A DNA stretch of 36,790 bases from a virus. How positions within the stretch are numbered: the stretch's first letter is position 1; the number at the start of each line of letters is the position of its first letter. The notes under the pieces were generated by a model that was not told the DNA's origin, did not search any database, and saw nothing but the letters and a program-made list of their open reading frames with translations. A program made the position numbers and the translations under genes. The DNA is taken from IMG/VR virus record IMGVR_UViG_3300028548_002308, positions 1 to 36,790 of that record. The stretch is one strand, 5' to 3'. Below, piece by piece: positions 1 to 36,790 of this stretch.

Positions 1-108
1 CCTATTGACCAACCTATTGACCAACCTATTGACCAACCTATTGACCAACCTATTGACCAACCTATTGACCAACCTATTGACCAACCTATTGACCAACCTA
101 TTGACCAC
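1..108. repeat. Tandem 12-bp repeat array at left end
   Basis: Eight perfect head-to-tail copies of cctattgaccaa are followed by a ninth with a changed last base. The array starts at base 1, so it probably continues to the left. Each unit contains TTGACC, close to a sigma70 -35 box. Because 12 is a multiple of three, frame 1 is open and reads Pro-Ile-Asp-Gln repeats to a TAA at 124-126. T7 has comparable short-repeat arrays just inside its terminal repeats, so a role in packaging or end processing is a reasonable inference. A coding tail from the left cannot be excluded. Confidence 0.9.
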
Positions 109-154
109 CTTATATATGTAAACTAAACGAACTGTATTAAATACTATAACGATA

Positions 155-221
155 TAGTTGTTGTTACTTAAATAGTTGTTGTTACTTAAATAGTTGTTGT
201 TACTTAAATAGTTATTGTACT
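155..221. repeat. Tandem 18-bp repeat array
   Basis: Three perfect copies of tagttgttgttacttaaa lie at 155-172, 173-190 and 191-208, followed by a degenerate partial copy (tagttattgtact, 209-221). The array is noncoding and AT-rich, between the 12-bp array and the first gene. It could be a protein-binding iteron or part of the terminal-repeat boundary. No function can be read from the sequence alone. Confidence 0.85.
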
Positions 222-274
222 GAATCTATTATTCCTATAAGCTGTTTTTATTTTTCTTTTAAAGGACGGACCAG

Positions 275-568
275 ATGATTATTAAAACCTTCGGAATTGC
301 ACAAAACTACAACCTACAAATGCCACTATCTACCGGTACAGTAACAACACCATACGATAGCCGCATGATTGAGCAACGAGATGAATTGCAGGCCCTTATT
401 GTTACTAGGACCAAACGCAAGCTTAAAGCTCGCTCTAAGATAATCAGAACCAACCAACCTGTACAACAAACACCTACTTATATAGTGGCTATGGCTAGCA
501 TCATTGCACCATTAACCATTGTGATGATTGCAATATCACCACTATTTATTAACTTTCCAACATCATAA
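275..568 (+). CDS. Small early protein with C-terminal membrane segment (unknown)
   Basis: This is the first gene after the left-end repeats, encoding 97 residues. An AAGGA ribosome site lies about nine bases before the ATG, which supports the start. The first 60 residues are polar, with a basic stretch (RTKRKLKARSK) near residues 45-55. Residues 67-92 form one hydrophobic span (IVAMASIIAPLTIVMIAI), so the product probably sits in the inner membrane with its N-terminus in the cytoplasm. I recognise no family. Its place matches the early host-takeover genes of T7-like phages, but that is only positional inference. Confidence 0.65.
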   Translation: MIIKTFGIAQNYNLQMPLSTGTVTTPYDSRMIEQRDELQALIVTRTKRKLKARSKIIRTNQPVQQTPTYIVAMASIIAPLTIVMIAISPLFINFPTS

Positions 569-582
569 GCGAGGCCTTAACC

Positions 583-834
583 ATGACTACTACAACAGCA
601 ACAACCGAAAATAAAAGTTATTACGAATTAGCCAATGATATGGACATTGAAATTATCCACACTAAATACATTCATGCGGAAAAGTATTGGATTGTGATGT
701 GTAAACGTTATGAAAATCACTATGTTAATTGGGTGCATGCAAATGGCATGTTTTTACATGGTCATTATTTTGGGTCCCAATTTGATAATGGTTTTATTGA
801 TTGCGTTATTGATTTTGCTGATAGGGAATCTTAA
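583..834 (+). CDS. Small early protein (unknown)
   Basis: This gene encodes 83 residues and lies 14 bases after the previous gene. A GAGG ribosome site lies eight bases before the ATG. The N-terminus is Thr-rich; the rest is acidic and rich in aromatic residues and histidine (HANGMFLHGHYFG near 52-64). There is no membrane segment and I recognise no domain. A hairpin at 844-871 follows the stop, so this and the preceding gene may form one early transcript. It is probably a real gene, given its codon-like composition and ribosome site; function unknown. Confidence 0.6.
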   Translation: MTTTTATTENKSYYELANDMDIEIIHTKYIHAEKYWIVMCKRYENHYVNWVHANGMFLHGHYFGSQFDNGFIDCVIDFADRES

Positions 835-843
835 TTATTCAAC

Positions 844-871
844 AAAGGGCCTTGATAGTTTCAGGGCCTTT
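844..871 (+). terminator. Hairpin terminator after early genes
   Basis: AAGGGCC (845-851) can pair with GGCCTTT (865-871), allowing one G-T pair, around a loop of about 13 bases, just after the stop at 834. The T-run is short, so it could also be an RNA-processing hairpin. The same AAAGGGCC...GGCCTTT design recurs at 2783-2807. Confidence 0.5.
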
Positions 872-924
872 GATTGAGTTATTAATTTAAATAACCAACA
901 ACAACAACAAACGAGGTATCACCC

Positions 925-1137
925 ATGTTAAGAGCAAATAAAGCAGTTTATGTCGATGGTATAGCTTATGCACGTCCAATTAAAACGCCTAAATCTATAG
1001 GGCACTGGTTGAGAGGGCCATGCAGTTATATTGTAGGCTTTTCTAGTGATAGCGACTCTACTATTAACTTAGCTAGTGCTTTACTAAATCATGGTCAGGC
1101 TATGAGTAAAGGCCGATTGATTGAATATAAACTTTAA
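925..1137 (+). CDS. Small early protein (unknown)
   Basis: This gene encodes 70 residues. Its leader is a CAA-repeat tract followed by cgaggtatcaccc; GAGG lies about nine bases before the ATG. Nearly the same leader precedes the gene at 1742. The product is basic (RANK, RPIKTPK) with a short neutral stretch, and has no cysteine cluster or long membrane segment. I recognise no family. It lies 12 bases before the next gene, so the two are probably co-transcribed. Confidence 0.55.
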   Translation: MLRANKAVYVDGIAYARPIKTPKSIGHWLRGPCSYIVGFSSDSDSTINLASALLNHGQAMSKGRLIEYKL

Positions 1138-1147
1138 AGGAGCAAGA
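1138..1147 (+). promoter_or_regulatory. Shared ribosome-binding leader AGGAGCAAGA
   Basis: The ten bases AGGAGCAAGA occur here and again at 1501-1510, immediately upstream of the genes at 1150 and 1515. Both contain a strong AGGAG Shine-Dalgarno core. The identity suggests a duplicated leader or strong selection for early translation. Confidence 0.6.
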
Positions 1148-1149
1148 TT

Positions 1150-1455
1150 ATGACTAATACAGTAGATTATGAATGGACAATTGAGGACACCGATTCTTAT
1201 GGGGATATTCACGAAACCCAACAAATGAGTGTTGTAGAGGCGATTAAAAGGTCACGCACTGAAAGCTATGTTGAAGATTTTAATTGCAAGCCCGTTCTAG
1301 TGCTTGTGAGGATGGAAGGGAATCAAGACGAGGGGCTTCTTGATAGACAATATGCTTACCTTAAAAGTGGTGAACTACCCAAAGAATTTGATGGTGGGGC
1401 GTTAGTCCCAAAGTATATTTTAAATAAATATTTAAATGCTTTAGTAAAAGCATAA
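1150..1455 (+). CDS. Small acidic early protein (unknown)
   Basis: This gene encodes 101 residues and is preceded by AGGAGCAAGA at ideal spacing. It is strongly acidic in the first 50 residues (DYEWTIEDTDSYGDIHE). A predicted beta segment (KPVLVLVRME, 47-56) and a Tyr/Leu-rich C-terminus follow. I recognise no domain. Small acidic early proteins in T7-like phages often target host nucleic-acid enzymes or act as DNA mimics, but nothing in the sequence proves that here. Two hairpins follow the stop, before the next gene. Confidence 0.55.
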   Translation: MTNTVDYEWTIEDTDSYGDIHETQQMSVVEAIKRSRTESYVEDFNCKPVLVLVRMEGNQDEGLLDRQYAYLKSGELPKEFDGGALVPKYILNKYLNALVKA

Positions 1456-1462
1456 CAATAAC

Positions 1463-1501
1463 GGGGCTACGGCCCCACCGACCAAGCGGCACTTGGCACT
1501 A
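1463..1501 (+). promoter_or_regulatory. Double hairpin with a TGGCACTA motif
   Basis: The 59-base gap holds two hairpins: GGGGC/GCCCC with a TACG loop (1463-1476) and CCAAG/CTTGG (1482-1496). The sequence then runs into TTGGCACTA (1493-1501), one of six TGGCACTA sites in the window. There is no T-run, so this is not a standard terminator. A transcript-processing site beside a phage promoter is a plausible reading. Confidence 0.4.
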
Positions 1502-1514
1502 GGAGCAAGACCAA

Positions 1515-1736
1515 ATGAAAATTGAAATCATAGGTAAACAGCGTAAAGACGGTAAATTCAAAGTAAAGACGTTTTATAAAGGTGCGCCCAATATGTTTGG
1601 TGGGTTTGACCATGGTAAATGCTACACGTCAATAATGACAATCGAGACTATAAATAATTATTTGAATTCTTGTAGTTTTGAAAGTGCTATCAATATTGAG
1701 CAATTACAAAATACAACAACAACAACCGAGGTATAA
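1515..1736 (+). CDS. Small early protein (unknown)
   Basis: This gene encodes 73 residues with a strong AGGAG site 10-14 bases upstream. The N-terminal half is lysine-rich and looks like a small beta sheet (MKIEIIGKQRKDGKFKVKTF). The C-terminus is a Thr tract (NTTTTTEV) because it overlaps the CAA-repeat leader of the next gene. I recognise no family. Possibly a small nucleic-acid-binding protein judging by charge, but this is weak. It lies five bases upstream of the 1742 gene. Confidence 0.5.
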   Translation: MKIEIIGKQRKDGKFKVKTFYKGAPNMFGGFDHGKCYTSIMTIETINNYLNSCSFESAINIEQLQNTTTTTEV

Positions 1737-1741
1737 CCACT

Positions 1742-2605
1742 ATGTTAATGCAAACTAAACTATCACCATTAGATACTTATTTAACTATGAGTAAAGCTGA
1801 ACTTATGCGCAAAGCGCGCTCTCTGTTTGATGTCAAGGGGTCGCTATTGGCGGACCCATTGAGCAACCCCAAAATAGCTAAGAATGCTAAAGAAAATGGG
1901 GTCCTCACTTTTCCCTTACATTTAGCACCTTTCAAAATGAGTGGCTATAACACTTGCGCTAGTGCTTCTAAAGGTTGTGCTGACGCTTGCCTAAATACTG
2001 CAGGCAATCCCGTATATTTAAAGGGCAAGCTTGCCGCTCGCATTGCTAAAACTAAACTGTATTTTGAGGACCGACCATTATTTACTGCAATTCTCATTAA
2101 AGAGGTGATTGCTGCTAGTAACAAGGCAAGTAAGGCTAACATGGCTTTAGCCTTCCGTTTAAACGCCACAAGCGATATTAAATGGGAAAAGTCTAAGCTA
2201 TTGCACATTGGCGTTATGTCCTCACTATTAGCTATTTTGCATGCTGCAGCACCCATGGCAAAATTCTATGATTATGCAAAGGACCACAAGCGAACAAGCG
2301 ATACTTTGCCGCCTTACTACTCTTTGACCTATTCACTATCTGAAGAAAACGATATATCTAGTTCTATGGTCCTAAGTCGCGGCGATAATCTAGCTGTCGT
2401 TTTTGATGTTAAGCGAGGCAAACCATTGCCAGCACGTCATACAATTAATGGTGTATCTGCAATGGTGATTGATGGTGATTTAACAGACTATCGACCCGAT
2501 GATTTGCAAGGGGTCATTGTAGGCCTTCGAGCAAAGGGTGAAGCCATTGGTAGCACTTCGGGTTTTGTTCGGTCCGCTATTCAATCAACATTCTTTAAGG
2601 CTTAA
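1742..2605 (+). CDS. Conserved-looking phage protein with Cys cluster (unknown function)
   Basis: This is the largest early gene, encoding 287 residues; an alternative in-frame ATG lies at 1748. GAGG lies about ten bases before the start. A cluster C72-x6-C79-x3-C83, followed by LNTAG, resembles a metal or Fe-S ligand set. A mixed alpha/beta body follows, including KLAARIAKTKLYF and AFRLNATSDIKWE, ending in VGLRAKGEAIG-like segments. I have the impression that the C..C...CLNTAG signature recurs in proteins of other phages, usually annotated as hypothetical. I cannot assign an activity. There is no signal peptide or membrane segment, so it is probably cytoplasmic. Confidence 0.75.
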   Translation: MLMQTKLSPLDTYLTMSKAELMRKARSLFDVKGSLLADPLSNPKIAKNAKENGVLTFPLHLAPFKMSGYNTCASASKGCADACLNTAGNPVYLKGKLAARIAKTKLYFEDRPLFTAILIKEVIAASNKASKANMALAFRLNATSDIKWEKSKLLHIGVMSSLLAILHAAAPMAKFYDYAKDHKRTSDTLPPYYSLTYSLSEENDISSSMVLSRGDNLAVVFDVKRGKPLPARHTINGVSAMVIDGDLTDYRPDDLQGVIVGLRAKGEAIGSTSGFVRSAIQSTFFKA

Positions 2606-2636
2606 CTAATACTTTCAATACAGGAATATATACATT

Positions 2637-2765
2637 ATGGAATCTATACAGATTTTTAATACAGTTTTTCACTCGCATACTTTCCCATTAATAGGCCTTG
2701 TTTGTTTAGTGGTCCTAGCAGGCATTGCAGGCCTTGCTGTCACTCTTTTAAGTGAGGACCTATAG
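2637..2765 (+). CDS. 42-residue single-span membrane protein
   Basis: A short gene with AGGA about ten bases before its ATG. It encodes about 15 polar residues, one strong hydrophobic span (FPLIGLVCLVVLAGIAGLAV, residues 16-35) and a short acidic tail (SEDL). A terminator hairpin at 2783-2807 follows. The layout fits a small inner-membrane protein, for example a superinfection-exclusion or holin-like factor, but no family is recognisable. It is worth keeping because the ribosome site, the clear span and the terminator agree. Confidence 0.5.
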   Translation: MESIQIFNTVFHSHTFPLIGLVCLVVLAGIAGLAVTLLSEDL

Positions 2766-2782
2766 ATTATATACATTAACTT

Positions 2783-2807
2783 AAAGGGCCTTGTATGGGG
2801 CCTTTTT
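2783..2807 (+). terminator. Rho-independent terminator
   Basis: AAAGGGCC (2783-2790) pairs with GGCCTTTT (2799-2806), including one G-T pair, around an eight-base loop, and runs into five T residues. It would end the early transcript that includes the Cys-cluster gene and the small membrane protein. Confidence 0.7.
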
Positions 2808-2837
2808 GGATGCTGTATTAACGCGTCACTAAAATAA

Positions 2838-2850
2838 CCTGGCACTAATA
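2838..2850 (+). promoter_or_regulatory. Candidate phage promoter, CCTGGCACTAATA
   Basis: CCTGGCACTAA lies 22 bases upstream of the 2870 start codon and just after a terminator, in noncoding DNA. The CACTAA core matches the T3-type promoter core (CACTAAAG). Another CACTAAAA lies at 2827-2834, ten bases upstream. The motif recurs in the window (see 33516-33526). It is a promoter candidate by motif and position only. Confidence 0.45.
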
Positions 2851-2869
2851 AAACAAGGAATAAAACAAC

Positions 2870-3259
2870 ATGGTTGAGATGGGAATTAATATCGCCAATG
2901 ACGTGCGCACAAAATACGCGCATTTGATTGTTATAGGCAAAAAGACTTTTGAGACTAGAAACACTAATTCGTTAAAACCTTATATCGGGAAACGTGTTGG
3001 TATTGTAGAAACCAACAAAGGCATGAAAGCCAAACTAGTTGGTTTTGTCACTATAGGGGACCCTATAGTCGTGGGTCAATTGGGTTTTGAATCAACTAGG
3101 CATGCTCACTTTGTTTGTGCTGGTAGCAGGTTTGATATTAAGCAAGGTCAGCTTAAATGGCTTTACCCAATGATAGACCCCCAAAAATTAAAGCAACCTA
3201 TTGACGCGTCTCAAACGCGCGGAATTATAGCGCGCAATATAAAAGGACTAACTAAATGA
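2870..3259 (+). CDS. ASCH/PUA-like domain protein
   Basis: 129 residues. The N-terminal half reads like an ASCH fold: KYAHLIVIGKKTFETRN (15-31) resembles the 'I..GKKT.E.R' opening of ASCH proteins, followed by KPYIGKRVGIVETN and KLVGFVTIGDPIVV, the expected beta strands of this small barrel. ASCH domains bind RNA or modified nucleosides and occur in phages. The assignment rests on this pattern alone. The C-terminal 25 residues are basic and probably flexible. It overlaps the next gene by four bases (ATGA), implying translational coupling. A second in-frame ATG lies at 2879. The gene contains a 20-bp palindrome at 3050-3069. Confidence 0.5.
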   Translation: MVEMGINIANDVRTKYAHLIVIGKKTFETRNTNSLKPYIGKRVGIVETNKGMKAKLVGFVTIGDPIVVGQLGFESTRHAHFVCAGSRFDIKQGQLKWLYPMIDPQKLKQPIDASQTRGIIARNIKGLTK

Positions 3260-3453
3260 GCAACTACCAAACGCAAAAACGCCTTCGCAATATGGTGGCG
3301 CATGCCATCAAAACCAAATACATAACTGCAAGCGAAGGCCTCACAATCACGCACCACTATGCCATGGGTTCCCGTGCTGCTAGCAGATACACAAGCGAGT
3401 CTAGCAGGGTCCTCATTGCCGATATATCTATGAGGGTCCGCCTTGCCAAGTGA
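3256..3453 (+). CDS. Small basic protein (unknown)
   Basis: This gene encodes 65 residues, is translationally coupled to the ASCH-like gene by an ATGA overlap, and has AAAGGA nine bases upstream. It is strongly basic, with many Lys/Arg (QKRLRNMVAHAIKTKY) and little acid, consistent with nucleic-acid binding. The helical N-terminus and Ser/Arg-rich middle show no recognisable domain. A terminator-like hairpin follows at 3462-3486. Coupling suggests it works with the ASCH-like protein, but this is inference. Confidence 0.55.
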   Translation: MSNYQTQKRLRNMVAHAIKTKYITASEGLTITHHYAMGSRAASRYTSESSRVLIADISMRVRLAK

Positions 3454-3461
3454 GACACTTT

Positions 3462-3486
3462 AAAGGCCTTTAAAACGGGCTTTTTT
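3462..3486 (+). terminator. Terminator-like hairpin with T-run
   Basis: AAAGGCC (3462-3468) pairs with GGCTTT (3478-3483) with one bulged base, and continues into a run of six T residues, nine bases after the stop at 3453. Confidence 0.55.
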
Positions 3487-3537
3487 GGGGTCTCATTTTG
3501 AGGCTTTTTAATACTAACCAGTAGATAGGGACGGCAG

Positions 3538-3633
3538 ATGGAATTTGAAATTGAGAGTTTGATTGATTTGATTTTAGACCAAGATTATTGCGCGGTAAAT
3601 TACGCAACTGGGGGTGATGCTGACAGATATTGA
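3538..3633 (+). CDS. Possible 31-residue acidic peptide
   Basis: A very short frame starting at ATG 3538 and stopping at TGA 3631. It has a weak purine-rich ribosome site (AGGGACGG). The product is acidic (EFEIESLIDLILDQD). It fills the gap between the terminator at 3486 and the palindromic region at 3639. Support is thin; it could be noncoding. Confidence 0.25.
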   Translation: MEFEIESLIDLILDQDYCAVNYATGGDADRY

Positions 3634-3638
3634 ATTGA

Positions 3639-3683
3639 TTACAATATTGTAATAAAATTATTAATGCGACAGTTGTAATAAAA
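3639..3683. promoter_or_regulatory. 14-bp palindrome and direct repeats (candidate operator)
   Basis: TTACAATATTGTAA (3639-3652) is a perfect 14-bp palindrome. Its right half overlaps TTGTAATAAAA (3647-3657), which repeats exactly at 3673-3683, 26 bases further on. The region is AT-rich and noncoding. It lies upstream of the small genes that lead into the MarR-like regulator and integrase. MarR-family dimers bind palindromes of about this size, so an autoregulatory operator is plausible. Confidence 0.45.
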
Positions 3684-3735
3684 CAACAGACCGCGAATTT
3701 TGGATAGTTTAATAGCCTATCCCATAGGAAATAAC

Positions 3736-3918
3736 TTGGATGTTAACAAACGATTCTTTGCCTTTAAGGTGGCAAGTTTTTTGGAGTTTGAATTAGCGTT
3801 GAATAACTACTTATTTATCGCAGTCTTTGGACTGCATATATTTAAAAACTTAAACGTGGATGGACCCTTAATAACCAAAGAAGATAACAAAGAAATAAAG
3901 AGAGGATTTAACAAATGA
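3736..3918 (+). CDS. Possible small protein, TTG start (unknown)
   Basis: The frame is open from a TTG at 3700 (72 residues), but AGGA sits about eight bases before the in-frame TTG at 3736, giving 60 residues. I prefer the latter. There is no ATG start in frame. The product is hydrophobic in the middle (LNNYLFIAVFGLHIF) and lysine-rich at the end. It overlaps the next gene by four bases (ATGA), which supports translation. No family is recognised and confidence is low. Confidence 0.3.
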   Translation: MDVNKRFFAFKVASFLEFELALNNYLFIAVFGLHIFKNLNVDGPLITKEDNKEIKRGFNK

Positions 3919-4151
3919 AAACACGTAGAATACGCGCGGCCGTTTCTAGCCTACGCTGTAAATCAATGGGCTGGCATCGGGAGGACAACTGGCTTTGGCA
4001 CATAGTTTTCACCGATGCTAACAATCGGCTACACCCGAAATGGGGCACGACCTGTGCAATATATGGCTGGACGAGGTTAAATATTTTAAATACTTTATGC
4101 ACTCTTACAGGTTCAAACGATGAACCCAACGGACCAAATGATGATGTCTAA
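3915..4151 (+). CDS. Small basic protein before the regulator (unknown)
   Basis: This gene encodes 78 residues with AGAGGA about nine bases before the ATG. The N-terminus is strongly basic (MKTRRIRAAVSSLRCK). A Trp/His-rich middle follows (GWHREDNWLWHIVF), then a polar Asn/Asp-rich tail. There are three Cys residues but no clear metal-site spacing. I do not recognise it. It overlaps the start of the MarR-like gene, so the two are probably translated together as part of the lysogeny operon. The basic N-terminus suggests nucleic-acid contact, but this is speculative. Confidence 0.55.
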   Translation: MKTRRIRAAVSSLRCKSMGWHREDNWLWHIVFTDANNRLHPKWGTTCAIYGWTRLNILNTLCTLTGSNDEPNGPNDDV

Positions 4152-4494
4152 ATTTACTAAAACACAGAACAAACAACTCCAAGGGATGGCTGGTGCTTTA
4201 GCTGATTTCAACGCGCTATATGCAGAAATGTCGTCAATGCAAATGCGTGTGTTTATCGCTGTGGCTAGACGCGGACCGCTAACAGGCAGAGACATAGCTA
4301 CTAGCTTGTCTATGTCGGGACCTAATGTAAGCAGGTGCGTTGCTATGTTATCGGATGTGATGATTCCCAGCAGAAAAACACAATCACTGGGGCTAGTTGA
4401 GTTAAGCACAGATCCGATGGATAGACGTGTACGCTATGTACAACTCAGCCAGAAGGGGGAAGAATTCGTAAACCAAATCACAGCTAATTTTTAA
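4120..4494 (+). CDS. MarR-like winged-helix transcription regulator
   Basis: This gene encodes 124 residues from ATG 4120. In-frame ATGs at 4138, 4141 and 4144, just after a GGA, may be the true start. The body matches a MarR-type winged helix: RVFIAVARRGPLTGRDIATS (helices 1-2 of the HTH), MSGPNVSRCVAML (recognition helix), then the wing signature GLVELSTDPMDRRVRYVQLS and QKGEEFVNQI. MarR proteins bind palindromic operators as dimers and usually repress. It sits 16 bases upstream of the integrase and overlaps the upstream gene, so it is the best candidate for the regulator deciding integration versus lysis. No CI/Cro-type repressor is visible elsewhere in the window. Confidence 0.75.
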   Translation: MNPTDQMMMSKFTKTQNKQLQGMAGALADFNALYAEMSSMQMRVFIAVARRGPLTGRDIATSLSMSGPNVSRCVAMLSDVMIPSRKTQSLGLVELSTDPMDRRVRYVQLSQKGEEFVNQITANF

Positions 4495-4510
4495 ATCAGG
4501 GGGACAATAT

Positions 4511-5647
4511 ATGTCTATTTATGAAACAGCCACAGGTTGGCAAATTAAGGTGCAAAGGAACGGACATAGGTTCGTTCACTTTGTCGCTGGATTGGACCAA
4601 AAGTCAGAAGCTAAATCTATTGAATCTCAGGCCATAGCAGATATGGCAAGAGGCATTAGACCAGATGCTAAACAGATTATTCATGGCAATGGATTGACCT
4701 TGCAGTTTGCTTTTGAAGCCACGTTTGAACATCGCTGGAAGTATGAATCTAAAGCTTATCAAAAGAAGGTTGAGCAGTATTGGAATGCACTTGATAAATT
4801 TTTTATACAGCAGAAAAAAGTAACACGGCTAACCGATGTTGACACATTGATGGTCGATGAATATATAAGGACATTGAGGGACAAAGGCAATAAGCCTAAG
4901 ACCATCAACAACAAACTGACTTGCCTGTCCTCAATGATTAAGCACATGGTCCATGAGGGACGATTGCAGCATCCTCCTTTGATTGAGTGGGAGAAGGTCG
5001 GGGATAACTCACGCATGCGTTATTACAGCCCTTATGAAGAGGCGCGGCTTATTGAACTGGCGCAAGCTTGGGAATTCCATAAGCCTGAGATGAATGAATT
5101 GCTAGTCGACTTTATCATAGTGCTTTTTGACACTGGGATGAGGCCTTGGCGTGAAGCACATCAACTCCACTGTGGCTGGATAAAATCTGACATAAATGGA
5201 ATGCCTGTTATCCGCATCCCAAAGGAATATTCCAAGACTAAACAGTCTAGGGATATACCAATGACTGACCGCGTAAAGGAGATACTTCTTAAACGTGTGA
5301 CAGGTCAGCTTGTGGACTTCCAACCATTTAAAAAACTGGAGTACAGGTGGCACTGTTGCCGCTTTTGGAATGAGTCTGTTCGCCATGAGATGAACTGGAC
5401 CGATGAGGAAGTTTGGTATGGAATGCGCCACACATTTGCCACTAGGCTAGTGAGTGCTAATGTCCAAATGAAGGTGATACAGAGGCTCATGGGACACGCC
5501 AAAATAACACAGACAGCCAAGTACGCCAAGGTCACAGACGAGGCCTTACAGTCTGGCATTGAGGCACTACAGGGCAAGGACAAAAGCGCGGACACAATGC
5601 CTGCAAATGTCCTACCAAATGAGATACTTCTGGCACTAAGTGCCTGA
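4511..5647 (+). CDS. int: Tyrosine-family site-specific integrase
   Basis: This gene encodes 378 residues with a GGGGGA ribosome site. Residues 1-55 look like an arm-binding domain (YETATGWQIKVQRNG). Residues 65-150 are the SAM-like core-binding domain (TINNKLTCLSSMIKHM). Residues 170-350 are the catalytic domain: R211 (FDTGMRPW), K244 (SKTKQSRDIPM), R306 (MRHTFATRL), H329 (LMGH) and the nucleophile Y338 (AKYAKV). The usual first His of HxxR is Tyr303 here (YGMR). Length and domain order fit phage integrases. A tRNA 3'-end sequence, the presumed attP core, lies 40 bases after the stop. The enzyme would recombine attP with a host tRNA gene. Confidence 0.93.
   Translation: MSIYETATGWQIKVQRNGHRFVHFVAGLDQKSEAKSIESQAIADMARGIRPDAKQIIHGNGLTLQFAFEATFEHRWKYESKAYQKKVEQYWNALDKFFIQQKKVTRLTDVDTLMVDEYIRTLRDKGNKPKTINNKLTCLSSMIKHMVHEGRLQHPPLIEWEKVGDNSRMRYYSPYEEARLIELAQAWEFHKPEMNELLVDFIIVLFDTGMRPWREAHQLHCGWIKSDINGMPVIRIPKEYSKTKQSRDIPMTDRVKEILLKRVTGQLVDFQPFKKLEYRWHCCRFWNESVRHEMNWTDEEVWYGMRHTFATRLVSANVQMKVIQRLMGHAKITQTAKYAKVTDEALQSGIEALQGKDKSADTMPANVLPNEILLALSA
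5632..5644. promoter_or_regulatory. GGCACT-A-AGTGCC inverted repeat with TGGCACTA
   Basis: A perfect 6+1+6 inverted repeat spans the last codons and the stop of the integrase. Its left half is part of TCTGGCACTAA (5630-5639), a member of the TGGCACTA family. It lies about 310 bases upstream of the RNA polymerase gene and just before attP. It could be a phage promoter, an integrase arm site or both. Confidence 0.4.
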
Positions 5648-5687
5648 TATAACTAACGAATTCTTTACGTGCATCGAGCAGATAACA

Positions 5688-5711
5688 GTTCGAATCCTCT
5701 CGGGCGCGCCA
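5688..5711 (+). other. attP: attP core: 3' end of a tRNA gene
   Basis: The 24 bases from 5688 to 5711 read as the T-loop (GTTCGAATC), the 3' T-stem strand, the acceptor strand CGGGCGC, discriminator G and CCA. The upstream bases cannot form the partner T-stem or an acceptor 5' strand, so this is not a whole tRNA gene. The acceptor strand implies a host tRNA starting GCGCCCG, as in several bacterial Arg tRNAs. Its place 40 bases after the integrase is the classic arrangement for integration that restores the host tRNA 3' end. Confidence 0.85.
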
Positions 5712-5731
5712 TTATTCGATAGTTAATATCA

Positions 5732-5766
5732 AAGGCTGCATCTGTTTTTCTTACAGGTGTGGCCTT
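5732..5766. promoter_or_regulatory. Long RNA hairpin after attP
   Basis: Bases 5732-5745 can pair with 5753-5766 over 14 positions, including three G-T pairs, around a tttttct loop. The outer AAGGC/GCCTT and inner CTGT/ACAG blocks are perfect. No T-run follows, so it is not a clear terminator on the + strand. The wobble pairs mean it acts as RNA rather than cruciform DNA. It could insulate the integrase transcript from the RNA polymerase region. Confidence 0.45.
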
Positions 5767-5783
5767 ACTTTGGCTAATGATTA

Positions 5784-5793
5784 ACAGTACTGT
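5784..5793. promoter_or_regulatory. ACAGTACTGT palindrome, copy 1
   Basis: A perfect 10-bp palindrome in the gap upstream of the RNA polymerase gene. The same palindrome recurs at 8521-8530, directly after that gene. In each case a 26-base conserved element follows (74 bases after copy 1, 11 bases after copy 2). A candidate operator flanking the RNA polymerase gene. Confidence 0.4.
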
Positions 5794-5835
5794 AACTAAT
5801 TCAGTACATATATAGGGGGACAAAAGGCAGGACAA

Positions 5836-5967
5836 ATGGGGCCAAATGATGGCTCAGAGCAAAGGTTGCACTATCACGGTAAGTGGATTGAGAGTCCCTG
5901 CCGTGGGTGCATGGTTTCAGAATTGAAAGTAATTACGGAGAGACTAAATGTCTATAGTAACAGGTGA
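5836..5967 (+). CDS. Possible 43-residue peptide overlapping RNA polymerase start
   Basis: A frame with GGCAGGAC before its ATG runs through the conserved element at 5858-5883 and ends 20 bases inside the RNA polymerase gene. It contains a CRGC pair of cysteines. Because it reads across a sequence that is conserved elsewhere in noncoding contexts, the frame may be accidental. It could instead be a short upstream peptide that influences RNA polymerase translation. Confidence 0.25.
   Translation: MGPNDGSEQRLHYHGKWIESPCRGCMVSELKVITERLNVYSNR
5858..5883 (+). promoter_or_regulatory. Conserved 26-base element, copy 1 (candidate phage promoter)
   Basis: The element reads AGCAAAGGTTGCACTATC followed by ACGGTAAG. 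It is identical to 8542-8567 and differs by one base from 10208-10233. AGGTTGCACTAT matches 10 of 12 positions of the SP6 promoter segment AGGTGACACTAT. It lies 65 bases upstream of the RNA polymerase start. CACGG in the element and CCGTG downstream (near 5901-5905), flanked by GCAC and GTGC, could form a hairpin. Confidence 0.5.
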
Positions 5968-8515
5968 TAGTTTGATGGATGCTCAATTAAACATTGAGAA
6001 GAACATGCGTGATTTTGGTGTTGAAAGAATGGCTAAACAAATAAGTAAACAGAAGGACCAGAGGGGGGAATCTGGGACCCAATATGGACAGGCCATGTTG
6101 ACTCATGGACTAGCTAAATTTGCTGATGGAATTACTGAGTACATCGGTGCAGACCTAGGCCGTGGTGGTAGGGGTGGCTCAGTAAGAAAGTTACTCACTG
6201 GGGGTGACCCTAACGTCATTGGGTTTGTGTTTATGAAATTTATTATCAATGGTATTTCAATCAAACACGGGACACTCCAAGCCATTATTAAAAAAGCAGC
6301 AGCACACGTTGAGGATGAATTTAGATTAGCTGAATTACGCACACAGGATGCCAAATTGTGGAAGCGATTAGTCGATGCTTCAGACCGCAAAGAGGGACAC
6401 TGGAAACGGACAGTCATCGTCAATGCTATGAATGATGAGACAGCCAAGGGGACCATTAATAATTGGGAATCTTGGAGTGCTGCCCAGCTAATGCAAGTTG
6501 GTTCCAAGCTTCTCACAATTCTGATAGAGACTGTCGGGCTAGTCCAAATCACAACCGAATCTAAGGGCAAACACAACACCGTTAAGAGGCTTGTTGCTAC
6601 CCCTGAGACACTGGAGTGGATAGAAGAGAGATGCTCTCGGATAGGCCTCACAGCACCTCAATATAAACCTCTTGTAATCCAACCTAGGGATTGGACTTAT
6701 GAAAACCTCAATGGTGGTATCTATTACTCTCACTACTGCAGGCCTGTTCGGTTTGTTAAGACCAACAACAAAAACTACATGGACGAATTACGGCACACTG
6801 ATATTGACGTGGTCCTCCACTCAATCAATGCTATGCAGCACACTGCGTGGTCTGTTAACAAGGACATCTTAAACCTTGTCAATGAGATGTGGGACAATGG
6901 TGTTGAGTGGTGCGATTCAATCCCACCTAGATTCAATGAGCCTGAAATTAATGCAGATAATTTTGAACTGGAAACCAAACAGCAATGGGCAGCATTTTAC
7001 AAAGAAAAGAACCGTATTGATGCAGCTAATAGGGAGTCAGCCGCAAAGCGTATTGCCTATTCTAGCACCATCGCCACAGCTCAGGAATTCTCCGAGTTCG
7101 ATGAGTTTTACTTTGGGTATAACCTTGACTTCAGGTCGAGGGTCTATGCCATCAGCCAGTACAATGCTATGGGACCTGACCTGATGAAAGCCACCTTGCG
7201 CTTTGCTAATGGAAAGCCATTGGGTGAGTCAGGTTGGAAGTGGCTAGCCATTCACTTAGCTAACGTAGGAGATTTCGACAAGGTATCAAAGGACACTTTG
7301 GAGGCAAGGGTAAAGTGGGTTATGGACAATGAGCATTGGATTATACAGTGCGTTGAGAATCCATTTGAGAATCGCAAGTGGTGTGATGCTGACAAGCCAT
7401 TACAGTTTATGGCAGCAGCTATGGAATGGCGGGGATTCCTTGAGCAGGGGGACGCTTTCGTAAGTCACATACCAATCGCACTTGATGGGTCCGCAAGTGG
7501 TCTTCAACATTTGAGCATGGCTATGCGCTGCGCCAGTACAGCAGGCAACGTCAACCTACTGCCATCTGACAAGCCGATTGATTTATATCAACTCGTTGCT
7601 GACAAGGTGGTGACTCAACTGCGCTTGGACAGTGAACAACCACATGAGCATTGGGGTCCAGCCATCTTAAATAACATGGGAGTGAGGGTCCCTAATTATA
7701 CTGAGCTTGCGCTCGAATGGTTGAAGCATGGGTTTGGACGCTCACATAGTAAGAGGGCAGTAATGACCTACAGCTATGGCTCGAAGCAGTACGGATTTAA
7801 GGAACAAATCCAGACCGATGTGATGCATCCTTTGATGCGTGAATGCAACAAGACAGGCAAGGAATTCCCGTTCAGTTATGACAATGGTTATCGTGCCTCA
7901 TCATACATAGCAAGGTTGCTTTGGGATGCTGTTGTTGATTCAGTCAAACGCCCAGCCCAGCTCATGGATTGGCTCACTGACTCAGCCAGCAAAGTGGCAA
8001 AGGAAAAGTTTGATATGGCAGACGGCTCACTGCAGGCAATGCCAGTTCGTTGGACTACACCTTTAGGATTCCCTGTCGTTCAAAGTTACTATGACACCAA
8101 GCCTAGGCGTGTTAAGACTAGCATCAATGGTGCGTTAGTTTACCTGACCCTAAAGGAAACGACTGACCAGATATGTACTCGCAAGTCTGCGCAGGCATGT
8201 CCACCCAACACCGTTCATTCTTGGGACGCGAGTCACCTAATCCTGACAGTGTCGAGGTCAGCAGATGCAGGCATTGGAAGCTTTAGTCTTATCCATGATT
8301 CTTTCAGCACGTTAGCTGCAGACACCGATGAGTTTTGGCATATCATCAGGGATTCTATGGTGGAAATGTATGAGTCTGATGACATCGTTCACTCTCTGTA
8401 TCTAGAGATGAGGGCGCAGATGAAACCTGAGAACCGCGATGAAATCAAGCTGCCACCTAGTAAGGGGACACTGGACTTAGCTATCACAGCAGAGTCACGT
8501 TATTCTTTTGCCTAA
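5948..8515 (+). CDS. T7-like single-subunit DNA-directed RNA polymerase
   Basis: This gene encodes 855 residues (T7 enzyme 883), with GGAG nine bases before the ATG. The catalytic set is intact: D513 in IALDGSASGLQH (T7 D537), K602 in HSKRAVMTYSYGS (T7 K631), Y610 in SYGSKQYGF (T7 Y639) and D784 in LIHDSFST (T7 D812). The N-terminal third corresponds to the promoter-binding domain. The specificity-loop region (DTKPRRVKTSINGALVYL) differs from T7, so a different promoter sequence is expected. It would transcribe the replication and structural genes, and is expected to be modulated by the amidase at 9787, as T7 lysozyme does. A promoter-like element lies upstream, and a terminator follows at 8593. 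Confidence 0.97.
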   Translation: MSIVTGDSLMDAQLNIEKNMRDFGVERMAKQISKQKDQRGESGTQYGQAMLTHGLAKFADGITEYIGADLGRGGRGGSVRKLLTGGDPNVIGFVFMKFIINGISIKHGTLQAIIKKAAAHVEDEFRLAELRTQDAKLWKRLVDASDRKEGHWKRTVIVNAMNDETAKGTINNWESWSAAQLMQVGSKLLTILIETVGLVQITTESKGKHNTVKRLVATPETLEWIEERCSRIGLTAPQYKPLVIQPRDWTYENLNGGIYYSHYCRPVRFVKTNNKNYMDELRHTDIDVVLHSINAMQHTAWSVNKDILNLVNEMWDNGVEWCDSIPPRFNEPEINADNFELETKQQWAAFYKEKNRIDAANRESAAKRIAYSSTIATAQEFSEFDEFYFGYNLDFRSRVYAISQYNAMGPDLMKATLRFANGKPLGESGWKWLAIHLANVGDFDKVSKDTLEARVKWVMDNEHWIIQCVENPFENRKWCDADKPLQFMAAAMEWRGFLEQGDAFVSHIPIALDGSASGLQHLSMAMRCASTAGNVNLLPSDKPIDLYQLVADKVVTQLRLDSEQPHEHWGPAILNNMGVRVPNYTELALEWLKHGFGRSHSKRAVMTYSYGSKQYGFKEQIQTDVMHPLMRECNKTGKEFPFSYDNGYRASSYIARLLWDAVVDSVKRPAQLMDWLTDSASKVAKEKFDMADGSLQAMPVRWTTPLGFPVVQSYYDTKPRRVKTSINGALVYLTLKETTDQICTRKSAQACPPNTVHSWDASHLILTVSRSADAGIGSFSLIHDSFSTLAADTDEFWHIIRDSMVEMYESDDIVHSLYLEMRAQMKPENRDEIKLPPSKGTLDLAITAESRYSFA

Positions 8516-8520
8516 TACTT

Positions 8521-8530
8521 ACAGTACTGT
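8521..8530. promoter_or_regulatory. ACAGTACTGT palindrome, copy 2
   Basis: Second copy of the perfect 10-bp palindrome, five bases after the RNA polymerase stop and 11 bases before copy 2 of the 26-base element. Confidence 0.4.
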
Positions 8531-8541
8531 ATCAGTTACTT

Positions 8542-8567
8542 AGCAAAGGTTGCACTATCACGGTAAG
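8542..8567 (+). promoter_or_regulatory. Conserved 26-base element, copy 2
   Basis: Identical over 26 bases to 5858-5883. Here GGTTGC (8548-8553) can pair with GCAACC (8567-8572), and ACGGT (8560-8564) with ACCGT (8570-8574); these alternatives overlap, so only one stem can form at a time. A rho-independent terminator begins 25 bases later. The promoter-then-hairpin layout is shared with copy 3. Confidence 0.55.
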
Positions 8568-8592
8568 CAACCGTATCAGCTAAAAAGCTAAT

Positions 8593-8620
8593 GCCCTCTC
8601 GTAAAACAGGGGGCTTTTTT
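8593..8620 (+). terminator. Strong rho-independent terminator after RNA polymerase gene
   Basis: GCCCTCT (8593-8599) pairs with AGGGGGC (8608-8614), with one G-T pair, around an eight-base loop, and is followed by six T residues. It lies 77 bases after the RNA polymerase stop and would limit read-through between early and middle genes. Confidence 0.85.
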
Positions 8621-8633
8621 ATGGAGAAAAACC

Positions 8634-8762
8634 ATGACGTTTGAACAAACGCAAGCTGCCCTTCTAACCATGAACGGACAGCCACTACCCCTTGACCTTA
8701 TCGCTGCTTTGATAAACCAAGGAATAATTATTAGTGAGTTCCTGAGAACTTACCAAAACTAA
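8634..8762 (+). CDS. Small 42-residue protein (unknown)
   Basis: A short gene with GGAGA about nine bases before its ATG, lying between the terminator and the SSB gene. The product is amphipathic and mostly helical (TQAALLTMNGQPLPLDLIAA), with a hydrophobic C-terminal half (LINQGIIISEFL). No family is recognised. Ribosome site, placement and a clean stop 37 bases before the SSB start make it plausible. Confidence 0.5.
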   Translation: MTFEQTQAALLTMNGQPLPLDLIAALINQGIIISEFLRTYQN

Positions 8763-8799
8763 ACCAGCGCACTATGCGCACCTGACAACTAGGATTTAT

Positions 8800-9420
8800 A
8801 TGTCAAACAAAATACCACAAATCGTTACCCCTGAAGGACGCACTGAATGGCTTAAAGCGTTCACACCTGATTTTAAATTTGATGAATTGGGAACTTATGG
8901 CTGCACCTTGAACATGGAAAATGCAGTGGCTCTTCCACTCATGGCAACCCTTGATGAGTTCATGGAGAAGGCAGTCGCTAACGCTATGGAGGAGACAGGC
9001 AAAGCCAAGGACAAGATTAAATTAAACCCACCGTACATCATTGATGATGAAACAGGTGATGTGTCTTTTAAGTTTAAGTTAAAGGCCACTGTCAAAGGAC
9101 GCAATGGTGACTTCACGCAGAAGCCATTGGTCATTGATGCGCGCAAGAAGGTCATCACTGAAGAGGTTCCAACTTGGAATGGTAGCCGTGTTCGTATTGG
9201 CTTTCAACCTATCACCTACTACACAGGATTAGTTGGTGCTGGTGTATCACTACGCATGAAGACCGTCCAACTCATTGAGGCATTGGATGGTGGTGATGGG
9301 GCAGGTGCATCAGCATCAGCAGGCTTTGATGTTGAAGACGGCTTTGAGTTTACTGCTTCACCGCAGGTATCAGCACCAATGGTGGAGGATTCTGCAGAGT
9401 ATGACGACATCCCATTCTAA
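8800..9420 (+). CDS. Single-stranded DNA-binding protein (T7 gp2.5-like)
   Basis: 206 residues, AGGA ribosome site. The gene order (RNA polymerase, this gene, endonuclease I) matches T7 gene 2.5. The body is an OB-fold-like beta protein (KFKLKATVKGRNGDFTQKP near 87-105; VPTWNGSRVRIGFQP near 123-137). The C-terminus is a long acidic tail ending AEYDDIPF; the DDIPF end matches the acidic tip with which SSB proteins recruit replication partners. A Gly/Ala/Ser linker (GGDGAGASASAG) joins body and tail. It would coat ssDNA during replication and recombination and coordinate the polymerase and primase-helicase. Its end overlaps the endonuclease gene by 20 bases. Confidence 0.88.
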   Translation: MSNKIPQIVTPEGRTEWLKAFTPDFKFDELGTYGCTLNMENAVALPLMATLDEFMEKAVANAMEETGKAKDKIKLNPPYIIDDETGDVSFKFKLKATVKGRNGDFTQKPLVIDARKKVITEEVPTWNGSRVRIGFQPITYYTGLVGAGVSLRMKTVQLIEALDGGDGAGASASAGFDVEDGFEFTASPQVSAPMVEDSAEYDDIPF

Positions 9421-9817
9421 AGATTACTTTGTTGGTCTGAAGTATGGGTTTAGGTCGGGCTTGGAGAAGAGGGTTGCTGATGAGCTTAACAGCCAAGGCA
9501 TCCCCTTCAAGTACGAAGAATTAAAAATCGAATACACACGACCTGCGAGGCAAGCTAAGTACACGCCAGACTTTGTCATTGGAAGTTTAATCATAGAACT
9601 GAAAGGTAGATTTATGACAGATGACAGAGCTAAACATTTATTAATCAAAGCTGAACATCCTACTCTGGACATACGCTTTGTGTTTAGTAATCCAAACCAA
9701 CGAATCTCTAAAACTTCTAAAACTACATACGCAATGTGGTGTCAGAAGCACGGATTTAAATATGCAAAGGGGAGCATACCAATCGAATGGCTAAAAGAAC
9801 AAGTACCAAATATTTGA
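9401..9817 (+). CDS. Endonuclease I, Holliday junction resolvase (T7 gp3-like)
   Basis: This gene encodes 138 residues from ATG 9401; the frame is open further upstream but inside the SSB gene. The catalytic PD-(D/E)xK set is clear: E22 (SGLEKRV), D57 (YTPDFVI), E66 and K68 (IIELKGRF). The following DDRAKHLLIKAEHPTLDIRFVFS closely matches T7 endonuclease I. The enzyme resolves branched DNA and helps degrade host DNA to supply nucleotides, working as a domain-swapped dimer in T7. GGAGG lies within the SSB tail upstream of the start. It overlaps the SSB gene by 20 bases and the amidase gene by 31 bases. Confidence 0.94.
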   Translation: MTTSHSKDYFVGLKYGFRSGLEKRVADELNSQGIPFKYEELKIEYTRPARQAKYTPDFVIGSLIIELKGRFMTDDRAKHLLIKAEHPTLDIRFVFSNPNQRISKTSKTTYAMWCQKHGFKYAKGSIPIEWLKEQVPNI

Positions 9818-10209
9818 TAGTCCACTGCACGGCAACCAAGCCCAGCATGGATATAGGATTGACTGAGGTGGATGCATGGCATCGACATCGGGGATTTTTT
9901 GGGTGTGGCTATCAACTCATAATCAGACGGGACGGAATCGTAGAAAATGGGCGCAGCCTTGGTGATGTTGGCGCACATGCAAGGGGCTACAACCACAACT
10001 CTATTGGCATCGCACTTGTAGGTGGGGTGTCAGAAGATGACGTTTCTATTTCCGAAAATAATTTTACGGACATTCAGTTTGATGTTCTTTCAGATTTAAT
10101 AACAACACTCCAACTTTCATACGGTGACATAGAAGTTCTAGGACACAGGGACCTACCTGATGTGCAGAAAGATTGCCCATCGTTTGATGTAAAGAAGTGG
10201 CTCAGTTAG
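9787..10209 (+). CDS. N-acetylmuramoyl-L-alanine amidase (T7 lysozyme-like)
   Basis: This gene encodes 140 residues of amidase_2 fold, close to T7 gp3.5. The zinc ligands H13 (LIVHCTAT), H120 (LGHRD) and C130 (KDCPSFD) are present, with catalytic Y42 (CGYQLIIRRDG) and K128. VGAHARGYNHNSIGIALVGG is the family signature. It cleaves the amide bond between MurNAc and L-Ala in peptidoglycan. In T7 it also binds and inhibits the phage RNA polymerase, delaying late transcription; the same role is likely since the polymerase is T7-like. There is no signal peptide, so it needs a holin, not seen in this window. Copy 3 of the conserved element starts at its stop codon. Confidence 0.95.
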   Translation: MAKRTSTKYLIVHCTATKPSMDIGLTEVDAWHRHRGFFGCGYQLIIRRDGIVENGRSLGDVGAHARGYNHNSIGIALVGGVSEDDVSISENNFTDIQFDVLSDLITTLQLSYGDIEVLGHRDLPDVQKDCPSFDVKKWLS

Positions 10210-10233
10210 CAAAGGTTGCACCATCACGGTAAG
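10208..10233 (+). promoter_or_regulatory. Conserved 26-base element, copy 3
   Basis: One base different from copies 1 and 2 (CACCATCACGG instead of CACTATCACGG). GGTTGC (10214-10219) can pair with GTAACC (10233-10238) through a G-T pair, where copy 2 has GCAACC, so the stem is kept by a compatible change. A UUCG-loop hairpin follows ten bases later. It overlaps the amidase stop codon. Confidence 0.5.
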
Positions 10234-10242
10234 TAACCGTTA

Positions 10243-10260
10243 GGCCCTCTTCGGAGGGTC
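10243..10260 (+). terminator. UUCG-loop hairpin
   Basis: GGCCCTC (10243-10249) pairs with GAGGGTC (10254-10260) around a TTCG tetraloop, a very stable RNA hairpin. The T-run is poor, so it may be an RNA 3'-end stabiliser or processing site rather than a full terminator. Confidence 0.6.
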
Positions 10261-10294
10261 ATCATTCTTATGAACTCAACTATCGAGAAAAAAT

Positions 10295-10486
10295 ATGACT
10301 CAATCTAATCAAGTTATTCAGCACCTTAAAACTGGTCGCTCACTTACTTCCATCGAAGCCATTGGACTTTATGGAATCACCCGACTTGCTGCTGTTGTTC
10401 ACTCATTGCATAAGCAAGGCGCTGTCATCAACGTAAACATGAAGACTGGTGTTCGTGGTAAAGCCTACGCTAGCTACTCGCTCTAA
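10295..10486 (+). CDS. Small helix-turn-helix protein
   Basis: This gene encodes 63 residues. The sequence fits the short phage HTH family (HTH_39 type): VIQHLKTGRSLTSIEAIGLY is the opening helix and turn, GITRLAAVVHSLHKQG the recognition region, then a short beta wing (AVINVNMKTG). Such proteins are found near replication genes in many phages, and probably bind DNA or RNA. The stop overlaps the ATG of the primase-helicase by one base (TAATG), so the two are translationally coupled. The ribosome site is weak (GAG). A role in regulating the replication operon is plausible. Confidence 0.65.
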   Translation: MTQSNQVIQHLKTGRSLTSIEAIGLYGITRLAAVVHSLHKQGAVINVNMKTGVRGKAYASYSL

Positions 10487-12129
10487 TGTCTAAGCGCGAC
10501 CAAGACGATAGCCCTATGGTTGGACGTGAGAGTTGCCCTAGTTGCAACTCACGCGACAACTTAGCGCGCTATGCATCTGGTAGGGCTTACTGCTTCTCCC
10601 TTACCTGTAACCACATGGAGTGGCCTGATGAGGGTGAAGATATTAAAACTGTTAGGAGTAGGACAAGCATGGCAAGTTCATTAATTGATGGTGAAGTCAG
10701 GTCACTGAGGCAGCGAGGTATCTCTGAAGAGACAGCCCGTCACTTCGGTTACAAGGTAGGCTCACACAATGGTCAAGCAGTTCACATCTGCCCACTCCAC
10801 AACACAGAAGGTAAGCTGGTCGCACAACAATTACGCACGGCTGATAAGAGCTTTCCTATCTTAGGAGACTTTAGTCAGATGCCGATGTTCGGTACTAATC
10901 TATTTGCGTCAGGTAAGAAGTTAGTAATCTGCGAAGGCTCCATAGACGCGATGAGTATCTCGCAGATACAAGACAACAAGTGGCCTGTTATATCTGTACC
11001 GAATGGCGCGGCTGGTGCAGCTAAATCCATTGCTGCAAACATGAGTTACTTTAATGACTTCCAAGAAATTATCCTACTTATGGATGGAGATGCAGCAGGT
11101 GAGGCAGCAGCCAAAGCTTGCGCTCCACTGTTTGAGGCAGGCAAGTGCAAGATAGGGAACATCAATGGCTTTAAGGATGCCAACGAAGCCTTGCTAGCTG
11201 GTAAGCATCGTCTAGTTATGGATGCAATATGGAACGCTAAGACCTACAGACCTGATGGTATCGTAAGTCTGAAAGACATCCGTGCAGAACTAGACAAGCC
11301 TGTGGAATGGGGCCTGCCTTGGTTCCTGAAGACACTAAACGATAAGACTTATGGCCGTAGGTACGGTGAAGTTTATTGTCTGGGTGCTGGAACTGGTGTA
11401 GGCAAGACTGATTTCCTAACACAACAAATCATCTACGATATGCAAGTGTTGAAGGAGAGGGTAGGTGTGTTCTTTCTAGAGCAGATGCCTACTGAGACAG
11501 CCATTCGTTTAGCAGGTAAACACGCTAGCAAATTGTTCCATATACCAGATGGTGATTGGACAGTTGAGCAGCGCAGTGAAGCTATTGATGCTTTAGAAGA
11601 GTCAGACATGATTCGCCTCTATGATTCCTTCGGGGTCTGTGAGTGGGATGTTGTCAAATCTAACATCGAGTATATGCACCACGCTGAAGGTATTCGTATC
11701 TTCTACATTGACCACTTAACAGCACTAGCCACAGGGCAGGGTGTTGATGAGCGCATAGAGTTGGAGCGTATCACTTCGGACATCGCTAAGATTTCCAAGA
11801 GACTAGGTATCATCATCACGATGGTGTCTCACCTCGCTACTCCTGATGGTAAGCCGCACGAAGAAGGTGGTCGTGTAAGTATCCGTCACTTCAAAGGCTC
11901 CCGTGCTATCGGCTTCTGGTGTCACTACATGTTCGGCATGGAGCGTGACCAACAAGCAGAGAACATCAAGGACAGGCAGACTACTACGTTCCGTGTTCTC
12001 AAGGACCGCTACACAGGCCAAGCAACTGGCATGACTATTCCACTTAACTACAACCAAGCAACTGGGCATCTATACGAGCAGACTGTGTTTGACATAGTTC
12101 CTTGTGAAGATGTGATGGCTGCTTTCTAG
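10486..12129 (+). CDS. DNA primase-helicase (T7 gp4-like)
   Basis: 547 residues. Residues 14-45 form the zinc ribbon (CPSC at 17-20; C36; C41) used to read primase recognition sites. Residues 140-215 are the TOPRIM primase core: E150 (VICEGSIDA), D200 and D202 (LLMDGDAAG). Residues 275-540 are the hexameric DnaB-type helicase, with Walker A at 300-308 (GAGTGVGKT), VGVFFLEQMP, and Walker B RIFYIDHLTAL. The fusion of primase and helicase is typical of T7-like phages. It unwinds DNA and makes primers at the fork with the family A polymerase. An internal ATG at 10669 with a good ribosome site may give a helicase-only form. Confidence 0.96.
   Translation: MSKRDQDDSPMVGRESCPSCNSRDNLARYASGRAYCFSLTCNHMEWPDEGEDIKTVRSRTSMASSLIDGEVRSLRQRGISEETARHFGYKVGSHNGQAVHICPLHNTEGKLVAQQLRTADKSFPILGDFSQMPMFGTNLFASGKKLVICEGSIDAMSISQIQDNKWPVISVPNGAAGAAKSIAANMSYFNDFQEIILLMDGDAAGEAAAKACAPLFEAGKCKIGNINGFKDANEALLAGKHRLVMDAIWNAKTYRPDGIVSLKDIRAELDKPVEWGLPWFLKTLNDKTYGRRYGEVYCLGAGTGVGKTDFLTQQIIYDMQVLKERVGVFFLEQMPTETAIRLAGKHASKLFHIPDGDWTVEQRSEAIDALEESDMIRLYDSFGVCEWDVVKSNIEYMHHAEGIRIFYIDHLTALATGQGVDERIELERITSDIAKISKRLGIIITMVSHLATPDGKPHEEGGRVSIRHFKGSRAIGFWCHYMFGMERDQQAENIKDRQTTTFRVLKDRYTGQATGMTIPLNYNQATGHLYEQTVFDIVPCEDVMAAF
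10654..10671 (+). promoter_or_regulatory. Internal translation start within primase-helicase
   Basis: AGGAG (10654-10658) and AGGA (10659-10662, overlapping GTAGGAC) precede an in-frame ATG at 10669, which is codon 62. T7 gene 4 makes its short helicase form from an internal start at codon 64, just after the zinc ribbon. The position here is almost the same. Confidence 0.6.
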
Positions 12130-12138
12130 GGAAAAATT

Positions 12139-13938
12139 ATGAAGCTCATTGTCGATATTGAAACCAACGGATTGCTGGATGAACTAACGTGTATCCACTG
12201 TATCGTGGCTAAGAATGTTGACACAGGTGAGGTTCATTCCTTCCGTCCCAATGAGATAGCCAAGGGCCTCAAGCTACTTGAATCTGCTGATGAGTTAATA
12301 GCTCACAACGGAATTAAGTTTGATGTTCCAGCTATCAAGAAGCTACACCCATCATTCAAATCACCATCAGTGTTAGACACATTGGTGTGTGTCAGATTGA
12401 TTTGGTCCAGCATTAAAGAGGACGATGCTGTCCGCTTAGAACAAGTGCCAGGATTTCCAAGAAAGATGTTTGGGTCCCACTCTTTAAAGGCGTGGGGTTA
12501 CAGGTTAGGTAACCATAAAGGTGACTACGCACAGCAAGAAGCAGCATGGGATGTGTACTCTGAAGAGATGCTCACATACTGCCAGCAAGATGTTGAGGTA
12601 ACTGCTGACTTGTATGCTGAGATAATCAAACAGGAATACAGTCCTCAGTCACTAGAGCTTGAGCATCAGGTTGCTTGGGTCATGGCTAAACAAGAGCGTA
12701 ATGGTTTTGTGTTTGATGAGAAGAAAGCTGCACTACTTTATCGTGAGCTATCTGCTAAGAGAACAGACATCAGAGAAAAGCTAGATGGTTTGTTTAAGCC
12801 TTGGGTTATCGCAGGTCCTCTCAAGACACCTGCTCGGACAGTCAACTATAAAGATATAACCCGTGCGTCTATGGTATCTGGTTGTGCTTACACACCCATC
12901 ACAATCATGGAGTTCAACCCATCATCTCGCAATCAAATAGCAGACCGCTTAGTGAAAGTTCGTGGATGGAAACCTAAAGAGTTTACCAAGAGTGGGCAGG
13001 CCAAGGTTGATGAGACTACGCTGACGGGACTACCCTTCCCTGAAGCCAAGGTCATGGCTGAATACTTCATGCTACAGAAGCGCATCGCTCAGTTGTCTGA
13101 CGGAGCGCAAGGCTGGTTGAAGGTTGTGAAGGATGGAAAGATTCATGGTTCCATCAATCCCAATGGTGCTGTCACAGGACGGGCAACACACGCATACCCC
13201 AACATTGCACAAGTGCCTTCACTCTCTGCACCCTATGGTCAAGAGTGTCGTGAGCTATTCACTGTCCCTAAAGGATGGAAGCTCATGGGTGCAGATGCTT
13301 CTGGCCTAGAATTGAGATGTCTCGCGCATTTCATGGCTGCTTATGATGGTGGTAAGTATGTGAATGTTGTCCTTGATGGTGACATACACACAACCAACCA
13401 GCTAGCAGCAGGCCTGCCTGACAGACCATCAGCAAAACGATTCATCTACGCTTTTAATTATGGCGGAGGGGACCAACTGATTGGTGAACTGGTAGGCGGT
13501 GGTAGGAAGCAGGGCAAGGCTATCAAGGAAAGATTCTTAGCCAAGACACCTGCGCTTGCCAAGCTGCGTGACCAAGTGATGGCTAGCTCTGGTCGTGGTT
13601 ATATCTATGGCTTGGACCGAAGGCGTGTGCATATCAGGAGTTCACACTCAGCATTGAATGCGTTGCTTCAAAGTGCAGGCGGCATTATTTGTAAGCAGTG
13701 GCTGGTCCAGTTTGTTAAGGCTATGAAAGCTGCTGGATTTAAACACGGGTGGGATGGTGACTTTGCAATGTGTGCATGGGTCCACGATGAAATCCAAGTT
13801 GCTTGCAAGGCTGAGATTGCAGAACGTGTGGGAGAAATTGCCGTAGCTTCTATCAAAGAAGTCACCAGTATCTTCAACTTTAAATGTCCACTAGATGGAG
13901 AATTCAATGTCGGAGACAACTGGGCAGCTACTCACTGA
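12139..13938 (+). CDS. Family A DNA polymerase with 3'-5' exonuclease (T7 gp5-like)
   Basis: This gene encodes 599 residues with an AGGGA ribosome site. Exonuclease motifs are D6/E8 (VDIETNGL), AHNGIKFDVP near 55-64, and YCQQDVEVTADLY near 148-160. Polymerase motif A contains D386 (GADASGLELR), motif B K433 and Y437 (AKRFIYAFNYGGG), and motif C H549-D550-E551 (WVHDEIQ). The residue equivalent to E. coli Pol I position 762 is Tyr437. The thumb segment that carries the thioredoxin-binding loops in T7 looks about 40 residues shorter, and the whole protein is about 100 shorter than T7's, so a different processivity solution is possible. This is the replicative polymerase. Confidence 0.97.
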   Translation: MKLIVDIETNGLLDELTCIHCIVAKNVDTGEVHSFRPNEIAKGLKLLESADELIAHNGIKFDVPAIKKLHPSFKSPSVLDTLVCVRLIWSSIKEDDAVRLEQVPGFPRKMFGSHSLKAWGYRLGNHKGDYAQQEAAWDVYSEEMLTYCQQDVEVTADLYAEIIKQEYSPQSLELEHQVAWVMAKQERNGFVFDEKKAALLYRELSAKRTDIREKLDGLFKPWVIAGPLKTPARTVNYKDITRASMVSGCAYTPITIMEFNPSSRNQIADRLVKVRGWKPKEFTKSGQAKVDETTLTGLPFPEAKVMAEYFMLQKRIAQLSDGAQGWLKVVKDGKIHGSINPNGAVTGRATHAYPNIAQVPSLSAPYGQECRELFTVPKGWKLMGADASGLELRCLAHFMAAYDGGKYVNVVLDGDIHTTNQLAAGLPDRPSAKRFIYAFNYGGGDQLIGELVGGGRKQGKAIKERFLAKTPALAKLRDQVMASSGRGYIYGLDRRRVHIRSSHSALNALLQSAGGIICKQWLVQFVKAMKAAGFKHGWDGDFAMCAWVHDEIQVACKAEIAERVGEIAVASIKEVTSIFNFKCPLDGEFNVGDNWAATH

Positions 13939-14134
13939 GGTACTAAGCCGTGCCTATCAAACCCCTTTCACTACACGCAGTGACTTTGCAAGAAACAATG
14001 CTGAGTTGGTAGCTGTGTGTGCGTGTGAAGGATTCATTTCAACAAAAACTGTAGGCACAAACCAATTCGGTAGGCGGTGGTACATCACTGTCATGGGTCT
14101 GATGCGATTACGAGAATCAGGTGAGCAAGAATGA
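13907..14134 (+). CDS. Small protein overlapping polymerase end (unknown, winged-helix-like)
   Basis: This gene encodes 75 residues from ATG 13907, which has GGAG six bases upstream; an in-frame ATG at 13895 has no such site. It overlaps the polymerase end by 32 bases and the next gene by four (ATGA). A helical N-terminus (TGQLLTEVLSRAYQTP) is followed by ARNNAELVAVCACEGFISTK and a beta-like RRWYITVMGLMRLR. This order (helices, then a GFIST..G....RWYIT hairpin) is reminiscent of a small winged helix. I recognise no named family. It is probably part of the replication operon. Confidence 0.55.
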   Translation: MSETTGQLLTEVLSRAYQTPFTTRSDFARNNAELVAVCACEGFISTKTVGTNQFGRRWYITVMGLMRLRESGEQE

Positions 14135-14850
14135 CTGAAAAATTTAAAGACAAAGTTAAATTAGGGATGAGTCCCAGTGCAGATGTTAGTTGGTGGGACT
14201 GCCGTAATGGTCAGGTTCAGTACATAGACCACATGGGAAACGATGCCTCTGTTGTACGTGCAGCCCGTGTCTCATTTGCTGCTGATGATACAGAGTTTGA
14301 TGAGGTTAAAGATTCAGGCTTGATTAAGTATTTAGCCAAGCACAGCCACTGGACTCCATTCTCACACACGTCAATCACTCTGCGAATGACTGCACCTGTT
14401 CCTATCCGCACTCAGTGTTTTAAACACAAGGTTGGTTTCACCGAGAACGAAGAGAGCAGGCGATACATTAGTTCATCACCTAAGTTCTTCATACCTCGAC
14501 AGTTCCGCAAGCACCCAGAAGGTTCTATCAAGCAGGGTAGTGGTGAGGACATGCACCCAACAGGTGACAAGTATTGGCGCAGGCATTTCCAAACTGTAAA
14601 CACCATGTGCTTAGACTCATATCAGATGGCTATTGATGGTGGCATGTGTCCTGAACAAGCACGTCTGTTGTTGCCCCAAGGAATGGAGGTCAGTTGGTAT
14701 TGGACAGGCTCGCTGTCTGCCTACGCTAGGTTCTGTAAGCAACGCATGGACCCTCATGCTCAACAGGAAATACAAGTGTTGGCAGGTTCAGTCTCAAAAA
14801 TACTAAGCGAACTTTACCCTCAAAGCTGGGAGGCTTTAACCAATGATTGA
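14131..14850 (+). CDS. thyX: FAD-dependent thymidylate synthase ThyX
   Basis: 239 residues. ThyX converts dUMP to dTMP using methylene-THF and reduced FAD. The signature region reads QCFKHKVGFTENEESRRY (95-112); the usual RHR is KHK here, followed by the SRRY motif. HSHWTPFSHTSI (71-82) is the N-terminal substrate region. LPQGMEVSWYWTGSLSAYAR and the HAQQEIQ helix match the conserved C-terminal half. It is coupled by ATGA to the preceding gene and overlaps the next by eight bases. It supplies dTTP for phage DNA together with the reductase genes downstream, and is common in marine phages. Confidence 0.93.
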   Translation: MTEKFKDKVKLGMSPSADVSWWDCRNGQVQYIDHMGNDASVVRAARVSFAADDTEFDEVKDSGLIKYLAKHSHWTPFSHTSITLRMTAPVPIRTQCFKHKVGFTENEESRRYISSSPKFFIPRQFRKHPEGSIKQGSGEDMHPTGDKYWRRHFQTVNTMCLDSYQMAIDGGMCPEQARLLLPQGMEVSWYWTGSLSAYARFCKQRMDPHAQQEIQVLAGSVSKILSELYPQSWEALTND

Positions 14851-15034
14851 AACATTAATGATGGTACTTGTTTGCCTAAGCTTCACTGTGGTTTCTATAT
14901 CTTTAGCCTTTAGCTTTGCTATGAATGCATACCTAGATTGGCAAGAACAAGACGTGGCTATTCGTCATGGCATTCGTGTAATTACTGCCCGTAATTCTAG
15001 AGAAGGAGAAGACGATGAAGACATTACTGATTGA
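14843..15034 (+). CDS. Small single-span membrane protein (unknown)
   Basis: This gene encodes 63 residues with GAGG nine bases upstream. Residues 3-28 are a clear membrane span (TLMMVLVCLSFTVVSISLAF). A polar, acidic cytoplasmic or periplasmic tail follows (REGEDDEDITD). The start overlaps thyX by eight bases, and its end overlaps the exonuclease start by 20, so it sits inside a tight operon. It is not recognised. A holin role is unlikely given its place among replication genes, but cannot be excluded: single-span pinholin-like proteins have this size. Confidence 0.6.
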   Translation: MIETLMMVLVCLSFTVVSISLAFSFAMNAYLDWQEQDVAIRHGIRVITARNSREGEDDEDITD

Positions 15035-15752
15035 TGGAGACATCTTAGCATTCCAAGCTGCTGCTGCAACTGAGGTTGCCACCAAGTGGGGTGAGGATAT
15101 GTGGACCCTTCATGCATCTGAAGCTGATGGTCAACGCCACATGCAAGATTCGTTAACATCCATTCAGAATGCTACAGACTGCAAAGTTATGCGTGTGTTT
15201 CTTACCGGTAAAAAGAACTACCGCACTGACATCTTAGATTCTTACAAGGCTAATCGTAAGGATACTCGTAAGCCTATGACTTTAGGTGCGCTTAAGAATT
15301 GGTTGGTTAATGCCTACGATGCTGAACTCAATGAGCCTTATGAAGCTGATGACTTGATTGGTATTGCAGCCACTGATGACCCAGAAACAATCATTGTATC
15401 TGAAGACAAGGACTTCTTGTGTGTGCCATGTCAACTGTACAACCCACGTCATTCAGACAGGGGTGTGGTTACTGTTACCACAGAGATGGCAGACCGCTAT
15501 TTCTATTCCCAAGTTCTTACAGGTGACACTGCTGACAACTATAAGGGATGTCCTCAAGTTGGCCCAGTTAAAGCTGACAAGATTCTTGATGCTGCTCAGT
15601 CTGGCTATTGGCCTGCTGTTGTATCTGCCTATGAAAAGGCAGGGCTATCTGTTGATGATGCCTTAGTTCAAGCACGTTGCGCTCGTATCCTACGCATTGA
15701 AGACTTAATCCCTGACCAAGAGGAGCCTCCACTATGGAACCCACCAACCTAG
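15015..15752 (+). CDS. 5'-3' exonuclease, FEN family (T7 gp6-like)
   Basis: This gene encodes 245 residues with AGGAG at good spacing. The acidic metal-binding set of the flap-endonuclease fold is visible: D7 and D9 (LIDGDILAF), E110/D112/D113 (EADDLIG), D131 and D133 (SEDKDFLCV), and D171/D174 (TGDTADNYKG). YKANRKDTRKP (77-87) is the basic arch region. GCPQVGPVKADKIL is the helix-two-turn-helix DNA-binding motif. In T7 this enzyme removes RNA primers, degrades host DNA and takes part in recombination and concatemer processing. It overlaps the preceding gene by 20 bases and the next by 19. Confidence 0.95.
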   Translation: MKTLLIDGDILAFQAAAATEVATKWGEDMWTLHASEADGQRHMQDSLTSIQNATDCKVMRVFLTGKKNYRTDILDSYKANRKDTRKPMTLGALKNWLVNAYDAELNEPYEADDLIGIAATDDPETIIVSEDKDFLCVPCQLYNPRHSDRGVVTVTTEMADRYFYSQVLTGDTADNYKGCPQVGPVKADKILDAAQSGYWPAVVSAYEKAGLSVDDALVQARCARILRIEDLIPDQEEPPLWNPPT

Positions 15753-15961
15753 GAAGTACACGCCAAGAAGGTGGTGACCATTACGTTCATCCCATTCAGC
15801 CTATCGAATACATTATGAAGAATGAACTGGACTTCATCGCTGGCAACATCGTGAAGTATGCAACTCGCGCTCCACACAAGGGGCAGTTTGAATCTGATGT
15901 TAAAAAGATTATCCATTACGCAGAGCTATGGCTTGAACTCCAGCACCAGAAGTACGACTGA
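15734..15961 (+). CDS. DUF3310 protein (T7 gp1.7-like, possible nucleotide kinase)
   Basis: This gene encodes 75 residues. GGDHYVHPIQPIEYI (13-27), followed by LDFIAGNIVKYATRAPHKG and a helix KIIHYAELWLE, is the DUF3310 signature. T7 gp1.7, of this family, has been described as a nucleotide kinase acting on dTMP and dGMP. GAGGAG lies nine bases upstream, inside the exonuclease end. Its place between exonuclease and nucleotide-reduction genes fits a role in dNTP supply. The family assignment is secure; the activity is by analogy. Confidence 0.85.
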   Translation: MEPTNLGSTRQEGGDHYVHPIQPIEYIMKNELDFIAGNIVKYATRAPHKGQFESDVKKIIHYAELWLELQHQKYD

Positions 15962-15970
15962 GAAATAATT

Positions 15971-16204
15971 ATGATTATAAAATTTTATACAGAAGGGTGT
16001 CAGCCTTGTAAAGCAGTCAGTAGTGTCCTTAACCATGAAGAGGTTGACTACGATGAAATTGACATAGGCAAGGACATTGATGCAGCCATCCACTACAAAG
16101 TCCGTAGTGTACCAACAGTAATTAACACAGAAACTGGAGCGACTCTTATTGGGTTCAAAGGTATACGCGAAACAACGGAGTGGATACATGAGCATTGTAG
16201 TTGA
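15971..16204 (+). CDS. Glutaredoxin/thioredoxin-like protein
   Basis: This gene encodes 77 residues. It has the redox pair C13-x-x-C16 (GCQPCKAV) after an opening beta strand (IIKFYTE), and a cis-Pro in RSVPTVIN (45-52), followed by a GF.G loop. The size fits NrdH-type glutaredoxins and other small thioredoxin-fold reductants. It directly precedes the reductase large subunit, so it probably regenerates the C-terminal cysteines of NrdA. The next gene starts 17 bases before its stop. The ribosome site is weak (GAG), so it may depend on coupling with upstream translation. Confidence 0.9.
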   Translation: MIIKFYTEGCQPCKAVSSVLNHEEVDYDEIDIGKDIDAAIHYKVRSVPTVINTETGATLIGFKGIRETTEWIHEHCS

Positions 16205-17948
16205 TTACAGCCGTAACAAATTACTGTCCGACCAAGCCTCAACACTTCTCAGTGACTACTACTGTCGTGAAGGTGAGGACCCACAAGATGCATATGCCAG
16301 AGCAGCAACTGCATACTGTCGTAATGACTTTGACTTAGCCCAGAGAATCTATGACTACGCCAGCAAGGGTTGGTTCATGTTCTCATCCCCACTATTATCA
16401 AATGCCCCAGCGCAAGGAGAGAAGGTTCGTGGACTTCCTATTAGTTGTTTCCTTGGTTATGTGCCTGATTCCTTGGATGGTCTTATCGGACACACAACAG
16501 AACTTAGATGGCTTTCAGTTAAGGGTGGTGGAGTGGGTGGGCATTGGTCTGACGTGCGTTCTGTTAGTGACGTTGCTCCTTCACCTATTCCTTTCTTAAA
16601 GACAGTAGACTCAGACATGACTGCGTATCGTCAGGGTAAGACTCGCAAAGGTTCCTACGCGGCATACATGAATATAAGCCACCCTGACATCATTGAGTTT
16701 ATCAACATCCGTGTTCCTACGGGTGGTGACCCCAACCGCAAGGCGTTCAATATACACAACGCTGTCAACATCCCTGATGCATTCATGGATGCGGTAATGG
16801 CTGGTGGTGAGTGGGACTTAATTGACCCTAAAGATTTAACTGTCCGTGAAACTGTACAGGCCCGTGGACTTTGGGAGCGTCTTATTGACACTCGCTTCCG
16901 CACTGGTGAGCCTTACCTTAACTTCATTGATGAAGCCAACAGGCATCTGCCACCAGCCATGAAGGAGAAGGGCCTAAAGATACATGGTTCTAACCTCTGC
17001 AATGAGATTCATCTGCCCACATCTGAAGACCGAACAGCAGTGTGTTGTTTGTCTAGTGTGAACCTAGAACATTACGAGCATTGGAAGGATACCAGTATGG
17101 TCTCTGACCTTATAGAGATGCTTGATAACGTGATTAGCTTCTTCTGCCTACACGCCCCTAAAGAACTTAGTAAGGCGGTCTACAGTGCCACACAAGAACG
17201 CAGTCTTGGACTAGGTGCAATGGGATTCCACAGTGCTTTACAACGCGCAAAGATACCGTGGCAGTCTGTCATGGCTACCAGCTACAACACTATGATGTTC
17301 ACCCACATCAAATCCCAAGCCACAGCAGCCACTATAAGGCTGGCCCGTGAGCGTGGCTCTTGTCCTGATGTTGATGGTGTTCGTAATAGTCACTTGTTAG
17401 CTATCGCACCTAACGCCAACTCATCAATCATTGCTGGTTGCTCTGCATCTATAGAACCTCTGAAGTCTAATGCATTCACACACCGCACCCGTGTCGGAGC
17501 GCACCTTGTCGTCAACCCTTACCTTGAAAAGGTAATCTTTGACTATGCATACACATGGAAGGATAAATCTAAAGTTTGGATAGAAGAGCAGTGGACTTCA
17601 ATCATTCTACATGAGGGTTCTGTGCAACACCTTGAGTGGATGGATGAGTGGGATAAAGAAATATACAAGACAGCTTTCGAGCTAGACCAACGATGGGTAA
17701 TAGACCATGCAGCAGAGCGTCAATCATTTATCTGTCAAGGCCAGAGTGTAAACCTATTCTTCCCTGCAGGGACAGACAAAGCTTACGTTAACGAGGTACA
17801 TCTCCGTGCCTTCAATAAGAAACTTAAAGGATTATATTATCTAAGGACAAGTGCTGGAGCGAAGGCGGACACAGTAAGCTTTAAGCCGACCCGTGTCGCT
17901 CTCAAGGACTATGCCGATGATGATGAATGCCTTTCATGCCAAGGATAG
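16188..17948 (+). CDS. nrdA: Class I ribonucleotide reductase large subunit
   Basis: This gene encodes 586 residues from ATG 16188, which has GGAG eight bases before it; an in-frame ATG at 16149 has weaker support. Active-site residues are C87 (LPISCFLGY), N269/C271/E273 (SNLCNEIHL), C286-C287 (AVCCLSSVNL), the YYLRT loop near 555, and the C-terminal shuttle pair C581/C584 (CLSCQG). No N-terminal ATP cone is present, so overall dATP inhibition is probably lost, which is common in phage enzymes. With NrdB it reduces ribonucleoside diphosphates to deoxy forms. It is shorter than E. coli NrdA (761) mainly because the N-terminus is trimmed. Confidence 0.96.
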   Translation: MSIVVDYSRNKLLSDQASTLLSDYYCREGEDPQDAYARAATAYCRNDFDLAQRIYDYASKGWFMFSSPLLSNAPAQGEKVRGLPISCFLGYVPDSLDGLIGHTTELRWLSVKGGGVGGHWSDVRSVSDVAPSPIPFLKTVDSDMTAYRQGKTRKGSYAAYMNISHPDIIEFINIRVPTGGDPNRKAFNIHNAVNIPDAFMDAVMAGGEWDLIDPKDLTVRETVQARGLWERLIDTRFRTGEPYLNFIDEANRHLPPAMKEKGLKIHGSNLCNEIHLPTSEDRTAVCCLSSVNLEHYEHWKDTSMVSDLIEMLDNVISFFCLHAPKELSKAVYSATQERSLGLGAMGFHSALQRAKIPWQSVMATSYNTMMFTHIKSQATAATIRLARERGSCPDVDGVRNSHLLAIAPNANSSIIAGCSASIEPLKSNAFTHRTRVGAHLVVNPYLEKVIFDYAYTWKDKSKVWIEEQWTSIILHEGSVQHLEWMDEWDKEIYKTAFELDQRWVIDHAAERQSFICQGQSVNLFFPAGTDKAYVNEVHLRAFNKKLKGLYYLRTSAGAKADTVSFKPTRVALKDYADDDECLSCQG

Positions 17949-17951
17949 AAA

Positions 17952-18905
17952 ATGAGTTTATTAACTGCATCACCTTCTTTTAAACCCTTTAACTATGCCA
18001 GCTTTGTTACTCAAGCTATTGAGCATGACAAGCTGCACTGGGGTGAGTGGGAGTGTGACCTTAATGAAGATGTATCTCAGTGGAAGTCAGGAAAGATTAC
18101 CCCAACTGAGAAGAACTTTATCACCCAAATCCTCCGTCTATTTACACAGTCAGATGTGATAGTTGGGGGTAGCTATGTGGATGTGTTCTTGCCTCGTATT
18201 AAAAACAATGAGGCACGAATGATGATGCTCTCTTTTGCACATAGAGAGACTATACACATGCGCTCTTATGCACTACTCAACGACACCCTTGGATTCCCAG
18301 AGTCTGAGTACACCGCGTTTCTTGAGTACGAAGCAATGTCTGACAAGCTTGAGTTCATGCAGAAATTTGACCCCGACACTAAAGAGGGTCTAGCAAAAGC
18401 TATTGCTCAAACTGTATGTAATGAAGGCATGAGCCTGTTCAGTGCTTTCGTAATGCTCCTTAACTTTCAGCGTTTTGGAAAGTTGAAGGGCATGTGTGAG
18501 ATTGTTGAATGGTCTATTCGTGATGAGACAATGCATGTTGATGGCATGACTGCGCTGTTTCGTCAATACATTACTGAAAACCCAGAGGTCGTTACTGATG
18601 AATTTAAACAGTCTATCTACGATATGTATCGGACTGCGGTTACGCTTGAAGATAAAGTTATTGATTTGGCGTTTGAACTTGGTCCTATGGAAGGTATCAC
18701 TAAAGTCGAAGTTAAAGAATATATACGCTACATCGCAGATAGACGTTTAACAAACTTAGGACTCAAGCCTAACTGGGATGTGGAATCTAATCCACTGCCT
18801 TGGTTGGATTGGGTTTTAAATGGTGACTCCTTTAAGAATTTCTTTGAGGGTCGTGTTACAGATTACTCAGCAGATGGAATGTCTGGTGACTCATGGGGAT
18901 GGTAA
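17952..18905 (+). CDS. nrdB: Class I ribonucleotide reductase small subunit
   Basis: This gene encodes 317 residues with AAGGA before the ATG, three bases after nrdA. All expected metal ligands are visible: D68 (TQSDVIVGG), E99 and H102 (RETIHMRSY), E158 (CNEGMSLF), and E192 and H195 (DETMHVDG). Y106, four residues after H102, occupies the radical tyrosine position of E. coli Y122, so a tyrosyl-radical class I enzyme is expected. The C-terminus (DSFKNFFEG...) carries the tail that docks on NrdA. It generates the radical used by NrdA. Its end overlaps the upstream alternative start of phoH. Confidence 0.96.
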   Translation: MSLLTASPSFKPFNYASFVTQAIEHDKLHWGEWECDLNEDVSQWKSGKITPTEKNFITQILRLFTQSDVIVGGSYVDVFLPRIKNNEARMMMLSFAHRETIHMRSYALLNDTLGFPESEYTAFLEYEAMSDKLEFMQKFDPDTKEGLAKAIAQTVCNEGMSLFSAFVMLLNFQRFGKLKGMCEIVEWSIRDETMHVDGMTALFRQYITENPEVVTDEFKQSIYDMYRTAVTLEDKVIDLAFELGPMEGITKVEVKEYIRYIADRRLTNLGLKPNWDVESNPLPWLDWVLNGDSFKNFFEGRVTDYSADGMSGDSWGW

Positions 18906-18907
18906 AC

Positions 18908-19621
18908 ATGCCACGTCAACAACGTAAGCTAAAACCAAAGCGTGAAATTAAAGAGAAGTTTATGGAAGAACGGACAACACGCACAGCACTCCAGCCGAAA
19001 AATAAAATGCAAGCAAGGTACATTGAAGCTATTAACAACTTCACTCAGACCATAAGCTTGGGCTGTGCTGGAACAGGTAAGACTTACATCGCCAGCACTA
19101 TGGCAGCGCAGCTTTACATGCAAGGAACCATCAATAAGATAATTCTCACTCGACCAAATGTCCCTTCGTCAAGAAGTTTAGGGTCATTTCCTGGCACTAT
19201 AGAAGAGAAGATGGCTCCTTGGACTACACCAGTGGTAGAAGTGCTGAAGAACTGCATGGGTGGGGCGTATGAGAACGCTATTAGACGTGGTGCAATTGTT
19301 GTTGCTCCGTTTGAAACCATGCGTGGCTCATCGTTTAGTGATGCATTCGTAATCATGGATGAAGCACAGAACACAACACCAGAAGAGATGAAGATGTTCA
19401 CCACCAGAATTGGTGAGAACTGCCGCATCGTAATCAATGGTGACATTAAACAATCTGACATCCGTCAAACAAGTGGACTCGCTACAATTATTCAACTTGC
19501 TCAACGCTATAACTTACCTGTGCCTGTCATTGAATTTGGCATTGCTGATGTTGTTCGGAGCAAAGAATGTAAGATGTGGATTGAGGCATTTGATAAAAGT
19601 CAATCAATGGTTGCACCATAA
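18908..19621 (+). CDS. phoH: PhoH-like P-loop ATPase
   Basis: This gene encodes 237 residues from ATG 18908 (GGGGAT upstream); ATG 18893, inside nrdB, would add five residues. Walker A is GCAGTGKT (52-59) and Walker B is VIMDEAQN (148-155). The stretches RPNVPSSRSLGSFPG and INGDIKQSD match PhoH. The N-terminus is Lys/Arg-rich. PhoH is common in marine phages; its function is unsettled, with proposed roles in phosphate stress and RNA metabolism. Within the gene, 19188-19209 resembles an SP6-type promoter core, and the last codons carry GGTTGCACCAT, matching the conserved element of the RNA polymerase region. Confidence 0.93.
   Translation: MPRQQRKLKPKREIKEKFMEERTTRTALQPKNKMQARYIEAINNFTQTISLGCAGTGKTYIASTMAAQLYMQGTINKIILTRPNVPSSRSLGSFPGTIEEKMAPWTTPVVEVLKNCMGGAYENAIRRGAIVVAPFETMRGSSFSDAFVIMDEAQNTTPEEMKMFTTRIGENCRIVINGDIKQSDIRQTSGLATIIQLAQRYNLPVPVIEFGIADVVRSKECKMWIEAFDKSQSMVAP
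19190..19207 (+). promoter_or_regulatory. SP6-like promoter core inside phoH
   Basis: CCTGGCACTATAGAAGAG contains CACTATAGAAG, the exact SP6-type core, and matches TGACACTATAGAAG except for one base (G for A). It also belongs to the YCTGGCACTA family. It lies about 425 bases upstream of the first small structural-region gene and could be the late promoter. It encodes PGTIEE, so chance is possible. Confidence 0.45.
19609..19619 (+). promoter_or_regulatory. Partial match to the 26-base element at phoH end
   Basis: GGTTGCACCAT is identical to the centre of copy 3 (10214-10224). It sits over the last codons of phoH, at the boundary between nucleotide-metabolism and structural genes. The ACGGTAAG end of the element is missing (AAGAAGGG follows), so it is weaker evidence than the three full copies. 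Confidence 0.3.
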
Positions 19622-19633
19622 GAAGGGTCTACA

Positions 19634-19825
19634 ATGACAGAAAATAATTTCCCTTTTATTCCAATAGAACTCCTTGAGTATCTAGAAGAAATAATCCCCG
19701 ACTGCGTTCCCCGTCTTGAAGAAAGTGAACGTGAAATATTTCACAGAGTTGGTGCTGTTCATGTTATCCGTTTATTAAGGATGAACTATGACGCCCAAAA
19801 TGAAACAGAGAAAATGGAGCATTAA
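19634..19825 (+). CDS. Small acidic protein (unknown)
   Basis: This gene encodes 63 residues with AAGGG eight bases upstream. It is acidic and mostly helical (ELLEYLEEIIPDCVPRLEES), with no cysteine pair or membrane span. I do not recognise it. It lies 12 bases after phoH and five bases before the proline-rich virion-type gene, and probably belongs to the late transcript. T7 carries small genes (6.5-7.3) in the same place, some of which are virion or assembly factors; a similar role is positional inference only. Confidence 0.55.
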   Translation: MTENNFPFIPIELLEYLEEIIPDCVPRLEESEREIFHRVGAVHVIRLLRMNYDAQNETEKMEH

Positions 19826-19830
19826 CATAT

Positions 19831-20055
19831 ATGTGTTTCCCAACACCAAGCGCACCTGCAGCAGCAGCTATTCCACCAGCACCCCCACCTCCACCACCAG
19901 CAGACTTAGCACCAGCATCAGTCAGGATTGGTGATGATGAGATGAGCAGTGCCCGTAGTAAATATAATGCCAAAAAGAAAGGAACTAGCTCACTGCGGAT
20001 TGCCCGTGCTGTAGGTGGTACTGCTGCTTCTGGCACTAACATTCCAAAGAAGTAG
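19831..20055 (+). CDS. Small proline-rich protein before portal (virion-associated candidate)
   Basis: This gene encodes 74 residues. It starts MCFPTPSAPAAAAI, followed by a polyproline run (PPAPPPPPP, 15-24), then a basic, Ser/Lys-rich half (SARSKYNAKKKGTSSLRIAR) and ends in GTNIPKK. Short MCF..P-rich genes of this kind lie just before the portal in many marine T7-like phages, which supports a virion-associated role like T7 gp6.7 or gp7.3, small proteins needed for tail or head completion. The ribosome site is poor (GGAG at about 11 bases). TCTGGCACTAAC at 20030-20041 overlaps its last codons. Confidence 0.65.
   Translation: MCFPTPSAPAAAAIPPAPPPPPPADLAPASVRIGDDEMSSARSKYNAKKKGTSSLRIARAVGGTAASGTNIPKK
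20029..20040 (+). promoter_or_regulatory. TGGCACTA motif just upstream of portal gene
   Basis: TTCTGGCACTAA lies 22 bases before the portal start. It is a member of the YCTGGCACTA family, in coding DNA (ASGTN), so selection for protein sequence may explain it. In T7 a promoter lies close to the same boundary. Confidence 0.35.
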
Positions 20056-20061
20056 GACGAT

Positions 20062-21609
20062 ATGACCTCTATCCAACAACGATATGAAAAGTTGGAGACA
20101 GAACGTGACCCCTTCCTTACGAGAGCGAGAGAATGCAGTAAGCTAACTCTCCCTACTCTAGTCCCTGATTCAGGACACAGTTCTAGCAGTAAGTTCGATA
20201 CACCTTTTCAAGGTATTGGTGCGCGTGGTGTAAACAACCTCGCCTCCAAGTTACTGCTGGCACTTGTCCCACCTAACTCACCATTCTTCCGCCTCACTGT
20301 GGATGATTTTAAGTTACAGGAACTCACCCAACAAGAGGGTGCTAGAGCGCAAGTGGAAGAGGCTCTGTCTTCTATAGAACGTGCAGTGATGTCTGAGATT
20401 GAATCCAGTTCTGTCCGCATTGCTACCTTTGAAGCATTGAAACATCTGTTAGTTGCTGGAAACGTATTGCTATATTTACCTGAGAAAGGTGGTATGCGTG
20501 TGTTCCACATTGACAGATATGTAATCAAGCGCGACCCGATGGGTAATCCTTTAGAGATGATTACCAAAGAAGACATCTCCCCTGAAGCACTGACACCTGA
20601 ACTTCAGATGTTGTGTGATATTGACCCAACCAAAGAAGATGGTTATGGGCATGAATCAGTGGTTTTATACACCCGTGTCGTCCGTGATGGAAAGACTTGG
20701 AAAGTGTACCAAGAACTCAAGGGTAAACCTGTGCCAGATTCAGAAGGCACTTATCCTTTAGATAAGACACCTTGGATACCTTTACGACTCTCTCGCATTG
20801 ACGGGGAATCTTGGGGACGCGGTTATGTTGAAGAGTATCTAGGCGACTTACGGTCACTAGAAACTCTGACTCAAGCAATTGTGGAAGGCTCCGCAGCAGC
20901 AGCTAAGGTCCTATTCTTAGTTCGGCCAAATGGAACAACCCGTGCGCGTGTGTTAGCTGAAGCACCAAATGGAGCAATCCGTGAAGGTGATGCTAATGAC
21001 GTAAGTACCTTGCAAGTACAAAAGCAAGGTGACTTTCAGATTGCATTCCAGACAGCACAGGAAATCAAAGAGCGTCTAGCTTATGCATTCCTGATGAACT
21101 CATCTGTACAGCGCAATGCTGAACGTGTGACTGCTGAAGAAATCCGATACATGGCAGGTGAATTAGAAGATGCCCTCGGTGGTATCTACTCAATCTTGTC
21201 TCAGGAATTTCAGCTACCTTTAGTAAACAGATTGCTTTTACAAATGCAGAAGCAGCGCAAGGTTCCTTCTCTGCCTAAAGGTATTGTACAACCCACAATC
21301 ACCACTGGCCTTGAAGCACTTGGTCGTGGACATGATTTAAATAAACTAGCAGCCATGTTGGAACAGCTTGGTCAGTTAGGCCCAGAGACTTTAATGAAGT
21401 ACATGAACATTGGAGATTATATATCCCGTGTTGGTACATCATTAGGTATTGATATGAAGGGCTTGATTAAGACAGACGAAGAAATCCAACAACAGATGCA
21501 ACAACAACAGATGCAACAGACAGGTGAGCAGTTAGCACCTCAAGCGTTTGATGCTGTTAAAGAGCAGATGATGGCTCAACAACAACCCCAAGGAAATGTA
21601 GAACAGTAA
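20062..21609 (+). CDS. Portal / head-tail connector protein (T7 gp8-like)
   Basis: 515 residues, AGGA ribosome site. The start (SIQQRYEKLETERDPFLTRA), GARGVNNLASKLLLALVPP (50-70), the core RLSRIDGESWGRGYVEEYLGD (245-265) and RVTAEEIRYMAGELED (about 355-370) are typical of the T7 connector. The C-terminal 60 residues are Gln/Met-rich (QQMQQQQMQQTG), probably flexible. Twelve copies form the channel at one capsid vertex, through which DNA is packaged and the tail attaches. A one-base overlap (TAATG) links it to the scaffold gene. Confidence 0.95.
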   Translation: MTSIQQRYEKLETERDPFLTRARECSKLTLPTLVPDSGHSSSSKFDTPFQGIGARGVNNLASKLLLALVPPNSPFFRLTVDDFKLQELTQQEGARAQVEEALSSIERAVMSEIESSSVRIATFEALKHLLVAGNVLLYLPEKGGMRVFHIDRYVIKRDPMGNPLEMITKEDISPEALTPELQMLCDIDPTKEDGYGHESVVLYTRVVRDGKTWKVYQELKGKPVPDSEGTYPLDKTPWIPLRLSRIDGESWGRGYVEEYLGDLRSLETLTQAIVEGSAAAAKVLFLVRPNGTTRARVLAEAPNGAIREGDANDVSTLQVQKQGDFQIAFQTAQEIKERLAYAFLMNSSVQRNAERVTAEEIRYMAGELEDALGGIYSILSQEFQLPLVNRLLLQMQKQRKVPSLPKGIVQPTITTGLEALGRGHDLNKLAAMLEQLGQLGPETLMKYMNIGDYISRVGTSLGIDMKGLIKTDEEIQQQMQQQQMQQTGEQLAPQAFDAVKEQMMAQQQPQGNVEQ

Positions 21610-22403
21610 TGGTAGAAACAGTAACAATTAAGCAAGAACCACAACCTGATTCACAAGAGCATATTGATGCAATGGTGGCGAAGGCGGAAGGCGCAACAAC
21701 TGAACCTGTACAGGACAACCTTGAAACTCCAGAAGTTGATAGGCCTGAGTGGTTACCTGAAAAGTTCAAGACACCTGAAGACTTAGCTAAATCTTATGCT
21801 GAGTTGGAGAAGAAGATGTCAGGAGGAACCGAGCAAGCTATCAACAAAGCTGAAGGTTCTGACACTGAAATTCCAACCAATGATGCACCAGAAGTTAGCG
21901 AAAGTGCAGGTATAGATTATGAAGCACTCCAATCGGAGTACCAATCAAATCAAAGCCTGTCACCAGACACCTATGAATCACTGGCTAAGTCAGGAATTCC
22001 CCGTGAAGTCGTAGACCAGTACATCGCAGGCCAAGAGCAACTTGCCACATCTCAACGCACGACTATGTTCAATAGCGTTGGTGGTGAAGAAGCTTACGGA
22101 AGCATGATGGAATGGGCAAGTACGAACCTGAACGCTGGTGAAGTAGATGCCTACAACAAGACCATGAACAGTGGAAATATTGACCAGATTCAAATGTCTG
22201 TTCATGGTTTAAAAGCTCGTTACCAAGCCGTCAATGGCAGTGACCCTAAGTTAATTAGTGGTGACACTGCTTCTGCAAATGCAGGCGGACGATTTGAAAG
22301 CGTAGCTCAATTAACGGAAGCAATGAGGGACCCTCGTTATTCGAAGGACCCAGCATTCCGTAACAGTGTACAGAATAAACTTTCCAATTCATCAATTCTG
22401 TAA
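21609..22403 (+). CDS. Capsid scaffold / assembly protein (T7 gp9-like)
   Basis: This gene encodes 264 residues between the portal and major capsid genes, the expected place for the scaffold. It is very acidic (EATTEPVQDNLETPEVD), with WLPEKFKTPEDLAKSYAELEKKM (53-75), a motif seen in scaffolds of many podoviruses. A mostly helical C-terminal half follows (EEAYGSMMEWASTNL; AQLTEAMRDPRYSKDPAFRN). The basic C-terminal helix would contact the capsid protein. It directs procapsid assembly and is absent from mature particles. The stop is followed by 173 bases without a clear gene. Confidence 0.9.
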   Translation: MVETVTIKQEPQPDSQEHIDAMVAKAEGATTEPVQDNLETPEVDRPEWLPEKFKTPEDLAKSYAELEKKMSGGTEQAINKAEGSDTEIPTNDAPEVSESAGIDYEALQSEYQSNQSLSPDTYESLAKSGIPREVVDQYIAGQEQLATSQRTTMFNSVGGEEAYGSMMEWASTNLNAGEVDAYNKTMNSGNIDQIQMSVHGLKARYQAVNGSDPKLISGDTASANAGGRFESVAQLTEAMRDPRYSKDPAFRNSVQNKLSNSSIL

Positions 22404-22576
22404 CACAGCAAAGCCCCTCAACTAACAGGGGGGCAACCTATTCCAAAAGCCCAAAGCTATTAATGACAAAGAAACTGCGCCCTTGAGGGGGACAACGCTG
22501 TGGGAAGTTATTGAGTGCTGGAGCCTCAAGAATAAACAAACTTGAAACTTCAATCCTCTTTACAAGGTATTAAAAA
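22404..22576. promoter_or_regulatory. Structured gap upstream of major capsid gene
   Basis: No convincing gene. The gap holds a GCCCCT/GGGGGC hairpin (22413-22435), then AGGGGGACAA (22486-22495), a 10-mer also found at 4498 and 5814. The T7 promoter phi10 lies in the matching place, so a promoter or RNA-processing signal is expected, but I find no copy of the TGGCACTA motif or the 26-base element here. AAGG precedes the capsid ATG. Confidence 0.4.
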
Positions 22577-23512
22577 ATGAGTAATGCAACTGTATCACGC
22601 ATTGGACAAGTCAATGGCGCAAACGCCACTGATGCTTTATTTCTAAAATTATTCGCTGGTGAAGTAATCACCCAGTTCGAAGAAAAGAACATCATGATGG
22701 GTTTACACCAGACCCGTACTATCACTAACGGCAAGTCAGCTTCCTTCCCTGTCATGGGTACTGCTGCTGCAGCTTACCATGTGGTTGGTGCTGAGATTCT
22801 TGGTGGTGCTGTTAAACACGCTGAGAAAGTCATCACTGTCGATGAGTTGCTTGTAGCACCTGCCTTCATAAGTAATATTGATGAGGCTCGCAACCACTAC
22901 GATGTTCGCGCAACCTACACTTCAGAGTTAGGTAATGCATTGGCTAACACCTTTGATAAGAACGCTCTGCGCATGGTAGTACAAGCTGCCCGTGGTTCTG
23001 AGACTATCACAAGTTCTGGCAAAGCTGGCCTTCAGATTTCTAAGGCTAACTACAACACTGCAGCATTAATCATCGCTGCTTTGTTTGAAGCTGCTGAAGC
23101 AATGGATGCTAAAGACATTCCAACTGATGGACGTGTTGCTGTTGTATCTCCAGCCATGTACTACAAGCTAGCACAAGACACTACAATCATGAACAAAGAT
23201 TGGGGTGGTGCTGGTGTCTATGCTGATGCCAAGGTAATCCGTGTAGCTGGTATTGCTATTGTAATGTCTAACCACTTACCTACTGGTAACCAATCTGCTG
23301 TTACAGGTGAGAACAACACTTACCACGGTGACTTCCAGAAGACTAAGGCTGTGGTATTCCATGCTTCTGCTATTGGTACTGTTAAGTTAATGGACCTTGC
23401 ACTTGAATCTGAGTACGACATTCGTCGTCAAGGTACTTTGTTCGTTGCTAAGTATGCAATGGGCAGTGGCATCCTACGCCCAGAATCTGCAATTGAAATT
23501 AAGATTAACTAA
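22577..23512 (+). CDS. Major capsid protein (T7 gp10-like)
   Basis: This gene encodes 311 residues. It follows the scaffold gene and is followed by a strong terminator, the T7 gene 10 arrangement. The sequence shows the HK97-fold features of podovirus capsids: KLFAGEVITQFEEKNIMMGL (18-37; E-loop region), TRTITNGKSASFPVMGTAA (40-58), ITVDELLVAPAFISNIDE (about 85-105), and a C-terminal P-domain with GRVAVVSPAMYYKLAQD. MSNATVSRIGQVNG is a typical opening for this family. Length is close to T7 gp10A (about 345). I see no T7-like frameshift extension after the stop. Confidence 0.94.
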   Translation: MSNATVSRIGQVNGANATDALFLKLFAGEVITQFEEKNIMMGLHQTRTITNGKSASFPVMGTAAAAYHVVGAEILGGAVKHAEKVITVDELLVAPAFISNIDEARNHYDVRATYTSELGNALANTFDKNALRMVVQAARGSETITSSGKAGLQISKANYNTAALIIAALFEAAEAMDAKDIPTDGRVAVVSPAMYYKLAQDTTIMNKDWGGAGVYADAKVIRVAGIAIVMSNHLPTGNQSAVTGENNTYHGDFQKTKAVVFHASAIGTVKLMDLALESEYDIRRQGTLFVAKYAMGSGILRPESAIEIKIN

Positions 23513-23533
23513 GAACTTCTTATAGTTAGTCAC

Positions 23534-23559
23534 AAGGGAACTTCGGTTCCCTTTTTTTT
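23534..23559 (+). terminator. Strong terminator after capsid gene (T-phi equivalent)
   Basis: AAGGGAAC (23534-23541) pairs perfectly with GTTCCCTT (23546-23553) around a TTCG tetraloop, followed by a run of eight T residues. It lies 22 bases after the capsid stop. T7 has its single late terminator, T-phi, in the same place; partial read-through there keeps capsid protein in excess over tail proteins. Confidence 0.92.
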
Positions 23560-23578
23560 ACTTTTTAAAGGACTCGGT

Positions 23579-24157
23579 ATGTCATTAAATCTCACGACTG
23601 AACTAGAAGCAGTCAACACCATGTTGAATGTAATTGGTGAAGCACCTGTAAACACATTAGTCAATATGACTTCTGCGGATGCGCTTACTGCAGTCTCTAT
23701 TTTGAGAGATATAAGCCGTGAAGTGCAGTCACAAGGGTGGAACTTTAACACTGAACACGACTATCCACTTATCCCTGACCAAGACAGTATGTTATCTCTG
23801 CCTGTTAACACTTTAGCCGTGGACACAACTGCGGCATCTTATAAAATTGAGTTAGTACAACGTGGACTGCGCGCATATGACCGCAAGAACCACACATATA
23901 CATTTACAGAAACAGTGCTATGCAGCCTGATTGTATTACTGGCTTTCGATGAAATTACAGAAGCCGCACGTCATTACATTGCTATACGGGCTGCCCGTAT
24001 ATTCCAAGACCGCGTATTAGGTTCTGAAACTCTTCACTCTATGAACAGGGATGATGAGTACCAAGCCCTTACAACACTGAGGCTTATGGAATCTGAGAAT
24101 GCTGACTATAACATTCTGACAGGTAACACTGACGTTTCCCGAATCTTAACGAGGTAA
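23579..24157 (+). CDS. Tail tubular protein A (T7 gp11-like)
   Basis: This gene encodes 192 residues with AAAGGA upstream. The opening LTTELEAVNTMLNVIGEAPV and IISREVQSQGWNFNTE-like stretch (ILRDISREVQSQGWNFN, 41-57) are hallmarks of the gp11 family, as are GLRAYDRKNHTYTF (95-108) and the C-terminal helices TLRLMESENADYN. Twelve copies form the adaptor ring between portal and nozzle, to which tail fibres bind. It lies right after the capsid terminator, and four bases before the gp12-like gene. Confidence 0.93.
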   Translation: MSLNLTTELEAVNTMLNVIGEAPVNTLVNMTSADALTAVSILRDISREVQSQGWNFNTEHDYPLIPDQDSMLSLPVNTLAVDTTAASYKIELVQRGLRAYDRKNHTYTFTETVLCSLIVLLAFDEITEAARHYIAIRAARIFQDRVLGSETLHSMNRDDEYQALTTLRLMESENADYNILTGNTDVSRILTR

Positions 24158-24160
24158 TCT

Positions 24161-26380
24161 ATGTCACTTGTAAGCAGTTCCATTCCCAATATAGCCAATG
24201 GCGTTTCACAACAATCTGCAAGTGTTCGTCTTAACTCGCAAGGTGAAGAACAAATAAACGCTTTCAGTTCAATCATCAGTGGTTTGCGTAAAAGACCACC
24301 AACCCAACACTTAGCAACTTTATTAACTAATGCACAAGCAAATGGTAACTATTTTATACACGTTATCAATCGTGATATTACAGAGCGTTACATTGTAATT
24401 GCTGACAACAGCAACATACGGGTGTTTGATTTTAATGGCACAGAAAAGACAGTAAACAAACCTGCTGGTTATTCTTACCTATCTTCTGGAAGTCCATTGA
24501 CTGACTTTAAAGCAGTCACAGTGGCTGACCATACTTTTATATTAAACAAGTCTATTACTACATCTGTAACAGCAAGCCAATACACGTCTGAAACTTCAGA
24601 TGCTCTTGTACATGTTAAGCAAGGTAACTATGCAAGCGTCTATCGGGTATTTATAGACGGACAGCAATGGGCAGCATATACAACAAGTGCGACTGATAAA
24701 GCTACATTGCAGACTGACAACATTGCAGAACAACTACGGACCCAGTTAAATTCTAATTTAAACGCTAATGTCTCTTTATATAGTGTCCATCGTAATGGCT
24801 CTACTATAAGAATAACAAGATTAACTGGAGCAGACTTTAGTTTAAGGACTGAAGATTCATCAGGGAACCAAGCACTTATTGGCATAAGAAAGAGCGTACA
24901 GAAAATATCTGATTTGCCAGCAAGGGCATTTCCCAACATGATAATCCGTGTAGCAGGTGAAGGTAGTTCTGACTCTGATGATTACTATATTAAGTATGTT
25001 GAAGATAATGATTCATCAGGATACTGGCAAGAAACTGTTAGGCAAACACACGACACAACAATCACAGCCACAACTCTTCCTTGGAAGTTAGTAAGCAATG
25101 CTAATGGCACATTTACATTTACTAACAATGCATGGGAGGGCCGTTCTGTTGGTGACTTTAATTCCTCACCAGACCCAAGCTTTATCGGTAGAAAAATAAA
25201 CGATGTGTTCTTCCATAGAAATCGTTTAGGTTTTATCTCTGATGAGAATGTAATTCTTAGTAGGTCAGGTGAATACTTTAAGTTTTACCCTGAGACTGTT
25301 ACTTCTATTTTAGACACTGACCCTATTGATGTATCTGTAAGCCATACTAAAGTATCTATACTTCGCCACGCGATTCCGTTTAACGAGACTCTGCTTCTGT
25401 TCTCAGACCAAACCCAGTTCATGTTGAATGCAGGTGACGCTCTGACACCAGCAACTGTGTCCATAAATCAGACGACTGAATATGAATCTAGTTTACAAGC
25501 AAGTCCAGTTGGTGCTGGTGAGTATGTTTACTTTGCCACTAACAGAGAAGGGTATACAGGCGTTAGAGAATACTTTGTACAGGCAGATACTTCATCTAAT
25601 GTTGCTGTTGATGCGACCCTCAATGTATCTCGCTATATAAAGGGAACTGCAACAAACTTAGTTAGCAGCACAAACGAAGACATGTTATTTGTTCTTACCG
25701 ATGGTGTTCACTCAAAGCCTACTTGTTATGTCTATAAGTACCTTAGACGTGATGGTCAATCATTACAGATGAGTTGGTCCAAATGGGAATTCCCAAATGC
25801 TGACAGAATCTTAAACCTTTCAGTAATTGAATCTACAGCTTTCTTTCTTATACAGAGGGGAGCTTCAATAATGCTAGAGAAGATGCAGCTACAGGAATCT
25901 CCTGAAGTTACTTCTGCTGGTTCTATGGTTTACCTAGACTCTCTTAAAGCAGGAAGCACAGCAGCAACAGGGCAGTCTCTAGTGACTGTGGATGGTACTC
26001 AATATGTAGGTTATCCCTACACAATGGAGTATACATTCTCAACACAGTACAGAAGAACCCAAGGCATTGGCGGTAGTCAGTTAACAGACACGTCAGGACG
26101 CTTACAGCTTCGTGAATTTAAATTGCTATTTGAGGACAGTGGTCGCTTTAACGTGACAACAACATCTCAAGGTGTCTCGCATTCTTATGCTTTCTTAGGA
26201 CCTCCCATTGGAGTTCAGACGCTTGGAAAGGTAGACATTACATCAGGTGTTTTCTCTCTTCCTATACAATCTAAAAATGACAGAGTGTCGATAAAAGTAA
26301 GCAATGCTACACACTTCCCATCAGCCTTCCAATCAGCAGAATGGACAGGTTATTACACAACAAAATCTAGGAGAATCTAA
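24161..26380 (+). CDS. Tail tubular protein B / nozzle (T7 gp12-like)
   Basis: This gene encodes 739 residues with a GAGG ribosome site. N-terminal SSIPNIANGVSQQSASVRL (5-23) and EQINAFSSIISGLRKRPPT (30-48) are characteristic. Central beta-rich segments follow, then FHRNRLGFISDENVILSRSG (about 349-368) and ILRHAIPFNETLLLFSDQTQ (about 404-423), shared by nozzle proteins. The C-terminus (GYYTTKSRRI) is also typical. Six copies form the tail nozzle, a beta-propeller assembly closing the DNA channel until injection. Slightly shorter than T7 gp12 (794). Confidence 0.94.
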   Translation: MSLVSSSIPNIANGVSQQSASVRLNSQGEEQINAFSSIISGLRKRPPTQHLATLLTNAQANGNYFIHVINRDITERYIVIADNSNIRVFDFNGTEKTVNKPAGYSYLSSGSPLTDFKAVTVADHTFILNKSITTSVTASQYTSETSDALVHVKQGNYASVYRVFIDGQQWAAYTTSATDKATLQTDNIAEQLRTQLNSNLNANVSLYSVHRNGSTIRITRLTGADFSLRTEDSSGNQALIGIRKSVQKISDLPARAFPNMIIRVAGEGSSDSDDYYIKYVEDNDSSGYWQETVRQTHDTTITATTLPWKLVSNANGTFTFTNNAWEGRSVGDFNSSPDPSFIGRKINDVFFHRNRLGFISDENVILSRSGEYFKFYPETVTSILDTDPIDVSVSHTKVSILRHAIPFNETLLLFSDQTQFMLNAGDALTPATVSINQTTEYESSLQASPVGAGEYVYFATNREGYTGVREYFVQADTSSNVAVDATLNVSRYIKGTATNLVSSTNEDMLFVLTDGVHSKPTCYVYKYLRRDGQSLQMSWSKWEFPNADRILNLSVIESTAFFLIQRGASIMLEKMQLQESPEVTSAGSMVYLDSLKAGSTAATGQSLVTVDGTQYVGYPYTMEYTFSTQYRRTQGIGGSQLTDTSGRLQLREFKLLFEDSGRFNVTTTSQGVSHSYAFLGPPIGVQTLGKVDITSGVFSLPIQSKNDRVSIKVSNATHFPSAFQSAEWTGYYTTKSRRI

Positions 26381-26851
26381 ATGACAATAAGCGTTAGGCC
26401 TGCAAAATTGAATGATTGTAATACGTTAGGCCCTCGCTTACGTCAGGCAGATAAAGAAGAGTTAAAGCTCTCTTGTGGGCATGGTCCAGTGACAGCACTG
26501 ACCATGTCTATGATTGCCTCAGAGAAGCCATATGTGGCTGTTGATGAGTGGGATGTTCCCTTTGCAATGTTTGGTGTAGTTGATGCTATTGATAAAGGAG
26601 TTGGCATACCTTGGATGCTCGGCAGTTCAGGTATATATAGACACGCTAGGGAGTTTACAAATGAATGTAAGCACTGGCTAGAAACAGTATCCAAGGGACA
26701 TGATGTCCTTGTTAATTATGTACATGCTGAGAATCACAAAGCTATTAGATGGCTAAAATGGCTTGGCTTTAAATTTATTTATCTAGACCCAGAGTATGGG
26801 GTAGGTAAAGCACCATTCTATGAATTCGTAAAGGTGAACAACAATGTGTGA
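26381..26851 (+). CDS. T7 gp13-like protein, GNAT-like fold (DUF2833)
   Basis: 156 residues, AGGAG upstream, directly after the nozzle gene. The sequence has the GNAT-like layout described for the gp13 family: SVRPAKLNDCNTLGPRLR (4-21), YVAVDEWDVPFAMFGVVDA (about 51-69), and a C-terminal HAENHKAIRWLKWLGFKF (116-133), which looks like the A-motif helix of acetyltransferases. In T7, gp13 is an assembly-related protein located next to the internal virion genes. Its enzymatic activity, if any, is unproven. Overlaps the next gene by eight bases. Confidence 0.82.
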   Translation: MTISVRPAKLNDCNTLGPRLRQADKEELKLSCGHGPVTALTMSMIASEKPYVAVDEWDVPFAMFGVVDAIDKGVGIPWMLGSSGIYRHAREFTNECKHWLETVSKGHDVLVNYVHAENHKAIRWLKWLGFKFIYLDPEYGVGKAPFYEFVKVNNNV

Positions 26852-27320
26852 CCCCACTACCATGATGGTACTTAGTGTCGGTACTTCTTTAATGGCGTAT
26901 GACGAGAAGGCAAAACAAACACAAGCTCAAAATACAGCGTCAGTAAAAGACTACCACCAGAAAATTAAACAGACTCGTTTAGCCCAATTACAATCACAAG
27001 CATCTATGAGTGATGCTTTGTTTGAAGACACTATTGTTGCTAAACAAAACCAAGCATCTGCCTATGCGCGTACAGAAGGCATGGGTGGCTCATTAGTTAA
27101 CAGAATAGTACGCGACCAGCAAGCGATAGAAGCTCGTAACAAAGATAACGTGAACCAGAACTACGCAATGGACATCCAGCAGAAGCAGTATGAAATGCAA
27201 GGTTATGCAGTTCAGTCACAAGGCAGAATGAAAGCAGCCCCAAACTTTTTTACAACAGGTTTAGAAATTGCCGATACATATTACAAATATGACACCGCAC
27301 AGAAAGGAGTTATTACCTAA
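26844..27320 (+). CDS. Internal virion protein B (T7 gp14-like)
   Basis: This gene encodes 158 residues with AAAGGTG upstream. The short hydrophobic N-terminus (TMMVLSVGTSLMAYDEKAK) is followed by long Gln-rich helices (QKIKQTRLAQLQSQASMSDALFE and RDQQAIEARNKDNVNQNYAMDIQQKQYEMQ, about 96-115 and on), ending in NFFTTGLEIADTYYKY. This helical, Gln-rich layout and the gene order (gp13, gp14, gp15, gp16) identify it. In T7 gp14 is ejected and forms a channel in the outer membrane. One-base overlap (TAATG) with the gp15-like gene. Confidence 0.85.
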   Translation: MCDPTTMMVLSVGTSLMAYDEKAKQTQAQNTASVKDYHQKIKQTRLAQLQSQASMSDALFEDTIVAKQNQASAYARTEGMGGSLVNRIVRDQQAIEARNKDNVNQNYAMDIQQKQYEMQGYAVQSQGRMKAAPNFFTTGLEIADTYYKYDTAQKGVIT

Positions 27321-29257
27321 TGGCTGAACGTCAACTTCAAGTAACTCAACTAAACTCTTCAGCTAGGGCAATGGATACTTACGTTAGACCTGAGTTAGAA
27401 AAGAACGCAAGGGCTATAGGCCTGCTTCTTAACTCTATTGATAAAACTGACAATGACCGCGCTATAAAGAATGCGGAGATTGAAGCAGTTACTGAGGCTT
27501 TATCAGAGGGTCCTAAAGACCTTCATAATCGTGTTGGGTTTTCTAGCACACGTCCTGATTACATTGCGACTCGGTTAGAAAATCGTGGTCAACAGTTCGC
27601 CCGTGAATCTTTACCAAAACTTGAATCTGATTTTCAGGAATTTCTACTTGGTTCAAATGACAATGGCACAGATATAGAGCCTTATTTAAAGGAACAGTTT
27701 GGTTCATTAATGTCATCTATGGAAGGTGGTGGTGGCAGTCAGTTCTTGATAGCTGGTGCTAGTGACATCCTTGTGGCAGCAAAAGCAGACATGCAGAAAA
27801 GGCATATGGAGTACATAGACAAAAGAGCTATGGATGAAACCATGACCCATTTGTCAATGCGTGTCGATGGTATCGTGCATCAAAAAATAATCAATGATGA
27901 AATGGGTCAGCCATTGCCGCCCCAAGCGTTCAATGACCGAATTAAAGCTATGGATTCATTAGCTGTTGATATGTCACAAACAACTCCACTTACAAAAGGT
28001 CAGGCTAACAAAGCTGTCTTTGAATCATTACTGGCTATGGCTGCTGGCAATGACCCTGAGAATGCTGAAAGGTATCTCCACATGGCAAAGCTAGTCAGGT
28101 ACGCCAAGGGGAAGAATGGTGAGTTAAGACCTGAAGCATTTGAAGCAATCGCTATGGCAGAATATGCTGCAGATTCTAAGATTAACAGCAAGGCAATTGC
28201 TGACGCTGCTGCACAGAAAGAAGCAAGAGCAAAAGCAGCAAAGGTCGCATACTCTGACTTTATAACTTCATTGACTGATACTGAAGACCGAGTCACTCAA
28301 CTTACTCCAGATACAATTCAATACCTAGTTGACAACGCTGACATGACTCCTGAAAAGATACAGGCAACCATGACCGCTGTTAATAAACTTACAGGTGGAA
28401 CAGAGAGTAAGCCACAAGAGATGGCATTTATTAGTTTCTCTACAGCACTTATGGCAAATCGCCAAAACCCCAATATTGTTGCTTCATATGCTGAATTAAT
28501 GAAAGCAGTTGCTAACGAGAATATTCATCCTTCTAGATTAAAAGAAGTGCAAGCCATGCTTAAAGGAATTGAGCAAGCTGCTCCATTAATTAACAACCTA
28601 CTGAACACACAGCCCAGAGGTTTATGGGTTTCAAGCATTGTTAAAATGGAAGATGAATTTGACAGAGGTGGACTTGCTTTAAAAGCAGAGCTTACTGGTA
28701 AATGGAATGATGAATTCAATAAGCTTATAGAACAACATTACGCTGATGAAGGTGCTGTGGCTCCTTCTACTAATCAAATGCAATCAATGTCGGAACATGT
28801 AAAGAATGTCATGGACACTAATTACAAAGAGTTAGTTGATGAAAGAGCAGAAGAAGATACTGCGTACAAGGCCTACAAGCTTGGTGTAAATGCAGCAATA
28901 AAGACTTCTGAAAATAGTTCTGTTGGCGATAGCAAAATGAATATAGGGGGCTCTGTAGCAAACTATGTTACCGACTCTACAATAGGAACATCTGGTTTGA
29001 CGCATTGGTCTGGTGAATTACCTACCGACATAATTCATGCCAATATCGAAGATGTTATGAGAAGGGCTGCTTTGTTTAATCCAGCAAAGGAATTCACTTT
29101 AGAGGATGCTAAATCTCTAGAAGAAGAACTCCTAGTAGGAAAGACTAACGCAGAAATGTTTGATTTACAATTTGGTGATGGCGCATTCGCCCGTTACCAT
29201 GAAGAATATGGCCCTCCTTTAAGGCTATCAACTTATAAGGCCAGCCTTACGGAGTAA
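27320..29257 (+). CDS. Internal virion protein C (T7 gp15-like)
   Basis: This gene encodes 645 residues (T7 gp15: 747) with AAGGAG upstream. It is long, mostly helical, with Ala/Lys/Glu-rich stretches (AAAQKEARAKAAKVAYSDF near 293-311) and no membrane span. RQLQVTQLNSSARAMDTYVRP (4-24) and the following helices fit the N-terminus of gp15-type core proteins. In T7, gp15 and gp16 form the periplasmic conduit for DNA ejection. Identity rests on position, size and helical composition more than on a catalytic motif. Confidence 0.85.
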   Translation: MAERQLQVTQLNSSARAMDTYVRPELEKNARAIGLLLNSIDKTDNDRAIKNAEIEAVTEALSEGPKDLHNRVGFSSTRPDYIATRLENRGQQFARESLPKLESDFQEFLLGSNDNGTDIEPYLKEQFGSLMSSMEGGGGSQFLIAGASDILVAAKADMQKRHMEYIDKRAMDETMTHLSMRVDGIVHQKIINDEMGQPLPPQAFNDRIKAMDSLAVDMSQTTPLTKGQANKAVFESLLAMAAGNDPENAERYLHMAKLVRYAKGKNGELRPEAFEAIAMAEYAADSKINSKAIADAAAQKEARAKAAKVAYSDFITSLTDTEDRVTQLTPDTIQYLVDNADMTPEKIQATMTAVNKLTGGTESKPQEMAFISFSTALMANRQNPNIVASYAELMKAVANENIHPSRLKEVQAMLKGIEQAAPLINNLLNTQPRGLWVSSIVKMEDEFDRGGLALKAELTGKWNDEFNKLIEQHYADEGAVAPSTNQMQSMSEHVKNVMDTNYKELVDERAEEDTAYKAYKLGVNAAIKTSENSSVGDSKMNIGGSVANYVTDSTIGTSGLTHWSGELPTDIIHANIEDVMRRAALFNPAKEFTLEDAKSLEEELLVGKTNAEMFDLQFGDGAFARYHEEYGPPLRLSTYKASLTE

Positions 29258-29260
29258 ACA

Positions 29261-32200
29261 ATGGCTACAACAACAACCAAGTATGACCCTAATTATGTAT
29301 CACCATATATTGGCCCTAAGAAAAAAGAAGAAGTAGGTGATGTTCCTGAATTAGAAAGCACCTATGTTTCACCTTACATAACACCTAAACAAAATACTTC
29401 AACTGTTTACAACGAGGAAACTTTCCACGCTGATGCTCAGTCTATAGCTGATTCTAGGGTGTTAGCCAGTAAGTTTATTAAAGCACCACAGCGTCAGTCT
29501 GAAACTCAAGGACAACACATTGCTTCAGAGATGGCACAAGGAATGCCTGCTCGTAGTCTAGAGAGCATAGAGGCAACTCTAGGTGCTGAGAAAGCTTCAG
29601 AAGCAGATTACCAAGCACAGCATATCCAATCATTAAGCGATGGTGATTTCACACGCGAGAGTTTAGATTGGTTAGGCACTACACGCTGGAACATGGTTAA
29701 GACAGGTGAACTAGCGTTTAGTGTTGCTGATTGGTCTGATGAAGAACAGCAGTCCCTTGTTCGCCTTATGGCTAACTATGAGGAACTACCTACTTCATGG
29801 AAGACTACTGGTCGTGCTGTTGAAGGTTTAGCCACCGACATGACTACTTATGTAGGCTTGGGCTTTGTTCTTAATACACTCTCTAAGATTGCTTTAAAAC
29901 CTGCTGCAGGTGCATTGGTCCGTTCACTTCTTAAAACCACAAAAGGTGCAGGCACAGTAGGAGCTATTGAGGTTGGTGCTTACATGGGTGCTGACAACCT
30001 ACTCAACCAGAAGATAGATGTTGAGACAGGCCAGCGAGATAACTATGACTATTTAGAAACAGCAGCCTACACTGCGGGTGGTGCGGCTGGTGGTTATATA
30101 ATTATTGGTGGACTAACAGCACTCACTCTTCGTGCAGCATCCAAAGGTTTATCTAAAAATGCTGATGAGGTTGTTGACGAGGTTGTTGATGAAGCCACAC
30201 CTGTAGCTGATGAGGTTGTTGAACTTGGTGATGAATCTGTTGATGAAGTCATTGAGGCTGCACCAACACAGGTTGATGAAACCAGTGAATTTGTTGATGA
30301 CTTAGACACAGTGTCTGATGATGATTACTTTGATGAGATGGTCGGTGAGCTTGGTGATGACATCCCTGAAGGTGACTTGGCATTTATATCTCGTAACATT
30401 GAGGAAGACTATGCTGAAGAACTAGCATCTGCTGCTGCCAAAGGCGCAGATGATTCAGGTGAATCTGTTGTTGAAGAGTTAAAGCCAACAACAGTTATGC
30501 CCAAAGGATTAGCAGGAGCAAAGCCTCGCTATAACTATGGTGAGAATTCTTACGATGTTAAGTTTGAAAGTGATGTTGATAAAGCACTATATATTGTAGC
30601 TGGTAAAGGTGAGTCTAAATCTCATAGTGAGTACATGCGTTTCTTGCGCGGTGTGTTCCCTAATAAGTCAGTTGAAGAAATCAAAGAGATGGGGGCTTCT
30701 GTTAAGGCTGACATAAAAGAGTCTGCTAAAAACAAAGATTTGGATTTAGATGGTGACCTAGTAGTAAATGCTAAGTTTGAACCAACTAAAAAGCCTAGGC
30801 GACCTAAAGGTGAAAGTAAATCACTTGATGAAAAGCCTAAGATGTATGATGAATCTAACACTAAGGAAATGCCCTACAACATCAACCGAATGAAGACAGC
30901 GCAGGACACTAAGAACTTAGTTCTAGAGCGTTCTGAGCAACATCGAAAGATGAACCCACTTGAAACTAAAACTCTGGATGAAGTAACAGAGGAAGGTAAG
31001 ATAGCTGCTAAAGAATTAGCAGAAGCTACGGGTGGCGACTTAACTGAAATCGTTAAGAGTCTTAGGGGTGATGTAGTTGAAATGGCTGCTATTGTAAACC
31101 GAATTAAAGCTACCCGTGATTTGCATGTTTGGACATTTGAAAAAATGAAAGAGCTTGCTTACAAGCATAAAGAAGAAGGTGGCCTAAGTGGTTTAGAGCA
31201 AGGTGAGTTAGTTAAAGTAGTTCAAATGATTAACCAACTTGTTCCCCTAACCATCGACCAATCTGCAGGTGCTTCCAGAGTCCTAGGCTCAAGAAGGGCT
31301 ATGGCTATATCAGACGATAGTTTAATTCGTGGCGGTATGGACCCAGATGCACAGGTTGCTGGTAAGCAAAGTGCGGAGGAAGCAATTGCGGAAGCTGAAG
31401 CTGAAGTGTTACTGCCTGAACTAGATGCAAATGCAATAGAAGCTATAGCTAATGGCAATGGTCCTTTTGTTATAAAGGCGTTGGTTAACTCTATTATAGA
31501 TGGCCTTGAAAGCGGAAGGATTAAGAATCCTAGAACAGCTAAAGAGGCTTTAGTTCCCTCTAGAGTTAAGCGTGTTATCGCTGAGATAAACCGCGTCCGT
31601 GCTGGTTCAATGTTGGGGGGATTAACCACCATGACAATGGCTGCTGTGTCTAACCATCTCCATATGATTTATGAGCCTGCACTTGAATATGCAAGCCGAT
31701 ATAACTTTGGATTAACCAAGGCATCAAGAAAATCACAGGGTGCTGATAAGTTAGCCCGTGCTAGAGCATTAGCACAATACTCTGGCAACATGCAGTATTA
31801 CTTGCAAGGTTGGAAAGAAGCAATGAAAGCTGTAAGGCTTGGCGTTCATCTTACTGACCCTAACGTAACTCACATGGAGTCTAGTGCAAACATTAGAGGC
31901 AACAAAGGTAAGTCTAAGAAGCGTATTATTTATGAGAACATCACAGGCTACGCACACACTGTGCTTATGGCATTGGATGAACAACATAAATTTACACGCG
32001 CTCATTCTTTAGCATTTGCTGACGCAATAGTTGAAGCTAAGAAATTAGAGATGAAAGCTGCTGAACAAGGAAAGGTTGCCTTTAAAGAAGGGAGTGCTGA
32101 AGCTGAGTTATATATACAGCAACACATTGCTAGAATGTTTGATGAGCATGGTGCAGTTAGAACAGTTGATGATACGGGTACACCCCAAGGAAAGGCTGAT

Positions 32201-33508
32201 GCAAAGTTAGGTGAAGCTATTATGCGTGAGATACGCATGGAGACTTTCACTGAAGAACTTGTTGGTCTTGTAGGTAAAACAGTTAATGGCATAGCTGGAG
32301 CAGGCGGTGGTGCTGGTGCGTTTATACTTCCATTTAGACGCGCACCAGTTAACTCTATTTCCTATGCACTGCAGTACGCACCTATACCTGAATCTATATT
32401 TGGCATTCCTGTTATGAGATTTATATCTGCAAAGCAAGATGCAATACTTAGGTCAGGTGATGAAGTTCAGATAGCTAAACTACGCATGCGTAAGAAAGTT
32501 GGAGCTATGGCAGGTACATACTTATGGTACAAAGCTGAATCTGGTGAATTAACTGGTGGTGGTCCTAGTGACTACAAGATGCAGCAAGCTTGGATAGAGG
32601 CAGGAAATAAACCCTACTCAGTTAAGATTGCTGGTAAGTGGATTCCTTATGCAAAGATTGAACCTTTCTCTACTGTCATGGGCGTTATGGCTAACTCCCA
32701 TTACATTTGGAAGATGGACCCAGAGAAGTTTCAAGATGGAACTGCTCATGTTGTTGAGGCTGTGCAAGTTGCTTTAGTTCAAAGCATACTTAATAAAGCT
32801 TACTTCTCTGCTATAAATGATTGGATGAAGTTAATGGCTGGCGAGGACGACAAACTTATAACCACAGGACAAGCTGCAGTCACATCCTTTGTTCCTAACG
32901 CACTGAACCAGATGAACTCTGACCCTAATGTTCGTGAAGCTACGGACTTATTAGAGAAGGTACAGCGTAAGTTAGATGGATGGTCCCAAGAACTTGGGGC
33001 GCAGTATGACATTACAGGTCAGCCTCTGTTGAAGCCTAATGATGGGTGGAATCTATTTAAGCAACCTAATGTTCGTGCAGATGAATCAAGTGTAGCGCAA
33101 ACTGTTATGACAGAAATCTATGACTTGCGAGTTGTGCAAGATAAAGATGGGTTGTTAGGTCCGCCACCAAGGAATCTAAGTGCAGGCCGCAAAGATTATC
33201 GTGAGGTTTATGATAGGAATGAAACTGAATCTGTGTACGCAAAGTACAACAGGTTTATAGGTGAAGTTACTATAAGAGGCATGACTCTTGAAGAAGCTTT
33301 GTACGATAAAATAACTTCTGACCATTACCAGAATAAACCTAAATCACCTTACCTTGATGTTGACTCACCTCATATCGGAATCTTGTCGGAGATTATTAAA
33401 AAATACAGAAAGAAAGCCAAGAGCAGGCTGCTTGATGAGTCCGATGCGTTCAGAGAACTTTATGATGTTCTTGACGATAAGAAGCGTGAAGTTAAATATG
33501 CACGTTAA
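29261..33508 (+). CDS. Internal virion protein D (T7 gp16-like), no visible transglycosylase
   Basis: This gene encodes 1415 residues (T7 gp16: 1318) with GGAG upstream. N-terminal residues show twice-repeated YVSPYI (12-17 and 35-40). A Gly/Ala-rich hydrophobic segment lies near 255-290 (AAYTAGGAAGGYIIIGG), followed by an acidic Val/Asp/Glu repeat (DEVVDEVVDEATPVADEVVE, 301-320 and on). The C-terminal part (AGAGGGAGAFILPFRRAP near 1009-1026) matches the conserved end of gp16-type proteins. T7 gp16 starts with a lytic transglycosylase domain; I see no such ES..GR..Y-type motif here. It would be ejected to form the DNA conduit; wall opening may rely on another protein. Confidence 0.88.
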   Translation: MATTTTKYDPNYVSPYIGPKKKEEVGDVPELESTYVSPYITPKQNTSTVYNEETFHADAQSIADSRVLASKFIKAPQRQSETQGQHIASEMAQGMPARSLESIEATLGAEKASEADYQAQHIQSLSDGDFTRESLDWLGTTRWNMVKTGELAFSVADWSDEEQQSLVRLMANYEELPTSWKTTGRAVEGLATDMTTYVGLGFVLNTLSKIALKPAAGALVRSLLKTTKGAGTVGAIEVGAYMGADNLLNQKIDVETGQRDNYDYLETAAYTAGGAAGGYIIIGGLTALTLRAASKGLSKNADEVVDEVVDEATPVADEVVELGDESVDEVIEAAPTQVDETSEFVDDLDTVSDDDYFDEMVGELGDDIPEGDLAFISRNIEEDYAEELASAAAKGADDSGESVVEELKPTTVMPKGLAGAKPRYNYGENSYDVKFESDVDKALYIVAGKGESKSHSEYMRFLRGVFPNKSVEEIKEMGASVKADIKESAKNKDLDLDGDLVVNAKFEPTKKPRRPKGESKSLDEKPKMYDESNTKEMPYNINRMKTAQDTKNLVLERSEQHRKMNPLETKTLDEVTEEGKIAAKELAEATGGDLTEIVKSLRGDVVEMAAIVNRIKATRDLHVWTFEKMKELAYKHKEEGGLSGLEQGELVKVVQMINQLVPLTIDQSAGASRVLGSRRAMAISDDSLIRGGMDPDAQVAGKQSAEEAIAEAEAEVLLPELDANAIEAIANGNGPFVIKALVNSIIDGLESGRIKNPRTAKEALVPSRVKRVIAEINRVRAGSMLGGLTTMTMAAVSNHLHMIYEPALEYASRYNFGLTKASRKSQGADKLARARALAQYSGNMQYYLQGWKEAMKAVRLGVHLTDPNVTHMESSANIRGNKGKSKKRIIYENITGYAHTVLMALDEQHKFTRAHSLAFADAIVEAKKLEMKAAEQGKVAFKEGSAEAELYIQQHIARMFDEHGAVRTVDDTGTPQGKADAKLGEAIMREIRMETFTEELVGLVGKTVNGIAGAGGGAGAFILPFRRAPVNSISYALQYAPIPESIFGIPVMRFISAKQDAILRSGDEVQIAKLRMRKKVGAMAGTYLWYKAESGELTGGGPSDYKMQQAWIEAGNKPYSVKIAGKWIPYAKIEPFSTVMGVMANSHYIWKMDPEKFQDGTAHVVEAVQVALVQSILNKAYFSAINDWMKLMAGEDDKLITTGQAAVTSFVPNALNQMNSDPNVREATDLLEKVQRKLDGWSQELGAQYDITGQPLLKPNDGWNLFKQPNVRADESSVAQTVMTEIYDLRVVQDKDGLLGPPPRNLSAGRKDYREVYDRNETESVYAKYNRFIGEVTIRGMTLEEALYDKITSDHYQNKPKSPYLDVDSPHIGILSEIIKKYRKKAKSRLLDESDAFRELYDVLDDKKREVKYAR

Positions 33509-33513
33509 GTAAA

Positions 33514-33527
33514 ATCCTGGCACTAAC
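33514..33527 (+). promoter_or_regulatory. Candidate phage promoter, ATCCTGGCACTAAC
   Basis: CCTGGCACTAA sits in the 89-base gap between the gp16-like and tail fibre genes, and equals the motif at 2838-2848 over 11 bases. T7 has promoter phi17 at the same gene boundary. The terminator at 33541 lies just downstream, as terminators do after other copies. Confidence 0.5.
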
Positions 33528-33540
33528 TTTCAAAAAACCA

Positions 33541-33565
33541 AGCCCCTCAATCGAGGGGTTTCTTT
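33541..33565 (+). terminator. Rho-independent terminator before tail fibre gene
   Basis: AGCCCCTC (33541-33548) pairs with GAGGGGTT (33553-33560), including one G-T pair, around an AATC loop, followed by a T-rich run (tttctttt). It lies 32 bases after the gp16-like stop. Confidence 0.8.
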
Positions 33566-33597
33566 TATCCCCCCTTATTTAAACATAGAGAATTATA

Positions 33598-35025
33598 ATG
33601 GCCTTATCCTTTGTGAATTACACTGGTAATGGCAGCAACAGAGTATTCAATTTAACTTTTAGTTATCTGCAACCAGCAGACGTTAGTGTAAAAGTTAATA
33701 ATGTTGCTGTTACCTTTACATTTCTAGACTCAAGCAGAGTCCAGACTTCGGTAGCACCAGCTTCTGGGGCATCCGTAACAGTGCGAAGAACAACCACAAG
33801 AACAGCGCGAGTTGTTGATTTTGTAGATGGTGCTTTGCTAACAGAATCAGCACTTGATGCTGACAGTAACCAATTATTTAATTTATCACAAGAAGCATTT
33901 GACGCTTCTGCCAATGCACTTCCCTTAGTCTTCGACCAGACTTACGATGCAACAACTAAGCGCATTAAGAATGTAGCTGACCCGACTTCAGCACAAGATG
34001 CTGCCACTAAGAACTGGGTAGAAACAGCACAGACATCTTCAGTAAGTATTGCAACTACCAAGGCTGCTGAGGCTAGCTCTTCTGCTACCGCTTCAGCTAA
34101 CTCTGCTACAGCTAGTGCTAACTCTGCATCTGGTGCAGCTAGTTCAACCACGGCAGCAGCCAACAGTGCAACAGCTAGTGCAAACTCAGCTACAGCAGCT
34201 TTAGCAAGTAAAAATACATCGGCTGCTCAGGCAGCTATATCAACCACTAAAGCAGGTCAAGCAGCTAGTTCAGCCACAGCAGCAGCAAACAGTGCAACAG
34301 CTAGTGCTAACTCAGCCACAGCAGCAGCCTCTAGTGCTTCTACAGCAAATACAAAAGCATCTCAAGCAACTACATCTGCCAATAACGCAGCGTCTTCTTT
34401 AGCCTCCTTCACAGGCCAATATGTATCCCAATCAGGCGCACCTGCATCACCAAGCACAGGTGACTTATGGTTCGACACTTCCTCAAGCACAATGAAAGTT
34501 TACAACGGCTCTGCATTTGCCAATGCTGGTTCATCGGTAAATGGTGTAGAAAATGCGGTTCAGCATACAGCTACCGCAGGTCAGACAAGCTTTTCTGCGA
34601 CATACGATGCTGGTCATCTTCAAGTATTTTTAAATGGTATTCGTTTAGACACTGCCGATTACACGGCTACTAACGGCAATGCTGTTGTACTAGCCATAGC
34701 TGCGGCTGTTGGTGACGTAGTGTTTATCCAAGGCTTTGGCACATTTACACTAGCTGACCATTACACAAAGTCTGCGGCTGACGCTAGGTTTGAGCCTATC
34801 GACTCTGCTTATACCAAGTCTGAGGCTAATGGACGCTTTAAATCTATCTCAGCGTCAGAAGGTGGGCCTAGCTTGGGAACCAACAGTGTCATCAGAGTCA
34901 ATGCAAAAGTCATTGACGAGAACATTACATTTAACAACCAAAATGGTTCGTCCGTAGGCCCAATAACTGTGGCTGCAAACAGGGTGATTACTATAGATTC
35001 TGGGTCAACGTGGGTGATTATATGA
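33598..35025 (+). CDS. Tail fibre protein (T7 gp17-like N-terminus)
   Basis: This gene encodes 475 residues. Residues 1-150 are the T7-type tail-binding domain (VNYTGNGSNRVFNLTFSYLQ, ESALDADSNQLFNLSQEAFD). Residues 150-275 are an Ala/Ser/Thr/Asn-rich repeat (SATASANSATA) expected to form a coiled-coil or triple-helical shaft. Residues 280-300 show the exchangeable SGAPASPSTGDLWFDTSSST module, common in marine phage tail proteins. The C-terminus (SSVGPITVAANRVITIDSG, then TWVII) matches the tip motif of such fibres. It binds the gp11/gp12 ring and carries adhesins. It overlaps the next gene by four bases if that starts at 35022. Confidence 0.9.
   Translation: MALSFVNYTGNGSNRVFNLTFSYLQPADVSVKVNNVAVTFTFLDSSRVQTSVAPASGASVTVRRTTTRTARVVDFVDGALLTESALDADSNQLFNLSQEAFDASANALPLVFDQTYDATTKRIKNVADPTSAQDAATKNWVETAQTSSVSIATTKAAEASSSATASANSATASANSASGAASSTTAAANSATASANSATAALASKNTSAAQAAISTTKAGQAASSATAAANSATASANSATAAASSASTANTKASQATTSANNAASSLASFTGQYVSQSGAPASPSTGDLWFDTSSSTMKVYNGSAFANAGSSVNGVENAVQHTATAGQTSFSATYDAGHLQVFLNGIRLDTADYTATNGNAVVLAIAAAVGDVVFIQGFGTFTLADHYTKSAADARFEPIDSAYTKSEANGRFKSISASEGGPSLGTNSVIRVNAKVIDENITFNNQNGSSVGPITVAANRVITIDSGSTWVII
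34072..34330 (+). repeat. Ala/Ser/Asn shaft repeats in tail fibre gene
   Basis: Imperfect DNA repeats encode repeats of SATASANSATA. The blocks at about 34135-34200 and 34261-34326 are near copies 126 bases apart (shared ...aacagtgcaacagctagtg...). Such repeats allow length changes by recombination. Confidence 0.75.
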
Positions 35026-35402
35026 GCGTCATTAAGGCAAATAACATAACCAATGTCGCAGGTGGCATACCGACAGTGAAGTCACAGCAGTTGATACCGA
35101 CAGCGTGGGTGAATTTTAATGGTGAGAGTACGGTAGCTATCCGTGACTCTGAGAATGTGAGTAGTATTACTGATAATGGTACTGGTGATTATACAGTTAC
35201 TTTTGCTACTTCTATGGCTAATATTAACTATGCATCAGCAGGTTTTGCAGGGGCTGGTACTGCAAGTTTAAGAAGCCTAAGTCAGCCCTATGAATCCTCC
35301 CCCCCTACAACATCTAGCTGTAGATACAACGTGGTCTATGCTAACAACAGCATTTATGACGCTCCTACTGTGTCGGTACTAATTCTAGGAGGCCAAGCAT
35401 AA
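35022..35402 (+). CDS. Tail adhesin-like module 1
   Basis: This gene encodes 126 residues from ATG 35022 (ATGA overlap with the tail fibre stop; an in-frame ATG lies at 35010). IPTAWVNFNGESTVAIRDS followed by NVSSITDNGTGDYTVTFAT is a beta-strand module found in many phage tail proteins. The same module recurs in the two next genes. It probably forms or decorates the fibre tip, and so affects receptor binding. The C-terminal half (SLSQPYESSPPTTSSCRYN) differs between the three copies. The function is inferred from the repeat and position. Confidence 0.75.
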   Translation: MSVIKANNITNVAGGIPTVKSQQLIPTAWVNFNGESTVAIRDSENVSSITDNGTGDYTVTFATSMANINYASAGFAGAGTASLRSLSQPYESSPPTTSSCRYNVVYANNSIYDAPTVSVLILGGQA

Positions 35403-35761
35403 TGTCCACAATCAAAGCTAACACGCTCCTCCACAGTAACGGAAGCACAACAACTCCTCCAAGTATCCCAGCGTTAGATAAGCGTATGGCAAAAGTTTGG
35501 TGTAAATGGAGTCAAGCTGACCATGCTATTGATGGTAGTTATGGCGTAAGCAGTGTTACTGATACAGGTACAGGGTCTACACGGATAAATTTCTCTACGG
35601 CTCTGTCAAGTGGCAATCACGCAACAGTATGCTCAGATGATAACTATGGCAATTCATTTGTGTCTAATCATGCTGCTACTTCAGTAATTACCGCTAATAT
35701 GAATCAAGCTAATAATGCTTATGCAGATGCTTTAATGAATTTAGTTGTATTCGGCTTATAA
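35402..35761 (+). CDS. Tail adhesin-like module 2
   Basis: This gene encodes 119 residues. Its ATG overlaps the previous stop by one base. The module AKVWCKWSQADHAIDGSYGV then SSVTDTGTGSTRINFSTALS is a diverged copy of that in the flanking genes: the WVNF core has become WCKW, and GDYT has become GSTR. SALSSGNHATVC and a variable C-terminus follow. As the middle gene of three paralogues, it is a good candidate for receptor-range variation. AAAGGA for the next gene lies after its stop. Confidence 0.7.
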   Translation: MSTIKANTLLHSNGSTTTPPSIPALDKRMAKVWCKWSQADHAIDGSYGVSSVTDTGTGSTRINFSTALSSGNHATVCSDDNYGNSFVSNHAATSVITANMNQANNAYADALMNLVVFGL

Positions 35762-35777
35762 ACAAAGGAACAAACAA

Positions 35778-36155
35778 ATGGCATCAACGATAAGAGGAAG
35801 TGACAACTTTGATACAGTTGGTAGTTCTAACACTAGCACTAGGCTGGCAAAGGCTTGGGTAAACTTTAATGGTACAGGTAATGTGGCTATTCGTAGCTCT
35901 TATAATATTAGCAGTATTACTGATAATGGCACAGGTGATTATACAGCTAACTTTACAACCAACATGCCTAATACTAATTATTGCACTGTAACTCATGCCT
36001 CACACACCAATCAATCAGCTGGAAATGGCTTATTTAGTTGGGAAGTCACAGAGAATGAAAAGCTCGTGGGAAGTGTTGGGGGGTTTGTTATAAGGTCATA
36101 TAATAATACTGTGTTTGATATGTATGGCGTTGGCCTAACAGTATTTAGCTCATAA
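35778..36155 (+). CDS. Tail adhesin-like module 3
   Basis: This gene encodes 125 residues from ATG 35778, which has AAAGGA upstream; an earlier in-frame ATG at 35745 lies inside the previous gene with no ribosome site. It contains AKAWVNFNGTGNVAIRSSYN and ISSITDNGTGDYTANFTTNM, closest to module 1, followed by a different end (HASHTNQSAGNGLFSWEVTE). The near-identical DNA around 35904-35942 and 35159-35197 suggests duplication or gene conversion between modules 1 and 3. Confidence 0.72.
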   Translation: MASTIRGSDNFDTVGSSNTSTRLAKAWVNFNGTGNVAIRSSYNISSITDNGTGDYTANFTTNMPNTNYCTVTHASHTNQSAGNGLFSWEVTENEKLVGSVGGFVIRSYNNTVFDMYGVGLTVFSS

Positions 36156-36169
36156 ACTAAGGAACAATA

Positions 36170-36382
36170 ATGAAAATCATTTATCAAGAAGCAGACGGAA
36201 ATGTTTGCGTAATTACACCAGCAGCTAATTGCACACTTAGTGACGCAGAGACAGCCGCTAAAGATGTACCAACGGGCTTGGCTTACAAGATTGTAGCTGA
36301 CGATGTTGTACCCTCAGAACGAACTTTCCGCAATGCGTGGGTAGTTGATGCAGATACTTTAACAGACGGAGTAGGCGAATGA
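36170..36382 (+). CDS. Small tail-region accessory protein
   Basis: This gene encodes 70 residues with AAGGA upstream. MKIIYQEADGNVCVITPA, KDVPTGLAYKIVADDVVPS and RTFRNAWVVD form a pattern I know from small genes next to tail fibre genes in many phages and prophages, annotated as tail accessory or fibre-assembly related. It is acidic with a beta-rich fold. It overlaps the next gene by four bases, and the two are almost always adjacent, suggesting a joint role. Its mechanism is unknown. Confidence 0.65.
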   Translation: MKIIYQEADGNVCVITPAANCTLSDAETAAKDVPTGLAYKIVADDVVPSERTFRNAWVVDADTLTDGVGE

Positions 36383-36609
36383 TTACTGTAGACATGACCA
36401 AAGCAAAAGTAATCGCACACGATGCCAGACGAGTATCACGCAATGCAGCCTTTGCACCACTAGACATTAAAGCTACTATTCCTGCTGAATCTACAGCAGC
36501 CGAAGCAGCTAGGGAAGTTATCCGTACTAACGATGCAGCCTTGCAAGTGTCTATGGATGCGGCTAGTGATGCAGCAGCGTTGAAGGCTTTGATGCCAGCA
36601 GGAGAGTAG
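36379..36609 (+). CDS. Small Ala-rich tail-region accessory protein
   Basis: This gene encodes 76 residues, coupled to the preceding gene by ATGA. MITVDMTKAKVIAHDARRVSR is a motif shared by small phage proteins located beside tail fibre genes; the rest is Ala-rich and helical (AESTAAEAAREVIRTNDAAL; SMDAASDAAALKALMP). It may be a chaperone-like helper in fibre assembly together with the 36170 product. Identity is based on the paired arrangement and on the N-terminal pattern. Confidence 0.65.
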   Translation: MITVDMTKAKVIAHDARRVSRNAAFAPLDIKATIPAESTAAEAAREVIRTNDAALQVSMDAASDAAALKALMPAGE

Positions 36610-36610
36610 G

Positions 36611-36790
36611 ATGAGCAAGGCAAGAGATGGGGTAGAAGACCTCAAGACGATTGACGCTAATCTAGCTGCTAAGGCTCCTTTGGCTAGTCCAGTATTCACA
36701 GGCAACGTAGGTGTTGGCTCTGCGCTATTAACAACAACTGCTAGTAATATGTTACAGCTAGGGTCTACGTCTAACCTATCTTGGTACAAT
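36611..36790 (+). CDS. Fibre-like protein, truncated by window end
   Basis: A frame starts at ATG 36611, with AGGAG about ten bases upstream, and stays open to the last base, giving the first 60 residues. SKARDGVEDLKTIDANLAAK then APLASPVFTGNVGVG is a typical repeat of tail fibre and spike proteins (the xPLASPxFTG motif). LQLGSTSNLSWYN follows. It is probably a second fibre or receptor-binding protein whose body lies beyond the window. Confidence 0.75.
   Translation, partial: MSKARDGVEDLKTIDANLAAKAPLASPVFTGNVGVGSALLTTTASNMLQLGSTSNLSWYN

Follow-up and report, generated by a model that had tools for sequence, protein, structure and literature searches.

Regulator–integrase cassettes in T7-like phages

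Several T7-like phages carry the genes of a temperate lifestyle next to their RNA polymerase (RNAP) gene. In Pseudomonas phage LUZ100 (OP329100), a MarR regulator is encoded 5′ of a tyrosine integrase, a terminator follows the integrase, and a phage promoter (phi1) lies between the integrase and the RNAP. The regulator and the integrase are cotranscribed, and the MarR protein has been proposed to repress the RNAP, which has the phage promoter at its 5′ side (PMC10134795). The authors further propose read-through from the regulator–integrase genes into the RNAP as the trigger in the course of infection, and no stable lysogens of LUZ100 were obtained (PMC10134795). As cited in the same paper, MarR sites have been proposed to flank the RNAP promoter (Boeckman et al. 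2022, via PMC10134795), and integrase-bearing pelagiphages have been reported to lysogenize (Zhao et al. 2019, via PMC10134795). Pelagibacter phage HTVC019P and the other integrase-bearing pelagiphages share the order regulator, integrase, RNAP, while Rhizobium phage Pasto places an HTH regulator and then a tyrosine integrase 5′ of its RNAP. For the dormancy of T7-like phages, the literature found offers a published hypothesis without defined operators.

The window, a 36.8-kb virus record, has a T7-like gene order and a T7-like RNAP, as do phages of the LUZ100, HTVC019P, and Pasto type. Its upstream part comprises early small ORFs, the regulator, the integrase, a single-subunit RNAP, a gp2.5-like SSB, an amidase, and a primase-helicase; these are followed by a DNA polymerase, exonuclease, connector, scaffold, capsid, tail, internal virion protein, and fibre. 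Comparison with known phages revealed no DNA-level similarity. The regulator and integrase are 27–32% identical to those of LUZ100, which is associated with tRNA-Leu, whereas the window is associated with tRNA-Arg; as in LUZ100, a terminator follows the integrase, in the window a candidate hairpin. The HTVC019P integrase is about 34% identical over its C-terminal part, HTVC019P is linked to tRNA-Leu, and its operators are not comparable. In Pasto, several genes separate the integrase from the RNAP, and the DNA is unrelated. Neither the operator motif of the window, described below, nor a palindrome shared within a phage was evident in the scanned regions of LUZ100, HTVC019P, Pasto, and Lo5R7ANS.

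Thus, the regulator–integrase–RNAP arrangement and the idea that a MarR protein represses the RNAP are already known, and the window is a new, divergent member. A sequence-only reading of this DNA had described the switch as unusual and poorly known, a view that is not supported: this cassette also occurs in LUZ100 and further T7-like phages, and a MarR-represses-RNAP model has been published (PMC10134795, citing Boeckman et al. 2022). What is added here is the co-variation of operators and regulator in multiple lineages, an operator site at a second phage promoter, and a tRNA-Arg core. The locus also resembles the CI/Cro region of lambda-type phages in having a diverse immunity cassette between conserved flanks and, as predicted for the window, a repressor with operators at its own and at key lytic promoters. 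It differs from that region in that the regulator is a winged-helix protein of the MarR family, no Cro is seen, and the key target would be the phage RNAP gene.

The regulator and its operon

A sigma70-like promoter (TTGAAT-17-TAAAAT) is predicted at 3630–3658 on the + strand from its match to the consensus, although such matches are not enriched in the region. The genes that follow are on the same strand. The first cassette gene is a conserved ORF of 60 amino acids (3736–3918) with a TTG start, which aligns with counterparts in relatives L002, L009, L014, and L019 and had no match in a Pfam search; the earlier reading did not mention it. It is followed by a conserved 78-residue protein (3915–4151) with 22–35% identity in relatives and three invariant tryptophans. 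Searches of Pfam/PHROG-type profiles assigned the latter to no family, and its structure model is unreliable (pLDDT 49.8). The two small ORFs may include an excisionase or an antirepressor. An Rfam search of 3400–6000 gave no match.

The regulator (4120–4494) matches PF12802 (MarR_2, E = 5.7e-8, over the gathering cut-off) and phrog_9665 (transcriptional regulator, E = 2.4e-20). As annotated, it overlaps the ORF at 3915–4151 by 32 nt; since its relatives align from M9 of the window protein, the start may instead be ATG 4144, which would reduce the overlap to 8 nt. The tyrosine integrase (4511–5647; PF00589, E = 1.2e-12; phrog_1, E = 1.6e-40) comes next, and the RNAP (5948–8515; PF00940, 1.6e-97; phrog_414, 8.2e-221) lies beyond it. 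The MarR-like regulator, overlapping small ORF, and integrase described in the sequence-only reading are confirmed.

In the AlphaFold2 model (pLDDT 78.8), the regulator adopts a winged helix-turn-helix fold with a wing. The D-x-x-D-R motif of MarR wings is present as DPMDRR at residues 98–103, and D98, D101, R102, and R103 are invariant in six relatives. The recognition helix spans residues 67–77, with its N-terminal turn at 66–72. The N-terminal helix (14–36) is present in the monomer model, while the last, C-terminal helix is short (111–121). The solved MarR chains that were matched run some 35–45 residues beyond the regulator, the matches ending at positions 109–130 of 150–167 residues.

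Searching viral contigs with the single regulator sequence gave no match, and a search with the alignment recovered only loci already found via the integrase. A CI/Cro-type pair of HTH repressors, which the sequence-only reading had likewise not seen, was not found among the ORFs scanned, a set that covers part of the small ORFs. The MarR-like protein is the best candidate for the lysogeny repressor. The regulator lies directly 5′ of the integrase, and the integrase 5′ of the RNAP, in the window and in all 25 related contigs with a complete integrase; in the five contigs that lack the regulator, the locus is truncated by the contig end. Retention of the integrase with loss of the regulator, the pattern set in advance as evidence against the switch, was hence not observed.

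Candidate operators and phage promoters

The sequence-only reading had pointed to a 14-bp palindrome and direct repeats upstream of the regulator. The palindrome (TTACAATATTGTAA, 3639–3652) is exact and is the core of a perfect 16-bp palindrome, ATTACAATATTGTAAT (3638–3653), which fills the spacer of the predicted promoter and is designated candidate operator O1. Two 11-bp direct repeats, TTGTAATAAAA, are found at 3647–3657 and 3673–3683 (+ strand), the first overlapping half of O1. A sequence of 36.8 kb should contain about two perfect 14-bp palindromes (simple arithmetic with 4^-7), and degenerate matches to this one are near chance level; therefore, the palindrome alone is close to what chance provides and context decides.

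The context is afforded by a motif, TTWCARTAYTGWAA, which at one mismatch or fewer occurs exactly four times in the window (starting at 3639, 5782, 5915, and 8519), each time at a regulatory position. Dinucleotide shuffles contained a mean of 0.145 matches, and 1 of 200 reached four, with the reservation that the motif is partly fitted to its own sites. When the 282-bp intergenic region was shuffled 2000 times, a match of O1 quality to the motif of the RNAP sites arose in 13 cases. The O1 palindrome gains significance only as one of these four matches.

The other three candidate operators, which are motif matches, surround the RNAP gene. O2 (TAACAGTACTGTAA, 5782–5795) is placed 65 bp upstream of the predicted phage promoter phi1 (AAAGGTTGCACTATCACGGTAAG, 5861–5883, + strand), and O3 (TTTCAGAATTGAAA, 5915–5928) follows phi1 and precedes the RNAP start codon (5948), such that O2 and O3 bracket phi1 directly 5′ of the gene. 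O4 (TTACAGTACTGTAT, 8519–8532) lies 3 nt past the RNAP stop codon and 12 bp before a second predicted phage promoter, phi2 (8545–8567, + strand), identical in sequence to phi1. The promoter sequence recurs with one change at 10211 (phi3), and chance would be expected to produce none of these copies. No operator site accompanies phi3. With O2 and O3 around phi1, O4 behind the RNAP, and none at phi3, the RNAP gene is the focus of the motif, and it would be the main target of the regulator. The earlier proposal of an operator at the palindrome is thus retained in part: the palindrome is a plausible autoregulatory operator but only one of four sites. The same is true of the proposed switch, for which the MarR-like protein is the best repressor candidate, yet the strongest comparative evidence lies at the three RNAP-region sites, outside the 3639–5647 segment to which the switch had been assigned.

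O2 may also cover a host-type promoter, as judged from the sequences across the site, which read TTGAAT-18-TATAAT in L073 and TTGAAT-16-TACAAT in L019 and give only a weak match in the window. The spacings of O2 and O3, measured by hand, are 133, 157–159, 173, and 188 bp; no single helical phase accommodates them, and the idea of a fixed phasing was rejected. In relatives, the integrase gene also contains palindrome-like matches (such as GTTCAGTACTGGAA), which were discarded, as they sit in a conserved coding motif.

The phage promoter itself differs between groups, reading AAAGGTTGCACTATCACGG in the window (8545) and CAAGTGTAGCACTATAGCC in L019 (2223, 5126, and 6801), a change that appears to point to orthogonal RNAP–promoter pairs.

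Co-variation of the sites with the regulator

About 30 related contigs were collected from IMG/VR through scans with the integrase, the RNAP, and the attP core. O2, O3, and O4 occupy the same positions in 10–12 close relatives. Most of these read TTTCAGTACTGAAA-like, while the window and L012/L013 read TTACAGTACTGTAA-like, and between the two types both half-sites of O2 and of O4 change together. In L019, L051, and L055, whose RNAPs are 52–58% identical to that of the window, the same three positions carry AGTCTCA-N4-TGAGACT and variants thereof, and in L067 and L077 TTTGTCGATTGGTATA is common to O2 and O4.

The similarity of O2 to O4 is 12.6 of 16 within a phage versus 11.0 between phages (13 phages), and 1 of 5000 permutations was as high; for O3 and O4, the values are 12.0 and 10.8 (2 of 5000). 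These counts overstate the number of events, since related phages are not independent, but some four classes of site are still left. At the promoter of the regulator itself, the co-variation across phages is weak, with 285 and 3222 of 5000 permutations as high, and O1 is convincing only in the window.

The site classes follow the recognition helix of the regulator, with the qualification that the helix–site classes number about four and are phylogenetically linked. TTACA sites occur with the helix sequences SGPN (window) and STPN (L082) in the two such phages whose regulators are sequenced, and TTTC sites with SGSN, TGSN, or LGSN in six phages (L003, L005, L009, L014, L080, and L068). AGTCTCA-type sites accompany SKAN in five phages (L019, L051, L055, L081, and L073), and TTTGTCGATTGG sites accompany SAPT in three (L059, L067, and L077). 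A proline helix goes with TTACA in 2 of 2 cases and a serine helix in 0 of 6 (p about 0.04, calculated by hand and ignoring kinship). This helix–site co-variation is the best indication, at the level of sequence comparison, that the regulator rather than another protein reads the sites.

Two relatives deserve separate mention. In L056 (607–1473, attP core on the + strand), the MarR-like regulator runs into a long charged C-terminal extension, the distance between attP and the RNAP is 1.6 kb, and the pre-RNAP region contains AGTTACAATATTGTAAAT, almost the O1 of the window. In L013 (847–3292), the RNAP is 99–100% identical to that of the window but split into two aligned segments with residues 479–515 missing, which may reflect either a deletion or an assembly fault.

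Divergence of the regulator cassette

In temperate phages, immunity regions show exchange of the repressor together with its operators between conserved flanks. L002 and the window share 98% identity in the integrase and 91% in the upstream 65-residue ORF, but 50% in the regulator and 37–38% in the two small ORFs; DNA similarity ends near 3588 and restarts near 4480. Of all modules, the regulator cassette has diverged most between these otherwise close phages, as would be expected of an immunity region.

Integration site and prophage layout

Between the integrase and the RNAP lies a 24-nt sequence, GTTCGAATCCTCTCGGGCGCGCCA (5688–5711, + strand), which matches the final 24 nt of gammaproteobacterial tRNA-Arg(CCG) exactly, an attP core matching a host tRNA gene as in the temperate T7-like cassette phages. 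It is unchanged in every related locus covering the position. The exact sequence was found in 40 of 369 sampled gammaproteobacterial genomes, and all 12 gammaproteobacterial loci scanned fall in tRNA-Arg(CCG). A gammaproteobacterial host is our guess from these tRNA matches and a Bermanella MAG contig.

Because the core is placed between the two, integration would put the RNAP and the regulator–integrase genes at opposite ends of the prophage. Such a layout is seen in two homologous LUZ100-type chromosomal prophages, in which the RNAP is at one end and the regulator–integrase pair about 37–41 kb away at the other. In G563, the RNAP is at 12.3 kb and the regulator–integrase at 53 kb, and the left end is a split tRNA-Leu. 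The corresponding positions in G687 are 12.4 and 49.5 kb, and its ends (12130 and 51098 of the stretch, L098–L100) are flanked by a 21-bp repeat, TGTGACGCTCTCCTGATCCCT. No tRNA was found near this repeat, which suggests that the use of tRNA genes is not common to all members. A prophage of the same close group as the window was not found in the sampled genome contigs or in 391 genomes of the order.

It follows from the split layout that regulator–integrase read-through into the RNAP is impossible in the integrated state. A hairpin with a 14-bp stem (5732–5766, + strand, −20.8 kcal/mol) lies between attP and the RNAP as a candidate terminator, and the corresponding position in L019 is taken by a hairpin whose sequence differs. 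This element could stop regulator–integrase transcripts in the free phage and tRNA transcripts in the prophage.

Proposed function and alternatives

Taken as a whole, 3630–5711 probably serves a temperate T7-like phage as its module for lysogeny and immunity, with a repressor that would silence the RNAP via the candidate operators. Both small proteins would be expressed from the host-type promoter at 3630–3658, together with the MarR-type repressor and the integrase. Binding of the repressor to O1–O4 would limit its own operon through O1 in the promoter spacer and silence the RNAP and phi2 through O2–O4; O3 could form a roadblock between phi1 and the RNAP. Lacking polymerase, the middle and late genes would remain silent, and loss of the repressor would allow RNAP feedback to start through phi1. 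The integrase is proposed to recombine the 24-nt core at 5688–5711 with the 3′ end of the host tRNA-Arg(CCG), detaching the RNAP from regulator–integrase read-through and setting it behind the host tRNA, where the hairpin at 5732–5766 together with O2 and O3 would shield it. Binding of the regulator to the sites, repression by that binding, and formation of lysogens are what we infer from these arrangements.

It is conceivable that the palindromes bind another protein, either a regulator of the host or the integrase or an excisionase using them as arm sites close to attP, and that the target of the MarR protein is elsewhere. The distance to the attP core is 71 bp for O2 and 204 bp for O3, a range in which other phages have integrase arm sites, and an excisionase could be among the two small cassette ORFs. 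This explanation is nonetheless quite improbable because O4 and O1 are 2–3 kb from attP and the sites change with the recognition-helix class of the regulator. Moreover, L002 and L003 have integrases that are 97–98% identical to that of the window, yet their regulators and O2/O4 sequences differ from those of the window, and a host factor would not be expected to vary in specificity among phages that use the same tRNA. Slightly less probable still is a ligand-sensing regulator that leaves its operator upon encountering a host metabolite or stress compound, a possibility implied by the reporter assay with a ligand that the sequence-only reading had suggested. Many MarR proteins respond to a ligand or to oxidation, and known ligand pockets are near the dimer domain; the 124-residue regulator, however, stops at a short helix without the C-terminal stretch of the solved MarR chains, and the one cysteine near its recognition helix is a threonine in L019.

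A different objection accepts repression of the RNAP but not a stable lysogeny switch, such that the phage is mainly lytic and the regulator delays the RNAP or blocks superinfection. The case of LUZ100, in which the same layout is transcribed but gave no stable lysogens, speaks for this possibility (PMC10134795). Against it stand the intact integrase, an attP core that, in each related locus spanning the position, agrees with the 3′ end of a tRNA, and the occurrence of distant relatives with the same cassette as chromosomal prophages, and we regard it as rather unlikely.

A more specific form of the lysogeny and immunity module can be suggested, tentatively and at somewhat less than an even chance, in which the switch is locked twice. 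One lock would be a MarR repressor that diversifies fast and whose four coordinated operators set the heteroimmunity groups; the other would be integration itself, which physically separates the master RNAP gene from the regulator–integrase operon. If so, a few recognition-helix positions would set the operator code (Pro with TTACA, Ser with TTTCA). The phage group supplies explicit predicted operators at four fixed positions, which are easy to test, a repressor–operator specificity that shifts in concert among relatives, and a clear topology of integration. Superinfection immunity groups could thereby be predicted, and the group would supply repressor/operator pairs acting on orthogonal phage RNAP promoters.

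Further features of the window

A second small winged-HTH protein, of 63 residues (10295–10486; HTH_39, PF14090, 1.1e-14), is encoded downstream of phi3 and before the primase-helicase. Preceding the early genes, the left end of the window contains a perfect 12-bp tandem array of 8.9 copies (CCTATTGACCAA, 1–107) and an 18-bp tandem array of 3.6 copies (ATAGTTGTTGTTACTTAA, 154–218), which are perhaps near a genome terminus.
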